A DNA stretch of 64,000 nucleotides from Bradyrhizobium sp. ORS 278. Its GTDB lineage: Bacteria > Pseudomonadota > Alphaproteobacteria > Rhizobiales > Xanthobacteraceae. The notes beneath the pieces are model-generated. The model worked only from the letters and a program-made list of their open reading frames with translations, ran no database searches and had not been told where the DNA came from. The position numbers were made by a program, and so were the translations under genes. Below, in pieces: positions 1-64,000 of the stretch (positions are counted from its first letter, which is position 1; each line of letters starts with the position of its first letter). Location of the stretch: positions 372,001-436,000 of the forward strand of contig NC_009445.1 in NCBI RefSeq assembly GCF_000026145.1. The letters run 5' to 3'.

Positions 1-354
1 CGCCTTGTCGACGAAGGCGCGGATGCCGCCGCATTGGGCATGGCCGAGGATGACGATGTGCTTCACCATGAGCACGGTGACGGCATATTCCAATGCCGCC
101 GACACGCCATGCGCATTGGCGTCGGGCTGATAGATCGGCACGAGATTGGCGATGTTGCGCAGGACGAACAATTCGCCGGGGCCGACGTCGAAGATGACCT
201 CCGGCGAGACGCGGGAATCGCAGCAGCCGATCACCATCACTTCCGGCGACTGGCCGCGCTCGGACAGCTCCAGATAGCGGCTCTGTTCGGTCGGCAGGCG
301 CTGGGTGGTGAAGGCGCGATAGCCCTCGAGCAGACGTTGCGGAAACGAGATCAT
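1..354 (-). CDS. beta-carbonic anhydrase (C-terminus cut by window edge)
   Basis: Reading leftward from an ATG at 354, the first 118 residues of a beta-class carbonic anhydrase are visible; the rest lies outside the window. The enzyme interconverts CO2 and bicarbonate at a zinc centre. The class signature CCDSRVSPE is at residues 44-52 and HAQCGG at 105-110, so the zinc ligands should be Cys45, His105 and Cys108, with the Asp46/Arg48 dyad of the family. There is no signal peptide, so it is probably cytosolic. It is divergent from the lyase gene at 456. The family call is firm; a physiological role cannot be read from this fragment. Confidence 0.93.
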   Translation of the reverse strand, partial: MISFPQRLLEGYRAFTTQRLPTEQSRYLELSERGQSPEVMVIGCCDSRVSPEVIFDVGPGELFVLRNIANLVPIYQPDANAHGVSAALEYAVTVLMVKHIVILGHAQCGGIRAFVDKA

Positions 355-455
355 GGGCCCTGCCTAAACACATGCGGCCTGCGGGAACAAGCCTTTCGGC
401 CCGGCAACCGAAATGGTATCGCGGGCCGCCGCCATAAACCAAGGGAAACGCCGAA

Positions 456-1334
456 ATGATCCGCCCGCGCCGCAGTCTCCTGTTCATGCCCGGCTCCAAT
501 GCCCGCGCGCTGGAGAAGGGACGGAACCTGCCGGCCGACGGCCTGATCCTGGATCTCGAGGATTCCGTGGCGCCGGACGTCAAGGCGGCCGCGCGCGAGC
601 AGATCGCCAAGGCGGTCGCCGCCGATGGTTACGGCAAGCGCGAGCTGCTGATCCGCATCAACAGCCTGGATACGCCCTGGTGGAGCGACGACGTCGCGAT
701 GGCCGGACAGACCGCGACCGACGGCATCCTGGTTCCCAAAGTGTCGACCGTCGCGGACCTGCGCACGGTGAGCAACCGCCTTGCCGAGGTCGGCGCCGAT
801 CCGGCGCTGAAGGTGTGGGCGATGATCGAGACCGCACGCGCCGTACTCGACGCGGACCTGCTCGCTGCGACCGTGCATGAGGCGGGCTCACGGCTCGCCG
901 GCTTCGTGTTCGGGCCGAACGACATCTCGCGCGAGACCCGCATCCGCATGGTACCGGGCCGCGCGACGATGCTGCCGATGATCAGCCATTGCGTCCTGGC
1001 GACGCGCGCGCACGGGCTCGAGATCCTCGATGGTCCCTACAGCGATTTCGCCAACACCGACGGCTTCGCGCAGGAATGCATCCAGGCCCGCGATCTCGGC
1101 TTCGACGGTAAGACGCTGATCCATCCGGGCCAGATCGATGCCTGCAATGCGATCTTCACGCCGCCCGCGGTCGAAATTGCCGAAGCGCGCAAGATCCTGG
1201 CCGCGTTCGAACTACCCGAAAATGCATCGCGCGGCGCGATCCAGATCGACGGCCGCATGGTCGAGCGGCTGCATGCCGAGATGGCCAAGCGCACGATCGC
1301 GATCGCGGACGCGATCGCCGAGATGACGAAGTAG
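456..1334 (+). CDS. HpcH/HpaI aldolase / citrate lyase beta-like (CoA ester lyase)
   Basis: This 292-residue protein belongs to the CitE-like TIM-barrel family, which cleaves or forms C-C bonds of (methyl)malyl-CoA or citramalyl-CoA type substrates with Mg2+. Visible family marks are the N-terminal RRSLLFMPGSN, the LILDLEDSV strand with its acidic metal-binding residues, the substrate-arginine segment LLIRIN, and the GFVFGPNDIS loop. The length is normal for free-standing CitE-like lyases. No citrate lyase alpha or gamma genes are nearby, so citrate fermentation is unlikely. The exact substrate (malyl-CoA, citramalyl-CoA or other) cannot be decided from the sequence. Confidence 0.88.
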   Translation: MIRPRRSLLFMPGSNARALEKGRNLPADGLILDLEDSVAPDVKAAAREQIAKAVAADGYGKRELLIRINSLDTPWWSDDVAMAGQTATDGILVPKVSTVADLRTVSNRLAEVGADPALKVWAMIETARAVLDADLLAATVHEAGSRLAGFVFGPNDISRETRIRMVPGRATMLPMISHCVLATRAHGLEILDGPYSDFANTDGFAQECIQARDLGFDGKTLIHPGQIDACNAIFTPPAVEIAEARKILAAFELPENASRGAIQIDGRMVERLHAEMAKRTIAIADAIAEMTK

Positions 1335-1355
1335 TCAGAAGGAGGACTCGCCGCG

Positions 1356-1727
1356 TCAGATCTGTCGAAGGCTCAGGATGTAGTTGACGAGGTCGCCGCG
1401 CTGCTCCGACGTGAGGATGACGTTGGGCATCGTCGGGTGGCTGCTCTGCAGGAACACCTTCAGCGACAGCTCGGTCGTCGATGGCATGTTGGCCACTGCC
1501 GCGAAATCAGGCGCCGTCCGGGTCTGGGCTCTGGCGCCGCTCGCGTCGATGGCGTGGCACGGACTGCACCAGGACTCCGCCAGCTTGCGGCCGGCCTGGA
1601 CGCTCTCCGCCGCGGGCGTGGCACCATTGGCGTAGTGCAGCCGGATCAGCAGCATTGCGGCGAGCGCGAGCAGGATCGCGGCGCCGACATGGAGCCAGGT
1701 ATTGCGGTGCAGATTCGGCAGACTCAT
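1356..1727 (-). CDS. small membrane-anchored c-type cytochrome
   Basis: This 123-residue class I cytochrome c has a hydrophobic stretch at about residues 12-30 that is a signal anchor or signal peptide. The haem-binding motif CSPCH is at 54-58 and a likely axial methionine, Met100, lies in HPTMP. It should carry electrons on the periplasmic side. It lies 39 bp downstream of the DUF6455 gene on the same strand and is probably co-transcribed with it from the FixK-type site at 2236-2249, which suggests a low-oxygen role. Covalent haem attachment would need the Ccm system encoded at 21.6-24.7 kb. Its redox partner is unknown. Confidence 0.88.
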   Translation of the reverse strand: MSLPNLHRNTWLHVGAAILLALAAMLLIRLHYANGATPAAESVQAGRKLAESWCSPCHAIDASGARAQTRTAPDFAAVANMPSTTELSLKVFLQSSHPTMPNVILTSEQRGDLVNYILSLRQI

Positions 1728-1766
1728 CGCTTTGCTCCGCTTGATGTGAGGGGAGGAGAGCGGCGA

Positions 1767-2183
1767 TCAGTGCTTGGTGACGGCGACGCCGAGGCGGTCG
1801 ATGGTCGGCGCGTTGAGGCAGTAATCCTCGTAATGCGCATCGCTGGTTCCCGCCGCGAGGTCGCGATGGCAGCGCGGCTTGTCCTTGCACATCGCGCAGA
1901 CCCGCTCCATGTCGCGCAGCACCAGCGGCTCGGCGCGCGACAGCGCGGCCTCGTCGATGCCGAGCGCCTTCAGCATCAGGGGCAGCTCATCGGCCGCGTG
2001 CTCGCCCTGCCGCACCAGCTCGTCGAGATCCGACGGCGTGACCTGCAGGTCCAACGCGATGCGCTCGAAATCGTCCCGGTCGAGCTGCCTCAGCTCGCTC
2101 AGCTCACGCCGGTGCCGCAGCCATTGCGCGAACGTGTCGATGAGAAACTGCACGCGGGGATAGGGCTTGGCTTGGGCCGACAT
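1767..2183 (-). CDS. DUF6455-type Cys-motif protein, microaerobic operon lead gene
   Basis: This 138-residue protein has no known function. The ATG at 2183 is preferred because GGAGACGAG sits just upstream; a longer start at 2213 lacks this. The N-terminal half is a short helical segment rich in Arg, Glu and Leu. The C-terminal half has a cysteine cluster CAMC (96-99), Cys105 and Cys122, a spacing that suggests a metal or Fe-S site and resembles DUF6455 proteins as I remember them. It is the first gene of a likely two-gene unit with the cytochrome c at 1356-1727, and a perfect TTGC-N6-TCAA box lies 52 bp before its start. The domain name is from memory and should be checked. Confidence 0.72.
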   Translation of the reverse strand: MSAQAKPYPRVQFLIDTFAQWLRHRRELSELRQLDRDDFERIALDLQVTPSDLDELVRQGEHAADELPLMLKALGIDEAALSRAEPLVLRDMERVCAMCKDKPRCHRDLAAGTSDAHYEDYCLNAPTIDRLGVAVTKH

Positions 2184-2235
2184 GACTCGTCTCCGATGAT
2201 TGCCTGCAATCAATCACCGGCGGGCCGCGCCGACG

Positions 2236-2249
2236 TTGCGTTAGATCAA
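2236..2249 (-). promoter_or_regulatory. FixK/FNR-type box upstream of DUF6455-cytochrome c unit
   Basis: The 14-mer TTGCGTTAGATCAA fits the rhizobial FixK2 consensus TTG(A/C)-N6-(T/G)CAA exactly. Its centre is about 59 bp before the start codon at 2183, so a class II activator position near -41 would give a 5' leader of roughly 18 nt. The match and position are seen directly; binding is inferred. Confidence 0.62.
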
Positions 2250-2282
2250 GCAGCGGAACAGCCCTGCCGAAGGCGCAGACCG

Positions 2283-3080
2283 TCAGGCGCCGAAGCGCTC
2301 GGTCGCCCAGGCATAGAGGCTGCCCGGTATCGGCGCCTCGCCGCCGCGGCCCTTCGGCGAGATATGCAGGCCGATGATGCCGGGATCGCTGATCAGGCCG
2401 GAGAAGTCGCTGGGATCGAAGAACGCCCTGGGCTCGGCGTGCGCGGCATAGAAGCTGCGCTTCGGCAGCGCATGGCGCAGCGAGCCGTGGCGGCGGGCCA
2501 GCGCGGTCAGCGCGGCGGGGCCGAAGATGGCGACGCGGATATCCGACAGGCGGTCGGAGACGCCGCGCAGGCGTCGCAGCGCGAAGGTGATGCGGTGACG
2601 CAGCGACAGCCAGTTCGGCGTCAGCGCGTCCTGCGCCATCAGCGCGGCGAACTCGGCCACGATGGGGTCGTCGGGCGGCAGATACAGCACGGAGTTGCCG
2701 AGCTGCCGCGGCCGCTCCCAGGCGAATGTGGGCAGCGCCGGATCGATCTCGACCGGGCGCAGCAGCAGCACATCGGCATCGAGCCAGAGTCCGGCGCGCT
2801 CGGCCATCAGCCGCATGCGGAAGAAGTCGCTGAATTGCAGGGTCGTCCAGTCGCGCCAGCTGCCGTCCGGCTGCGGCGGCCTGAGACGCTCGGCAAACGC
2901 ACAAGGCAGGATCGCCTCGGCGTCGGCATTGCCAACGCCGTCGGGCAGGCCCGGCAGCGGATCGAAGCTGTAGACAGTGACCTTGTGGCCGGCGGCGAGC
3001 TGCGAACGCAGACAGGTCTGGCGCAGCCGGTCGAGCGGCCCGCGCCAGAAGGTGACGACTTCGGGCAATACGCGCGGCAA
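2283..3080 (-). CDS. DXD-motif glycosyltransferase (GT32-like sugar-binding domain)
   Basis: This 265-residue protein resembles the 'sugar-binding region containing DXD motif' glycosyltransferases. These transfer a sugar from a nucleotide-sugar donor using a divalent metal. The metal and nucleotide motif is LDADV with Asp101 and Asp103, preceded by a typical SDFFRMRLMAERAGLW helix. There is no signal peptide or membrane span. The best start appears to be TTG at 3080, with AGG about 11 nt upstream; it is not certain. It stands alone between the cytochrome unit and leuD. Acceptor and product are unknown. Confidence 0.78.
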   Translation of the reverse strand: MPRVLPEVVTFWRGPLDRLRQTCLRSQLAAGHKVTVYSFDPLPGLPDGVGNADAEAILPCAFAERLRPPQPDGSWRDWTTLQFSDFFRMRLMAERAGLWLDADVLLLRPVEIDPALPTFAWERPRQLGNSVLYLPPDDPIVAEFAALMAQDALTPNWLSLRHRITFALRRLRGVSDRLSDIRVAIFGPAALTALARRHGSLRHALPKRSFYAAHAEPRAFFDPSDFSGLISDPGIIGLHISPKGRGGEAPIPGSLYAWATERFGA

Positions 3081-3165
3081 CGGCGGACCTGTGCTCGGGA
3101 TGCTCTCGAAACAAGGCCCCGGACGAGGTCCGGGGCCCGCGAACTCTGTGCTGTCAGGCGGGGGC

Positions 3166-3768
3166 TCAGGCCCAGGCGCGCTCGGCGAGCTTGGCCTCGT
3201 AGCTGTCGATCGAGGCCTTCTTTTCCAGCGTCAGCCCGATGTCGTCGAGCCCGTTGAGCAGGCAGTGCTTGCGGAACGGGTCGATCTCGAACTTCACGGT
3301 GCCGCCGTCGGGGCCCCGGATCTCCTGGGCGGCGAGATCGATCGTGAGCGTCGCATTGGCGCCGCGCTCGGCGTCGTCGAACAGCTTGTCGAGATCGGCC
3401 TGCGAGACACGGATCGGCAGGATGCCGTTCTTGAAGCAGTTGTTGTAGAAGATGTCGCCGAACGAGGTCGAGATCACGCAGCGGATGCCGAAATCGAGCA
3501 GCGCCCAGGGGGCGTGCTCGCGGCTCGAGCCGCAGCCGAAATTGTCCCCGGCGACCAGGATCTTGGCGTTGCGATAGGCCGGCTGGTTGAGCACGAAATC
3601 GGGGTTCTCGCTGCCGTCGTCCTTGTAGCGCTGCTCCGAGAACAGGCCCTTGCCGAGACCGGTGCGCTTGATGGTCTTCAGGTACTGCTTGGGGATGATC
3701 ATGTCGGTATCGACATTGATGATCTTCAGCGGCGCGGCGACGCCTTCCAGCGTGGTGAACTTGTCCAT
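3166..3768 (-). CDS. leuD: 3-isopropylmalate dehydratase small subunit
   Basis: LeuD pairs with LeuC (7156-8562) to isomerise 2-isopropylmalate to 3-isopropylmalate in leucine synthesis. The protein is 200 residues when started at the ATG at 3768; a GTG three codons upstream is possible. It has the swivelling-domain signature with the [13 protein letters not shown] loop, and the N-terminal [10 protein letters not shown] segment of the family. Its length is as expected for bacterial LeuD. leuC is on the same strand about 3.4 kb away with unrelated genes between, so the two subunits are not in one operon here. Confidence 0.96.
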
Positions 3769-3861
3769 CGGGGGCACCTTCGAGAGTATCGGGCAGGCCG
3801 CTGTTTAGCCCGATTGGCGGGGCGGATAAAGTCAAATTGCCCGAAAATCCAGCCGTCCAGG

Positions 3862-4260
3862 TCAGTCGGCGGCGGCCTCGATCGCTTCCATGTCGTCGTC
3901 CGACATCCCGAAATGATGCCCGATCTCGTGGATCAGGACGTGGCGGACGATGTGGCCCAGGCTCTCGTCATGCTCCGCCCAATAGTCCAGGATTGGGCGG
4001 CGATACAGCCAGATCATGTTGGGCAGGCGCGGCAGGTCGTCATTGCTGCGGAACGGCAGCCCGGTGCCCTGGAACAGGCCGAGCAGGTCGAACTCGCTCT
4101 CGGCCTGCATCTCGTCGAGCACCTCCTCGGTAGGGAAGTCGTCGACCCGGATGATGACGCCCTCGCACATCCTGCGGAAATGCGCGGGCAGCCGCTCGAA
4201 CACATCATGCGCCATCGCTTCCATGTCGGCGAGCGAGGGGGCCTTCAGTTCTGTCAACAT
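3862..4260 (-). CDS. small zincin-like metallopeptidase (DUF1025/MMP family)
   Basis: This 132-residue cytosolic protein has the zinc-binding motif HEIGHHFG near its C-terminus, a canonical HExxHxxG. Such small 'possibly metallo-zincin' proteins are widespread in alphaproteobacteria; their substrates are not known. The start at 4260 is supported by GAGAAGG just upstream. An upstream extension in the same frame would run over the promoter side of the neighbouring secreted protein gene and is not favoured. Family assignment is good; peptidase activity is inferred from the motif only. Confidence 0.87.
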   Translation of the reverse strand: MLTELKAPSLADMEAMAHDVFERLPAHFRRMCEGVIIRVDDFPTEEVLDEMQAESEFDLLGLFQGTGLPFRSNDDLPRLPNMIWLYRRPILDYWAEHDESLGHIVRHVLIHEIGHHFGMSDDDMEAIEAAAD

Positions 4261-4390
4261 TGCCGCCTTCTCACCCCCACTTTGCTGATGTCGCGCCCTG
4301 GTTCTATGACAAGTGTGGCGGCGTTGCGATTGACGCCAGATGCGAAAACGGCGACCGTTCGAAGCGCGCGATTTAGGTGTTGGGGGACGC

Positions 4391-4738
4391 ATGCGACAGA
4401 AGTCGATGATGCTGGCGGGAACGGCGCTGGCGGCGGCCATCATGGTCTCGATGTCGGCAGGAGCTCGGGCCGAGCCGCCCGCCGGCGCAAACCGCGAGGC
4501 CATGCAGCTCGAGAGCATGCAGCGCGACGCCAGCACGGATTTCTCAGCGCAGCGGCGCCCGCGACGGGTCCCGATCTATCCGCGTCAGTACGAGGGACAC
4601 TGGGAGCCGGACGTGGTGCCGCACTACAATCCGGGGCCGAACGCGGTGCGTGTCTGCAATGCCTCCTACGTCCCGGAGCACCGGCCGAGCGGGACCGTCA
4701 TCGTCCCGCACATGAGCTGCTACTGGCGGCGCGGCTGA
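4391..4738 (+). CDS. secreted hypothetical protein
   Basis: This 115-residue protein starts at the ATG at 4391 after GGGGGACGC. Residues 1-27 look like a Sec signal peptide (KSMMLAGTALAAAIMVSMSA core, cleavage after AGARA). The mature part is rich in Pro, Arg and Tyr, with two cysteines (in RVCNASY and MSCYW) that could form a disulphide. I do not recognise a domain. It is the first of four consecutive small exported proteins on this strand. Function unknown. Confidence 0.72.
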   Translation: MRQKSMMLAGTALAAAIMVSMSAGARAEPPAGANREAMQLESMQRDASTDFSAQRRPRRVPIYPRQYEGHWEPDVVPHYNPGPNAVRVCNASYVPEHRPSGTVIVPHMSCYWRRG

Positions 4739-5015
4739 TCGGTGCCGCGCTTGCGGAGACCGATGCGACTGGTCGCCGCTGCGACAGCTCCCCAGCCTTC
4801 GGTCTGATAGTGCCCGTCATGCCACAGTGCCGTTATGTCGCGCGGCAGCCCGGAACCGCGCGCGGCGGTTCGGCATTCTGCTCCGGCGCAGGTCTTCAGG
4901 TCCCATTCACGTCGCTCATTCGAGACTGATCTGCGTCGTACCGCGGCGGCGGCCATCAGCTGAGATGGTGGTGCACGGTGCCCGGCGTGATGTCAGGCGA
5001 TCGAAGGAGGAGTTC

Positions 5016-5282
5016 ATGACTGTGATGAGGCTGTTGGGCATCGCGGCGGTCGGCGCCGTCCTGGCTTTGGCTGCGCCCGCGCAGCGCGCAGAGGCGCTCT
5101 CGCTGAGCAATCCGGGCGCAGCGGCTGCTGTGCAGCAGGGCGCGGCCCAGGAGACGACCCAGGCACATTGGCATGGGCGCCGCCATTGGCATCCGCGGCG
5201 GCACTACTACCCGCGGCACTATTATCCGCGCCATCACTGGCGTCCGCATCACTGGCACCGGCACCACCACCGCCACTGGTGA
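5016..5282 (+). CDS. secreted His/Arg/Trp-rich small protein
   Basis: This 88-residue protein starts at 5016 behind a strong AAGGAGGAG ribosome site. A signal peptide (residues 1 to about 30, ending in RAEALS) is followed by a short Ala/Gln-rich linker. The C-terminal 38 residues are built of His, Arg, Trp and Tyr, with repeats such as HYYPRHYYPRHHW. The tail could bind divalent metals or polyanions; this is inference from composition. A perfect hairpin follows the gene. The overall design resembles the 220-residue protein at 5999-6661. Confidence 0.75.
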   Translation: MTVMRLLGIAAVGAVLALAAPAQRAEALSLSNPGAAAAVQQGAAQETTQAHWHGRRHWHPRRHYYPRHYYPRHHWRPHHWHRHHHRHW

Positions 5283-5311
5283 GCCGCGGCGTCGATGATG
5301 ATCGACATCAA

Positions 5312-5334
5312 ACAGGCCCGCTCTGCGGGCCTGT
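5312..5334 (+). terminator. hairpin after His-rich gene
   Basis: A perfect 10-bp stem (ACAGGCCCGC / GCGGGCCTGT) with a TCT loop lies 29 bp after the stop at 5282. No clear T-run follows, so it may be a weak intrinsic terminator or a 3'-end stabiliser. Confidence 0.7.
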
Positions 5335-5365
5335 ACGTTATGGTGGGCCGGGAATAAGGTCTGCG

Positions 5366-5635
5366 ATGACTTCGTCCATCACCAAGACGTGGCTCGGGAT
5401 CGGCGTCGTGACGATCGCGTTGCTGATAGCCGGTTCTGCTGCGACCTCCCCCGCGACCGCTGCGTCGTTTGGCGTGCAGACCGGCCGCTCGCTGGCTGCT
5501 ACGGAGATTGGCTCTCGTCGGCCCATTCGGTCGAGATCGATCGTGTCGCCCCCTCGTTATATCGGGCGCCCGAACGCGTACGTGCCGGCTTATCCTCCAG
5601 ATTCGACCATCCTGTTCACGCCGTTCCTCGACTGA
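5366..5635 (+). CDS. secreted hypothetical protein
   Basis: This 89-residue protein starts at the ATG at 5366 with AAGGT 8 nt upstream. The N-terminal segment (WLGIGVVTIALLIAGSAA) is a clear hydrophobic signal peptide with probable cleavage after ATAA near residue 33. The short mature part is basic, then Pro/Tyr-rich, ending STILFTPFLD. No cysteine and no recognised domain. It sits in the cluster of four exported proteins. Function unknown. Confidence 0.62.
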   Translation: MTSSITKTWLGIGVVTIALLIAGSAATSPATAASFGVQTGRSLAATEIGSRRPIRSRSIVSPPRYIGRPNAYVPAYPPDSTILFTPFLD

Positions 5636-5998
5636 GTCTTCCATCGCTGCAATGACGCGTTCGCTCAGCGAATAAAGCGCGGGCGCGCACCAGAAGCACC
5701 GCAGCCTCGCTGGCCGCGCGCAGGCAGCGTTGACGTTGCGGAACACATCGACGAAATGCTCCTGAGCAGCCGTCGCGCAAGATCGAACATCATCAGTCGA
5801 ATGACGACGGTGACGCTGCTCAGCCTGTGCTCTGCCGCGACGCCACGCCGCAGATGCGCGCGTTGCGTGCATCATTCATGCCGCATTCACGTCGCTATCT
5901 CTACGTTCATGTTGGGGGTGCGCCAAATCCACCGATCGGACGGTCAGCAAGGGCGCTGCATGGGTCCATCGTTGCACATCATTCAGGGAGAAGGGACG
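5636..5998 (+). other. intergenic stretch, no convincing gene
   Basis: These 363 bases hold no reading frame with a good start and ribosome site. They presumably carry the promoter of the Gly/His-rich protein gene that starts at 5999; I cannot pick out a definite -35/-10 pair or operator. Confidence 0.45.
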
Positions 5999-6661
5999 AT
6001 GATGAGGATGAAGGACCAGCGTGCTGGTCTCGCTCGTCGCCTCAGTCTTGCGGCGGCGGCACTAATTGTGTTGGCGGGCGCGTCTGGTCGGCCGGCATCG
6101 GCAATGACGCCTGTCAGCCCCGGCGCCACACCTGTGGCTCCAGCATCTGCTGAAGCCTTGACGATTCAGGTGCGTGGCCCCGGAGGTCATGGCGGGGGAG
6201 GAGGCGGCCACGGCGGTGGCGGTTTCCATGGCGGCGGTGGCTTCCACGGAGGTGGCGGCTTCCACGGCGGCGGTGGCGGCTTCCATGCTGGTCCAGCTTT
6301 CCATGGTGGTGGCGGCCCCGCGTTCCACGGTGGTGGCGGGATGTTCAGGGGCGGCCCGGTTTTCCATGGCGGCGGTGGCCCGCGACCTGTATTCCATGGC
6401 GGTGGCGGCTACTATCAACGTCCGCATTATGCCTATCGGCCATACTTCCATCATCATCGCCGCCACTTCTACGGCTATAGCAGCTACTACTACCCGACCT
6501 ACACCACCGGCTACTACTACCCCTATCGCCGCTGCCGCATCGTCTACACCTATTATGGTCCGCGACGCGTCTGCCATTATCGGCACTTCCGTGGTTACCA
6601 TTGGCGTCATCACCACCGCTGGCACCATCGTCACCACCGCCATCACTGGCGCTACTACTGA
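5999..6661 (+). CDS. secreted Gly/His/Tyr-rich repeat protein
   Basis: This 220-residue protein starts behind GGGAGAAGGGACG. After a signal peptide (cleavage near RPASA) there is a linker, then about ten repeats of the form FHGGGG (for example GGFHGGGGFHGGGG), then a Tyr-rich stretch with YYYPTY units. The tail has two cysteines (RRCRIVY, RRVCHYR) and a His/Arg/Trp-rich end like that of the 88-residue protein at 5016-5282. The composition suggests a disordered, possibly metal-binding or surface-associated protein; this is inference. A terminator follows at 6691. Confidence 0.78.
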   Translation: MMRMKDQRAGLARRLSLAAAALIVLAGASGRPASAMTPVSPGATPVAPASAEALTIQVRGPGGHGGGGGGHGGGGFHGGGGFHGGGGFHGGGGGFHAGPAFHGGGGPAFHGGGGMFRGGPVFHGGGGPRPVFHGGGGYYQRPHYAYRPYFHHHRRHFYGYSSYYYPTYTTGYYYPYRRCRIVYTYYGPRRVCHYRHFRGYHWRHHHRWHHRHHRHHWRYY

Positions 6662-6690
6662 TTACGTCGAGAGGTGATCGAGACAACGAG

Positions 6691-6720
6691 GGACGCCCCA
6701 GGGCGTCCTTCTCTCGTTTC
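6691..6720 (+). terminator. intrinsic terminator
   Basis: GGACGCC / GGCGTCC stem with a CCAG loop at 6691-6708, followed by the pyrimidine-rich TTCTCTCGTTTC. It ends the transcript of the Gly/His-rich protein gene. Confidence 0.75.
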
Positions 6721-6735
6721 AGGGCATGCGCGTGG

Positions 6736-6951
6736 TCAGAGCCAGTCCTTGAACTGCCAGTTCTTGACCGTCAGCTTCCAAGGCACCAGCGTCTCCAGCC
6801 GCCACTTGGCGAACCGCCCGGGCGGCCAGTTCGAAAGCCGGCGCTCTTCCTTCGGCTCTTCCGGCTTGGCGATGATCTTGGCCGGCGGCGTCTTGCGGCG
6901 CTGACGGGTCGCGTCACGAATGAGGTCGACGTATTCCGGCTTCTCGGCCAT
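6736..6951 (-). CDS. small basic hypothetical protein
   Basis: This 71-residue protein is rich in Lys, Arg, Pro and Trp (several W residues near the C-terminus, ending WQFKDWL) and has no signal peptide. A GAGGAGCC ribosome site precedes the ATG at 6951. It reads leftward downstream of leuC but is separated from it by a strong terminator, so it has its own promoter. I do not recognise a family. The ribosome site and codon use favour a real gene. Confidence 0.6.
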   Translation of the reverse strand: MAEKPEYVDLIRDATRQRRKTPPAKIIAKPEEPKEERRLSNWPPGRFAKWRLETLVPWKLTVKNWQFKDWL

Positions 6952-7075
6952 GACAGGCTCCTCGGCAGGCTCCTCGGCACGTTCCTCTGCGGACGCGATG
7001 CGTCAGCGGTAGGATTGTGCGTGAGGAGCATTAAGGAGCTCTTGCCGGGCAGCTTCGATGTTGAGTCGAAATGAA

Positions 7076-7107
7076 AATGCGGCGGCTCCTTCTGAAGCCG
7101 CCGCATT
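7076..7107 (-). terminator. leuC intrinsic terminator
   Basis: A perfect 12-bp stem (7076-7087 with 7096-7107) has an 8-nt loop. On the minus strand it is followed by TTTTCATTTCG, a good U-rich tail. It lies 49 bp after the leuC stop. Confidence 0.85.
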
Positions 7108-7155
7108 CCTTATAGATCGGCCGCTGTGCAGTTCTGCTGCGCCAGCGGAATCAGC

Positions 7156-8562
7156 TCAGCGCCAGTCGCGCACGTCGACGAAGTGACCGGCGATCGCGGC
7201 GGCCGCGGCCATCGCGGGCGACACCAGATGGGTACGGCCCTTGAAGCCCTGACGGCCCTCGAAGTTGCGGTTCGAGGTCGAGGCGCAGCGCTCTTCCGGC
7301 GCCAGCTTATCCGGGTTCATCGCGAGACACATGGAGCAGCCCGGCTCGCGCCATTCGAAGCCGGCCTTGATGAAGATCTTGTCCAGACCCTCGGCCTCGG
7401 CCTGCTCCTTGACGATGCCCGAGCCCGGCACGACCATCGCGTTGACGTGGCTAGAGACGGTCTTGCCCTCGGCGATCTTGGCGGCGGCGCGCAGGTCCTC
7501 GATGCGGCCATTGGTGCAGGAGCCGATGAAGACGCGGTCGAGCTTGATGTCGGTGATCTTCGTGCCCGCGGTCAGGCCCATGTATTTCAGCGCGCGATGC
7601 TTGGAGATGCGCTTGGCCTCATCCGCGATCTTGTCGGGATCCGGCACCATGCCGGTCACCGAGATCACGTCCTCGGGCGAGGTGCCCCAGGTCACGATCG
7701 GCGGCAGCTTGGCGGCATCGAGCCGCAGCTCGTGGTCGAAATGCGCGCCCTCATCGGAACGCAAGGTCTCCCAGTAGCGCATCGCCGCATCCCAGGCCGC
7801 GCCCTGCGGCGCCTTGGGGCGGCCGCGTAGGAAGTCGTAGGCCTTCTCGTCCGGCGCGACCAGGCCGGCGCGTGCGCCGCCCTCGATCGACATGTTGCAG
7901 ACGGTCATGCGGCCTTCCATCGACAGCGCGCGGATCGCTTCGCCGGCATATTCCAGCACGTAGCCGGTGCCGCCCGCGGTGCCGATCTCGCCGATGATGG
8001 CGAGGATGATGTCCTTGCCCGTCACGCCGTCCGGCAGCTTGCCGTCGACGGTGACGCGCATGTTCTTCGCCTTCTTCTGGATCAGCGTCTGCGTCGCCAG
8101 CACATGCTCGACCTCGGAGGTGCCGATGCCGTGCGCCAGCGCGCCGAACGCGCCATGCGTCGAGGTGTGGCTGTCACCGCAGACGATCGTGGTGCCGGGC
8201 AGCGTAAAACCCTGCTCCGGGCCGATGACGTGGACGATGCCCTGGCGGCGGTCGAACTCGTTGTAGTACTCGATGCCGAAGTCCTTGGCGTTCTCGGCCA
8301 GCGTCTTGATCTGCTCGATGCTCTCCGGATCCGGGTTCGGCTTGGAGCGGTCGGTGGTCGGCACGTTGTGATCGACGACGGCCAGAGTCTTCTCCGGCGC
8401 ATGCACTTTGCGGCCGGTCATGCGCAGGCCCTCGAACGCCTGGGGCGAGGTGACCTCGTGGACCAGATGGCGGTCGATGTAGAGCAGGCAGGTGCCGTCC
8501 TCGGCTTCGTGTACCAGATGGTCGTTCCAGATCTTGTCGTACAGGGTAGTCGGCTTCGACAT
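7156..8562 (-). CDS. leuC: 3-isopropylmalate dehydratase large subunit
   Basis: LeuC carries the [4Fe-4S] cluster of isopropylmalate isomerase and works with LeuD (3166-3768) in the second step of leucine synthesis. The protein is 468 residues, the usual length. Cluster ligands are visible as Cys349 (GSCTNGR), Cys409 and Cys412 (PGCSMC), and the [12 protein letters not shown] motif of the aconitase superfamily is present. The start at 8562 has GGGAG about 12 nt upstream. It is followed by its own terminator, so leuC is monocistronic. Confidence 0.97.
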
Positions 8563-8842
8563 GAGCGAATGCTCCCGGGAATGAAGGTTTGAAACTGAAC
8601 GCGTGACTGGCACGCGCGAACAAGCAGGAGGAGGCGCTGCGGCTTACAGCGCGCGCCTAAGCTCCGACGTCGCAGATGTCGCGAACCGTCCGAAGAACCG
8701 CCCGGGCAGCCGGCTATGATCGTCGATGACGACGCGGCGGCAGGCCATGCTGGTGCGATCTAGAACCATTTCAGGGAAATATATAGCACGCGAGCCGCCG
8801 AGTGCGAGATGCGTTTGTCGCAGGGAGGACGCGCGATCTCTC
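8563..8842. other. leuC upstream region, no gene seen
   Basis: About 280 bases between leuC and a palindromic repeat. No reading frame is convincing and I see no leader peptide rich in leucine codons. It should contain the leuC promoter; I cannot define it. Confidence 0.4.
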
Positions 8843-8922
8843 CGTCATTGCGAGCGAAGCGAAGCAATCCAGGGGCTGAGCAAGGACCCTGGATTGCTTC
8901 GTCGCTTCGCTCGCAAGGACGG
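8843..8922. repeat. palindromic repeat, family A copy 1
   Basis: Inverted repeat with arms of the type CATTGCGAGCGAAGCGAAGC and its complement, about 80 bp overall. Other copies are at 11565-11646 and 52755-52836. It lies between leuC and the rplS terminator. Confidence 0.88.
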
Positions 8923-8936
8923 CGGAGCAAAACAAA

Positions 8937-8963
8937 AAAAGCGCGGGGCCAGCCCGCGCTTTT
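8937..8963 (-). terminator. rplS operon terminator
   Basis: Stem AAAAGCGCGGG / CCCGCGCTTTT with a 5-nt loop. On the minus strand it runs on into TTTTTTTGTTTTGC, a textbook intrinsic terminator for the rpsP-rimM-trmD-rplS transcript. Confidence 0.9.
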
Positions 8964-8986
8964 CGTCAATCCAACGGAAGCAACGA

Positions 8987-9373
8987 TTATTCGTTGACAG
9001 CGGCAGCCTGCTGGCGGTCCTGCTTCTCGACGATGCGGGCCGACTTGCCGCGCAGCTGGCGCAGGTAATACAGCTTGGCGCGACGCACCTTGCCGCGGCG
9101 CACGACCTTGATCGAGTCGATCATCGGGGACAGGATCGGGAATACGCGCTCCACGCCCTCGCCGTAAGAGATCTTGCGGACGGTGAAGCTCTCGTTGATG
9201 CCGCCGCCGGACCGGCCGATGCAGACGCCCTCATAGGCCTGCACGCGGGTGCGCTCGCCTTCGACCACCTTCACGTTGACGATCACGGTGTCGCCCGGGC
9301 CGAACTCCGGAATTGTCTTGTTGGCGGACAGCTTGTCGAACTGCTCTTTTTCGAGCTGCTGGATCAGGTTCAC
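8987..9373 (-). CDS. rplS: 50S ribosomal protein L19
   Basis: L19 sits at the 30S/50S interface. The protein is 128 residues when started at the GTG at 9373, which has GGAG 8 nt upstream; the N-terminus [10 protein letters not shown] matches the family start. Family marks are the [13 protein letters not shown] segment, [10 protein letters not shown] and the basic [15 protein letters not shown] stretch. The C-terminal tail (RQQAAAVNE) is a short extension as often seen in Rhizobiales. It is the last gene of the conserved rpsP-rimM-trmD-rplS order. Confidence 0.97.
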
Positions 9374-9480
9374 GGGTAAATCTCCATCGGCGGCGCGCCC
9401 AGCCGGGTCACGCGGGCTGCGCTTGTTCCTGCCGTCACTTGCGGAATTGGGCGCTCCTATAAGGCAAAGCGCGAGGCTTG

Positions 9481-10254
9481 TCACCCGTCTGTCGTGCTTT
9501 TTGGCGCTTTTTGGCTGGTCCTGCTTTGTTCCCGGGGCTGGCGTGCCTGCCATTCGCCCCAGAGGTCGGGCCTGCGCGCCTCGGTGAGAGCCAGGGATTG
9601 TGCATGGCGCCACGCCGCGACCTTGGCGTGATCGCCGGAGGTCAGCACATCCGGAATGCTACGGCCCTCGAAGACCTGCGGTCGGGTGTATTGCGGGTAC
9701 TCGAGTAGGCCGTCGGAGAAGCTTTCGTCGGTGCCGGATTCGAGCTTTCCCATTACGCCCGGCAGTAGCCGCACGCAGGCGTCGATCAGCACCAGCGCGG
9801 CGATCTCGCCGCCCGACAGCACGTAGTCGCCGATCGAGACCTCGATCAGTTCGCGTGCGTCGATCACGCGCTGGTCAATGCCCTCGAAGCGGCCGCAGAC
9901 GATCAGCGGCCCGGGCCCCGCGGCGAGCTCGCGCACGAAGGCCTGGGTCAATGGCCGGCCGCGCGGGCTCATCAGCAGCTTCGGCCGCTCGGGTGCGATG
10001 GCCGCGGCGTCGATGGCGGCTGCCAGCACATCGGCGCGCAGCACCATCCCCGGGCCGCCGCCGGCAGGCGTGTCATCGACGCTGCGATGCTTGTCGGTGG
10101 CCGACGCGCGGATGTCGCGCGCCTCCAGTGACCAGATGCCTGATGTCAGCGCCCGGCCGGCGAGGCTCACGCCGAGCGGTCCGGGAAACATCTCCGGAAA
10201 CAGCGTCAGCACAGTCGCGCGCCAGGGCGCGGTCAGAGGGGGCGAAGTGGTCAT
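9481..10254 (-). CDS. trmD: tRNA (guanine37-N1)-methyltransferase
   Basis: TrmD methylates G37 of tRNAs with a G36G37 sequence, preventing +1 frameshifting, using S-adenosylmethionine bound in a trefoil knot. The protein is 257 residues, starting at the ATG at 10254. Visible family segments are [22 protein letters not shown], the knot-loop regions [18 protein letters not shown] and [11 protein letters not shown], and the C-terminal PQYTRP. A basic C-terminal tail after the catalytic domain is slightly longer than in E. coli. It lies between rimM and rplS in the usual operon. Confidence 0.97.
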
Positions 10255-10335
10255 GGCGCTCTGTACGGCAGCGGCGAAGCAAGATCGAGCCCACCGAATG
10301 CGCCAAGCGCAAAGACTGGTGCGACTCCACCACCG

Positions 10336-10400
10336 GTGTCGTCCCGGACAAGCCGTGACGCGCATCAGCGCGTCGCCGCGCCGATCCGGGACCCATACCG
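10336..10400. repeat. palindromic repeat, family F-like
   Basis: Inverted-repeat element with GTCGTCCCGG on the left and CCGGGACCCATA on the right, between trmD and rimM. It resembles the element at 14558-14705. Confidence 0.65.
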
Positions 10401-10457
10401 CGTGATGTTGGAAAGTGACACGCTGCCAGTTCCGCGCAAGCCAATCGGCTGCGGTGG

Positions 10458-10490
10458 CTATGGATCCCCGCTTTCGCGGGGATGACGAGC
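10458..10490. repeat. short palindromic repeat forming rimM 3' end
   Basis: The segment holds the dyad ATCCCCGC-TTTC-GCGGGGAT. It lies inside the last ten codons and stop of rimM, so it encodes the protein's tail. Confidence 0.7.
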
Positions 10491-11054
10491 TGAGTTTGGG
10501 GCGGCAGCATCGTCCTCAGCCGACGCCGATTCATCGGCCGAAGCTCGATCCTCGCCGTCAATCTCATCAGGCAGCTCGATGATGACCCGCCCGCCCGCGA
10601 GGTCCACCGTCGGCACCACGGCATTGGTGAACGGCAGCATCAGGGTGCTGCCGGAGGGCGGAGCGATCTCGATGATGTCGCCGGCGCCGAAATTATGGAT
10701 GGCGAGCACGCGGCCGAGCGGGGCGCCGGCCGTGGTCTCGGCGGCCAGGCCGATCAGGTCGGCGTGGTAGTATTCATCGTCGTCGGTCTCGGGCAGGCGG
10801 TCGCGCGGCACGTAGAGCTCGACGCCGTTGAGGCGTTCGGCCGCGTTGCGGTCGGTAATGCCCTTGAAGCTCGCGACGAGATGATCCTTGGCCTCGCGCG
10901 CCTTGGTGACCTCGAACGAGCGGCTGCCGTCCTTGGTCGTCAGCGGGCCGTAATGCAGCACGGCCAGCGGGTCCTCGGTGAAGGTCCACAGCCGAACCTC
11001 GCCGCGCACGCCGTGCGCGGCGCCGATCCTGGCGACGCAGATCAGCTTGGACAT
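10458..11054 (-). CDS. rimM: ribosome maturation factor RimM
   Basis: RimM binds S19 and helps mature the 30S head. The protein is 198 residues from the ATG at 11054. The N-terminal RimM domain ([19 protein letters not shown]) and the C-terminal PRC-barrel (YYHADLIGL through [15 protein letters not shown] and GRVIIELP) are both clear. After about residue 170 there is an acidic low-complexity stretch, and the last ten residues (RHPRESGDP end) are encoded by an intergenic-type palindromic repeat. The core is complete, so function should be intact. It sits in the rpsP-rimM-trmD-rplS operon. Confidence 0.95.
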
Positions 11055-11059
11055 CACGA

Positions 11060-11166
11060 GGCCTCGTCCTTCGAGACGCGCGCAACGGCGCGCTCCTCAG
11101 GACGAGGAGCCAAGTCCTCATGCCGAGGAGCACGGCCAAAGCCGCACGTCTCGAAGCATGAGGCCA
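11060..11166. repeat. palindromic repeat, family H
   Basis: A region with GGCCTCGTCCTTCGAGACG on the left and CGTCTCGAAGCATGAGGCC on the right, with internal smaller dyads. It fills the gap between rpsP and rimM, so it is transcribed with the operon. Confidence 0.75.
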
Positions 11167-11182
11167 CGATCGTCAAAGGACG

Positions 11183-11515
11183 TTAGCCCTTGGCGGCGGC
11201 TTCGGCCTGCGCCTTGCGCTCCTTGCGCGGCACGGCCTTCTCGGGGTTGTTGCGGGCTTCGCGCTTCTTCACGCCGGCGGTGTCGAGGAAGCGGGCGACG
11301 CGGTCGGACGGCTGTGCGCCCTTGGCGAGCCAGCCCTTCACCTTCTCCATGTCGAGCTTGAGGCGCGCCTCGTTGTCCTTCGGCATCAGCGGATTGAAGT
11401 AGCCGAGACGCTCGATGAAGCGGCCGTCACGCGGAAAGCGCGAGTCGGCGACGACGACGTGATAGACCGGGCGCTTCTTGGTGCCGGCACGGGCGAGACG
11501 AATGACGACGGACAT
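11183..11515 (-). CDS. rpsP: 30S ribosomal protein S16
   Basis: S16 is an early-assembling 30S protein. It is 110 residues, starting [16 protein letters not shown], with the family segments [18 protein letters not shown] and LGYFNPL. The C-terminal part is a Lys/Glu/Ala-rich extension (KEAR..AEAAAKG) typical of alphaproteobacterial S16. It is the first gene of the rpsP-rimM-trmD-rplS operon; ffh lies upstream on the same strand, with a family A repeat between them. Confidence 0.97.
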
Positions 11516-11564
11516 GAAAGTTCTCCTAGGTGTCGATGGATTGATGTGAAGGTTGGATAGAAGT

Positions 11565-11646
11565 CGTCATTGCGAGCGAAGCGAAGCAATCCAGGGCGGC
11601 ACGCGCGACTCTGGATTGCTTCGTCGCTTCGCTCCTCGCAATGACG
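11565..11646. repeat. palindromic repeat, family A copy 2
   Basis: Inverted repeat bounded by CGTCATTGCGAGCG and CGCAATGACG, with GCAATCCAG and CTGGATTGC inside. It lies between ffh and rpsP. Confidence 0.9.
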
Positions 11647-11655
11647 GGAGTGAGG

Positions 11656-13203
11656 TCATTTCTTCTTCCCCGGAGGAAGCCCGAGGCCGGGGAGCGTCGG
11701 CTTGCCGCTGAGACCGGTAAGCCCCGGCAGATTGGGCAAACCGCCACGCAGGCCGGCGGGAAGATCCTTCGGCAAGTTCGGCAGGCCGCCGGGCATGCCG
11801 CCCGGCATCTTGTCGGCCAGCGCCTTGAGCTGCTCGGGCGAGGGCATGCCGCCACCGCCGCCGAAGCCCATCGCCTGGGCGATGCCGGCGAGCGGGCCGC
11901 GCTTGCCGGAGCCCATGGCCTTCATCACGTCGGCCATGTTCCGGTGCATCTTGAGCAGCTTGTTGACGTGCTCGACGCTCTGGCCGGAGCCTGCGGCGAT
12001 ACGCTTCTTGCGGCTCGCCTTGAGCAGGTCGGGATGCTTGCGCTCCTCGCGGGTCATCGAATCGATGATCGCGACCTGGCGCTTGAGGATCTTGTCGTCG
12101 ATTCCGGCGGCAGCGATCTGGTTCTTCATCTTGGAGATGCCGGGCATCATGCCCATCAGCCCGCTGATGCCGCCCATCTGCGACATCTGCAGCAGCTGCT
12201 CGCGCATGTCGTTGAGGTCGAACTGACCCTTGCGCATCTTCTCGGCGGCGCGCGCGGCCTTCTCGGCGTCGATGTTCGCCGCGGCCTTCTCGACCAGCGA
12301 GACGATGTCGCCCATGCCGAGGATGCGGCCAGCGATCCGCGAGGGATAGAAGTCCTCCAGCGCATCGGTCTTTTCGCCGGTGCCGAGCAGCTTGATCGGC
12401 TTGCCGGTGACCGCGCGCATCGACAGCGCCGCGCCGCCGCGGCCGTCGCCGTCGATCCGGGTCAGCGCGATGCCGGTGAGGCCGACGCGCTGGTCGAACG
12501 AGCGGGCGAGATTGACCGCGTCCTGACCGGTCAGCGAATCCGCGACCAGCAGCACCTCGTGCGGGTTGGCGACCGCCTTGATCTCGGCGGCCTCCTTCAT
12601 CATGTCCTCGTCGAGCGTGGTGCGGCCGGCGGTATCGAGCAGCACGACGTCATAGCCGCCGAGCTTGGCGGCCTCGATGGCGCGGCGCGCGATCTGCGGC
12701 GGCATCTGGCCGGCGACGATCGGCAGGGTCGGGATGTCCAGGTCGCGGCCGAGCACCGCGAGCTGCTCCATGGCGGCCGGACGGTAGACGTCGAGCGAGG
12801 CCATCAGCACCTTGCGCTTGTCGCGCTGGACCATGCGGCGGGCGAGCTTGGCCGTCGTGGTGGTCTTGCCGGAGCCCTGCAGGCCGACCATCATGATCGG
12901 CACCGGCGGCACCGCATTGAGGTCGATGGTCTGGCCGTCGTCGCCGAGCGTCTTGACCAGTTCGTCATGGACGATCTTCACGACCATCTGGCCGGGGGTG
13001 ACCGACTTGACGACGGTGGCGCCGATCGCCTGCTCGCGCACGCGGTCAGTGAAGCTGCGGACAACCTCCAGCGCGACGTCGGCCTCGAGCAGCGCCCGAC
13101 GGACCTCGCGCATCGCGGCGTCGACATCGGCCTCCGAGAGCGAACCGCGCCCCGTCAGCCGATCGAGAATGCCGCCAAGCCTTTCCGACAGATTGTCGAA
13201 CAA
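11656..13203 (-). CDS. ffh: signal recognition particle protein Ffh
   Basis: Ffh binds 4.5S RNA and signal sequences and, with FtsY (19640-20587), delivers nascent membrane proteins to the translocon. The protein is 515 residues. Seen are the N domain (1 to about 95), the GTPase motif GLQGSGKT (107-114), DTAGR (190-194), and the M domain with the RNA-binding helix segment RIAAGSGQSVEHVN. After the M domain there is an unusually long Gly/Pro/Leu-rich tail of about 80 residues (units such as GGLPNLP) ending in PPGKKK. It precedes rpsP on the same strand. Confidence 0.97.
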   Translation of the reverse strand: MFDNLSERLGGILDRLTGRGSLSEADVDAAMREVRRALLEADVALEVVRSFTDRVREQAIGATVVKSVTPGQMVVKIVHDELVKTLGDDGQTIDLNAVPPVPIMMVGLQGSGKTTTTAKLARRMVQRDKRKVLMASLDVYRPAAMEQLAVLGRDLDIPTLPIVAGQMPPQIARRAIEAAKLGGYDVVLLDTAGRTTLDEDMMKEAAEIKAVANPHEVLLVADSLTGQDAVNLARSFDQRVGLTGIALTRIDGDGRGGAALSMRAVTGKPIKLLGTGEKTDALEDFYPSRIAGRILGMGDIVSLVEKAAANIDAEKAARAAEKMRKGQFDLNDMREQLLQMSQMGGISGLMGMMPGISKMKNQIAAAGIDDKILKRQVAIIDSMTREERKHPDLLKASRKKRIAAGSGQSVEHVNKLLKMHRNMADVMKAMGSGKRGPLAGIAQAMGFGGGGGMPSPEQLKALADKMPGGMPGGLPNLPKDLPAGLRGGLPNLPGLTGLSGKPTLPGLGLPPGKKK

Positions 13204-13554
13204 TGTCGTATCCTTTGCCCTTGTCGGGCGCTCGCTTCGTTGCCGCCCGTCATCGCCGCTTGCTGCGGCCCATGACGACTATATAGACCACGACCATATA
13301 GACCTCGGCCCGTCGGCCGAAACCGTCAGTCCAAACACGTTTGCGCCCGAGGGCGCACAGCGCTGTCGGGCGTTGACCTCCGGCCTCCAGGACCGGGCGG
13401 TGGCTCGAAAAGACGAAACTTTCCGAAATTCGGCCGGGTTAAACCCCCCGGAGGCGGAAAAGTCAAGGAAACTTGCGCGCTGCGCGCCGTTGCCGGACCC
13501 AGAGTGGCGCCTTACCTCTTGCGCTAGTTTAGCTTTCCCATTGCGAGGACACCC
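13204..13554. other. divergent promoter region between ffh and MBL gene
   Basis: 351 bases with no convincing gene. It contains the ffh promoter (leftward) and that of the hydrolase (rightward). A short direct repeat of ATATAGACC occurs near 13280-13302. I see no terminator or operator that I can name. Confidence 0.45.
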
Positions 13555-14547
13555 TTGCTGCGCCGTTCCAGGACCTATTCCGGCCCCGTCACCGACCATT
13601 TCGACGGCAAGCGCTTCTACGATCCCGACGGCGTTCCGCCCAAATCCCTCGCCCAGGTGCTGCGCTGGCAGTTCGACCGCAACGGCAAGCGCTCGCGCTG
13701 GCCCGCCTGGGCGCCGAGCCCGCATGCGGATACCCCGCCGCACCGGATCGAGGGCGAGACGGTGCGGCTGTCGTTCATCGGCCATGCCAGCTGGCTGGTC
13801 CAGACCGGCGGGCTGAACATTCTGATCGATCCCGTCTGGTCGGAGCGGGTCTCGCCGCTCTCGTTCGCGGGTCCGAGGCGGCACAACGATCCCGGCATCG
13901 CCTTCGAGGCGCTGCCGCATATCGACGTCGTGCTGGTCTCGCACGGGCATTACGATCATCTCGACATCCGCACGCTTTCGAAGCTGACGGCGCGTTTCGC
14001 GCCGCGCGTGGTGACGCCGCTCGGCAACGATCTCACCATGACCGATGCCGATGCGAAGATTCGCGCCGAGGCCTATGACTGGCACGACCGCGTGACGCTC
14101 AACGACGAGGTCGCGGTCACGCTGGTACCGACCCGGCACTGGACCGCGCGCGGCATCTTCGATCGCAACAAGGCGCTGTGGGCGAGCTTCGTGCTGGAGA
14201 CCCCGCGCGGCAGGCTCTACATCGTCTGCGATTCCGGCTACGGCACGGGCAAGCATTTCCGCCGGGTCGCCGAAGCGCATGCGCCGCTGCGGCTCGCAAT
14301 CCTGCCGATCGGCGCCTATGAGCCGCGCTGGTTCATGCGCGACCAGCACATGAACCCCGAGGATGCCGTGCAGGCGTTACAAGATTGCGGCGCCGAGACC
14401 GCGCTGGCGCATCATCACGGCACGTTCCAGCTGACGGACGAAGCGATCGACGCGCCTGTCCACGCGCTGCATGCGGCGCTTGATTCCGCCGGCATTCCAC
14501 GCGAGCGGTTCAGCGTGCTGAAGCCGGGGCAGGTGGTGGAGATCTAA
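13555..14547 (+). CDS. MBL-fold metal-dependent hydrolase (NAPE-PLD/UlaG-like)
   Basis: This 330-residue protein belongs to the metallo-beta-lactamase fold. The metal motif is SHGHYDHLD, preceded by the core strand FIGHASWLVQTGGLNILIDP; further ligands are likely in PTRHW, CDSGYG and HHHGTF. This layout is that of N-acyl-phosphatidylethanolamine phospholipase-D-like and UlaG-like lactonase/hydrolases. No signal peptide. The start is TTG at 13555 with GAGGA about 9 nt upstream; the next in-frame ATG is far inside the fold. The substrate is not known. Confidence 0.86.
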   Translation: MLRRSRTYSGPVTDHFDGKRFYDPDGVPPKSLAQVLRWQFDRNGKRSRWPAWAPSPHADTPPHRIEGETVRLSFIGHASWLVQTGGLNILIDPVWSERVSPLSFAGPRRHNDPGIAFEALPHIDVVLVSHGHYDHLDIRTLSKLTARFAPRVVTPLGNDLTMTDADAKIRAEAYDWHDRVTLNDEVAVTLVPTRHWTARGIFDRNKALWASFVLETPRGRLYIVCDSGYGTGKHFRRVAEAHAPLRLAILPIGAYEPRWFMRDQHMNPEDAVQALQDCGAETALAHHHGTFQLTDEAIDAPVHALHAALDSAGIPRERFSVLKPGQVVEI

Positions 14548-14557
14548 CTCGCCGCCG

Positions 14558-14705
14558 CTACAAAACAGGTGTCGTCCCGGCCTTGAGCCGGGACCCATAA
14601 CCACCGAACGTAATGTTGCGAAGGCTAGTTGCCCCATTTCGCGCGACGACACCCGCCGCGGAGTATGGGTCCCGGCTCAAGGCCGGGACGACATCGAGTT
14701 TGTAG
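14558..14705. repeat. palindromic repeat, family F
   Basis: A long inverted repeat with arms GTCGTCCCGGCCTTGAGCC and its complement, followed by GGGACCCATA / TATGGGTCCC. The outermost pairing is CTACAAAAC with GTTTGTAG. It lies between the hydrolase and the convergent SIMPL gene. Confidence 0.9.
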
Positions 14706-14758
14706 CAGCGGTGTCGGCTCACGGCTTGGCGTGAGTACGCCGCGGAGGCTGGGGGGCT

Positions 14759-15472
14759 TTACTGCCCCGCCTTGATCGCCCAGGTCACGCTGACCGTGAC
14801 CGACAGCGTCTCCTCGCCCTGTGCCACCGGCGTCGGCGCCCCGGCGGCCATCGGTGCGGCGAACGTCTTGGCGCGGAACACCGGGGTGGGCGCGCCGTCC
14901 TCGGCGATGTTGAGTGGCTGGCCCAGCGTGACGCCGGCGGCCTTGGCGTAGATCTCGGCCTTGCGGCGCGCGTCGGCGACGGCCTTCTCGCGCGCCTGGT
15001 CGAGCAGCTTGGACGGCTCGGCGACGCTGAAGAAGACGTTGCCAACATCATTGGCGCCTGCGGCCACGACCGTATCGATCACGTTCGCCACCTTGGCGAT
15101 GTCGTGCACCTTGATGGTGACGCGGTTGCTGGCGCGATAGCCGGTCACGGCCGGCTGTCCCGGCCGGTTCTGGGCATATTGCGGCTGCAGCGACAGCCGC
15201 GAAGTCTGAACGTCCTTGTCGGCGATCCCCGCCGTCTTCAGGGACTGCAGCACCTTCGCCATGGCCACGTTGTTGGCCTCGGCGGCCTCGCGCGCGGTCT
15301 TGGCATCGGAGGCGACGCCGGCATCGATCTGCGCCAGATCCGGCGGCGCCTGCACGCTGCCCTCGCCGCTGACGGTGATCGCCGGCGTGTCCTGCCGAGC
15401 GATGTCGTCCGCCAGCGCAGGCAGAGCGGCGGAGGCCATCATCGCGGCAACGAGCAGCGGTCTGAGCATCAT
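14759..15472 (-). CDS. SIMPL-domain (DUF541) periplasmic protein
   Basis: This 237-residue exported protein has a signal peptide (residues 1 to about 22, cleaved after ALA) and a SIMPL/DUF541 domain beginning ITVSGEGSVQAPPDLAQI and running almost to the C-terminus. Family members are linked to oxidative stress resistance and envelope functions in various bacteria, without a known reaction. The ATG at 15472 is 5 nt after the stop of the upstream GyrI-like gene; a GTG at 15481 overlapping that stop is an alternative. Translation of the two genes is probably coupled. Confidence 0.85.
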   Translation of the reverse strand: MMLRPLLVAAMMASAALPALADDIARQDTPAITVSGEGSVQAPPDLAQIDAGVASDAKTAREAAEANNVAMAKVLQSLKTAGIADKDVQTSRLSLQPQYAQNRPGQPAVTGYRASNRVTIKVHDIAKVANVIDTVVAAGANDVGNVFFSVAEPSKLLDQAREKAVADARRKAEIYAKAAGVTLGQPLNIAEDGAPTPVFRAKTFAAPMAAGAPTPVAQGEETLSVTVSVTWAIKAGQ

Positions 15473-15477
15473 GGCGC

Positions 15478-16212
15478 TCACTTCAACGGCACGTAGACGT
15501 TGATGACGAGCTTGTCCTCGGCCGTCTTCAAGGGATCGGTCAGGTACTCCTCGATGAAGGTGTCCTTGGCCTCCAGCCGGCGCTCGTCGAGATGGTTGGT
15601 GATCGCCTCGTAGGTGTTGTCCATGTTGTCGTAGGAGCCGCGATGGACGAACTTAAGCGCCTTGCCTTCGGGCGACTGGCCGATGCTCATGCCCTTGCCG
15701 AGCGTCTTCGGCTCCTGGTCGATCGGCATCTCCGCCAAATAAGTGAAGCCGTTGTCATCGGTCGAGGTGTAGACGATCATACCGTTGCCGGCCGGCTTGA
15801 CGCCCTGCTTGTCGAGGGTCGTCGACAGCGCCTTGAAGGAGTCGATCAGCGTGTCGAACGCATTGTCCCAGTTGGCGGTGCCCTTCACGAGCACGACCTT
15901 CTTGGCCTCGAGCTTGATCTCTTCGCCAAAGGCGTCGGCCGCCTGGCTCGGCGCGGCGGCTGGCGGAGTGGCTGGTGCCTGGGCCGCGGGCGACGATGAC
16001 GGGCTCGCGCTGGCGGCGGGGGTCGGGGACGGGCTGGCGGAGGCAGCGGGCAACGCCGAGGGGGCCGGGGTGGCGCTCGGCGCCGGGGCGGGCGAGGCTG
16101 AGGCCGCCGGAGCCGGGGAGGCGGACGGCGCCTGCGCCCGGGCGAGCGGGCCACCCAGCGCCAACGCGACCGTGCCCACGGCCAGAACAAGGCGGAACGT
16201 GCTGAGATTCAT
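15478..16212 (-). CDS. exported GyrI-like effector-binding domain protein
   Basis: This 244-residue protein has three parts: a signal peptide (residues 1-26, cleavage after ARA), a long Ala/Pro/Ser linker to about residue 90, and a GyrI/SOUL-like ligand-binding domain starting near EEIKLEAKKVVLVKG. Typical domain pieces are GNGMIVYTSTDD, the FTYLAEMPID strand and KFVHRGSYDNMDNTY. No DNA-binding domain is present, so it is an exported sensor or binding protein rather than an AraC-type regulator. GGAG lies 9 nt before the ATG at 16212. It heads a two-gene unit with the SIMPL protein. Confidence 0.82.
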   Translation of the reverse strand: MNLSTFRLVLAVGTVALALGGPLARAQAPSASPAPAASASPAPAPSATPAPSALPAASASPSPTPAASASPSSSPAAQAPATPPAAAPSQAADAFGEEIKLEAKKVVLVKGTANWDNAFDTLIDSFKALSTTLDKQGVKPAGNGMIVYTSTDDNGFTYLAEMPIDQEPKTLGKGMSIGQSPEGKALKFVHRGSYDNMDNTYEAITNHLDERRLEAKDTFIEEYLTDPLKTAEDKLVINVYVPLK

Positions 16213-16383
16213 TCGACTATTCTCCAGTGCCGTGCTGCTCCTGCGCAGGGCGCGTGCCGGCGAACATGCGGTCCTAACATGCCCGGCGGCGCGGCGTCCC
16301 ATGACAGATGCGTCATGTCCCCCTGCGGACTGGTCAATGCGGCGCCTTTCGCCATATAAGGCGGACACAATTTGGATATTTTC

Positions 16384-17253
16384 ATGAGCCCGCTGGCCAA
16401 CCACAGCTTCGTCAAGATGAACGGGATCGGCAACGAAATCGTCGTGCTGGATCTGCGCGACGTGAAGCATGTCGTCACGCCGGACGAGGCGCGGGCGGTT
16501 GCATCGCGCGTACCTTACGACCAGATGATGGTGCTGCAGCGGCCACGGTTCGATGGCACCGAGGCCTTCATCCGCATCTACAACAATGACGGCTCGGAAT
16601 CCGGCGCCTGCGGCAACGGCATGCGCTGCGTGGTGAGCCAGGTGTTCGGCAAGACCGGGCAGACCAGCGCGACGTTCGAGACCCGCGCCGGCCTGTTGAA
16701 CTGCTGGCAGGGGCCGGCGCCCGATCTCTACACTGTCGACATGGGCGTGCCGAGGTTCGGCTGGCAGGACATTCCCCTGGCCGAGGAGTTCCGCGACACC
16801 CGCTACATCGAGCTGCAGATCGGCCCGATCGACGCGCCGATCCTGCATTCGCCGTCGGTCGTCAGCATGGGCAATCCGCACGCTGTGTTCTGGGTCGACA
16901 ACGACGTCAATTCCTATGACCTCGAGCGCTTCGGGCCGCTCTTGGAAAACCACCCGATCTTCCCGGAGCGGGCCAACATCACGCTGGCCCAGATCGTCGA
17001 CCGCGACCACATCACGATGCGCACCTGGGAGCGCGGCGCGGGACTGACCCGGGCCTGCGGCTCGGCGGCGTGTGCGACCGCGGTCGCCGCCGCCCGGCTG
17101 AAGCGCGCCAACCGGCTCGTGCACATGACGCTGCCGGGCGGCGAGCTGACGATCGAGTGGCGCGAGCGCGACGACCACGTGTTGATGACGGGCACCGCGA
17201 CGTTCGAGTTCGAGGGCCGGTTTGAGCCAGCGCTGTTCGCCAGCGTCGCATGA
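16384..17253 (+). CDS. dapF: diaminopimelate epimerase
   Basis: DapF interconverts LL- and meso-diaminopimelate for lysine and peptidoglycan synthesis by a two-cysteine mechanism. The protein is 289 residues from the ATG at 16384; a TTG four codons upstream is less likely. The two catalytic cysteines are Cys76 in [10 protein letters not shown] and Cys225 in TRACGSAAC, and the N-terminal [13 protein letters not shown] is diagnostic. Its stop codon overlaps the start of mtaB (ATGA at 17250-17253), so the two are translationally coupled, an order common in Rhizobiales. Confidence 0.97.
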
Positions 17254-18581
17254 GCGTCGATGTCGTCACCTTCGGCTGCCGGCTCAACGCGTTCGAGTCC
17301 GAGCTGATCGCGCGCCATGTCGAGGCAGCGGGGGCGGACGACACCATCGTCATCAACAGCTGCGCTGTCACCAACGAGGCCGTGGCGCAGGCGCGGCAAT
17401 CGATCCGCAAATTGAAGCGCGAGCGCCCTTACGCGCGCATCGTCGTGACTGGTTGCGCGGCGCAGACGCAGGCCGACATGTTCGCTGCGATGCCTGAAGT
17501 CGATCGCGTGATCGGCAATGACGACAAGCTGCGGCCGGACGCCTGGCGCGCGACTACGCAGGTGCTGGCTGCGCCCCGCTTCGGCATCGATGCGACCGAA
17601 AAGGTCGCCGTCTCCGACATCATGGCCGTCACCGAGATGGCGCCGCATCTGGTCGACGGCTTCCAGCGCGGCCTGCCGCGGGTGTTCGTCCAGGTGCAGA
17701 ACGGCTGCGACCATCGCTGCACCTTCTGCATCATCCCCTACGGCCGCGGCAATTCACGCTCGGTGCCGATGGGGGCGGTGGTCGATCAGGTGCGAACGCT
17801 GGCTGAGCGCGGCCATGCTGAGATCGTGCTGACCGGCGTCGATCTCACCAGCTACGGCGCCGACCTGCCCGGCACGCCGAAGCTCGGCCTGCTGGTGAAA
17901 CAGATCCTGCGCCACGTGCCGGAGCTGAAACGGTTGCGCATCTCCTCGATCGATTCGATCGAGGCCGATGCCGACCTGCTCGATGCGCTCGCCGACGATG
18001 CCCGGCTGATGCCGCACCTGCATCTGTCATTGCAGGCCGGCGACGACCTGATCCTGAAGCGTATGAAGCGGCGGCATGTGCGCGCGGACGCGATCGCGTT
18101 CTGCGACCAGGTGCGTCGGCTGCGGCCGGACATCGCGCTCGGCGCTGATCTGATCGCAGGCTTTCCAACCGAGACGGAGGAGATGTTTACGCGCTCGCTC
18201 GACCTCGTCGAGGCATGCGGCCTGACGCTCCTGCACGTCTTTCCCTATTCGCCGCGCCCGGGCACGCCGGCCGCGCGCATGCCGCAGGTGGATGGCGCCG
18301 TCATCCGTGATCGCGCGCGTCGGCTGCGCGCAGTGGGGGAGGCTGCGTTGCGGCGGCGGCTGGATGCCGAGATCGGCTGCGCGCGTGAAGTTCTTATCGA
18401 GAGTGCGACGCAGGGCAGGACGGAGCATTATCTGCCGGTGTCAGTCACGGGTGCCGAGCCGGGCTCAGTGCAGCGGCTGGTGATCGCCGGCCATGATGGC
18501 GGAAAACTGTCAGCCCCACCCTCGGTGTCATCGCCCGGCTTGACCGGGCGATCCAGTACGCCGCGGCCTCTTGGTCAATAA
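17250..18581 (+). CDS. mtaB: tRNA t6A37 methylthiotransferase MtaB
   Basis: MtaB converts t6A37 to ms2t6A37 in ANN-decoding tRNAs using two [4Fe-4S] clusters. The protein is 443 residues. The N-terminal cluster cysteines are Cys10, Cys38 and Cys69, and the radical-SAM triad CDHRCTFC spans 153-160. The TRAM-like C-terminal region is present but degenerate. The last 19 or so residues ([15 protein letters not shown] end) are translated from a palindromic repeat that begins near 18526, so the native end was probably displaced. It overlaps dapF by 4 bp. Confidence 0.94.
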
Positions 18582-18630
18582 TAACCGCCTCTGGAATACT
18601 GGATCGCCCGGTCGAGCCGGGCGATGACAG
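18526..18630. repeat. palindromic repeat, family C copy 1
   Basis: Inverted repeat with TCATCGCCCGGCTTGACC on the left and its near-complement GGTCGAGCCGGGCGATGA on the right, with GATCCAGTACGCC inside. It overlaps the last 18 codons and stop of mtaB. A second copy is at 21419-21520. Confidence 0.9.
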
Positions 18631-18677
18631 CTGTGGTGTGGGCGAGAGTGCAGGGTCTCACTTGCGTCCGAGACGCT

Positions 18678-19580
18678 TCACTCCCCATTCCACCCGCACA
18701 GCCGCAGCCGCTCATGCATGTGCAGCGGCGCCGGCGCAACCACCTGCACCGGCGGCTTGTTCTTCGAGAGCGGGATGGAAATCTCCCGCGCATGCAGATG
18801 CAGCCGCGGCTCGCCGAAGCGCGGGCCGTTGCCGTAGATGTTGTCGCCTATGATCGGCCAGCCGGACGCGGCGGAATGCACGCGGAGTTGGTGGGTGCGG
18901 CCGGTGATGGGTTCCATGGCAAGCCAGGTGAGCTTGGGTGCCTTGCCTGATGAGGCCGCGCTCTCGCCAGTGGCGCGATCTGCTCCCTCCCCCCTTGCGG
19001 GGGAGGGTCGGGGTGGGGGGTGGCTCCGGGCGGCAATGCCCGTGGGGACCCCCACCCCCGACCCCTCCCCGCAAGGGGGAGGGGAGGTCGTGCCACAAGT
19101 GGGAGGTGAGCTTGGCGATGGGTCGGCCGCAGCGACAGCGTACGACCGCCCCAGCACCCGCCACTTCGTCACCGCCGGCTGCCCGCTCGGATCAGGCTTC
19201 TGCCACCAGCCGCGCTCGGCGTTGAGCTTGCCCAGCGGCAGCTCGATCACGCCTTCGTCAGCCTCCGGGCCGCCCTCGACCACGGCCCAATAGGTCTTCG
19301 AAATCTTGCCGTGCTTGAACAAAAGCCCGAGCGACGCCGTTGCCTTGCGATGGCGGCCGAGCACGAGGCAGCCGGAGGTTTCCTTGTCGAGCCGATGTGC
19401 CAGCACCGGCGGGCGCGGCAGGCCAAAGCGCAGGGCGTCGAACGAGGCTTCGAGGTTCGGGCCGCCCTTCGGTCCCTTGTGCACGGGAATGCCGGCGGGC
19501 TTGTCGATCACCAGCATCAGCCCGTCGCGGTGAAGCACGCGGGCCAGCATCTCCTCGTCGGTGGGTTGGTTAATGTCCAT
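18678..19580 (-). CDS. RluA-family 23S rRNA pseudouridine synthase with in-frame repeat insert
   Basis: This 300-residue protein is a pseudouridine synthase of the RluA/RluC type without an S4 domain. The catalytic Asp65 is in [10 protein letters not shown] and the C-terminal motif GRTHQLRVH is intact. Between them, residues 165-199 are encoded by a GC-rich palindromic repeat (18984-19088) and read as Pro/Gly/Arg-rich sequence unlike the rest. The insert keeps the frame and falls between conserved blocks, so the enzyme may still fold. The ATG at 19580 has only a weak ribosome site, but longer starts would overlap ftsY. It is convergent with mtaB. Confidence 0.88.
18984..19088. repeat. palindromic repeat, family D copy 1 (inside a coding region)
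   Basis: CTCCCTCCCCCCTTGCGG at the left and GCAAGGGGGAGGGGAG at the right form the arms. Bases 19045-19084 are identical over 40 nt to 24013-24052 in the second copy. This copy lies wholly inside the pseudouridine synthase gene. Confidence 0.92.
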
Positions 19581-19639
19581 GGAAACCGTAACGCCGGTGT
19601 GAGCTTTCGTTTGGAAGAGGAAAGGGCTAACACCACGCC

Positions 19640-20587
19640 ATGAACGATACCACCTCCGAAACACCCAAGCGGTCGTGGTGGCGGCGGCTGTCGGACGGCC
19701 TGAAGCGCACCTCCGGCGCGCTCGGCACCGCCGTGGCCGACCTCGTCACCAAGCGCAAGCTCGACCGCGCGATGCTCGATGACATCGAGGACGTGCTGCT
19801 GCGCGCCGATCTCGGCACCCAGGTCGCCGCCCGGATCGCCGAGGCCGTCGGCGCGGGCCGCTACGACAAGGCGATCAGCGCCGACGAGGTCAAGGCCGTC
19901 GTCGCGACCGAGGTCGAGAAGGTGCTGTCGCCGGTTGCGAAGCCGCTGACGATCGAGCCTGGTCACAAGCCGTTCGTCATCCTCGTCGTCGGCGTCAACG
20001 GCTCGGGCAAGACCACCACCATCGGCAAGCTGGCGCAGAAATTCGCCTCCGAGGGCAAGCACGTCATGCTGGCTGCGGGCGACACCTTCCGAGCGGCAGC
20101 GATCGAGCAGCTTAAGGTGTGGGGCGAGCGCACCAAGGCGCCTGTCATCGCCGGCGCGCAAGGCTCGGATTCCGCCAGCCTCGCCTTCAATGCCATCACA
20201 GCGGCCAAGGAGCAGGGCCGCGACATCCTGCTGATCGACACCGCCGGCCGGCTGCAGAACAAGGCCGAGCTCATGAACGAACTCGAAAAGGTCGTGCGTG
20301 TCATTCGCAAGGTCGACGCCTCGGCGCCGCACGCGGTGCTGCTCGTGCTCGATGCCACCGTGGGACAGAATGCGCTGTCGCAGGTCGAGGCGTTCCATCG
20401 TACGGCTGGCGTCACGGGCCTGGTCATGACCAAGCTCGACGGCACGGCGCGCGGCGGCATCCTCGTGGCGCTGTCGGAGAAGTTCAAGCTGCCGGTGCAC
20501 TTCATCGGCGTCGGCGAGGGCGTCGACGATCTGCAGCCGTTCGCGGCGAAGGATTTCGCGCGGGCGATCGCCGGCATCGAGGACTGA
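19640..20587 (+). CDS. ftsY: signal recognition particle receptor FtsY
   Basis: FtsY is the membrane-associated receptor for the SRP, pairing its GTPase with that of Ffh (11656-13203). The protein is 315 residues. The NG domain starts close to the N-terminus; the P-loop GVNGSGKT is at 118-125, with DTFRAAA, DTAGR and [10 protein letters not shown] motifs following. The long acidic A domain of E. coli FtsY is absent, replaced by a short basic segment containing RSWWRRL that could act as a membrane-targeting helix, as is usual in alphaproteobacteria. Confidence 0.97.
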
Positions 20588-20670
20588 CGCGCGGCCCTTG
20601 CTGGTCAGCGACATCTGACGGAACTACTGGATCAGCCATAGGCGGCTGATGACAGCCAACGGGACATGGA

Positions 20671-21273
20671 ATGGACAAGACCCAGCCGCATCCGCTGTTC
20701 AAGCTCGCGACCGAACTCGGTCCGCTGATCGTGTTCTTCTTCGTCAACGCCAAGTTCAATCTGTTCGCCGCGACTGGCGCCTTCATGGTCGCGATCATCG
20801 CGGCGCTGATCGCGTCCTATGTCGTGACTAGGCACATTCCGCTGATGGCGCTGGTCACTGCCGTGGTCGTGATCGTGTTCGGCACGCTGACGCTGGTGCT
20901 GCACGACGAGACCTTCATCAAGGTCAAGCCGACCATCATCTACGGCCTGTTCGCGGCCGTGCTCGGCGGCGGGCTGGTGTTCAACCGCTCGTTCATCGCG
21001 ATCATGTTCGATCAGATGTTCAACCTGACGCCGGCCGGCTGGCGCATCCTCACCTTCCGCTGGGCGCTGTTCTTTGCCGGAATGGCGGTGCTGAACGAGA
21101 TCATCTGGCGCACGCAGAGCACGGATTTCTGGGTCGGCTTCAAGGCGTTCGGCGTGCTGCCGCTGACCATGATCTTCGCCATCGCCCAGATGCCGCTGAT
21201 CAAGCGCTACCATCAGGACCCGGCCTCGCTGGAAGCCAGCGACGCGGCGGAAGGCGATGTGAGCAAGGGGTAG
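20671..21273 (+). CDS. yciB: inner membrane septation protein A (YciB family)
   Basis: This 200-residue multi-span protein of the YciB/IspZ family affects septum placement and envelope synthesis in other bacteria. Five or six hydrophobic segments are visible (for example [44 protein letters not shown]). The family segment [14 protein letters not shown] and the [13 protein letters not shown] region are present. It follows ftsY by 83 bp on the same strand and may share its transcript. A family B repeat begins 13 bp after its stop. Confidence 0.92.
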
Positions 21274-21285
21274 CTTTCTCAGAGC

Positions 21286-21370
21286 CGTCATTCCGGGGCG
21301 CTCGCGTCAGCGAGCGAACCCGGACTCTCGAGGTTCCGGGTTCAATGCTCCGCATTGCCCCGGAACGACG
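21286..21370. repeat. palindromic repeat, family B copy 1
   Basis: Inverted repeat with CGTCATTCCGGGGCG at the left and GCCCCGGAACGACG at the right, and a smaller CGCTCGCGTCAGCGAGCG dyad inside. It lies just after yciB. Confidence 0.88.
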
Positions 21371-21418
21371 ATCGCAGCTGAAATTCGTGAGGCACTGCGC
21401 GCGCGCCTCATCCCCACT

Positions 21419-21520
21419 GTCATCATCCGCGAAAGCGGATGATCCAGTACGCCGCGGCAGTCGTGATTCACAATGCTGTCACGGCGTACTGGATCGCCCG
21501 GTCAAGCCGGGCGATGACAG
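21419..21520. repeat. palindromic repeat, family C copy 2
   Basis: Same family as 18526-18630: GATCCAGTACGCCGCGG and TACTGGATCGCCCGGTC are shared. With the family B element it fills most of the 308-bp gap between yciB and ccmG; no gene is seen in this gap. Confidence 0.9.
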
Positions 21521-21581
21521 CGGGGGTGGACGGACAGCTTGCTCGAAATGACGAGCAATTTATTGGCTCGCATCCAGCCGA

Positions 21582-22178
21582 CTAACCCCCCGCCTTCAGT
21601 GCCTTCTCGATTTCCGGCTTCAGCACCGCGTCGATGTTCTGCGCCGTGATCGGGCCGACCAGCTTGTAGACGATGGTGCCCTCGCGCCCCACCACGAACG
21701 TCTCCGGCACGCCGTAGACGCCCCATTCGATGCCGGCGCGGCCGTTGCCGTCGACGCCGACGAAATCGTAGGGATTGCCGTAGCGGCCGAGGAAGCGGCG
21801 GGCGTTGTCGGCGGCGTCCTTGTAGTTGATGCCGATGATCTGAAAGCGCTTGTCGCGGCCGAGATCGACCAGCAGCGGCGCCTCGTCATGGCAGGGCACG
21901 CACCACGAAGCCCAGACGTTGACGATGCTGACCTTGCCCTTCAGCGCGGCCGGGTCGAGTCCCGGAATGACGGCGCCGTCCCTCGCGAGCTCGGGCAGCG
22001 GCGGCAGCGGCGTGGCTGGCGCGGGGCGGCCGATCAGCGCCGAGGGAATCCGCGAGGGGTCGCCATTGCCGAGCCGAAACCAGAACAGCGCCGCCAGCCC
22101 GAGAAACACCACGAGCGGCAGCAGCATCAACAGCGAGCGCCGTCGCGGCGCGGCCTCGGGGGCGGTCTGGTCGGTCAT
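21582..22178 (-). CDS. ccmG: thiol:disulphide interchange protein CcmG/DsbE
   Basis: CcmG keeps apocytochrome c cysteines reduced for haem attachment. The protein is 198 residues, with an N-terminal membrane anchor ([19 protein letters not shown]) and a periplasmic thioredoxin fold. The active site is WCVPC in [12 protein letters not shown], and the family segment [15 protein letters not shown] carries the cis-proline. Its ATG at 22178 overlaps the ccmD stop (ATGA), so it is translationally coupled as the last gene of the ccmC-ccmD-ccmG unit. Confidence 0.96.
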
Positions 22179-22354
22179 TGCATGTCCGTGGCGGCGCGGC
22201 CGGAGCGGCGGCTGATGCCGCTGTCCTCGAGCGCGCGCAGCCGCGCCTTCTGGGTGCGGTAGTCGATCGCGATCCAGGCGATCAGCAGCACGACGACGAG
22301 GGCTGCGGCGAGGTACGAGGTGGCGATAAACGAGGTGTAGGGGCCGAGGTCCAT
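22175..22354 (-). CDS. ccmD: haem exporter protein CcmD
   Basis: This 59-residue protein, read directly from the sequence, starts [17 protein letters not shown], has one membrane span ([13 protein letters not shown]) and continues with [13 protein letters not shown], the classic CcmD pattern. CcmD helps CcmABC release holo-CcmE in haem delivery. It begins 1 nt after the ccmC stop and its stop overlaps the ccmG start. Confidence 0.95.
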
Positions 22355-22355
22355 G

Positions 22356-23132
22356 TCAGGCGGCTCCCACGATCTGGCTGGTTGCGCCGCCGGACGGCGC
22401 GCTGCCCTGATAAGACCGCGCCTGCATCATCTGCAGGCTGCGCACGCGCCGGCGCAGGATCTCGTTGCGCATGGCTGCAACGTGCAGGGTGATGAACAGG
22501 AACGAGAAGCCGATCGCCATCACCAGGAGCGGGATCAGGAAGGCCTTGTCGAGCGCAGGTCCGCCCATCCGCATCACCGAGGCCGGCTGGTGCAGCGTGT
22601 TCCACCAGTCGACCGAGAACTTGATGATCGGCAGGTTGATCGCGCCAACCAATGTCAGAACCGCGGCGGCGCGCGCGGCGCGCGTGGGATCCTCGACCGA
22701 GCGCCACAGCGCTATCAGGCCGAGATACATCAGGAACAGGATCAGCACCGAGGTCAGCCGGGCGTCCCACTCCCAATAGGTGCCCCACATCGGCCGACCC
22801 CACAGCGAGCCGGTCAGCAGGGCGAGAAAGGTGAAGCTGGCGCCGATCGGCGCGGCAGCCTTGGCGGCGACATCGGCGAGCGGATGCCGCCACACCAGCG
22901 TGCCGAGCGAGGCGATGCTCATGACGCCCCAGACGAACATCGACAGCCACGCATTGGGTACGTGGATGAACATGATCTTGACGGTCGCGCCCTGCTGGTA
23001 GTCGTCGGGCGCCAGCGCCGACAGGTACAGGCCGGCGGCCAGCAGCGCGACGGTGACCAGCGCCAGCCACGGCAAGAGGCGCGCGGCCAGCGCGAGGAAC
23101 CTGGTGGGATTGGCGAGGTCGATCAGCGACAT
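22356..23132 (-). CDS. ccmC: haem exporter protein CcmC
   Basis: CcmC loads haem onto the chaperone CcmE at the periplasmic face of the membrane. The protein is 258 residues with six hydrophobic spans. The haem-handling tryptophan-rich loop [12 protein letters not shown] is present, as are flanking histidines ([16 protein letters not shown]). A FixK/FNR-type palindrome lies 62-75 bp upstream of its start. ccmC-ccmD-ccmG are nearly overlapping and form one unit; ccmB ends 93 bp upstream of ccmC on the same strand. Confidence 0.97.
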
Positions 23133-23193
23133 GAGGCCCTTGTTAAAGGCGGAAACGTTTACAGTCCATCAGCACAGGACAGCTCGGCAAGAG

Positions 23194-23207
23194 TTGATCA
23201 TGGTCAA
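23194..23207 (-). promoter_or_regulatory. FixK/FNR-type box upstream of ccmC
   Basis: TTGATCATGGTCAA matches the FixK2 consensus TTG(A/C)-N6-(T/G)CAA exactly and the FNR palindrome TTGAT-N4-ATCAA with one change. Its centre is about 68 bp before the ccmC start codon, compatible with activation of a ccmCDG promoter. Binding is inferred. Confidence 0.55.
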
Positions 23208-23224
23208 ACCCCGCCGGTGTTCCG

Positions 23225-23893
23225 TTAGTCCAGGCCGTTGCGCAGGCTGGTTGCGGCTGCGAACGGGCCGATCACGAAGCTGACCAGCGACAAGGCGCAG
23301 AGGATCGAGAACGGCGCGCCGAACGGCAGCGGGCCGACGATGGCCGCCTGCGACGCCGCGACGCCGAAGATCAGCACCGGGATCGACAGCGGCAGGACCA
23401 AAACGGCCAGCAGCAGGCCGCCACGGGACATCGTCACCGCCAGTGCTGCGCCGATCATGCCGATGAAGGTCAGCGCCGGCGTGCCGGCCAGCAGGGTCAG
23501 GGCGACGGCGCCGGTGGCGGTGGCGTCGAGGTTCAGCAGCAGGCCGAGCACGGGCGTGGCGATCACCAGCGGCAGCCCGGCGGCCAGCCAGTGCGCCAGC
23601 GCCTTGGCGGCGCAGGCGAACTCCAGCGGCGTCCGGCTCATGATGATCAGGTCGAGCGAGCCGTCCTCGTGGTCCGCGGTGAACAGGCGGTCGAGCGTCA
23701 GCAGGCTGGCGAGCAGGGCGCCGAGCCAGAGGATCGCCGGGCCGAGGCGGGTGAGCAGGGCGAGATCCGGGCCGACGGCAAACGGCATCAGCACGACCAC
23801 GGTGAGGAAGAACAGCACGCCAATCAGCGCACCGCCGCCAATGCGTAGCGCGATCCGGATGTCGCGGCGGATGAGGGCACCGAGGGCGGTCAT
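23225..23893 (-). CDS. ccmB: haem exporter protein CcmB
   Basis: CcmB is the membrane subunit working with the ATPase CcmA to drive release of holo-CcmE during cytochrome c maturation. The protein is 222 residues with six hydrophobic segments. Typical CcmB pieces are RRDIRIALR near the N-terminus, the LASLLTLDRLF segment, DHEDGSLDLI and the C-terminal FAAATSLRNGLD. A start at 23893 fits the family length. A palindromic repeat of family D separates it from ccmA, which is unusual since the two genes usually abut. Confidence 0.95.
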   Translation of the reverse strand: MTALGALIRRDIRIALRIGGGALIGVLFFLTVVVLMPFAVGPDLALLTRLGPAILWLGALLASLLTLDRLFTADHEDGSLDLIIMSRTPLEFACAAKALAHWLAAGLPLVIATPVLGLLLNLDATATGAVALTLLAGTPALTFIGMIGAALAVTMSRGGLLLAVLVLPLSIPVLIFGVAASQAAIVGPLPFGAPFSILCALSLVSFVIGPFAAATSLRNGLD

Positions 23894-23953
23894 TGGAAAA
23901 GAGCCCTGATGAGAAATGCTTGGGAGCGACGCTGCTGCTCCGAACTCGCTGCG

Positions 23954-24054
23954 CTCCCCTCCCCCCTGCGGGGAGGGGTTGGGGGTGGGGGTCCACACGG
24001 GCAGTCTTTGCTGGGACCCCCACCCCCGACCCCTCCCCGCAAGGGGGAGGGGGG
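23954..24054. repeat. palindromic repeat, family D copy 2
   Basis: Arms CTCCCCTCCCCCCTGCGG and CCGCAAGGGGGAGGGG. It lies in the 207-bp gap between ccmA and ccmB, and shares a 40-nt identical right arm with the copy inside the pseudouridine synthase gene. Confidence 0.92.
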
Positions 24055-24100
24055 CGCACCGATGTCGCGGTGAAAAATTGCCTGTCCCATAAACATCAGC

Positions 24101-24724
24101 TCAGTTTCCAATCCGCAGTTCGCGTGTGTCGATGCCGAGCGGCCCGTGCGTGGCGGCGACGATCAGCCCACCCGTTGCTAGATGCTCGCGCATCAGGCCG
24201 GCGAACATCGCCTGTCCGGTGACGTCGAGTGCCGCGGTCGGCTCGTCGAGCAGCCAGAGCAGGCGGGGCACGGCGAGGAGGCGGGCCAGGGATAGGCGGC
24301 GGCGCTGGCCGGCGGAGAGGTAGCCCGCGGGCAGATCAATCGCGTGCGCGATGCCGACGGCCGCGAGGCAATCCGGGATCGGGCGCGTCATTCCGCCGCC
24401 GAGGAAGTCGGCCCAGAATGTCAGGTTCTCACGCACGCTGAGCGCCGGCTTCAGCGCGTCGCGGTGGCCGAGATAATGCGCCTGCTCTGGCACCGTCAGC
24501 TCGCCCCCGCCGCCCTCGATGGCGATCGTGCCGCCGGTCGGCAGCAGGAGGCCCGCGATCAGCCGCAGCAGCGAGGTCTTGCCGGCGCCATTGTGCCCGG
24601 TCACGGCCAGCGCCTCGCCCGCGCGCGCCTCGAAGGCAAGACCGGCAAACACCTCGCGGCCGCCGCGCACGCATCTGACGTCGTGTCCGAACAGCCTCGG
24701 AGACGGTGGTGGAGACTGCTGCAT
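24101..24724 (-). CDS. ccmA: haem exporter ATP-binding protein CcmA
   Basis: CcmA is the ABC ATPase of the CcmAB complex. The protein is 207 residues. Walker A is GHNGAGKTS, the signature is [13 protein letters not shown] and Walker B is [11 protein letters not shown], all in order. Its length and short N-terminus are typical. It is the first gene of the leftward ccm cluster; its start at 24724 faces acnA across a 223-bp divergent region. Family identity is secure from the motifs and the linked ccmBCDG genes. Confidence 0.96.
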
Positions 24725-24947
24725 GGCGCGTCGTGACAGCCCTTACGAAATTGATGGCTAGCGTGCGAGAATTTGTGGGTGATGCCACGCCGGGACTTGA
24801 TTGTCTCTGTAGCGACGCAGTTAGAAAGCTTCTATAAGCCCGACCTTGATGCAGCACACAATCGGCCGCTGCAAGCCATCCGGCGCCTCGCGCTGACGGT
24901 TCGAAAATACCCCCTCAGGGTATACAGATCAATTGGGATTCCCACGC

Positions 24948-27668
<2,721 letters not shown>

Positions 27669-27720
27669 CCAAAGCGCCATGCGACAGTTTGGCTCACTCT
27701 GAAGTGAGTGGCGGGTGATG

Positions 27721-27752
27721 AAGGAGGCGGCCTATGACAAGGCCGCCTCCTT
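27721..27752 (+). terminator. acnA intrinsic terminator
   Basis: A perfect 12-bp stem AAGGAGGCGGCC / GGCCGCCTCCTT with an 8-nt loop, then TGCATTTT. It lies 52 bp after the acnA stop. An in-frame ATG for the next gene falls in its loop, which argues against that start. Confidence 0.88.
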
Positions 27753-27844
27753 TGCATTTTCGGTCTGTTAACTACGAGGACGGCATCGCGTATGTGGAGA
27801 CGCGCCAGGGCACAGCGGACGGTGGTCCAGACGGGACAGTGGCG

Positions 27845-28597
27845 ATGAGTGGACAGATGTCGTGGTGGTCGCGCGCGGCGCTTTGTGTCTGTGCGGTCAT
27901 TGCTTTCGTCCGGCCGGCCTCCGCCGACCCCCGTGCAGTGATCGAACTTTTCACCTCGCAGGGCTGCTCGTCCTGTCCGCCGGCCGACAAGGTGCTGGGC
28001 GAGCTCGCGAGAGATCCCAACATCATCGCGCTGTCCCTGCCGATCGACTACTGGGACTATCTCGGCTGGAAGGATACTCTGGCCGATTCCCGCTTCACCG
28101 CCCGTCAGCGCGCTTACTCGCGCGCGCGCGGCGACCGCGAGGTCTATACGCCCCAGGCCGTGGTCAACGGCTCGGTTCACGTCATCGGCAGCGACCGCGA
28201 GGCGATCGAAGGCGCGATCGAGGAGACCGCCCAGGCTGGCAACGCGATGTCGGTGCCGGTCCGGCTCTCCATCGAAGGGCAGGAGCTCACCGTCTCGGTG
28301 GCCGCGGCGACCGAGCATACTCTGCGCAAGCATGGCGAGGTCTGGGTCTGCTCCATCGCGCGCGCCGTTCCGATCCAGGTCGGGCGCGGCGAAAACAGCG
28401 GGCGGGAGCTGACCTACTACAATGTCGTTCGCAGTCTGCTGAAGCTCGGCGACTGGAACGGCACGTCGGTCAGCTGGAGTGTGCCGCTGGAGAAAATCGC
28501 CCGCGAGGGCGTCGATGGCGCGGTCGTCTATGTGCAGGACGGCAGCCGTGATCGCCCCGGTCCCATGCTCGGCGCCGCCTATTCCGAACTGCACTAG
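27845..28597 (+). CDS. DUF1223 exported thioredoxin-like protein
   Basis: This 250-residue protein starts at the ATG at 27845 and has a signal peptide (RAALCVCAVIAFVRPASA). The mature part begins AVIELFTSQGCSSCPPADK, the DUF1223 signature with a CxxC at Cys41-Cys44, and continues with the family segments YWDYLGWKD and YTPQAVVNG. The fold is thioredoxin-like, so a periplasmic redox role is likely but not shown. An upstream ATG at 27734 would lie in the acnA terminator and is rejected. Confidence 0.88.
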   Translation: MSGQMSWWSRAALCVCAVIAFVRPASADPRAVIELFTSQGCSSCPPADKVLGELARDPNIIALSLPIDYWDYLGWKDTLADSRFTARQRAYSRARGDREVYTPQAVVNGSVHVIGSDREAIEGAIEETAQAGNAMSVPVRLSIEGQELTVSVAAATEHTLRKHGEVWVCSIARAVPIQVGRGENSGRELTYYNVVRSLLKLGDWNGTSVSWSVPLEKIAREGVDGAVVYVQDGSRDRPGPMLGAAYSELH

Positions 28598-28696
28598 CGC
28601 TCGCGCCCCCGCCGCTAACAATCTGGATTTGAGCCGAGGCTGTCGACGGTTGTGAAAGCCGTTCGCTGAACGGACGACGCTTGCTGTCGCCAAAAA

Positions 28697-28727
28697 GCAA
28701 AAGGACCAACTCGCGTTGGCCCTTTGC
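28697..28727 (-). terminator. orphan minus-strand intrinsic terminator
   Basis: Stem GCAAAAGGACCAAC / GTTGGCCCTTTGC with a TCGC loop, one mismatch and one bulge. On the minus strand the stem is followed directly by TTTTT. No minus-strand gene is recognised to its right until 29410, so it may end an unannotated small transcript. Confidence 0.6.
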
Positions 28728-29014
28728 CATTACTTGTGAATAGACCCGATCCTGACGACCCCGGGGGGCTGGGGGCTGAGGAATCCGGAACCGAAAGGAC
28801 CGGGCCAACGCACACGAATCTTATGCCTAACGTCGGGGGCGCTCCCTGGGCGGAAAGACGGCGCGATTATGATTCCGCTAACGATCCCGTGACGCTGACG
28901 TGTTGCCGGAACCGCTTCTGTCGTTGGCGCAGCCGAACTTCAATAATGAAAACGGCCCCTTGCGGCTTCGTCCGGTTGGCGCGATCATGTCACAGAGATG
29001 ACAGGAGGACACTC
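28728..29014. other. intergenic region, possible minus-strand small RNA
   Basis: 287 bases without a convincing protein gene. It includes the 5' region of the DUF2794 gene on the plus strand. Because a U-tailed terminator on the minus strand lies at its left end, a leftward small RNA is possible. I do not recognise 6S, tmRNA, RNase P or SRP RNA here. Confidence 0.3.
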
Positions 29015-29380
29015 ATGAACCTCACGCCGGAGGATGCCGATCCCAGCGAGAATCGCGCGGCGGCGCGTAGCGCGGCCGTGGCGCCCAACCGGGTGACGTT
29101 CGACAGGCTCGAGCTGAACCGCATCCTCAATCTGTACGGTCGCATGGTTGCCGACGGCGAGTGGCGGGACTACTCGATCGATTTCCTGCGCGACCGCGCC
29201 GTCTTCTCCGTCTTCCGCCGGGCCTCCGAGGTGCCGCTCTACCGCATCGAGAAGGACCCGCGTCTGGCGCGCAAGCAGGGCATGTACAGCGTGATCTCGG
29301 CGACCGGATTGATCCTGCGCCGCGGCCATGAGCTTGAGCGGGTGCTGCTGGCGATCGCGCCGAAGCCGGCGCTGGTTTGA
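29015..29380 (+). CDS. DUF2794 domain protein
   Basis: This 121-residue protein starts at the ATG at 29015 behind ACAGGAGGACA. After a variable Ala-rich N-terminus, residues from about 25 on (VTFDRLELNRILNLYGRMV) match the compact DUF2794 family found in alphaproteobacteria. The segment WRDYSIDFLRDRAVFSVFRRAS and the C-terminal GHELERVL follow. No signal peptide or membrane span. No function is known for the family. It is convergent with the acetyltransferase gene. Confidence 0.86.
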   Translation: MNLTPEDADPSENRAAARSAAVAPNRVTFDRLELNRILNLYGRMVADGEWRDYSIDFLRDRAVFSVFRRASEVPLYRIEKDPRLARKQGMYSVISATGLILRRGHELERVLLAIAPKPALV

Positions 29381-29409
29381 GCGGGACGGTCCCTGCGCGA
29401 GCGACGCGC

Positions 29410-29937
29410 TCAAGCGGGAATGTCGCTGCTTCCGGCGCCGAGTGACAGCTGCATCATGACCGTATCCAGCCAGCGCCCGAACTTCAGGCCAACGCTCGGA
29501 TGGGTGCCAATCATCTGGAAGCCGCAGGCGGTATGCAGCCCGACCGAGCCGGCATTGGCGGAGTCGCCGATCACGGCGATCATCTGGCGGAAGCCCTTCT
29601 CCTCGCACGCGGCGATCAGCTGCCGCATGAGCCGCATGCCGATGCCGCGGCGCTGGCTTGCCGGCGCCAGATAGATGGAATTCTCGACCGTGAAGCGATA
29701 GGCGGGGCGCGGCCGGTACGGCCCGGCATAGGCATAGCCCACCACCTGCCCATCCAGCACGGCGGCGAAATAGGGAAAGTCGCCGTCAGTCAGCGCCCGG
29801 AAGCGGCGGGTCATCTCGGCCAGATCAGGAGGGTCCAGCTCGAACGTGGCGGTGCCCTCGCGGACGGCTTGGCCGTAGATCGCGGTGATGGCGGAAAGGT
29901 CGGCTTCGGTGGTCGGGCGAATGTCGATGCTGGACAT
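29410..29937 (-). CDS. GNAT N-acetyltransferase (phosphinothricin acetyltransferase-like)
   Basis: This 175-residue enzyme of the GNAT fold most resembles phosphinothricin/methionine-sulfoximine acetyltransferases. Features are the N-terminal IRPTTEADLSAITAIYGQAV, a VVGYAYAGPYRPRPAYRFT strand region, the acetyl-CoA loop SQRRGIGMRLM, and GLHTACGFQMIGTHPSVG near the C-terminus. Members acetylate the amino group of amino-acid analogues; the natural substrate here is unknown. It stands alone. Confidence 0.86.
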   Translation of the reverse strand: MSSIDIRPTTEADLSAITAIYGQAVREGTATFELDPPDLAEMTRRFRALTDGDFPYFAAVLDGQVVGYAYAGPYRPRPAYRFTVENSIYLAPASQRRGIGMRLMRQLIAACEEKGFRQMIAVIGDSANAGSVGLHTACGFQMIGTHPSVGLKFGRWLDTVMMQLSLGAGSSDIPA

Positions 29938-30049
29938 GTCCGGAACATACCAGCGCGCGAAAGCTGTTCAACCTCCGCCGAACAGGGCTCCGTTTTGTCG
30001 TGCAGAGATGCCGCCCAGGTGGAGCGGTGCGCTCGTCCGTCTCTCCTTC

Positions 30050-30174
30050 GTCATGGCTGGGCTTGTCCCGGCCATCCACGTCGTTCCGGCGCGCTGGGAA
30101 CCACGTGGATGCCCGGGCCTTCGCCGCGCCGAAGCGGCTTCGGCCGCGCAGGCGGGACAAGCCCGGGCATGACG
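30050..30174. repeat. palindromic repeat, family G
   Basis: CGTCATGGCTGGGCTTGTCC at the left and GGGACAAGCCCGGGCATGACG at the right, with CCACGT / ACGTGG dyads inside. It occupies the middle of the 363-bp gap between the acetyltransferase and the Bax-inhibitor-like gene. The rest of the gap has only a terminator. Confidence 0.85.
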
Positions 30175-30242
30175 GAGCAAACCGATTGCCAGCATTGTTC
30201 GTCGAGACAGCCCCGCCGGGTGCACGGGTGTTCCCGAAAAGA

Positions 30243-30270
30243 AAAGCCCCGGCGGTGAGGCCGGGGCTTT
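30243..30270 (-). terminator. intrinsic terminator of Bax-inhibitor-like gene
   Basis: An 11-bp perfect stem AAAGCCCCGGC / GCCGGGGCTTT with a 6-nt loop, followed on the minus strand by TCTTTTCGG. It lies 31 bp past the stop at 30301. Confidence 0.88.
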
Positions 30271-30300
30271 GAATCGTCGCTCGTCTTACGAGCGAATGGA

Positions 30301-31092
30301 TCAGTCGCGCTGTCCGAGCAGCTGCAGCAGCAGCGTGAACAGGTTGATGAAGTTCAGGTACAGCGACAGGGCGCCCGTGATCGCTGCGCGCTCGGCGATG
30401 TCGCCGCCCGCGGAGGCGTAGCCGTAGATGTACTCGTTCTTCAGGCGCTGCGTGTCCCAGGCGGTCAGGCCAGCGAACACGAACACGCCGATCACCGAGA
30501 CGATGAACTGCAGCATCGAGCTCGCCAGGAACAGGTTCACGAGGCTCGCCAGCACGATGCCGATCAGACCCATGAACAGGAACGAGCCGAAGCCGGTCAT
30601 GTCACGCTTGGTCGTGTAGCCGTACAGGCTGAGCGCACCGAACGTCGCCGCGGTGATGAAGAACACCCGCACGATCGAGGTGTGCGTGTACACCAGGAAG
30701 ATCGACGACAGCGACACGCCCATCAAGGCCGAGAACACCCAGAACAGGAGCTGCGCGGTCGACGGCGCCAGGCGGTTGATGCCGGCCGAGATCGCGAACA
30801 CCATGACCAGGGGAGCCAGGATGAACAGCCACTTCAGCGGGCTCACGAACATCGCGTAGCCGAACTGCGTCAGGTAGGCGTTTCCGAACTTGAACACGCC
30901 GGCCGCCGGATCTCCGGTCACGGCCGCCATGTAGACGCCGAGCGCCGCGAGGCCGGTGATGGCCAAGCCGATGCTCATGTAGTTGTAGATGCGCAGCATG
31001 TAGGCGCGCAGACCGGCGTCGACGGTCGCGGCATCAGCGCGCCCGGCCACCCGGCCAAAGGGTGAAGCATAGTTGCGGTTGAGGTCCGACAT
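30301..31092 (-). CDS. Bax inhibitor-1/YccA-family membrane protein
   Basis: This 263-residue integral membrane protein has seven hydrophobic segments (for example MSIGLAITGLAALGVYMA, LKWLFILAPLVMVFAISAG, FSALMGVSLSSIFLVY). The family signature is seen in GLTAWDTQRLKNEY and the C-terminal ALSLYLNFINLFTLLL. Bacterial members are proton-sensitive calcium-leak channels or modulators of the FtsH protease. The N-terminal leader region before the first span (about 30 residues) is cytosolic. It is transcribed alone. Confidence 0.93.
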   Translation of the reverse strand: MSDLNRNYASPFGRVAGRADAATVDAGLRAYMLRIYNYMSIGLAITGLAALGVYMAAVTGDPAAGVFKFGNAYLTQFGYAMFVSPLKWLFILAPLVMVFAISAGINRLAPSTAQLLFWVFSALMGVSLSSIFLVYTHTSIVRVFFITAATFGALSLYGYTTKRDMTGFGSFLFMGLIGIVLASLVNLFLASSMLQFIVSVIGVFVFAGLTAWDTQRLKNEYIYGYASAGGDIAERAAITGALSLYLNFINLFTLLLQLLGQRD

Positions 31093-31371
31093 GGTCGAAT
31101 TCCCGTTGGTTGCCCGGCAGCCCGGTCCTGGCAGGACCGTTGGCCGGTTCTCGAAAAACCCTATCTCACAGAAGCCGCCATCGATATTAAATTTGCTTCA
31201 TCGGCAAATTCGCCATCTTTTGGCAGATGTCTTTGGCAGCTCTCTGAGCGCATCTCCTAAATGGGAAACTAGCATATTTGGCGCAAGCTTCCACGCGCGG
31301 CTGAATGTCGCTCCGCGCGCGTTTGAGCCGTGAAAAGCCCGTTAACCGTGCGGCATGAGCGCACAATTGCA

Positions 31372-33942
31372 CTAAAGGTTCCTGAGAACCGTGGCCGGCT
31401 TCTGGTTGAGCGCCAGCAGTGTACCGGCGAGGCCGAGGCCCACGGTCACCACCAGGGCCGCCAGCACGACCAGCGCGGCGCTGCCGGCCTGCCAGACGAA
31501 GCTCAGGGTCATCAGCCGGGTCACGATCAGCCATGCCGAGACGGATCCGGCGATCACGCCGAACGCGGCGGTCGCAAAGCCGATCATGAGATATTCGAGC
31601 GCATAGGCGCCGAGCAGCCGCAGGCGTGTGGCGCCCAGCGTCTTCAGGATCACCGCGTCATAGACCCGATGACGATGGCCCGCGGCCAGCGCGCCGCCCA
31701 GGACCAGGATGGCCGAGATCAGCGTCACCGCGCTGGCGCCGCGGATCGCGAGCGCGAGGTTGGAGACGACGGAGCCGACGGTCTCCATGACCTCGCGCAC
31801 CCGCACACTGGTCACCATCGGGAAGGCATCGGCCACCTTGCGGATGACGCGCGCATCCTCGGCGGCATCGGAGCGCGACTCGGTCAACGTGGCCACGTGG
31901 GTGTGGGGCGCGCCCTTGAAGGCGTTCGGCGAGAACACCAGCACGAAATTGATGCCGAGACCCTGCCAGTCGATCGTGCGCATGTTGCCGATCTTCGCGG
32001 TGATGTCGCGCCCGAGCACGTTGACGACGATGTCGTCACCGAGCCTGAGGCCGAGGCCGTCGGCGATCCGTTTCTCGATCGAGACCAGCGGCGGGCCGCT
32101 GTAGGTATCGCCCCACCATTCGCCCTCGACGATCTTCGATCCCTTCGGGATCTCGCCGGTATAGGTGAGGCCACGGTCGCTCTGCAGCACCCATTCGGTG
32201 TCCGCGGTCGCCTTGAGGTCCTCGGCGCGCACGCCGCGAGCGGAGACGATCCGGCCGCGCAGCATCGGCACGTCGTCGACCGTGGACTGCGGCGCCAGCT
32301 CCCTGAGGAAGTCACGGAAGCGGCTGGCCTGGCCGGAGGGCACGTCGACGAAGAAGAACGACGGGGCCTGCTCCGGCAGCTGCGCCAGGAACTGCCGCCG
32401 CAGATTGCCGTCGATCTGGGTGATCGTGACCAGCACCGCGAGCCCCAGTCCGAGCGACAGCACCACCGACGGCGTCAGCGCGCCAGGCCGGTAGATGTTG
32501 CTGACGGCGAGCCGCAGCATCGGGAAGCGGCTGCGCGGCAAGGCGCGCGCCACCGCCATCACAATGGCGGCGATGCCGCGCAACAGCACGAACACCAGCG
32601 CGGCGGCCACCACGAACACCGCGGCAATCTTCTTGTCGTAGGACAAGCCGACCACGACCGCGATCAGCAGCGCGACGGTGCCCGCGATCAACGCCAGATA
32701 GCTCCAGCGCGGCCGGTGCCATTCGGCGATGACCGCCTCGCGAAACAGCGCCGCCACCGGCACGTCGCGGACCCGCCCCAGCGGCCACAGGCCGAATGCG
32801 AGCGCGGTGAGGAGGCCGTAGAGGAAAGACAGCGCCAGCTCGTCGGGGTGGACGGCGGGGATCACCGGCAACGGCAGAATCTTGCCGAACAGGCCGACGA
32901 TGACGAAAGGCAGCGCGGCGCCGGCGCAGAGTCCGATGATCGAACCGATCGTCGCCAGCACCATCACCTGGATCAGATAGATGCCGAACACGTCGCGGCT
33001 GGTGGCGCCGAGCGCCTTGAATGCCGCGATCACCTCGGTCCGGCGGTCGACGTGGCTTTTGACGGCGTTGGCAACGCCGACACCGCCGACCAGGAGTGCG
33101 GCGAGGCCGACCAGGGTCAGGAATTGCGTGAAGCGGCCGATGGTCCGCTCCAGCTGCGGCGAGGCGTTGCTGCGGCTTCGGATCTCCCATCCGGCCTGCG
33201 GCAGGGTCTCGCGCGTATCGGCGATGAGGGCGGCGGCGGCACGGTCGTCGGTGGCGTTGTCAGGCAACCGGACCCGGTAGGTCCAGCGCACCAGGCTGCC
33301 GGGCTGCAGCAGCGGCGTGGCACGCAAGCCCTCCTCGCTGATCAGGAAGCGCGGCCCGAGGCCGATTCCGCCCGACAGCTTGTCCGGTTCGGCCTGCAGC
33401 GCGCTGCGGATCTGGAAACGCACGGTGTCGATGTTGACGATGTCGCCGACCTTGATGTCGAGGCGGGCCAGCAATGCCGGGTCGGCGGCGGCGCCGAACA
33501 CGCCGTCGCGTTCGGCGAGCACATCGGCGATCGGCAGATCGGGCCGAAGCTCGGCCTTGCCGAGCAGCGGGTAGGCATTATCGACCGCCTTGAGCTCGAC
33601 CAGCGCCAGCTTGGAATCGCCCGCCCGGACCATGGCCCGCAACGTCGCCGCCAGTGACACCCGGCCGCGCGAGCGCAGGAAGGCGATCTCCTCCGGCTTG
33701 GCCTCGCGTTGAAACAGCGAGAACGCGACGTCGCCGCCGAGCAAGGTTCGGCCCTCGCGGACGAGGCCGTCATTGAGGCTCGCCGCCACCGAGCCGACGC
33801 CGGCGATGGCCAGCACGCCGAGCGCGATGCAGGCGATGAAGACATAGAAGCCGCGCAAACCGCCGCGCAGCTCACGAAGGGCGTAACGCGCCGGCAGCGC
33901 CGCCACGCGGCGGCCGGGGATCGGCTCGGCCATGGTGCTCAT
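31372..33942 (-). CDS. FtsX-like ABC transporter permease (YbbP type)
   Basis: This 856-residue permease has the layout of YbbP-type type VII ABC systems: a first span after ALRELRGGLRGF, a large periplasmic domain, a central group of membrane spans (about 260-480), a second periplasmic domain, and a last group of three spans with the FtsX motifs (ILVLGGALAAGHRHRVYD, TLGATRLRLLGAYALEY). Such systems work as mechanotransmitters or lipoprotein/lipid extractors rather than classical importers. Its start overlaps the stop of the ATPase gene by 4 bp (ATGA at 33939-33942). Confidence 0.92.
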   Translation of the reverse strand: MSTMAEPIPGRRVAALPARYALRELRGGLRGFYVFIACIALGVLAIAGVGSVAASLNDGLVREGRTLLGGDVAFSLFQREAKPEEIAFLRSRGRVSLAATLRAMVRAGDSKLALVELKAVDNAYPLLGKAELRPDLPIADVLAERDGVFGAAADPALLARLDIKVGDIVNIDTVRFQIRSALQAEPDKLSGGIGLGPRFLISEEGLRATPLLQPGSLVRWTYRVRLPDNATDDRAAAALIADTRETLPQAGWEIRSRSNASPQLERTIGRFTQFLTLVGLAALLVGGVGVANAVKSHVDRRTEVIAAFKALGATSRDVFGIYLIQVMVLATIGSIIGLCAGAALPFVIVGLFGKILPLPVIPAVHPDELALSFLYGLLTALAFGLWPLGRVRDVPVAALFREAVIAEWHRPRWSYLALIAGTVALLIAVVVGLSYDKKIAAVFVVAAALVFVLLRGIAAIVMAVARALPRSRFPMLRLAVSNIYRPGALTPSVVLSLGLGLAVLVTITQIDGNLRRQFLAQLPEQAPSFFFVDVPSGQASRFRDFLRELAPQSTVDDVPMLRGRIVSARGVRAEDLKATADTEWVLQSDRGLTYTGEIPKGSKIVEGEWWGDTYSGPPLVSIEKRIADGLGLRLGDDIVVNVLGRDITAKIGNMRTIDWQGLGINFVLVFSPNAFKGAPHTHVATLTESRSDAAEDARVIRKVADAFPMVTSVRVREVMETVGSVVSNLALAIRGASAVTLISAILVLGGALAAGHRHRVYDAVILKTLGATRLRLLGAYALEYLMIGFATAAFGVIAGSVSAWLIVTRLMTLSFVWQAGSAALVVLAALVVTVGLGLAGTLLALNQKPATVLRNL

Positions 33943-34673
33943 GCGTCGGCGGGCTCGTGGGCGCCGTCGGCTTCGATCCGGCCGGAGCGCAGTCGTACCA
34001 CGCGGTCGCAGCGGTGGGCGAGACCGCTGTCATGAGTTACCAGCACCAGGGTCATGCCGCGCTCGGCATGCTTGGTGAAAAGGAGGTCGACAATCTGTCG
34101 TCCCGTCGCTTCGTCGAGATTGCCGGTCGGCTCGTCGGCCACGAGGATGGCCGGATCCGGCGCCAGCGCCCGGGCCAAAGCCACGCGCTGCTGCTCACCG
34201 CCCGACAGTTGCGTCGGGTAGTGCTGCAGCCGGTGGCCGAGCCCGACCGAATCCAGCTCGCGGGCGGCCCGCTCGGCGGCACCGGAATGACCGGCCAGCT
34301 CCAGCGGCACCGCGACGTTCTCCAGCGCGGTCATGGTCGGGATCAAATGAAAGGACTGGAAGACGATGCCGACCTGGCGGCCGCGGAACCGGGCCAGGGC
34401 GTCCTCGTCCAGGGCATTGAAAGCGGTGCCGTTGACCACCACCTCACCGCTGTCCGGACGTTCCAACCCCGCCATCACCATCAGCAGCGTGGACTTCCCC
34501 GATCCCGAGGGGCCGATCAGGCCGATCGTCTCGCCCTGTCCCACCCGCAGGCTGATGTCCTTGAGGATATGAACCCGCGCCGCGCCGGTGCCGAGCGAGA
34601 GGTTGACGTTCGAGATGGTAATGGTGTCCGGTGCTGTGCCGGCCAAACGTGAGGTTTCGATGAGACTGTCCAT
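33939..34673 (-). CDS. ABC transporter ATP-binding protein (YbbA/LolD type)
   Basis: This 244-residue ATPase has Walker A GPSGSGKST, Q-loop VFQSFHLIPTMTALENV, signature LSGGEQQRVALARAL and Walker B ILVADEPTGNLD, in the form typical of LolD/MacB/YbbA-type ATPases. It partners the FtsX-like permease that follows with a 4-bp overlap. It is divergent from the esterase gene; the two start codons share the same CATG or overlap by 14 bp. The pair ATPase-permease next to a TesA-type esterase is the same neighbourhood as ybbA-ybbP-tesA of E. coli. Confidence 0.94.
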   Translation of the reverse strand: MDSLIETSRLAGTAPDTITISNVNLSLGTGAARVHILKDISLRVGQGETIGLIGPSGSGKSTLLMVMAGLERPDSGEVVVNGTAFNALDEDALARFRGRQVGIVFQSFHLIPTMTALENVAVPLELAGHSGAAERAARELDSVGLGHRLQHYPTQLSGGEQQRVALARALAPDPAILVADEPTGNLDEATGRQIVDLLFTKHAERGMTLVLVTHDSGLAHRCDRVVRLRSGRIEADGAHEPADA

Positions 34674-35361
34674 GGCTCGGTCATATGGCAACTCCGCAAG
34701 CCGGGTCGAGGGGCGCGGAGGCATCTTCGTGCACATACTCGTGTTGATGCTCGCCTTGATGACAGCCGGACCGGCGTTCGCGGGCACTGAGGCCGGCAAG
34801 CCGATCAAGCTGGTGGTGCTCGGCGATTCGCTGAGCGCCGGCCTCGGCCTGTCCGCCTCCGACTCTTTCCCCTCCAAACTGCAAAAGGCGTTGCAGGCCA
34901 AGGGGCTGGCGATCGACTTGACCAATGCCGGGGTGTCCGGAGACACCTCCTCCGGCGGCCGCGACCGGCTCGACTGGTCGGTGGCCGACGGGACCGAGGC
35001 TGTCATCGTCGAGCTCGGCGCCAATGATGCTCTGCGCGGCATCGATCCGTCCGTCACCCGGCAGGCCCTGACCGAGATCGTCAAGCGGCTGAAGGCGCGT
35101 GGCATCGCCGTCATGCTGTGCGGCATGCTCGCGCCGCCGAATTACGGCAGCGACTACGCTGTTAAGTTCAATGCGATCTACCCTGACCTCGCCAAGGAGT
35201 TCGACGTCCCGCTCTACCCGTTCTTCCTCGACGGCGTTGCTGCCGACCCCAAGCTCAACCAGGCGGACGGCATTCACCCGACCGCCGCCGGCGTCGATAT
35301 CATCGTCTCCCGCATGCTGCCTACGGTCGAAGCATTCCTGCGTCCGCTTCGTGGGCAATGA
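34660..35361 (+). CDS. GDSL-type arylesterase / TesA-like lysophospholipase
   Basis: This 233-residue exported SGNH hydrolase has block I GDSLSAGLGL, block III GANDALRG and block V DGIHPTAAG, giving the Ser-Asp-His triad plus oxyanion Gly and Asn. The hydrophobic signal segment HILVLMLALMTAGPAFA ends near residue 42. The ATG at 34660 is chosen because GAGG is 5 nt upstream; an ATG at 34672 would have no ribosome site. The enzyme should hydrolyse thioesters, lysophospholipids or aryl esters in the periplasm. It is divergent from the ABC ATPase, as in ybbA-tesA. Confidence 0.9.
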   Translation: MRLSMARSYGNSASRVEGRGGIFVHILVLMLALMTAGPAFAGTEAGKPIKLVVLGDSLSAGLGLSASDSFPSKLQKALQAKGLAIDLTNAGVSGDTSSGGRDRLDWSVADGTEAVIVELGANDALRGIDPSVTRQALTEIVKRLKARGIAVMLCGMLAPPNYGSDYAVKFNAIYPDLAKEFDVPLYPFFLDGVAADPKLNQADGIHPTAAGVDIIVSRMLPTVEAFLRPLRGQ

Positions 35362-35567
35362 AGGAACGAAGCCCGCCTCCGGACATTTTGCGATAACCTT
35401 ACGGACCGTGTTTTCCGCAGGTTTTCACCGCGTTAACGCTCGCTCCGTCGCGGAGTCATATAAGTTCGGTAGGAATGTTGCATTGACGATTCGTCGTCGA
35501 TCATTTCGTCAAGGCATGATCTCGTCAATTTTCGAGATCAGCCTCCAGCATCGGGAGTCCTGAAACG

Positions 35568-36107
35568 ATGCCGCGTCTGTTTACTGGACTGGAGATCCCG
35601 GCCGAGGTCGGCCAGACCCTCTCCACTCTGCGGGGTGGCCTTCCCGGCGCCCGCTGGATCGATCCTGAAAATTATCACGTCACCTTGCGCTTCATCGGCG
35701 ACATCGACGGCGCGTCCGCCAACGAGATCGCGGCGATGCTGTGGCGGGTCAACCGCAAGCCGTTCGAGGTCACGGTGCAGGGCCTCTCCAGCTTCGGCGG
35801 CCGCAAGCCGCGGGCGGTTGTCGCCAACATCGCGCCCAGCAGGCCGCTGATCGAGCTGCAGGCCGAGCTGGAGCGGATGATGCAGCGGATCGGGCTCGAT
35901 CCGGAGGGCCGCAAATTCGTGCCCCATGTCACCCTGGCGCGGCTGCACGATGCGTCGAGTCAGGATGTCGCCGATTATCTCTCGGTCCGCGGCTACTTCC
36001 CGAGCCGGGTTTTCATGGCCGAGCGCTTCGTGCTGTTTTCGTCCCGTGCTTCCACGGGAGGCGGGCCCTATGTGGTGGAGGACGCCTACGATCTGTGCGC
36101 CGCCTGA
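35568..36107 (+). CDS. thpR: RNA 2',3'-cyclic phosphodiesterase
   Basis: This 179-residue enzyme of the 2H phosphoesterase family opens 2',3'-cyclic phosphates of RNA (formerly 'RNA ligase LigT'). The two catalytic tetrapeptides HVTL are at residues 37-40 and 120-123. The N-terminus MPRLFTGLEIP is typical. A small hairpin with an 8-bp stem (35517-35524 / 35533-35540) lies in the leader 28 bp before the ATG. It lies upstream of zapE. Confidence 0.92.
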   Translation: MPRLFTGLEIPAEVGQTLSTLRGGLPGARWIDPENYHVTLRFIGDIDGASANEIAAMLWRVNRKPFEVTVQGLSSFGGRKPRAVVANIAPSRPLIELQAELERMMQRIGLDPEGRKFVPHVTLARLHDASSQDVADYLSVRGYFPSRVFMAERFVLFSSRASTGGGPYVVEDAYDLCAA

Positions 36108-36262
36108 GCCGGGGCCGACCGAGCAAGACGTGCTTAGCCCGCAACTAACGCGCGCCGGCGTGTTTGCGTGCCATATACCACGATCCCACGGTCCCGCTGC
36201 ATGGCGGCTTCCACCATTTGCGGATTGCATTTTCCGTTAGTCTCATGACCTAGAGTGGGCTC

Positions 36263-37444
36263 ATGTTGTCCACTCCCTCAGACGCGTTCCGCGCGCAGTA
36301 TCAGTCGCTGGTCGACACCGGCGCGATCGAGGCCGACCCGGCCCAGGCCGAGGTCGCCGATGCCCTGGCGGCGCTGGAGCGGCGCCTCTCCACCTACAAG
36401 CCGGCGCGCAAGCAGAGCCTGTTCGGCCGCCTCTTTTCCGACAAGAGCGAGCCGCCGAGCGGCCTCTATGTCCATGGCGAGGTCGGTCGCGGCAAGACCA
36501 TGCTGATGGACCTGTTCTTCCAGACCTGTCCGGTCGAGCACAAGCGCCGCGCGCATTTCCACGAGTTCATGGCCGAGGTGCACGAGCGCATTTACGGCTA
36601 TCGCCAGAACATCGCGCGCGGCGAGCTCGGCGATGCCGACGTGATCGGGCTCACCGCGCAGGCGATCTTCGACCAGGCCTGGCTGCTCTGCTTCGACGAA
36701 TTCCACGTCACCGATATCGCCGATGCGATGATCCTGGGACGGCTGTTCGCAAAACTGTTCGAGCTCGGCACCGTGGTGGTCGCGACCTCCAACGTCGCGC
36801 CGGAAGACCTCTACAAGGGCGGCCTCAACCGCGCGCTGTTCCTGCCCTTCATCAAGCAGATCGCCGATCACATGGACGTGGTGCGGCTCGATGCACGCAC
36901 CGATTTCCGGCTGGAGAAACTCGCCGGCGTGAAGATGTGGCTGGTGCCGGCCGACGTCGATGCGCGCGCCGCGCTCGACAAGGCCTGGGGCCGGTTGACC
37001 GGCAATGCCCGCTGCAAGCCGCGGGACATGACGATCAAGGGCCGCATCCTGCACGTCCCGTGCTCGGCCAATGGCGTCGCCCGCTTCGGCTTTGCGGATC
37101 TATGCGAGAAGCCGCTCGCCGCGTCCGACTATCTGCGGCTCGCGCACGACTACCATACGATCCTGATCGACCACGTTCCGGTGATGGACTACGCCGAGCG
37201 CAACGCCGCCAAGCGCTTCATCACCCTGATCGATACGCTCTACGACAATGCCGTGAAGCTGATCGCCTCGGCCGAAGCCGACCCGATCTCGCTCTACGTC
37301 GCGACCGAGGGCATCGAGGCCATGGAGTTCAAGCGCACCTCGTCGCGCCTGATCGAGATGGGTTCGGAGTCCTACTTGGCCCTCCCGCACGGCCGGAAGG
37401 ATTCGGCCGCCTCCGGGACTTCTACGGGCCTGGTCGAAACCTGA
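36263..37444 (+). CDS. zapE: cell division protein ZapE (AFG1-family ATPase)
   Basis: This 393-residue P-loop ATPase of the AFG1 family associates with the Z-ring under some stress conditions in E. coli. Seen are Walker A GEVGRGKTMLMD, Walker B and adjacent LLCFDEFHVTDIADAM, a sensor-like ATSNVAPEDLY, and the C-terminal AERNAAKRFITLIDTLYD. Lengths agree with other alphaproteobacterial members. In Rhizobiales it is regularly found next to mdh-sucCD, as here. No membrane span is visible. Confidence 0.94.
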   Translation: MLSTPSDAFRAQYQSLVDTGAIEADPAQAEVADALAALERRLSTYKPARKQSLFGRLFSDKSEPPSGLYVHGEVGRGKTMLMDLFFQTCPVEHKRRAHFHEFMAEVHERIYGYRQNIARGELGDADVIGLTAQAIFDQAWLLCFDEFHVTDIADAMILGRLFAKLFELGTVVVATSNVAPEDLYKGGLNRALFLPFIKQIADHMDVVRLDARTDFRLEKLAGVKMWLVPADVDARAALDKAWGRLTGNARCKPRDMTIKGRILHVPCSANGVARFGFADLCEKPLAASDYLRLAHDYHTILIDHVPVMDYAERNAAKRFITLIDTLYDNAVKLIASAEADPISLYVATEGIEAMEFKRTSSRLIEMGSESYLALPHGRKDSAASGTSTGLVET

Positions 37445-37613
37445 CAAACACCGCCTTTCGGGCAGCGCCCGGCGCCGGGCACACAGTCGCGAAAAGGCCA
37501 CGTCAATCATGCTGAAAGGATCATCAGCAGCCGCCGTCCGGTCCTGATCGAAATCAAGGCACGCCCGCCAATTGGCCATAGCGTGACTTGAACGGCCCGG
37601 GCGAAAGGGATAA

Positions 37614-38639
<1,026 letters not shown>

Positions 38640-38680
38640 GGGTAGCAGGGCGGGCGGCCGGCCCGCTCCGAAGAGTTGCA

Positions 38681-38711
38681 GGATGCTTGGTATATGGTAT
38701 ACCAAGCATCC
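38681..38711. promoter_or_regulatory. 14-bp perfect inverted repeat between mdh and sucC
   Basis: GGATGCTTGGTATA and TATACCAAGCATCC are perfect complements separated by TGG. It contains TGGTATACCA, the shape of GntR/FadR-type operators. It ends 54 bp before the sucC start. It has no U-run, so it may be an operator or an mRNA hairpin rather than a terminator. Confidence 0.75.
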
Positions 38712-38765
38712 GCAAAACACTTATAGACGTCACCACCCCAGCGGGGGTTCGGGGAGCAAGCGCTT

Positions 38766-39962
<1,197 letters not shown>

Positions 39963-40017
39963 GCGCCGGTTCTGGCGCTCGCTTCGTCCTCACCGCAACG
40001 CTTTTAGAGAAAGCACG

Positions 40018-40902
40018 ATGTCCATCCTCATCGACAAAAACACCAAGGTCATCTGCCAGGGCTTCACCGGCAAGAACGGCACCTTCCACTCCGAGGCGGC
40101 GATCGCCTACGGCACCAAGATGGTCGGCGGCACCTCGCCGGGCAAAGGCGGCTCGACCCATCTCGGCCTGCCCGTCTTCGACACCGTCAAGGAGGCCCGC
40201 GAGGCGACCGGCGCCGACGCCTCGGTGATCTACGTGCCGCCGCCGGGCGCCGCCGACGCGATCTGCGAGGCGATCGACGCCGAAGTCCCGCTGATCGTCT
40301 GCATCACCGAGGGCATCCCGGTGCTGGACATGGTCCGCGTCAAGCGCTCGCTCGTGGGATCCAAGTCGCGCCTGATCGGGCCGAACTGCCCGGGCGTGAT
40401 GACCGCCGGCGAGTGCAAGATCGGCATCATGCCGGCCAACATCTTCAAGCCCGGCTCGGTCGGCATCGTGTCGCGCTCCGGCACCCTGACCTATGAGGCG
40501 GTATTCCAGACCACCTCGGAAGGCCTCGGCCAGACCACCGCGGTGGGCATCGGCGGCGACCCGGTCAAAGGCACCGAGTTCATCGACATGCTCGAGATGT
40601 TCCTGGCCGACCCCAAGACCGAGTCCATTATCATGATCGGCGAAATCGGCGGCTCGGCCGAGGAGGACGCGGCGCAGTTCATCAAGGACGAGGCCAAGCG
40701 CGGCCGCAAGAAACCGATGGTCGGATTCATCGCCGGCGTCACCGCGCCTCCCGGCCGTCGCATGGGCCATGCCGGCGCGATCATCTCCGGCGGCAAGGGT
40801 GATGCCGGCTCGAAGACCGCGGCGATGGAAGCCGCTGGTATCACTGTGTCGCCGTCGCCGGCCCGGCTCGGCAAGACTCTCGTCGAAAAGTTGAAGTCCT
40901 GA
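40018..40902 (+). CDS. sucD: succinyl-CoA synthetase alpha subunit
   Basis: SucD binds CoA and carries the phosphohistidine of succinyl-CoA synthetase. The protein is 294 residues. The CoA-binding Rossmann loop [12 protein letters not shown] is near residue 20 and the active-site His251 is in [13 protein letters not shown]. The GPNCPGVM and SRSGTLTYE motifs of the family are present. It partners SucC directly upstream and is followed by a hairpin before sucA. Confidence 0.98.
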
Positions 40903-40966
40903 TTCAGGGTTTAGTACTTTTCGGGGCGCATCTTTACAAAGAATAAGGTAAACCGTCCTAACCCGA

Positions 40967-40995
40967 GCCTGACCCCCTTTCACAGTGGGTCAGGC
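40967..40995 (+). other. hairpin between sucD and sucA
   Basis: GCCTGACCC pairs with GGGTCAGGC around an 11-nt loop, 48 bp before the sucA start. No U-run follows directly. It may be a partial terminator or mRNA-processing element. Confidence 0.6.
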
Positions 40996-41042
40996 ATTGC
41001 GCCGTTTTGATTGGGCGCATCGAAATTACCAGGACGTCTCCC

Positions 41043-44000
41043 ATGTCTCGCCAAGATGCGAACGCCGCCTTCGCCCTGTCGTCTTTTCTGCAGGGCACCA
41101 ATGCCACCTACATCGATGAGATCTACGCGCGCTACGAGAAGGATCCGTCGTCGGTCGATGCCGACTGGCAGGAGTTCTTCAAGAGCCTGAAGGACGCGCC
41201 CGCCGACGTTCAGAAGAACGCCTCGGGCCCCTCCTGGGAGCGGAGCAACTGGCCGGTCGCCCCCCGCGACGAGCTGACCTCGGCGCTCGACGGCAACTGG
41301 GCCGTGGTCGAGAAAAAGGTCGGCGAGAAGATCGCGGCGAAGGCGCAGACCAAGGGCGTCGAATTGTCGCCGGCCGACGTCAACCAGGCGACTCGCGACT
41401 CTGTCCGCGCGTTGATGCTGATCCGCGCCTACCGCATGCGCGGCCACTTCCACGCCAAGCTCGATCCGCTCGGGATCGAAGCGCCGCGTAACCGCGAGGA
41501 ACTCGATCCGCGCTCCTACGGCTTTACTGAGTCCGATTACGATCGCAAGATCTTCCTGGATCACGTGCTCGGCCTGGAATACGGCAGCTTGCGCGAGATC
41601 GTCACGATCTGCGAGCGCACCTATTGCCAGACGCTCGGCGTCGAGTTCATGCACATCAGCAATGCTGCGCAGAAGGCCTGGATCCAGGAGCGCATCGAGG
41701 GGCCGGACAAGGAAATCTCGTTTACCCGCGAGGGGCGCCGGGCGATCCTGCAGAAACTGGTCGAATCCGAAGGGTTCGAGAAGTTCTGCGACGTTAAGTT
41801 CACCGGCACCAAGCGCTTCGGCCTCGACGGCGGCGAGTCGCTGATCCCGGCGCTGGAGCAGATCATCAAGCGCGGCGGCAATCTCGGCGTGAAGGAGATC
41901 GTGCTCGGGATGCCGCATCGCGGCCGCCTCAACGTTCTCACCCAGGTCATGGGCAAGCCGCATCGCGCGCTGTTCCACGAGTTCAAGGGTGGCTCGGCCA
42001 ATCCGGACGCCGTCGAAGGCTCGGGCGACGTCAAGTATCACCTCGGCGCCTCCTCCGACCGCGAGTTCGATGGCAACCGCATCCATCTGTCGCTGACCGC
42101 CAACCCGTCGCACCTCGAGATCGTCGACCCCGTCGTGCTCGGCAAGGTCCGCGCCAAGCAGGACCAGCATGGCGATCCGCCTGACATGCGCAACTCGGTG
42201 CTGCCGCTGCTGATGCACGGCGACGCGGCGTTTGCCGGCCAGGGCGTCGTGGCCGAGTGCTTCGCGCTGTCCGACCTGAAGGGCTACCGGACCGGTGGTT
42301 CGATTCATTTCATCGTTAACAACCAGATCGGCTTCACGACCTATCCGCGCTACTCGCGCTCGTCGCCGTATCCGTCCGACGTCGCCAAGATGATCGATGC
42401 GCCGATCTTCCACGTGAACGGCGACGATCCGGAAGCCGTGGTGTTCGCCGCCAAGGTCGCAACCGAGTTCCGGCAGAAGTTCCACAAGCCGGTCGTCATC
42501 GACATGTTCTGCTATCGCAGGCATGGCCACAACGAAGGCGACGAGCCCGCGTTCACCCAGCCGGTGATGTACAAGAAGATCGCCGGCCATCCGTCGACGC
42601 TGGAGATCTACTCCAAGCGTCTGGTCGCCGAAGGCGTGATGACCGAGGGCGAGGTCGAGAAGGCCAAGGCCGATTGGCGCGCCCGTCTCGACGCCGAGTT
42701 CGAGGCCGGCACCTCCTATCGTCCGAACAAGGCCGACTGGCTCGACGGCAAGTGGGCGGGCCTGAAGTCCGCCGACCAGGAGGAGGAGGCGCGCCGCGGC
42801 GTGACCGGGGTCGAGATCGACCGCCTCAAGGAGATCGGCCGCAAGATCACCAAGGTGCCGGACGGCTTCCGCGTGCACCGCACGATCCAGCGATTCCTCG
42901 AGAACCGCGCCAAGGCGATCGACAGCGGCCTCGGGCTCGACTGGGCGACCGGCGAGGCGTTGGCGTATTGCTCGCTGCTGCTCGAAGGCCACAAGGTTCG
43001 TCTGTCCGGCCAGGACAGCGAGCGCGGCACCTTCTCGCAGCGCCATTCGGTCCTGATCGATCAGGAGGACGAGAGCCGCTACACGCCGTTCAACCATCTG
43101 GCGCCGGAGCAGGGACACTTCGAGGTCATCAACTCGCTGCTGTCCGAAGAGGCCGTGCTCGGCTTCGAATACGGCTACTCGCTCGCCGAGCCGACCGCGC
43201 TAACCTTGTGGGAAGCGCAGTTCGGCGACTTCGCCAATGGCGCGCAGGTGCTGTTCGACCAGTTCATCTCGTCCGGTGAGCGCAAATGGCTGCGCATGTC
43301 CGGCCTCGTCTGCCTCTTGCCGCACGGCTATGAAGGCCAGGGTCCGGAGCACTCCTCCGCCCGCCTCGAGCGCTATTTGCAGATGTGCGCCGAGGACAAC
43401 ATGCAGGTGGTCTACCCGACCACGCCGGCGAACTACTTCCACGTGCTGCGCCGGCAGTTGCATCGCGAGATCCGCAAGCCGCTGATCGTGATGACGCCGA
43501 AGTCGCTGCTGCGCCACAAGCGCGCGGTGTCGCGGCTGGAGGAGCTGGCCAAGGGCACGACGTTCCACCGCATCCTGTACGATGACGCCCAGATGCAGGC
43601 GGACGACAAGACCAGGCTGGTGCCCGACGACCAGATCCGCCGTATCGTGCTGTGCTCGGGCAAGGTCTATTACGACCTCTACGACGAGCGCGAGAAGCGC
43701 GGGCTCAACGACATCTATCTGATGCGTATCGAGCAGCTCTATCCGGTGCCGCTGAAGGCGCTGGTCGCCGAGCTCGGCCGCTTCAAGAATGCCGAGGTCG
43801 TGTGGTGCCAGGAAGAGCCGCGCAACATGGGCGCCTGGTACTTCATCGAGCCGTATATCGAGTGGGTGCTGAACCAGACCGGCGGTAAGAGCAAGCGTGC
43901 GCGCTATGCCGGCCGCGCCGCGTCGGCGGCCACCGCCACGGGCCTGATGTCCAAGCATCTCGCCCAGCTGAAGGCGCTGCTCGACGAAGCTTTGAACTGA
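41043..44000 (+). CDS. sucA: 2-oxoglutarate dehydrogenase E1 component
   Basis: SucA is the thiamine-diphosphate E1 that decarboxylates 2-oxoglutarate and passes the succinyl group to the lipoyl domain of SucB. The protein is 985 residues from the ATG at 41043. Family parts are the N-terminal SSFLQGTNATYIDEIY, the VLGMPHRGRLNVL active-site region, the ThDP-binding GDAAFAGQGVV, and the C-terminal VWCQEEPRNMGAW. It sits in order with sucB and lpdA, which supply E2 and E3. Confidence 0.98.
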   Translation: MSRQDANAAFALSSFLQGTNATYIDEIYARYEKDPSSVDADWQEFFKSLKDAPADVQKNASGPSWERSNWPVAPRDELTSALDGNWAVVEKKVGEKIAAKAQTKGVELSPADVNQATRDSVRALMLIRAYRMRGHFHAKLDPLGIEAPRNREELDPRSYGFTESDYDRKIFLDHVLGLEYGSLREIVTICERTYCQTLGVEFMHISNAAQKAWIQERIEGPDKEISFTREGRRAILQKLVESEGFEKFCDVKFTGTKRFGLDGGESLIPALEQIIKRGGNLGVKEIVLGMPHRGRLNVLTQVMGKPHRALFHEFKGGSANPDAVEGSGDVKYHLGASSDREFDGNRIHLSLTANPSHLEIVDPVVLGKVRAKQDQHGDPPDMRNSVLPLLMHGDAAFAGQGVVAECFALSDLKGYRTGGSIHFIVNNQIGFTTYPRYSRSSPYPSDVAKMIDAPIFHVNGDDPEAVVFAAKVATEFRQKFHKPVVIDMFCYRRHGHNEGDEPAFTQPVMYKKIAGHPSTLEIYSKRLVAEGVMTEGEVEKAKADWRARLDAEFEAGTSYRPNKADWLDGKWAGLKSADQEEEARRGVTGVEIDRLKEIGRKITKVPDGFRVHRTIQRFLENRAKAIDSGLGLDWATGEALAYCSLLLEGHKVRLSGQDSERGTFSQRHSVLIDQEDESRYTPFNHLAPEQGHFEVINSLLSEEAVLGFEYGYSLAEPTALTLWEAQFGDFANGAQVLFDQFISSGERKWLRMSGLVCLLPHGYEGQGPEHSSARLERYLQMCAEDNMQVVYPTTPANYFHVLRRQLHREIRKPLIVMTPKSLLRHKRAVSRLEELAKGTTFHRILYDDAQMQADDKTRLVPDDQIRRIVLCSGKVYYDLYDEREKRGLNDIYLMRIEQLYPVPLKALVAELGRFKNAEVVWCQEEPRNMGAWYFIEPYIEWVLNQTGGKSKRARYAGRAASAATATGLMSKHLAQLKALLDEALN

Positions 44001-44014
44001 ACCTGCCTTTGAAG

Positions 44015-44039
44015 GCGCCCCGCACCTCCTGCGGGGCGC
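44015..44039 (+). other. hairpin between sucA and sucB
   Basis: A perfect 10-bp stem GCGCCCCGCA / TGCGGGGCGC with a CCTCC loop, 14 bp after the sucA stop. It is followed by AAGTAACAG, not a U-run. Confidence 0.65.
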
Positions 44040-44143
44040 AAGTAACAGTCCATCGCGTTGATCGTCCGTACCGCATCGCTTGCTCGCCGCAAGGCGATGG
44101 CGGACGGGCTTTATGACCGCACGGGTTATTGAGGATAGAGACC

Positions 44144-45385
44144 ATGACTGACATTCGCGTTCCGACGCTCGGTGAATCCGTCACCGAAGCCACCATCGGC
44201 CGCTGGTTCAAGAAGGCGGGCGACGCGGTCGCCGTCGACGAGCCGCTGGTCGAGCTCGAGACCGACAAGGTGACCATCGAGGTGCCCGCCCCGTCGGCCG
44301 GCACGCTCGGCGAGATCATCGCCAAGGACGGTGAGACCGTCGCCGTCGGCGCGCTGCTCGGCCAGATCAATGACGGCGCGGCCGCTGCCAAGCCGGCCGC
44401 CGCTGCGCCCGCGCCGGCTCCGGCAAAGCCCGCCGCGGCGGCTCCGGCTCCCGCGCCGGCGCCGGCCAAGGCGCTGCCGGCCGATACGCCGCAGGCCCCG
44501 TCGGTGCGCAAGCTCTCGGCCGAGAGCGGTGTCGATGCCACCACGGTGCCGGGCTCCGGCAAGGATGGCCGCGTCACCAAGGGCGACATGCTGGCCGCGA
44601 TCGAGCGCGCCGCGTCGGCGCCGACCCCGGTCAATCAGCCCGCCGCATCCGTGCAGGTCCGCGCGCCGTCGCCTGCCGATGACGCCGCGCGCGAGGAGCG
44701 CGTCAAGATGACCCGGCTGCGCCAGACCATCGCGCGCCGTCTCAAGGACGTGCAGAACACCGCGGCGATGCTGACGACCTTCAACGAGGTCGACATGACC
44801 CACGTGATGGCGCTGCGCAGCCAGTACAAGGACGTGTTCGAGAAGAAGCACGGCTCCAAGCTCGGCTTCATGGGCTTCTTCACCAAGGCCGTGGTGCAGG
44901 CGCTGAAGGACATCCCGGCGGTCAACGCCGAGATCGACGGCAGCGACCTGATCTACAAGAACTACTATCATATCGGCGTCGCCGTCGGCACCGACAAGGG
45001 CCTGGTCGTGCCGGTCGTGCGCGACTGCGACCACAAGTCGATCGCCGACATCGAGAAGGGCATCGCCGATTTCGGCCGCCGCGCCCGTGACGGCCAGCTC
45101 AAGATCGACGAGATGCAGGGCGGCACCTTCACGATCACCAATGGCGGCATCTACGGCTCGCTGATGTCGACGCCGATCCTGAACGCGCCGCAGTCCGGCA
45201 TCCTCGGCATGCACAAGATCCAGGAGCGTCCGATGGTGGTCGGCGGCAAGATCGAGGTGCGCCCGATGATGTATCTGGCGCTGTCCTATGATCACCGCGT
45301 CATCGACGGCAAGGAAGCCGTCACCTTCCTGGTGCGCGTCAAGGAAAGCCTGGAAGATCCGGCGCGGCTCGTCCTGGATCTCTGA
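44144..45385 (+). CDS. sucB: 2-oxoglutarate dehydrogenase E2 (dihydrolipoyl succinyltransferase)
   Basis: SucB forms the core of the 2-oxoglutarate dehydrogenase complex. The protein is 413 residues from the ATG at 44144. One lipoyl domain carries Lys42 in ETDKVTIEV, followed by an Ala/Pro linker (about 80-120), a peripheral subunit-binding domain ([12 protein letters not shown]), a second linker, and the catalytic domain with His384 and Asp388 in [22 protein letters not shown] is upstream. Confidence 0.98.
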
Positions 45386-45453
45386 GCCGAACGACGCCTT
45401 GACGACACGAGGCGCGCTTCCCAAGAGCGCGCCTCAGACCTAACGGGGCCATC

Positions 45454-46200
45454 ATGACCGACAGGGTTGCAGTGATCACCGGCGGCAGCCGCGGCATCGG
45501 CCGCGCCACCGCAATCGCCGCTGTATCGCGCGGCTTCAAGATCGTGGTCGGCTACGCCTCCAATGAGGCCGCCGCGCAGAGCACCGTCGCCGCCATCGAG
45601 GCCAAGAACGGCAAGGCGATCGCGGTGAAATGCGACGTCGGCCGCGAGCACGACATCCTCGCGCTGTTCAAGGCGGCCGACAAGTTCGGCACCCTCGGTG
45701 CCCTCATCAACAATGCCGGCATCGTCGGCCCGACCACACGCGTCGACGAGATGAGCGCCGAGCGCATCGAGCGCTTGATGGCGGTCAATGTCACCGGCAG
45801 CATTCTCTGCGCAAGAGAGGCCGTGAAGCGGATGTCGACGCGGCATGGCGGGCAGGGCGGGGTGATCATCAATCTGTCGTCGGTCGCTGCCAAGCTCGGC
45901 TCACCCAATACCTATGTCGACTATGCCGCCTCGAAGGGCGCGATCGATTCCTTCACCGTCGGCCTCGGCCACGAGGTCGCCAATGAGGGCATCCGCGTCG
46001 CCGCCATCCGGCCGGGCCTGATCGATACCGACATCCACGCCTCGGGCGGCGAACCCGATCGCGCCCATCGGCTTGCTCCCATGGTGCCGATGAAGCGCGT
46101 CGGCACCGCGGAGGAAATCGCCAATGCCATCGTCTGGCTGCTCTCGGACGAGGCCTCCTATGTCACTTCGGCCATTCTCGACGTGTCGGGCGGACGCTGA
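45454..46200 (+). CDS. SDR-family NAD(P)-dependent oxidoreductase
   Basis: This 248-residue short-chain dehydrogenase has the cofactor motif GGSRGIG, the NNAG motif (INNAGIVG), a catalytic Ser in NLSSVAAK, and YAASK with Tyr and Lys of the active site. It most resembles glucose/3-oxoacyl-type SDRs; the substrate is unknown. It lies between sucB and lpdA on the same strand with 68- and 45-bp gaps, so it is probably transcribed with the 2-oxoglutarate dehydrogenase genes. Confidence 0.93.
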   Translation: MTDRVAVITGGSRGIGRATAIAAVSRGFKIVVGYASNEAAAQSTVAAIEAKNGKAIAVKCDVGREHDILALFKAADKFGTLGALINNAGIVGPTTRVDEMSAERIERLMAVNVTGSILCAREAVKRMSTRHGGQGGVIINLSSVAAKLGSPNTYVDYAASKGAIDSFTVGLGHEVANEGIRVAAIRPGLIDTDIHASGGEPDRAHRLAPMVPMKRVGTAEEIANAIVWLLSDEASYVTSAILDVSGGR

Positions 46201-46245
46201 CGACCGTCATCATCTCTGACTACAAAGCTTACGGAACATTCGATC

Positions 46246-47649
46246 ATGGCTACTTACGATCTCGTCGTCATCGGCACCGGACCCGGTGGTTATGTCTGCG
46301 CCATCCGCGCAGCGCAGCTCGGCATGAAGGTGGCCGTGGTCGAGAAGAACGCCACCCTCGGCGGCACCTGCCTCAATGTCGGCTGCATGCCCTCGAAGGC
46401 GCTGCTGCACGCCTCGGAGCTGTTCGAGGAGGCCGGACACTCCTTCGCCAAGATGGGCATCAAGGTGTCGGCGCCCGAGGTCGATCTGCCGTCGATGATG
46501 AACTTCAAGCAGCAGGGCATCGATGGCAACGTCAAAGGCGTCGAGTTCCTGATGAAGAAGAACAAGATCGACGTCCTCCAGGGCAAGGGCAAGATCCTCG
46601 GTACCGGCAAGGTTCAGGTCACCGGCAATGACGGCGCGGCGCAGACCGTCGAGACCAAGAACATCGTGATCGCCACCGGCTCGGATATCGCGCGGCTCAA
46701 GGGCATCGAGATCGACGAGAAGCGCATCGTGTCCTCCACCGGCGCGCTGGCGCTGGACAAGGTGCCGTCGAGCCTGCTCGTGGTCGGCGCCGGCGTGATC
46801 GGGCTCGAGCTCGGCTCGGTGTGGCGCCGCCTCGGCGCCAAGGTCACTGTGGTCGAATTCCTCGACCGCATCCTGCCCGGCATGGACCTGGAGATCGCCA
46901 AACAGTTCCAGCGCATCCTCGAGAAGCAGGGCTTTGCGTTCAAGCTCGGCGCCAAGGTCACCGGCGTCGATACGTCAGGCGCGAAGCTCTCGGCCACGAT
47001 CGAGCCGGCCGCAGGCGGCGCCGCCGAGAAGATCGACGCCGATGTCGTGCTGGTCGCGATCGGCCGCGTGCCCTACACCGACGGCCTCGGGCTGCAGGAA
47101 GCCGGCGTCGCGCTCGACAATCGCGGCCGCGTCCAGATCGATCATCATTTCGCGACCAGCGTGCCCGGCGTCTACGCCATCGGCGACGTCGTCGCCGGCC
47201 CGATGCTCGCGCACAAGGCCGAGGATGAAGGCGTCGCCTGCGCCGAGATCCTCGCCGGCCAGGCCGGCCACGTGAACTACGACGTGATCCCCGGCGTGGT
47301 CTACACCACGCCGGAAGTGGCCTCGGTCGGCAAGACCGAGGACGAGCTGAAGCAGGCCGGTATTGTTTATACCGTCGGTAAGTTTCCGTTCACCGCGAAT
47401 GGACGTTCCAAGGTCAACCAGACCACTGACGGCTTCGTGAAGATTCTCGCAGATGCGAAGACCGACCGCGTGCTCGGCGCTCACATCATCGGCCGCGAAG
47501 CCGGTGAAATGATCCACGAAGCCGCCGTATTGATGGAGTTCGGTGGCTCGGCTGAGGATCTGGCGCGCACCTGCCACGCGCATCCGACGCGCTCGGAGGC
47601 GGTCAAGGAAGCCGCTCTTGCGGTGGGCAAGCGCGCCATCCACATGTGA
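46246..47649 (+). CDS. lpdA: dihydrolipoyl dehydrogenase (E3)
   Basis: LpdA reoxidises dihydrolipoyl groups of the 2-oxoglutarate dehydrogenase complex with NAD+. The protein is 467 residues. The FAD motif GTGPGGY is near the N-terminus, the redox disulphide is Cys42-Cys47 in [15 protein letters not shown], the NAD motif is [12 protein letters not shown], and the C-terminal proton relay is HAHPTRSE (His444, His446). It ends the sucABlpd block and is followed by a hairpin. Confidence 0.98.
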
Positions 47650-47667
47650 CCGACGCCAGGCGGCGGG

Positions 47668-47700
47668 GATCGGCAGGTGCGACAAAATGGCCTGCCGATC
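47668..47700 (+). terminator. hairpin after lpdA
   Basis: GATCGGCAGG / CCTGCCGATC, a perfect 10-bp stem with a 13-nt loop, 19 bp after the lpdA stop. No U-run follows, so termination would be weak; a 3'-end stabilising role is equally possible. Confidence 0.6.
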
Positions 47701-47779
47701 ACGCTGAACCAAACGGCAAGGTGTGAGGTCCTAACGTCATAGCGGCCTCGTGCCCGGGGCCTGGCGGAGATGGAGACCG

Positions 47780-48319
47780 ATGCTGCGCCGCCTGCTTCAG
47801 CCGTTCTGGATCCTCCTCGCGATCATTTTCCTGATCGAGGCGTGGCTGTGGGACCATCTCGAGCCTATCGTGGCCCGGATCGTCGCCGCGATTCCGTTGC
47901 GCAGCCTCAAGCGCTGGCTCGCGGCACGGATCGAGACGCTGTCGCCAGCGCTGACCTTGTTGGTCTTCATCGTGCCGTTCGTGCTGCTGTTTCCGCTCAA
48001 GCTGGTGGGCATGTGGCTGCTGATGCATCACCAGTGGAAGCTGGCGTTGCTGACGATCGTGTTCGGCAAGATGGTCGGCGTCGGCATCACCGCCTTCATC
48101 TTCGACGTGACGCGCCACAAGCTGCTGCAGATGGGCTGGTTCGCCTGGCTGTATGAGTCGGTCCTGACGCTGCGCCGCCGAGCCGCCGAGTTGGTCGACC
48201 CGATCAAGCAGCGCATCCGCGACATCGTCCGCGACGTGCTCCGCACCAACACCAGCGGCTGGTCGTCCCGCGTGCTCCGCCAGATTCTGCGCTTCCGCCG
48301 CAGCGTACAGGCGCGGTGA
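47780..48319 (+). CDS. integral membrane hypothetical protein
   Basis: This 179-residue protein starts at the ATG at 47780 with GGAG 5 nt upstream. It has an N-terminal span (PFWILLAIIFLIEAWLW), two central spans (LTLLVFIVPFVLLFPLKLVGMWLL; LALLTIVFGKMVGVGITAFIF) and a basic, probably helical C-terminus (RRRAAELVDPIKQRI). I do not recognise a named family. It may follow lpdA in the same transcript. Function unknown. Confidence 0.78.
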   Translation: MLRRLLQPFWILLAIIFLIEAWLWDHLEPIVARIVAAIPLRSLKRWLAARIETLSPALTLLVFIVPFVLLFPLKLVGMWLLMHHQWKLALLTIVFGKMVGVGITAFIFDVTRHKLLQMGWFAWLYESVLTLRRRAAELVDPIKQRIRDIVRDVLRTNTSGWSSRVLRQILRFRRSVQAR

Positions 48320-48358
48320 CGTTTCAAAGTGCGGCGGCGCAGTTCGTGCCACCATCGC

Positions 48359-48492
48359 CGTTATTCCGGGGCAATCGTCAGAGCGCAAAGCGCGCTGACG
48401 ATTGAACCCGTAATCTCGCGATTGTTGAGAATGAACGCAAGCCAAGCTCGAGATTCCGGGATCAAGGCCTGCGGCCTTGCCCCGGAAGGACG
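48359..48492. repeat. palindromic repeat, family B copy 2
   Basis: TTATTCCGGGGCAATCG at the left and CTTGCCCCGGAAGGACG at the right, with AGCGC / GCGCT and GGCCTGCGGCC dyads inside. It is longer than the copy at 21286 and lies between the convergent membrane-protein and DUF4337 genes. Confidence 0.85.
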
Positions 48493-48526
48493 TGGCGTGA
48501 CTTCCCCTAAGCTGTCGCTCCCGACC

Positions 48527-49117
48527 TCAATGCAGATGCAGCAGATGCGGCTGGAATAGCCCGAGCAAGGTCATCGCAATGCCGACCAGCGCGAGGCCGC
48601 CCGATACCCAGGCCAGCACGATCATACCTGTGATGATCGTCGCCGAGGCCAGCACGATACCGATCTGGAAGGCGGCCGAGGCGAGTTCGTAGTGGTGGTA
48701 TTTGGCGGTCGCTTCGTCGCGCTCGTGCTCGGCGTGCTTGGCGCGTTCCGCGAGCTGCTCGCTGCCTTCGCCGGTCTCCGGCTCCGAGCGGTAACGGGCG
48801 GCATTCTTCTGCCAATCGTCGATCTGTTTCTGCAGCGCGGCCTTTGATGCATCATCCGGCAGCGCCGGCAGGTTCAGCTTGCCCTGTTCGGCCGCCGTCT
48901 GTACCACCGTGCGACGCACGGTCTTAGCCTGGAAGAAGGCCCAGAGGTTGGACGCCTCGACGTTCTTGCTGATCGATTCGGTCTGCGCACCTTTGCCCAG
49001 CGTTTCCGACAACGCCAGGAACAGCGCGATCACCGCGATCAGCAGGGCAATCTTCTTGTTCTCGCCCGATGCGTGCTCGGCGTGCTCCGCATGCTCCATG
49101 CTCTCATGTGCGCTCAT
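48527..49117 (-). CDS. DUF4337 membrane protein
   Basis: This 196-residue protein matches DUF4337: a short acidic/His-rich N-terminus (HESMEHAEHAEHA), a span (IALLIAVIALFLALSE), a long charged helical middle (about 45-135, likely coiled coil), and two C-terminal spans (AFQIGIVLASATIITGMIVLAWV; ALVGIAMTLLGLF). The C-terminus ends HLLHLH. The family is widespread and without known function. It is read toward the membrane-protein gene. Confidence 0.85.
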   Translation of the reverse strand: MSAHESMEHAEHAEHASGENKKIALLIAVIALFLALSETLGKGAQTESISKNVEASNLWAFFQAKTVRRTVVQTAAEQGKLNLPALPDDASKAALQKQIDDWQKNAARYRSEPETGEGSEQLAERAKHAEHERDEATAKYHHYELASAAFQIGIVLASATIITGMIVLAWVSGGLALVGIAMTLLGLFQPHLLHLH

Positions 49118-49198
49118 CTGTTCCCCTCCGGATCAAGCGAGGGAACGATTGCCGGAAGCTCGGTGGTCGCGCAAGGGAAAGGATGTGACGGAACGGTG

Positions 49199-50182
49199 TC
49201 ACCGCCGCGGATGCGCCGACGCGTAGACCTGCAGCAGCCGCTCCGAATCGATGCCGGTGTAGACCTGTGTGGTCGACAGCGAGGCGTGCCCGAGCAGCTC
49301 CTGGATCGCGCGCAAATCGCCGCCGCGCGACAACAGATGCGTCGCGAAGGAATGGCGCAGCGCGTGCGGCGTGGCGCTGTCCGGCAGGCCGAGCGCGCCG
49401 CGCAGCCGCTCCATCGCCAGCTGGATGATGCGCGGGCTCAGCGGACCGCCCTTGGCGCCGAGAAACATCGGGCCCTCGGCGGGCAGCGGGTAGGGGCACA
49501 GACGTGCGTATTCATCGATCAGCGCAAGCACGTTCTGCAGCACCGGCACCATGCGGGTCTTGTTGCCCTTGCCGGTCACGATCAGCACGTCGCCTTCGCC
49601 GGGGCGCGGCACCTCGCGCCGCTTCAGGCCGAGCGCCTCGGAGATGCGCAGGCCTGAGCCATAGAGCAGGGCCATTACGGCGGCGTCGCGCGCCAGCACC
49701 CAGGTCTCGCGTGACTCGCCGGCGCGCTCGTCGGCGTCCGTGAGACGCTTGGCGGAGTCCATCGGCAGCGGCTTCGGCAGGCTCTTGGCGATCTTTGGCG
49801 CGCGCACGCCTGCAAGTGCGCCGACCTTGCCCTGGCCCTCGCGCTCCAGGAAGCGGCCGAACGAGCGCAGGCCCGCCAAGGTCCGCATCAGGGATCGGCC
49901 GGCGATGTCGTCGGCGCGGCGCATCGCCATGAAAGCGCGGATGTCGGAGGCCTCCAGCGCGGCGAAGCGCGGGAGCGTGACCGGCTCGCCCCAATGCGTG
50001 CAGAGGAATTGCAGGCATTGCCGGAGGTCGCGCGCATAGGCCTCGACCGTCTTCGGCGACAGCCGCCGTTCGCTGCGCAAATGCGCCAGCCACTGCGTCA
50101 TGGCGCGTACGACGCCGTCGTCGGCACCGATGAGGTCGGGGAGGTCGGGCGCGTTGTCAGTCGCTTCTGCCGTCTTTGCCAT
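49199..50182 (-). CDS. xerC: site-specific tyrosine recombinase XerC
   Basis: XerC works with XerD at dif to resolve chromosome dimers. The protein is 327 residues with an N-terminal SAM-like core-binding domain and a C-terminal catalytic domain. The catalytic residues are Arg179 (GSGLRISE), Lys205 (VTGKGNK), His273 and Arg276 (PHALRHSF), His299 (LLGHAS) and the nucleophile Tyr308 (TQVYTGI). It is divergent from priA, an order common in alphaproteobacteria. No mobile-element features surround it, so a housekeeping role is preferred over a phage integrase. Confidence 0.94.
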   Translation of the reverse strand: MAKTAEATDNAPDLPDLIGADDGVVRAMTQWLAHLRSERRLSPKTVEAYARDLRQCLQFLCTHWGEPVTLPRFAALEASDIRAFMAMRRADDIAGRSLMRTLAGLRSFGRFLEREGQGKVGALAGVRAPKIAKSLPKPLPMDSAKRLTDADERAGESRETWVLARDAAVMALLYGSGLRISEALGLKRREVPRPGEGDVLIVTGKGNKTRMVPVLQNVLALIDEYARLCPYPLPAEGPMFLGAKGGPLSPRIIQLAMERLRGALGLPDSATPHALRHSFATHLLSRGGDLRAIQELLGHASLSTTQVYTGIDSERLLQVYASAHPRR

Positions 50183-50244
50183 CGATCACGCACACCTGCC
50201 GACTCATCGTCCTGATGACGTCGAACGCATTCAGCGGCATGCGC

Positions 50245-50399
50245 GGTGTACCCTCTCCTCTTGTGGGAGAGGGTGGCTTCGATGCGGCAGCATCGAAGCC
50301 GGGTGAGGGGTCTGCATCCGCGGAGACAGACCCCTCACCCGGCGCGAATTCGCTCCGCTCATTCTCGCCACCCTCTCCCACAAGGGGAGAGGGTGCACC
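50245..50399. repeat. palindromic repeat, family E copy 1
   Basis: GGTGTACCCTCTCC at the left pairs with GGAGAGGGTGCACC at the right; CACAAGGGGAGAGGG and GGGTGAGGGGTCTGC units lie inside. It fills about half of the 342-bp xerC-priA divergent gap; the remainder must hold both promoters, and I see no further gene in it. Confidence 0.9.
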
Positions 50400-50524
50400 G
50401 CCGACGCCGAAAGTGCTCGACCTCATCTCATGACGATCCCATATATCGCATCCTCGTCCTTTACCGTTCGCTAACTTTGCCGGGCGGCTTTCGCTTCCAT
50501 CCGAGCAAGGCTATCTCCGCCCTC

Positions 50525-52735
50525 ATGGACCGCCCGACCGATCTCTTTCCAGGTGCCACCAGCGCGGCCGGCGTGGTCGACGTGCTGGTTCCGGTCGCGC
50601 TCGATCACACCTATTCCTACCGCGTGCCGCGCGGCATGGCGCTGAAGCCGGGCGATGTGGTCGGTGTGCCGCTCGGCCCCCGCGAGGTGCTGGCAGTCGT
50701 ATGGGCCGAGAACGCCAATCCCGATCCGCGCCTGCACAACCGGCTCAAGGACGTCAGCGAAAAGCTCGATGTGCCGCCGCTCAAGCCGGAGCTGCGGTCG
50801 CTGGTCGACTGGGTCGCCAATTACACGCTGTCGCCGCGCGGCATGGTGCTGCGGATGGCCCTGCGCATGGGCGAGCATCTCGGCCCCGAGCGGGTCCGGC
50901 TCGGCGTCCGCCTAGTCGGCGAGCCCCCGAAGCGCCTGACGCCGGCGCGGCGGCGGGTGATCGAGGCGGTGTCGGACGGCTTGCTGCATGGCAAGTCCGA
51001 TCTCGTCCGCGAGATCGGCGTCTCTGCGAGCGTGATCGACGGCCTGGTCGACGAGGGGACGCTGACTGTCGAAGCCATGCCGCGCGTGCTGCCGCCGCCG
51101 ACGCCCGATCCGTCCTTCGCGCAGCCGGAGTTCTTCGATGCCCAGCTCGCCGGCGTCGAGGCCATGCGGGCTCTGGCGGCGTGCGGCACCTTCAACGTCG
51201 CGCTGCTCGACGGCGTCACCGGCTCCGGCAAGACCGAGGTGTATTTCGAGGCCGTGGCCGAGACGGTCCGGCGCGGCCGGCAGTCGCTGATCCTGATGCC
51301 GGAGATCGCGCTGACAGGGCAGTTTCTCGAGCGCTTCTCGCGCCGCTTCGGCGTGCGTCCCCTGGAATGGCATTCCGAGCTGACGCCGCGTACCCGCCAG
51401 CGCAATTGGGCGGCGATTGCCGCCGGCGAGGCGCCGGTCGTGGTCGGCGCGCGCTCGGCGCTGTTCCTGCCCTATGCCGATCTTGGTCTCATCGTCGTCG
51501 ATGAGGAGCACGACCAGGCCTACAAGCAGGACGAGGGCGCGCATTACCACGCCCGCGACATGGCGGTGGTGCGCGGCCATATCGCCAAGTTTCCGGTGGT
51601 GCTGGCCTCCGCGACGCCCTCGGTCGAGACCGAGGTCAATGCCCGCAAGGGCCGCTACCAGCGCGTCGCGCTGCCGTCGCGCTTCGGCGGCCAGCACATG
51701 CCGCATATCGAGGCCATCGATCTCCGCCGCGAGCCGCCGCCGCGCGGCCGCTACGTCTCGCCGCGGCTGGCCGGCCATATCCGCACCGCGATCGAGCGCG
51801 GCGAGCAGGCGCTCTTGTTCCTGAACCGCCGCGGCTATGCGCCGCTGACCCTGTGCCGCGCCTGCGGCCACCGCTTCGCCTGCACCATCTGCGACGCCTG
51901 GCTGGTCGACCACCGATTTCGGCAGCGGTTGGTCTGTCATCACTGCGGGTTCTCGATGGCGCGGCCGCCGACCTGTCCGCATTGCGCGGCCGAGGAGTCG
52001 CTGGTCGCCGTCGGTCCCGGCGTGGAGCGGCTGCAGGAGGAGGCGGCGGCGCTGTTTCCGGACGCCCGCAGCATGGTGCTGTCGAGCGACCTGATCACCT
52101 CGATCGAGACCATGCGCGCGGAGCTGACGGCGATCGCGGAGGGCCGCGTCGATCTCATCATCGGTACCCAGCTCGTGGCCAAGGGCCACAACTTCCCGCG
52201 GCTCAATCTGGTCGGGGTGGTCGACGCCGATCTCGGCCTCGGGAATGGCGATCCGCGCGCCGCCGAGCGCACCTGGCAACTTCTCAACCAGGTGATCGGT
52301 CGCGCCGGCCGCGAGCAGGGACGTGGCCGCGGCTATCTGCAGACCCACCAGCCCGAGCACCCCGTGATGAAGGCGCTGGTCGCCTGCGACCGCGAGGCGT
52401 TCTACACCAGCGAGATCGAGGCGCGCGAACGCACCGGCTATCCGCCGTTCGGCCGGCTGGCAAGCCTGATCATCTCGGCCGGCGACCGGCCGACAGCGGA
52501 AGGATTTGCGAGACGGCTGGTGGCGTCAGCGCCGCGGGAAGAGGGCGTCCTGCTGCTCGGCCCGGCCGAGGCGCCGCTGGCCGTCATCAAGGGCCGCTAC
52601 CGTTTCCGGTTGCTGCTCAAGTCGGCGCGCAATTTCGATCTGTCGGATTACCTGCGCCACTGGCTGGCGCATGCCGAGAAGCCCAAGGGCAACCTCAAGC
52701 TCGAGGTCGACGTCGACCCGCAGAGCTTCTTGTAG
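50525..52735 (+). CDS. priA: primosomal protein N' (replication restart helicase)
   Basis: PriA reloads the replisome at stalled forks. The protein is 736 residues from the ATG at 50525. An N-terminal DNA-binding domain (VDVLVPVALDHTYSYRVP) is followed by the helicase with Walker A GVTGSGKTEVYFE and VVDEEHDQ, and by eight zinc-binding cysteines in four CxxC pairs (CRAC, CTIC, CHHC, CPHC) from about residue 443 to 485. Helicase motif V-VI regions GTQLVAKGHNFP and QVIGRAGRE follow. An upstream extension through the repeat is not used. Confidence 0.96.
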   Translation: MDRPTDLFPGATSAAGVVDVLVPVALDHTYSYRVPRGMALKPGDVVGVPLGPREVLAVVWAENANPDPRLHNRLKDVSEKLDVPPLKPELRSLVDWVANYTLSPRGMVLRMALRMGEHLGPERVRLGVRLVGEPPKRLTPARRRVIEAVSDGLLHGKSDLVREIGVSASVIDGLVDEGTLTVEAMPRVLPPPTPDPSFAQPEFFDAQLAGVEAMRALAACGTFNVALLDGVTGSGKTEVYFEAVAETVRRGRQSLILMPEIALTGQFLERFSRRFGVRPLEWHSELTPRTRQRNWAAIAAGEAPVVVGARSALFLPYADLGLIVVDEEHDQAYKQDEGAHYHARDMAVVRGHIAKFPVVLASATPSVETEVNARKGRYQRVALPSRFGGQHMPHIEAIDLRREPPPRGRYVSPRLAGHIRTAIERGEQALLFLNRRGYAPLTLCRACGHRFACTICDAWLVDHRFRQRLVCHHCGFSMARPPTCPHCAAEESLVAVGPGVERLQEEAAALFPDARSMVLSSDLITSIETMRAELTAIAEGRVDLIIGTQLVAKGHNFPRLNLVGVVDADLGLGNGDPRAAERTWQLLNQVIGRAGREQGRGRGYLQTHQPEHPVMKALVACDREAFYTSEIEARERTGYPPFGRLASLIISAGDRPTAEGFARRLVASAPREEGVLLLGPAEAPLAVIKGRYRFRLLLKSARNFDLSDYLRHWLAHAEKPKGNLKLEVDVDPQSFL

Positions 52736-52754
52736 CGCAAGGCGGTCTCTCCGA

Positions 52755-52836
52755 CGTCATTGCGAGCGCAGCGAAGCAATCCAGGGGCCGGGGTGGGACT
52801 CTGGATTGCTTCGTCGCTTCGCTCCTCGCAATGACG
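52755..52836. repeat. palindromic repeat, family A copy 3
   Basis: CGTCATTGCGAGCGCAGCG at the left and CGCAATGACG at the right. It lies between the convergent priA and rlpA genes and matches the copies at 8843 and 11565. Confidence 0.9.
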
Positions 52837-52854
52837 CGCGGATAGATAGGTGTC

Positions 52855-53400
52855 TTACGACACGACCTCGGCGGTCACGCGGCCGACGCCCGAGCGGGTC
52901 AGGCCGATGGCGCGGGCGGCGCCGGTCGAGAGGTCGAGCACGCGGCCGCGGATGAACGGACCACGATCATTGACGGTGACGATGACGCTGTTGCCGCCGT
53001 GGGTGACGCGCAGCTTGGTGCCGAACGGCAGCGAGCGGTGGGCGCAGGTCATGGCGTTGGCGTTCATGCGCTGGCCGGAGGCGGTGCGGCTGCCGGACTC
53101 GTTGCCGTAGTAGGACGCCATGCCCGAGAAGGTGCGGCCGGTGCCGGACGTCGGCGCGACCGAGGCATTGGAATTCATCCAGGACGAGTTGTTCGACCAG
53201 CCGTTAGAAAAGGAGTCTGCTGCGGGCTGAGCAGCCTGGCGCGCCATGTGATGATGATGGCGAGCGTGATGATGGTGATGGTGCCTGGAGCGGGCCGAGG
53301 CTTCGGTGGCGGTGCCACCGACGATCAGCGTCACGGCAACGGCGAGTGCGGTACGCGAGCCGGCGATCTTGCCAGCCGAGAGGTTGTTGAGTTTCAGCAT
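52855..53400 (-). CDS. rlpA: septal-ring lytic transglycosylase RlpA-like protein
   Basis: This 181-residue exported protein has a signal peptide (GSRTALAVAVTLIVGGTATEASA), a His-rich stretch (six His at 40-45, four at 48-51), a low-complexity linker, and a double-psi beta-barrel RlpA domain (TFSGMASYYGNESGSRTASG to the C-terminus) with NDRGPFIRGRVLDLS. RlpA cleaves denuded glycan strands at the septum in Pseudomonas. Here there is no lipobox cysteine and no SPOR domain, so it is a short form. A CtrA-type box lies 180 bp upstream. The start at 53400 has GAGGGAC upstream. Confidence 0.9.
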   Translation of the reverse strand: MLKLNNLSAGKIAGSRTALAVAVTLIVGGTATEASARSRHHHHHHARHHHHMARQAAQPAADSFSNGWSNNSSWMNSNASVAPTSGTGRTFSGMASYYGNESGSRTASGQRMNANAMTCAHRSLPFGTKLRVTHGGNSVIVTVNDRGPFIRGRVLDLSTGAARAIGLTRSGVGRVTAEVVS

Positions 53401-54051
53401 CGATGTCCCTCGAAACAGTATTGCTGCGTTCTGCAGCCAGTGGACCCCCGTCAGGTGTTGAGGCGCGCGCCGTTTGCTGGCGCAATGAGGCACGAATGGG
53501 GCAGTAGAAATTGTTCCGCCGGGATCGAATTATCTTAGGAGAGGTGCTCTTCATCACAGAAAATTCCGTAATCTGATACTTTAACACTTCGTTAACTAAT
53601 AAATACTTTCGTTTACTGTCGAGTTAAGTTCTCGTTGAGCTTGACGGCCTCTTGACAAGTAATGCTGGCCTGAATGGGCGCTGGCCGCCCAACCTTACCC
53701 AAGCACCGTGCAAGCCCAGACGGACATAGCGGTCATGCAGCAACAGCTGGAACGGAAATCCTGAACGACGGTATCCCGGGCCGGTCTAGCGCGGTGAGCT
53801 GGAAAGCGCGCGCTTGGGCTGCTTGAGATCGCCAGCTGCAGCGCGGCAACAACGTGCCGAATAGCGGGCCACCGCTTGTTGCGGCTGCGCGTACGCTATG
53901 TTAGCAAAGCGCCGCTTTTCGTGATCAAGCCGCTCCCGCGGCGATCGAAAATCAAAGTCCTGCTTGAATTCCAAGGGCTTAACCGGTTTGCGCTGCAGCG
54001 GCGCTCCGGTTTCCCTCTTGTGGGTTGGGCACTTATATAAAGAGCGCGCCT
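53401..54051. other. divergent regulatory region between rlpA and atp operon
   Basis: 651 bases without a convincing gene. The first part is AT-rich (about 53540-53640) and carries CtrA-like motifs; the rest should hold the rlpA promoter (leftward) and the atpHAGDC promoter (rightward). A TTGACA is at 53652-53657. AACCGG and CCGGTT with inner GCGC dyads occur near 53978-54011, just before atpH. Confidence 0.5.
53581..53596 (-). promoter_or_regulatory. CtrA-type box (TTAA-N7-TTAAC)
   Basis: TTAACACTTCGTTAAC fits the CtrA consensus TTAA-N7-TTAAC perfectly, and is near palindromic. A second, weaker site TTAA-N7-TTGA lies at 53624-53638. They are 181 bp or more from the rlpA start and about 455 bp from atpH. 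Binding is inferred. Confidence 0.55.
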
Positions 54052-56141
<2,090 letters not shown>

Positions 56142-56155
56142 TCCGACCGGGAGGC

Positions 56156-56229
56156 GGTGGCCGGCATGCCAGGCCACCCCACGTCATCAGACGTGGACCA
56201 AGACGTCACGCCAGGCGCACGGCCTGGCG
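56156..56229 (+). other. three consecutive hairpins between atpA and atpG
   Basis: Stem 1 is GGTGGCC / GGCCACC (56156-56162, 56172-56178); stem 2 is CCACGTC / GACGTGG (56179-56185, 56190-56196); stem 3 is CGCCAGGC / GCCTGGCG (56209-56216, 56222-56229). All are perfect and without U-run. They may control mRNA processing or stability. Confidence 0.7.
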
Positions 56230-56297
56230 CTTAGGGATTAGATGGGTTGAGCGGCAAGGTTCCCACGGGATCGGCCGCCGGGGTGAGCTAACAAGCC

Positions 56298-57176
56298 ATG
56301 GCGTCACTGAAAGATATGCGCGTCCGCATCGCCTCGACCAAGGCGACGCAGAAGATCACCAAGGCCATGCAGATGGTCGCGGCCTCGAAGCTGCGCCGCG
56401 CGCAGCTGGCGGCCGAGGCGGCGCGTCCCTATGCCGAGAAGATGGACGCTGTCATCTCGAACATCGCGGCCGCTTCCGCCGGATCGCCCGCGAGTTCGAA
56501 GCTGCTGGCCGGCACCGGTCGTGACCAGGTCCACCTGCTGCTGGTCTGCACCGGCGAGCGCGGCCTGTCCGGCGCGTTCAACTCGTCGATCGTGCGCCTC
56601 GCCCGAGAGCGCGCGCTGGCCCTGATGAACCAGGGCAAGGACGTGAAGTTCTTCTGCGTCGGCCGGAAGGGCTACGAGCAGCTGCGTCGCCAGTTCGAGA
56701 AGCAGATCATCGCCCATGTCGATTTGCGCTCGGTGCGCCAGATCGGCTTCGTGCATGCCGAGGATATCGCCAAGCAGGTGATCGCCCGCTTCGACGCCGG
56801 CGAGTTCGACGTCTGCACGCTGTTCTATTCGCGCTTCAAGTCGGTCATCGCGCAGATCCCGACCGCGCAGCAGATCATCCCGCTGGTGGTCGAGGCGCCC
56901 GCCGCCAACGCCGCGCCGGTCGCGCTCTACGAGTACGAGCCGGAGGAGGACGAGATCCTGTCCGCGCTGCTGCCGCGCAACGTCGGCGTCCAGATCTTCC
57001 GCGCGCTGCTCGAGAACAACGCCTCGTTCTACGGCGCGCAGATGTCGGCGATGGACAACGCCACCCGCAACGCCGGTGAGATGATCCGCAAGCAGACGCT
57101 GGTCTACAACCGCACGCGTCAGGCGATGATCACCAAGGAACTGATCGAAATCATTTCGGGCGCCGAGGCGGTCTAA
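56298..57176 (+). CDS. atpG: F1 ATP synthase gamma subunit
   Basis: The gamma subunit is the central rotor shaft of F1. The protein is 292 residues, starting [20 protein letters not shown], with the conserved coiled-coil ends ([17 protein letters not shown] and the C-terminal [14 protein letters not shown] followed by [19 protein letters not shown]). It lies 156 bp downstream of atpA, a gap filled by hairpins, and 89 bp upstream of atpD. Confidence 0.98.
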
Positions 57177-57238
57177 CCGCGCAGCGCCCGCTGGAAGAAA
57201 ATACGTTCAAGTTTCGCGGTCCCACGGACTGCGCCTGA

Positions 57239-58708
<1,470 letters not shown>

Positions 58709-58711
58709 GAG

Positions 58712-58798
58712 GCGAATAGCGAAGCGGGAGTAGCGAATAGAACGATCTCATTCGCTGCTCCCTTCCTCCCTACTCGCTGTTCGCTATCCGCTATTCGC
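58712..58798. repeat. imperfect palindrome between atpD and atpC
   Basis: The left arm GCGAATAGCGAAGCGGGAG and the right arm CGCTATCCGCTATTCGC are imperfect complements; AGCGAATAG recurs. The units look like a short-repeat family. It lies in the operon, 10 bp before atpC. Confidence 0.75.
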
Positions 58799-58808
58799 AG
58801 GTTTCCTC

Positions 58809-59216
58809 ATGGCAACTTTCCACTTCGATCTCGTCTCGCCGGAAAAGATCGCCTTCTCGGGCGAGGTCGATCAGGTCGACGTTCCCGGCCAGGAGGGTGA
58901 TTTCGGCGTGCTCGCAGGTCACGCGCCGTTCGTCGCCACCTTGCGCCCGGGCATTCTGACGGTCACGACCGGCGGCACACAGCAGAAGATCATCGTGCTC
59001 GGCGGCCTCGCCGAGATCTCGGAGAAGGGACTGACCATCCTCGCCGACGTCGCGACGTCGCTGAAGGAGCTGGACCAGACCGCCTTCGCGACGGAGATTT
59101 CGGGGATGGAAGCCAAGCTGAACGAGAAGCAGGGTGACGAGCTCGATCGTGCGATCGAGCGGCTCGACCACTTCAAGACGATCCAGCAGCAGCTGAACAC
59201 GACGGCCCTGCACTGA
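58809..59216 (+). CDS. atpC: F1 ATP synthase epsilon subunit
   Basis: The epsilon subunit is the regulatory part of the central stalk. The protein is 135 residues. The N-terminal beta-sandwich ([20 protein letters not shown] and [12 protein letters not shown]) and the C-terminal two-helix region ([20 protein letters not shown]) are both present. It is last in atpHAGDC and is followed by a terminator. Confidence 0.97.
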
Positions 59217-59246
59217 CCCATCCGCAGCGATCCTAAACGGATATTC

Positions 59247-59269
59247 ATGGCCGGGCTTTGCCCGGCCAT
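59247..59269 (+). terminator. atp operon intrinsic terminator
   Basis: A perfect 10-bp stem ATGGCCGGGC / GCCCGGCCAT with a TTT loop, then TTTCGTCTCC. It lies 30 bp after the atpC stop. Confidence 0.87.
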
Positions 59270-59383
59270 TTTCGTCTCCGGGCTCGAACGTGGCGCCGCG
59301 ACGCGTGACTACTTCAAGGAAAGCCGGTTGCGCGGCCGCCGATCCGGCGGCATTCTCCCGGCCGTTCGGATCAGCGTGGTGAG

Positions 59384-61051
59384 ATGGCAGGGCAGATCGT
59401 CTTGAAGCGCAAGATTGCCGCGATATTCGCAGCTGACATTGCAGGCTACTCCCGCCTCGTCGCCGAGGATGAAGAAGAGACGCTGCGGCGTCTGGCGGCC
59501 TATCGCGAGGTCGTCGACGACTTCATCGCCCGGGCCGGCGGCCGCATCTTCAACACTGCCGGCGACGCCGTGCTTGCGGAGTTTCCGAGCGCCGTCGAGG
59601 CGGTGCGCTGCGCGATCGACATCCAGGAGAGCCTGCGCACGCGCAACATGGCTTATCCGCCGAGCCGCCAGATGAGCTACCGCATCGGCATCACCATCGG
59701 CGACGTCGTCGAGCGCGACGGTGATCTGCTCGGCGACGGTGTGAACATCGCCGCACGGCTCGAGGGCCTCGCCGATGTCGGCGGCATCTGCATCTCGCGC
59801 GCGGTGCACGAGCAGGTCGCCAACAAGCTGTCGGTGCAATTCGCCGACATGGGCGCCCGCGAGGTCAAAAACATCCCGACGCCGGTGCACGCCTATCGCG
59901 TGGCGATGCGCCGCGAGGACGGCACCTACGCGGCGCCCCAGGACAAGACCAAGCCCCCGTCTGTCGCCAAACGCCTGCTCAAGGCCGGCGTCGCCATTGT
60001 CGTCCTGATGGTTGCGGTCGGCGTCGGAACAGCGCTCTACCTCGATCACCGCGATCCGCCGTCGTCGCAGCCGGATGCCGCCAAGTCCGCGGCGGCGGCG
60101 CTGTCGCGGTTGTCGGCGAAGCCGGGTTCATCCGGCGGTGCCACATCGCCGGTCTCGCTGTCTCCCGAGCCCGCGGCAGCGACGCCCGCGCCGCAGCCCT
60201 CGGCCCAACCCTCGCCGATCGTCACGGCCGAAAAATTCGTGCCCGACGCCGTGCCGTTCGTCGGCGAGCGCACCCGTATCGCGCTGGCGCGCGACTATGT
60301 TCCGGCGCCGGGCGCCAAGGCGTTCGCGACCACTGTCAACGGCGTCAGCGCCTACGTCACGGGGCAGCCGAGCGAAGAGGCGGCCAAGGCCGCGGCGTTG
60401 GAGCAGTGTCACCAGCGCGCCGAGTCCTCGACCAGCTTGCATAAATGCGAGCTCTATGCGGTCGGCGACACCATCGTCTACCCGCATGGCAAGCCGCCCC
60501 TGCCGCCGCTGCCATGGGTGCGCCACGACCCGACGACGGAGCGCGCGTTCAACGCAGCCGAGATGCCGCTGGCGCGCGATCCTGGGCGCGCGCGACTGGA
60601 GGCGAATTACGGCAATGCGCGGCGGACCAAGGCCATCGCGCTGGGCCCAGGCGGGCAGTTCGTCTACTTCGTCGGCGGCGATCTGGCCGACGACGTGGTC
60701 CGGCGCAGTCTCGAATCCTGCGGTGCCCAGGCCGGGACGCCCTGCCTGATCGTCGCGCTGGATGACGCGTTCGTGGTGCCGGTGCCGACGGTGATGAAGG
60801 CAACCGGCTTCTTTCACGCCGCCAGCCACACCGCGATCGCCGCTGACGCCCGCGACGAGGTCGCGCGGCGCCTCGCCGCCGCATCCTCCGGCTGGAACGC
60901 GATCGCGGTCGGGACATCAGGCCATCCCGGCTACGGCCTGAACGGCGACCGCGAGGAGACCGCGATCGGCGGCGCGCTGGCCGATTGCTCGACGCGCGAC
61001 CAGGACTGCCGCGTGATCGCGATCGGCCCGTTCACGGTCGAGGATAATTAG
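59384..61051 (+). CDS. membrane adenylate/guanylate cyclase with three DUF4189-like modules
   Basis: This 555-residue protein has an N-terminal class III nucleotide cyclase domain (about 8-175), one membrane span (199-219), an Ala/Pro/Ser linker (to about 290) and a C-terminal region, probably periplasmic. Metal ligands Asp18 (AADIAGYSR) and Asp61 (TAGDAVLAEF), and Asn121/Arg125 (VNIAARLE), are present; the usual adenine-recognising Lys before TAGD is Asn57. The C-terminal region holds three copies of a two-cysteine module (about 312-366, 416-465, 505-552), each of the form AIA-x-G...C...C...AI/VG-D-F. The modules resemble DUF4189; Cys pairs are 342/355, 446/454 and 535/542. Confidence 0.85.
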   Translation: MAGQIVLKRKIAAIFAADIAGYSRLVAEDEEETLRRLAAYREVVDDFIARAGGRIFNTAGDAVLAEFPSAVEAVRCAIDIQESLRTRNMAYPPSRQMSYRIGITIGDVVERDGDLLGDGVNIAARLEGLADVGGICISRAVHEQVANKLSVQFADMGAREVKNIPTPVHAYRVAMRREDGTYAAPQDKTKPPSVAKRLLKAGVAIVVLMVAVGVGTALYLDHRDPPSSQPDAAKSAAAALSRLSAKPGSSGGATSPVSLSPEPAAATPAPQPSAQPSPIVTAEKFVPDAVPFVGERTRIALARDYVPAPGAKAFATTVNGVSAYVTGQPSEEAAKAAALEQCHQRAESSTSLHKCELYAVGDTIVYPHGKPPLPPLPWVRHDPTTERAFNAAEMPLARDPGRARLEANYGNARRTKAIALGPGGQFVYFVGGDLADDVVRRSLESCGAQAGTPCLIVALDDAFVVPVPTVMKATGFFHAASHTAIAADARDEVARRLAAASSGWNAIAVGTSGHPGYGLNGDREETAIGGALADCSTRDQDCRVIAIGPFTVEDN

Positions 61052-61140
61052 TCTACCAGACAATCGCGCGATGAGGCGTCAACGCGCATTCGACTTCGAC
61101 ACGATATTTGGATCGTGGGCTCGTTCAGGTGCTCGTGAAT

Positions 61141-61299
61141 GCGCCCTCTCCCCTTGTGGGAGAGGGCACTTAGGACAGCGCGGCCCACTCGGTTGGGTGA
61201 GGGGTCTCTCTCGACGAGTGCCGCTCGCGGAGCCGACCCCTCACCCAACCGCATGCGCGGAAGGTCGGTGATGCCCTCTCCCACAAGGGGAGAGGGCGC
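61141..61299. repeat. palindromic repeat, family E copy 2
   Basis: GCGCCCTCTCCCCTTGTGGG at the left and CCCACAAGGGGAGAGGGCGC at the right are perfect complements over 20 bp; GTTGGGTGAGGGGTC and GACCCCTCACCCAAC lie inside. It lies between the convergent cyclase and rppH-like genes. Confidence 0.93.
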
Positions 61300-61348
61300 T
61301 GCATCTGGCTGCGCACCGACTACCTATTAGTGCACTTCACTGGTTCAC

Positions 61349-61846
61349 TCACGCCGCCAGATGCGCGAACGCCTCTGCTACCGCGCGATACACCTCGCGC
61401 CGGAACGGCACCACCAGGTCCGGCACGCGCGCCAGCCGTTCCCAGCGCCAGGCGTCGAACTCGGCCGGCTGGCCGTTGCGCGGCGTCACCGGATCGATGT
61501 CGGCCTCGCGGCCGGTGAAGCGCATCGCGAACCATTTCTGGCGCTGCCCGCGGAAGCGGGCGAGGCGGTGGTTGGGGTCTTCGAACGGCGGAAACTCGTA
61601 AGTCAACCAGTCGGTCTCGGCGAGAATGTCGGCGTCGCGGATGCCGGTCTCCTCCCACAGCTCGCGCCGCGCCGCCGCCTGCAGATCCTCGCCCGCGTCG
61701 ACGCCACCCTGCGGCATCTGCCATTCGAGGCCGGGCAGGACGATCTCCGGGCCGTCGTCGCGAAAGCGGCGCCCGAGGAAGACGAGGCCGTCGGCATTCA
61801 ACAAGGCGATGCCGACATTCGGGCGATAGGGTCTGGTCTCGGTCAT
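61349..61846 (-). CDS. RppH-like Nudix hydrolase, paralogue 1
   Basis: This 165-residue Nudix hydrolase is close to RNA pyrophosphohydrolase RppH, which removes pyrophosphate from 5'-triphosphate mRNA or related dinucleoside polyphosphates. The Nudix box GGVDAGEDLQAAARRELWEE is complete and is followed by TGI. RppH-type pieces [20 protein letters not shown] and FDAWRW are present. The ATG at 61846 is preferred over one at 61858. It is next to a second paralogue on the same strand. Confidence 0.88.
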   Translation of the reverse strand: MTETRPYRPNVGIALLNADGLVFLGRRFRDDGPEIVLPGLEWQMPQGGVDAGEDLQAAARRELWEETGIRDADILAETDWLTYEFPPFEDPNHRLARFRGQRQKWFAMRFTGREADIDPVTPRNGQPAEFDAWRWERLARVPDLVVPFRREVYRAVAEAFAHLAA

Positions 61847-61983
61847 GCTCGCATCCATGGTCTGCGCGTCGCATAGCAGCGCAGCGTGACGGCGGTGTCG
61901 CGGCGGGTCTGCAGGGATGCCGTGCAACGGCCGTGCAGATCGCGCCGAGCGGTCGATGGGGATGGTCGAAGCCCGAAGCGCGC

Positions 61984-62490
61984 TCAGCCGCCCGCCAGCG
62001 TCGCGAATTCCTTGGCCACCCGCTCATAGACCGGCCGCTTGAATGGCACGATCAGCGTCGGCAGGTTCTGCAGCGGCTCCCAGCGCCAGGTGATGAACTC
62101 CGCCTTGTGGTGGCCGCCGCCAGGGTGTTCGACGTCGATCTCGGAATCCTTGCCGGTGAAGCGCAGCGCGAACCATTTCTGGCGCTGGCCGCGGTAGCGG
62201 CCCTTCCACGCCCGGCCGGCCACCGTGCGCGGGATGTCGTAGGTCAGCCAGTCGTCGATCTCGGCGAGCTTCTCGACCGAGCGGACGCTGGTCTCCTCAT
62301 AAAGCTCGCGCTTGGCGGCTTCCCAGGCGTCCTCGCCGGGATCGACGCCGCCCTGCGGCATCTGCCAGACATGGGTGTCGTCGACATGCTCGATGCCTCC
62401 GGCGCGGCGACCGATGAACACCAGCCCTTCCGAGTTGATCAGCGCGATGCCGACGCAGGTGCGGTAGGGCAGGTCCTCGTAGCGCGTCAT
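61984..62490 (-). CDS. rppH: RNA pyrophosphohydrolase, paralogue 2
   Basis: This 168-residue Nudix protein is the more RppH-like of the pair: [30 protein letters not shown], Nudix box [20 protein letters not shown] followed by TSV (Ser in place of the usual Gly), [16 protein letters not shown] and FITWRWEPL. It should convert 5'-triphosphate RNA to monophosphate, triggering RNase E decay. The start at 62490 has GGAAGG upstream. It lies between the paralogue and the polysaccharide deacetylase gene. Confidence 0.94.
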
Positions 62491-62571
62491 TCCGTCTCGG
62501 CCTTCCTGCGTTGCCCCGCCCCGTCGCGACAGACCCCGCGTCACGTCGCCGCCGCGGTGGCGTACGCTCGT

Positions 62572-63789
62572 TCAGTTCGATTTTGATTTCAGCATCGCCG
62601 TTGTCAATGGCACCAGCAGAATGCCCTTGCGGTCGAGACCCTTGATCCAGGTGCCGATCCGGTCGATCGAGACGGGCAGGGCGGAGGCGGTGCCGACGGC
62701 GACGCCGCGCTCCTTGGCGAGGCTCTCGAGCTTGGCCAGCGCGTTGTCGATTTCCACAGCCGTCGGCACCGCGTCGATCGCGACGTCGCCCTTTGCGAAC
62801 GGCACGGCGCGGCCGGTCGCCAGCGATGCGGCCACGCTGCGCGGCGCGGCGCCGTCATCGAACAGCGCGAGCCCGCGCTTGGCGGCCTCGTTCACGATCG
62901 GCTGCATCGCGGTTTCCGTCGCCACGAACCGCGCGCCCATGAAATTGCCGATGCCGACATACCCTTGCAGCCGGCTCATGTGCCAGAACAGCCGGTCGAT
63001 GTTCTGGTCCGGTCCAAGCGTGGCGAGCAGCGTCTGCGGGCCTGGATCGTTGTCGGGGTAGTCGTAGGGCTCCATCGGCACCTGGAGCAGGATCTCGTGG
63101 CGCTGCGCGCGGGCGCGTTCGGCCAGCTTGCTCGGATCGGAGCCATATGGCGTGAACGCCAGGGTCACCGCTGGCGGCAGCTTCATGATGGCATCGACGG
63201 TCTTGGCGGCGCCGATACCGAGGCCGCCGATGACGATCGCGACGGCCGGCATCCGCGCCGCCTTGGCGCGGTCGGCATCCGCCGCATAGGCGGTGAATGA
63301 CTTCAGCCCGTCGGTCATGACCGGGATCATGCCGTAACGCGATTTCTCCAACAGGCGCGGATCGACGCCGGGCATCGGGTTGGCGGGGGCGGCGCCCGGC
63401 TCAGGCGTGTCGCGGCCGCCGGCGCCGATGGCAACCTCCTGCCGCGCGCCGCTGGAGCCGTCGATGATCGTGATCGTCTTGCGCTCGCCATCGGGCTTGG
63501 CGGCCGCCGCTGCGCCATGCTCGGACTTGGCATCGGACTTGGCATCGGGCTTGGCGGCGGCGTCCGGCTTGTCGCCTGGCTTGGCGCCCTCGTTGATCGC
63601 GACGCGCGCGACCGGCTCGCCGCCGAGCGGATTGTCGCCGAACAGCGCGAAGCCCGCGAACACGACAAGGATCAGGCCGAGCACCATGGCCAGCGCCTGA
63701 AGCGCCGTGAACGGAAGCCGAATGCGGCGCCTGCGACGCGTCTCAGTCTGCCCGAGCGGGGCGCTCAGTTCGTCGGCCGTCTCTGTCAT
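62572..63789 (-). CDS. divergent polysaccharide deacetylase family protein
   Basis: This 405-residue protein has an N-terminal basic segment, one span (LQALAMVLGLILVVFAGFALF), a Lys/Ala/Asp-rich linker (about 60-110) and a C-terminal divergent polysaccharide-deacetylase domain starting AVAIVIGGLGIG. Domain parts include TLAFTPYGSDPSKLAERAR, EILLQVPMEPYDYPDNDPGP, and GNFMGARFVATE. It probably acts in the periplasm, tethered to the inner membrane. In related genomes it lies between an S41 protease gene and rppH. Enzymatic activity is not assured for this divergent family. Confidence 0.9.
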   Translation of the reverse strand: MTETADELSAPLGQTETRRRRRIRLPFTALQALAMVLGLILVVFAGFALFGDNPLGGEPVARVAINEGAKPGDKPDAAAKPDAKSDAKSEHGAAAAAKPDGERKTITIIDGSSGARQEVAIGAGGRDTPEPGAAPANPMPGVDPRLLEKSRYGMIPVMTDGLKSFTAYAADADRAKAARMPAVAIVIGGLGIGAAKTVDAIMKLPPAVTLAFTPYGSDPSKLAERARAQRHEILLQVPMEPYDYPDNDPGPQTLLATLGPDQNIDRLFWHMSRLQGYVGIGNFMGARFVATETAMQPIVNEAAKRGLALFDDGAAPRSVAASLATGRAVPFAKGDVAIDAVPTAVEIDNALAKLESLAKERGVAVGTASALPVSIDRIGTWIKGLDRKGILLVPLTTAMLKSKSN

Positions 63790-63900
63790 CGAAAATCCCG
63801 AATCAATCGGGTCGACGATACCACGCCAGGGATTCGGGCGCAGGCGCAGTGTCTGCAGGCCCGTAAATCCGCGGAGAGCTGTGCAGACGCCAAAAGCAAA

Positions 63901-63920
63901 GGGCGGCCCTAAGGCCGCCC
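63901..63920 (-). terminator. minus-strand intrinsic terminator
   Basis: GGGCGGCC / GGCCGCCC with a CTAA loop, followed on the minus strand by TTTGCTTTTGG. It should end a leftward gene lying beyond the right edge. Confidence 0.82.
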
Positions 63921-63965
63921 CTCAAACCGAATGCGAATAGACCTGTGCCCGATCAGCCGACCTGC

Positions 63966-63998
63966 TCAGTTCGCCCGCTCAGTTTGCCTTTTCAGTTT
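63966..63998 (-). CDS. possible C-terminal end of a gene beyond the right edge
   Basis: A leftward frame open to the window edge encodes KLKRQTERAN and stops at 63966-63968, 45 bp before a minus-strand terminator. Position suggests the end of an S41 (CtpA-like) protease gene, which usually precedes the divergent deacetylase gene in this group. Only ten codons are visible, in a stretch with short direct repeats (CTCAGTTTGCC-like), so the call is weak. Confidence 0.2.
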   Translation of the reverse strand, partial: KLKRQTERAN

Positions 63999-64000
63999 GC

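Follow-up and report, generated by a model that had tools for sequence, protein, structure and literature searches.

A palindromic repeat dimer in frame within an RluA-type pseudouridine synthase gene of Bradyrhizobium, at a loop site probably filled repeatedly

Palindromic repeats read in frame within proteins are familiar as the Rickettsia palindromic elements, and inverted REP units with a short or long spacer between them make up the BIMEs. Intragenic REPs, as portrayed in the excerpted text of PMC3733652, for which three Bradyrhizobium strains were studied, are short palindromes, often dimers, that are mostly intergenic and in some instances lie wholly inside open reading frames. The same excerpt reports REPs in tRNA pseudouridine synthase A/B genes, in a DNA ligase of another bacterium, and in recB of two Xanthomonas, where the REP occupies about the same site; it calls the REP effect on pseudouridine synthases unclear, and it refers to strain BTAi1 as photosynthetic. 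Br-REP1 and Br-REP2, in the excerpted text of PMC5082802, have consensus sequences different from the hairpins described here.

The element and its host gene

The window (the whole 64,000-nucleotide stretch of the Bradyrhizobium sp. ORS 278 genome analysed in this study) contains a gene whose product is assigned to the RluA type of pseudouridine synthases by a Pfam PF00849 match above the gathering score (E 9.3e-30, 104.3 bits versus 26.8), by the HRLD and GRTHQLR blocks and by an RluA fold, the closest solved relative of the predicted structure in the PDB being RluA 2i82 (TM 0.82 by target). In NCBIfam, the RluA, RluC, RluD and TruC equivalogs score 68-79 bits with cut-offs of 286-378, hence no named equivalog is assigned, and the TIGR00005 subfamily reaches 153.9 bits, under its cut-off of 192.7. 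The nearest named relatives of the source genome are Bradyrhizobium such as B. aeschynomenes 83002 and BTAi1, members of a clade that we take to be, and label as, photosynthetic.

An initial annotation, made from the DNA letters, had located a palindromic repeat inside this gene, read in frame as residues 165-199, and both its coordinates and its reading proved exact: 19088-18984 on the reverse strand is precisely codons 165-199, with HRLD on one side and GRTHQLRVH on the other. The two catalytic blocks are intact, as had been claimed, from residues 62 and 227, and H62, R63, L64 and D65 as well as G227, R228, T229, H230, Q231, R233 and H235 are invariant in alignment A2. The element spans 105 bp (window 18984-19088), consists of two 23-bp hairpins arranged as an inverted dimer, and leaves the frame open throughout (Table 1). 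Its palindromic nature is borne out by the 80% complementarity of the 49-nt arms and by an RNA fold of -111.5 kcal/mol (z -8.2) that none of 200 shuffles equalled. That it is a repeat is shown by the 40 loci that it occupies in the genome. A 40-nt identity with an intergenic copy holds to the letter (19045-19084 versus the copy at 23954-24052); that copy we take to lie between ccmA and ccmB, following the gene names as first given.

Table 1. Coordinates of the features discussed (window positions except for the ligase linker)
Feature	Position	Strand	Remarks
RluA-type pseudouridine synthase CDS	18678..19580	(-)	300 aa from MDINQ, stop included; PF00849, 2i82 fold match
Catalytic HRLD block	19386..19397	(-)	intact, from residue 62
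GRTHQLRVH block	18876..18902	(-)	intact, from residue 227
Whole inserted loop, residues 146-216	18933..19145	(-)	3 residues in 105/182 orthologues; predicted disordered
Palindromic dimer	18983..19088	.	49-nt arms 18983-19031 and 19038-19086; 18984-19088 = residues 165-199
Hairpin unit, second in mRNA	18985..19007	.	CCCTCCCCC-cttgc-GGGGGAGGG
Hairpin unit, first in mRNA	19062..19084	.	CCCCTCCCC-gcaag-GGGGAGGGG
Intergenic copy	23954..24052	.	repeat match
In-frame palindromic repeat, ATP-dependent DNA ligase linker	L175 1540-1718 (genome 6999939-7000117)		recurrent in relatives

The element in the RluA-type gene is free of stop codons in all six frames. The same is true of 6 of the 13 short-spaced dimers of the source genome, this copy included, compared with 45 of 1460 control stretches, from which it follows arithmetically that about one insertion in three would leave a frame open. 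The open frame suggests that the insert is translated. Alignment with orthologues upheld the presence of an insert but not its size, which is 71 residues (146-216) and not 35, the repeat forming the middle half; in the first ortholog alignment, all 29 relatives have a 3-residue loop (e.g. GDG) as opposed to the 71 residues of the window protein. AlphaFold2, supplied with a broad alignment of 84 rows, positions the insert between strands 137-145 and 217-224. The core is predicted with confidence, 192 of the 300 residues reaching a pLDDT of 90 or more, and the insert is predicted to be disordered (blocks at 46-55). The model obtained from the shallow alignment A1, comprising 44 rows of close relatives, had a mean pLDDT of 43.6 and was set aside.

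Another palindromic repeat, of the CGCCCGG..CCGGGCG type, is present at window positions 18520-18640, where it overlaps the 3' end of the MtaB gene (18581) and codes the last residues of the protein. For the MtaB tails in eight of ten relatives, L070 has nearly the same repeat-coded residues, L069 and L072 have parts of them, L071 has another, and four are without.

The loop and the repeat family across genomes

Among 182 distinct orthologues, the loop comprises 3 residues in 105 and more than 15 in 55, counts that do not express a prevalence because the set was partly chosen by similarity to the inserted query. The likeness to Rickettsia palindromic elements proposed at the outset, namely that the repeat lies within open and conserved coding sequence, is upheld. 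The gene was matched with E below 1e-40 in 261 of 265 genomes of the genus, and a single alignment ran through the insert region in 10 of the 265 genomes of the genus search and 39 of the 296 of the family search, a few of the loops concerned having no recognisable repeat (e.g. L201). Eight genomes of the photosynthetic clade have 67-77 residues at the loop site; two further orthologues of the clade, L050 and L051, have loops of 20 and 28 residues in which no repeat is clear, and we read these as probable scars. Hairpins with C/T arms are found within the loop in 37 of the 182 orthologues and elsewhere in the coding sequence in none, the space searched being 10.7 kb of loop versus 128 kb of remaining CDS. 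The 37 orthologues span 12 genus codes of the family, Rhodopseudomonas and Nitrobacter included. Loop states are mixed within the genera coded g41, g37, g30 and g58. Outside the family, no long insert appeared among the matches listed: these are 67 orthologues from 8 further families of the same order, and their net length exceeds that of the empty form by at most 8 residues.

Several observations concern individual inserts. In two further carriers, L223 and L224 (the latter the same as L099), the frame is broken or garbled, perhaps owing to assembly errors. In several assemblies (L049/L087, L244, L247) the contig breaks off at the insert or close to it, and the intact protein P0053 starts its loop like L224. 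In L045, L046, L192 and L193, a further palindromic module is nested in frame in or beside the first hairpin, for example GAGCGAATCTCGCTC or CCCCGGACTTGATCCGGGG, and two of the ligase inserts, L318 and L321, share the residues of CCCCGGACTTGATCCGGGG (ACPGLDPG). A separate insertion of about 12 residues (TQASLRRLRNEPY and similar), in which no palindrome was seen, follows NIYG in seven orthologues (L077, L078, L081, L082, L084, L085 and L100), with Nitrobacter among the carriers.

Matches to the element in the 7,456,587-bp source genome (G000) number 83, or 40 loci once merged within 400 bp. A genome-wide search for the repeat in other coding regions, as the initial annotation had suggested, yielded one further gene: coding-like sequence flanks three of the 40 loci on both sides and two of these stand, in the RluA-type gene and in an ATP-dependent DNA ligase (L175), so that 38 of the 40 are not inside a gene by this test of flanking coding-likeness. 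The third, L152, was dropped as a likely antisense false positive (first-position GC 0.86-0.89). In G129, the hairpin-A pattern gave 33 loci, with one doubtful short ORF (L365, 150 aa); the genome's own RluA copy is absent from these 33 because an extra module interrupts its hairpin.

In the wide sense of multicopy palindromes of 20-40 bp, often in inverted dimers, the family is REP-like, having 23-bp hairpins, 46 hairpin-A matches in G000 and 40 loci of which 38 are outside genes by the test above. Assignment to the GTAG/CGTC family was rejected on the tags, which set the two apart: within 8 nt of 31 hairpins there are 0 GTAG, 0 CTAC, 0 CGTC and 1 GACG. Rfam families matched to the hairpins (E up to 1) were mostly microRNA, far below gathering scores, and are read as chance. 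A search for Y1_Tnp transposases, as candidate RAYT movers of the repeat, returned two matches in G000, at 25.6 and 24.5 bits barely over the cut-off of 23 and neither tied to the repeat, and none in the carriers G469 and G337. G248, a main Bradyrhizobium with an empty loop, has 15 Y1_Tnp matches, 14 of them equal in score, as if an IS200-type transposase had recently expanded there. As regards the intergenic ccm copies, a counterpart of the one at 23954-24052 is present at the same place in all eight other genomes searched; they are mostly paired hairpins and more variable, that of G130 being degenerate and the second hairpin of G079 interrupted, as judged by eye.

Three hairpin patterns (A, B and C) were counted in 40 genomes at <=2 mismatches with the strands summed, such that a B site can count twice. 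Besides the 46 matches in G000, hairpin A was sought in six other photosynthetic carriers, where five genomes have 33-74 matches and the remaining one, G079, has 12; three Bradyrhizobium with a 3-aa loop have 1 match each. Hairpin B has 54-223 matches in seven Rhodopseudomonas whose inserts contain B or a one-mismatch form of it, and 4 in G469, whose insert is of another subtype without B and whose loop is identical to that of R. faecalis P0082. Hairpin C is absent from 9 photosynthetic-group and 8 Rhodopseudomonas genomes and has 6-23 matches in the four genomes where the insert agrees with it to within one mismatch. The insert subtype largely follows the host genome's own repeats. Exceptions are G367, which has matches to all three patterns (73 to B and 11 each to A and C) yet an insert of another form, three main Bradyrhizobium with 44-62 hairpin-B matches and empty loops, G079 with its low count of hairpin A, and four genomes of the Nitrobacter code, in which hairpin A has 0-1 matches and the inserts are decayed. 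The initial annotation had implied that strains lacking the repeat family would lack the segment as well. This is borne out in part: insert-free orthologues are numerous, but the decayed relics of the four Nitrobacter-code genomes lie at the same place, and the insert can thus outlive the repeat family. The first hairpin is read in phases 0, 2 and 4, that is in all three reading frames, with an even-loop type in addition, and the second likewise in several. Among the Rhodopseudomonas inserts (genus code g52), one form contains PHPNPLPQAGEGA and others TSPWRGEV...TSPTWGEV.

In the ligase, the linker (delimited by SETVALMWP and TLTEVV) could be read in 26 of 30 loci. In 12 of the 26 it has 12-13 residues. 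Five linkers (L318-L321, L331), three of which come from the Rhodopseudomonas code, contain two strong hairpins as a dimer whose phases equal those seen in the RluA-type gene; L322 has another hairpin set, and five linkers have one strong hairpin. Three linkers are long with no hairpin over the threshold, including that of the source genome, which matches the repeat by BLAST.

Origin and maintenance of the insert

A core-protein tree, built from 113 of the 182 genes with the loop excluded, implies at least 18 changes between long and short loops, 10 of them forced by starred branches. Restricted to clear hairpin carriers and short loops, it gives 11 insert/none changes, or 14 when the hand-coded phase is taken as the state, and a single clade of the 38 clear carriers is rejected (p-AU 7.7e-76). 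Carriers adjoin short-loop genes on the tree in the case of L086 with L271 (11 aa, 100*), L208 with L245 (3 aa, 96*) and L212 with L259/L265 (5 aa, 99*). The change counts do not separate gain from loss, and gene transfer between lineages could mimic both. Repeated gain is favoured by the reading phases, by the scars that likely losses leave, and by the 67 orthologues of other families, which differ from the empty form by no more than 8 residues net. Given a subtype that is mostly host-like, three reading phases and the rejection of a single origin, the loop site has probably been filled repeatedly. We thus consider it likely that the site was filled independently in several lineages, mostly by the local subtype, and that the insert is a tolerated flexible loop on a normal enzyme. 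Part of the pattern may still be one old insertion, for spacing and phase are similar in Bradyrhizobium, Rhodopseudomonas and Nitrobacter.

To bring this about, a REP-like dimer of the genome's own family would land in the codons of a tight beta-turn of the RluA-type enzyme. The dimer length would keep the frame, and a short-spaced dimer, being nearly stop-free in any frame, would let the gene stay open. The element would form a Pro/Gly/Arg-rich, flexible loop in an enzyme that is normal in other respects and whose translation and activity are here deduced from sequence. Independent filling would have taken place in several lineages of the family, mostly with the local repeat subtype, and old inserts would decay to short in-frame scars. 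The turn would most likely be among very few places at which an insert of about 100 bp is harmless, insertions elsewhere being purged, and the uniformity of the hairpins could arise from exchange with other genomic copies or from constraint on the hairpin. Tolerance alone does not explain why just two genes were hit in the source genome (2 of 40 loci). Possible, albeit doubtful, is that the RluA turn and the ligase linker are a true landing site for lineage-specific palindromes, the palindrome being kept or renewed for a role at the level of DNA or mRNA; if so, two nucleic-acid enzymes would each have one loop that is continually rewritten by a repeat family.

Silent sites provide a measure of how far the palindrome itself is preserved. 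Fourfold third-base differences amount to 30/447 (0.067) and 41/677 (0.061) in the hairpins of two genera. The corresponding fractions are 0.22-0.31 for the core and 0.35-0.37 for the remainder of the loop. The hairpins therefore differ far less than the core at silent positions, suggesting that the palindrome is maintained or homogenised. The dN/dS of the loop is 0.60 in photosynthetic Bradyrhizobium and 0.73 in Rhodopseudomonas. Coupled with the very stable RNA hairpin and the recurrence at one RluA site and in one ligase linker, the low fourfold differences could mean that the insert is kept for a function, with selection acting either on a DNA or mRNA hairpin (by way of pausing, mRNA stability or attenuation) or on the loop of the protein. 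We judge this rather unlikely, considering that many relatives have a 3-residue loop and that core windows as low as the two hairpins number 6 and 8 of 206 in photosynthetic Bradyrhizobium. In Rhodopseudomonas the counts of such windows are 0 of 208 and 0 of 210. Nor is silent-site uniformity proof of a role in the RluA-type gene, because the intergenic ccm copies also mostly keep their paired hairpins; the uniformity is not gene-specific, and homogenisation or general hairpin upkeep explains it as well as a role in the gene does.

Alternatively, one insertion in the ancestor of the family could have been followed by many losses, and gene conversion from the repeats of each host lineage could later have replaced the hairpin sequences there. 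Like site, spacing and phase in Bradyrhizobium, Rhodopseudomonas and Nitrobacter are consistent with such a history, as are the hairpin 2 subtype of most Rhodopseudomonas, which differs from that of G469, the uniformity of the hairpins at silent sites, and the loops of 14-28 aa without a clear repeat, which, read as scars, suggest that loss occurs. Common descent of this kind nonetheless appears quite unlikely in view of the three reading phases of the first hairpin and the exact 3- or 5-residue loops, rather than scars, in near relatives of carriers; with the single clade rejected, very many losses would be needed. That the gene is a pseudogene in carriers, its open frame an accident of a repeat that is stop-free in six of six frames, is highly improbable despite the broken or garbled frame of two carriers, since the core dN/dS is 0.075 in photosynthetic Bradyrhizobium carriers and 0.149 in Rhodopseudomonas carriers versus 0.108 in non-carriers, the catalytic blocks are invariant, and the gene is matched at E below 1e-40 in nearly every genome of the genus (261 of 265).

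Relation to known palindromic repeats

Independent filling of a tolerated loop, the reading we prefer, would explain the Pro/Gly-rich segments of these RluA-type proteins as repeat-derived, and it offers, in free-living bacteria, a natural allelic series for one enzyme loop, with empty, freshly filled, diverged and scarred states. It thereby makes testable how palindromic repeats move, why few coding sites accept them, and whether they serve as new protein sequence or as an RNA or DNA element. No description of this gene or site appeared among the open-licence papers searched, of which PMC3733652 is the one directly pertinent. In-frame REP and RPE insertions are already known; what is new is the recurrent filling of one site across genera, largely by local subtypes, in two genes.

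There exist likenesses to three described systems. With the intragenic GTAG/CGTC REPs, as the excerpted text of PMC3733652 presents them, the family shares genome-wide short palindromes that are often dimers and in part lie within ORFs; it differs in having no GTAG/CGTC tag, in residing in an RluA-type gene, and in one site that is filled in 12 genus codes with varied subtypes and phases. The BIMEs, or inverted REP dimers, resemble it in pairing two inverted hairpin units across a spacer, which may be short or long, whereas no partner transposase is tied to the family here, given two marginal Y1_Tnp matches in G000 and none in two carriers. Like the Rickettsia palindromic elements, the repeat stands in frame as an extra protein segment, and judged from the open frame and the conserved core it appears to be an in-frame insertion in a conserved gene that is compatible with function. 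It is set apart from them by another repeat and another host group, by the 38 of 40 loci that are not in a gene, and by one gene site that is refilled.
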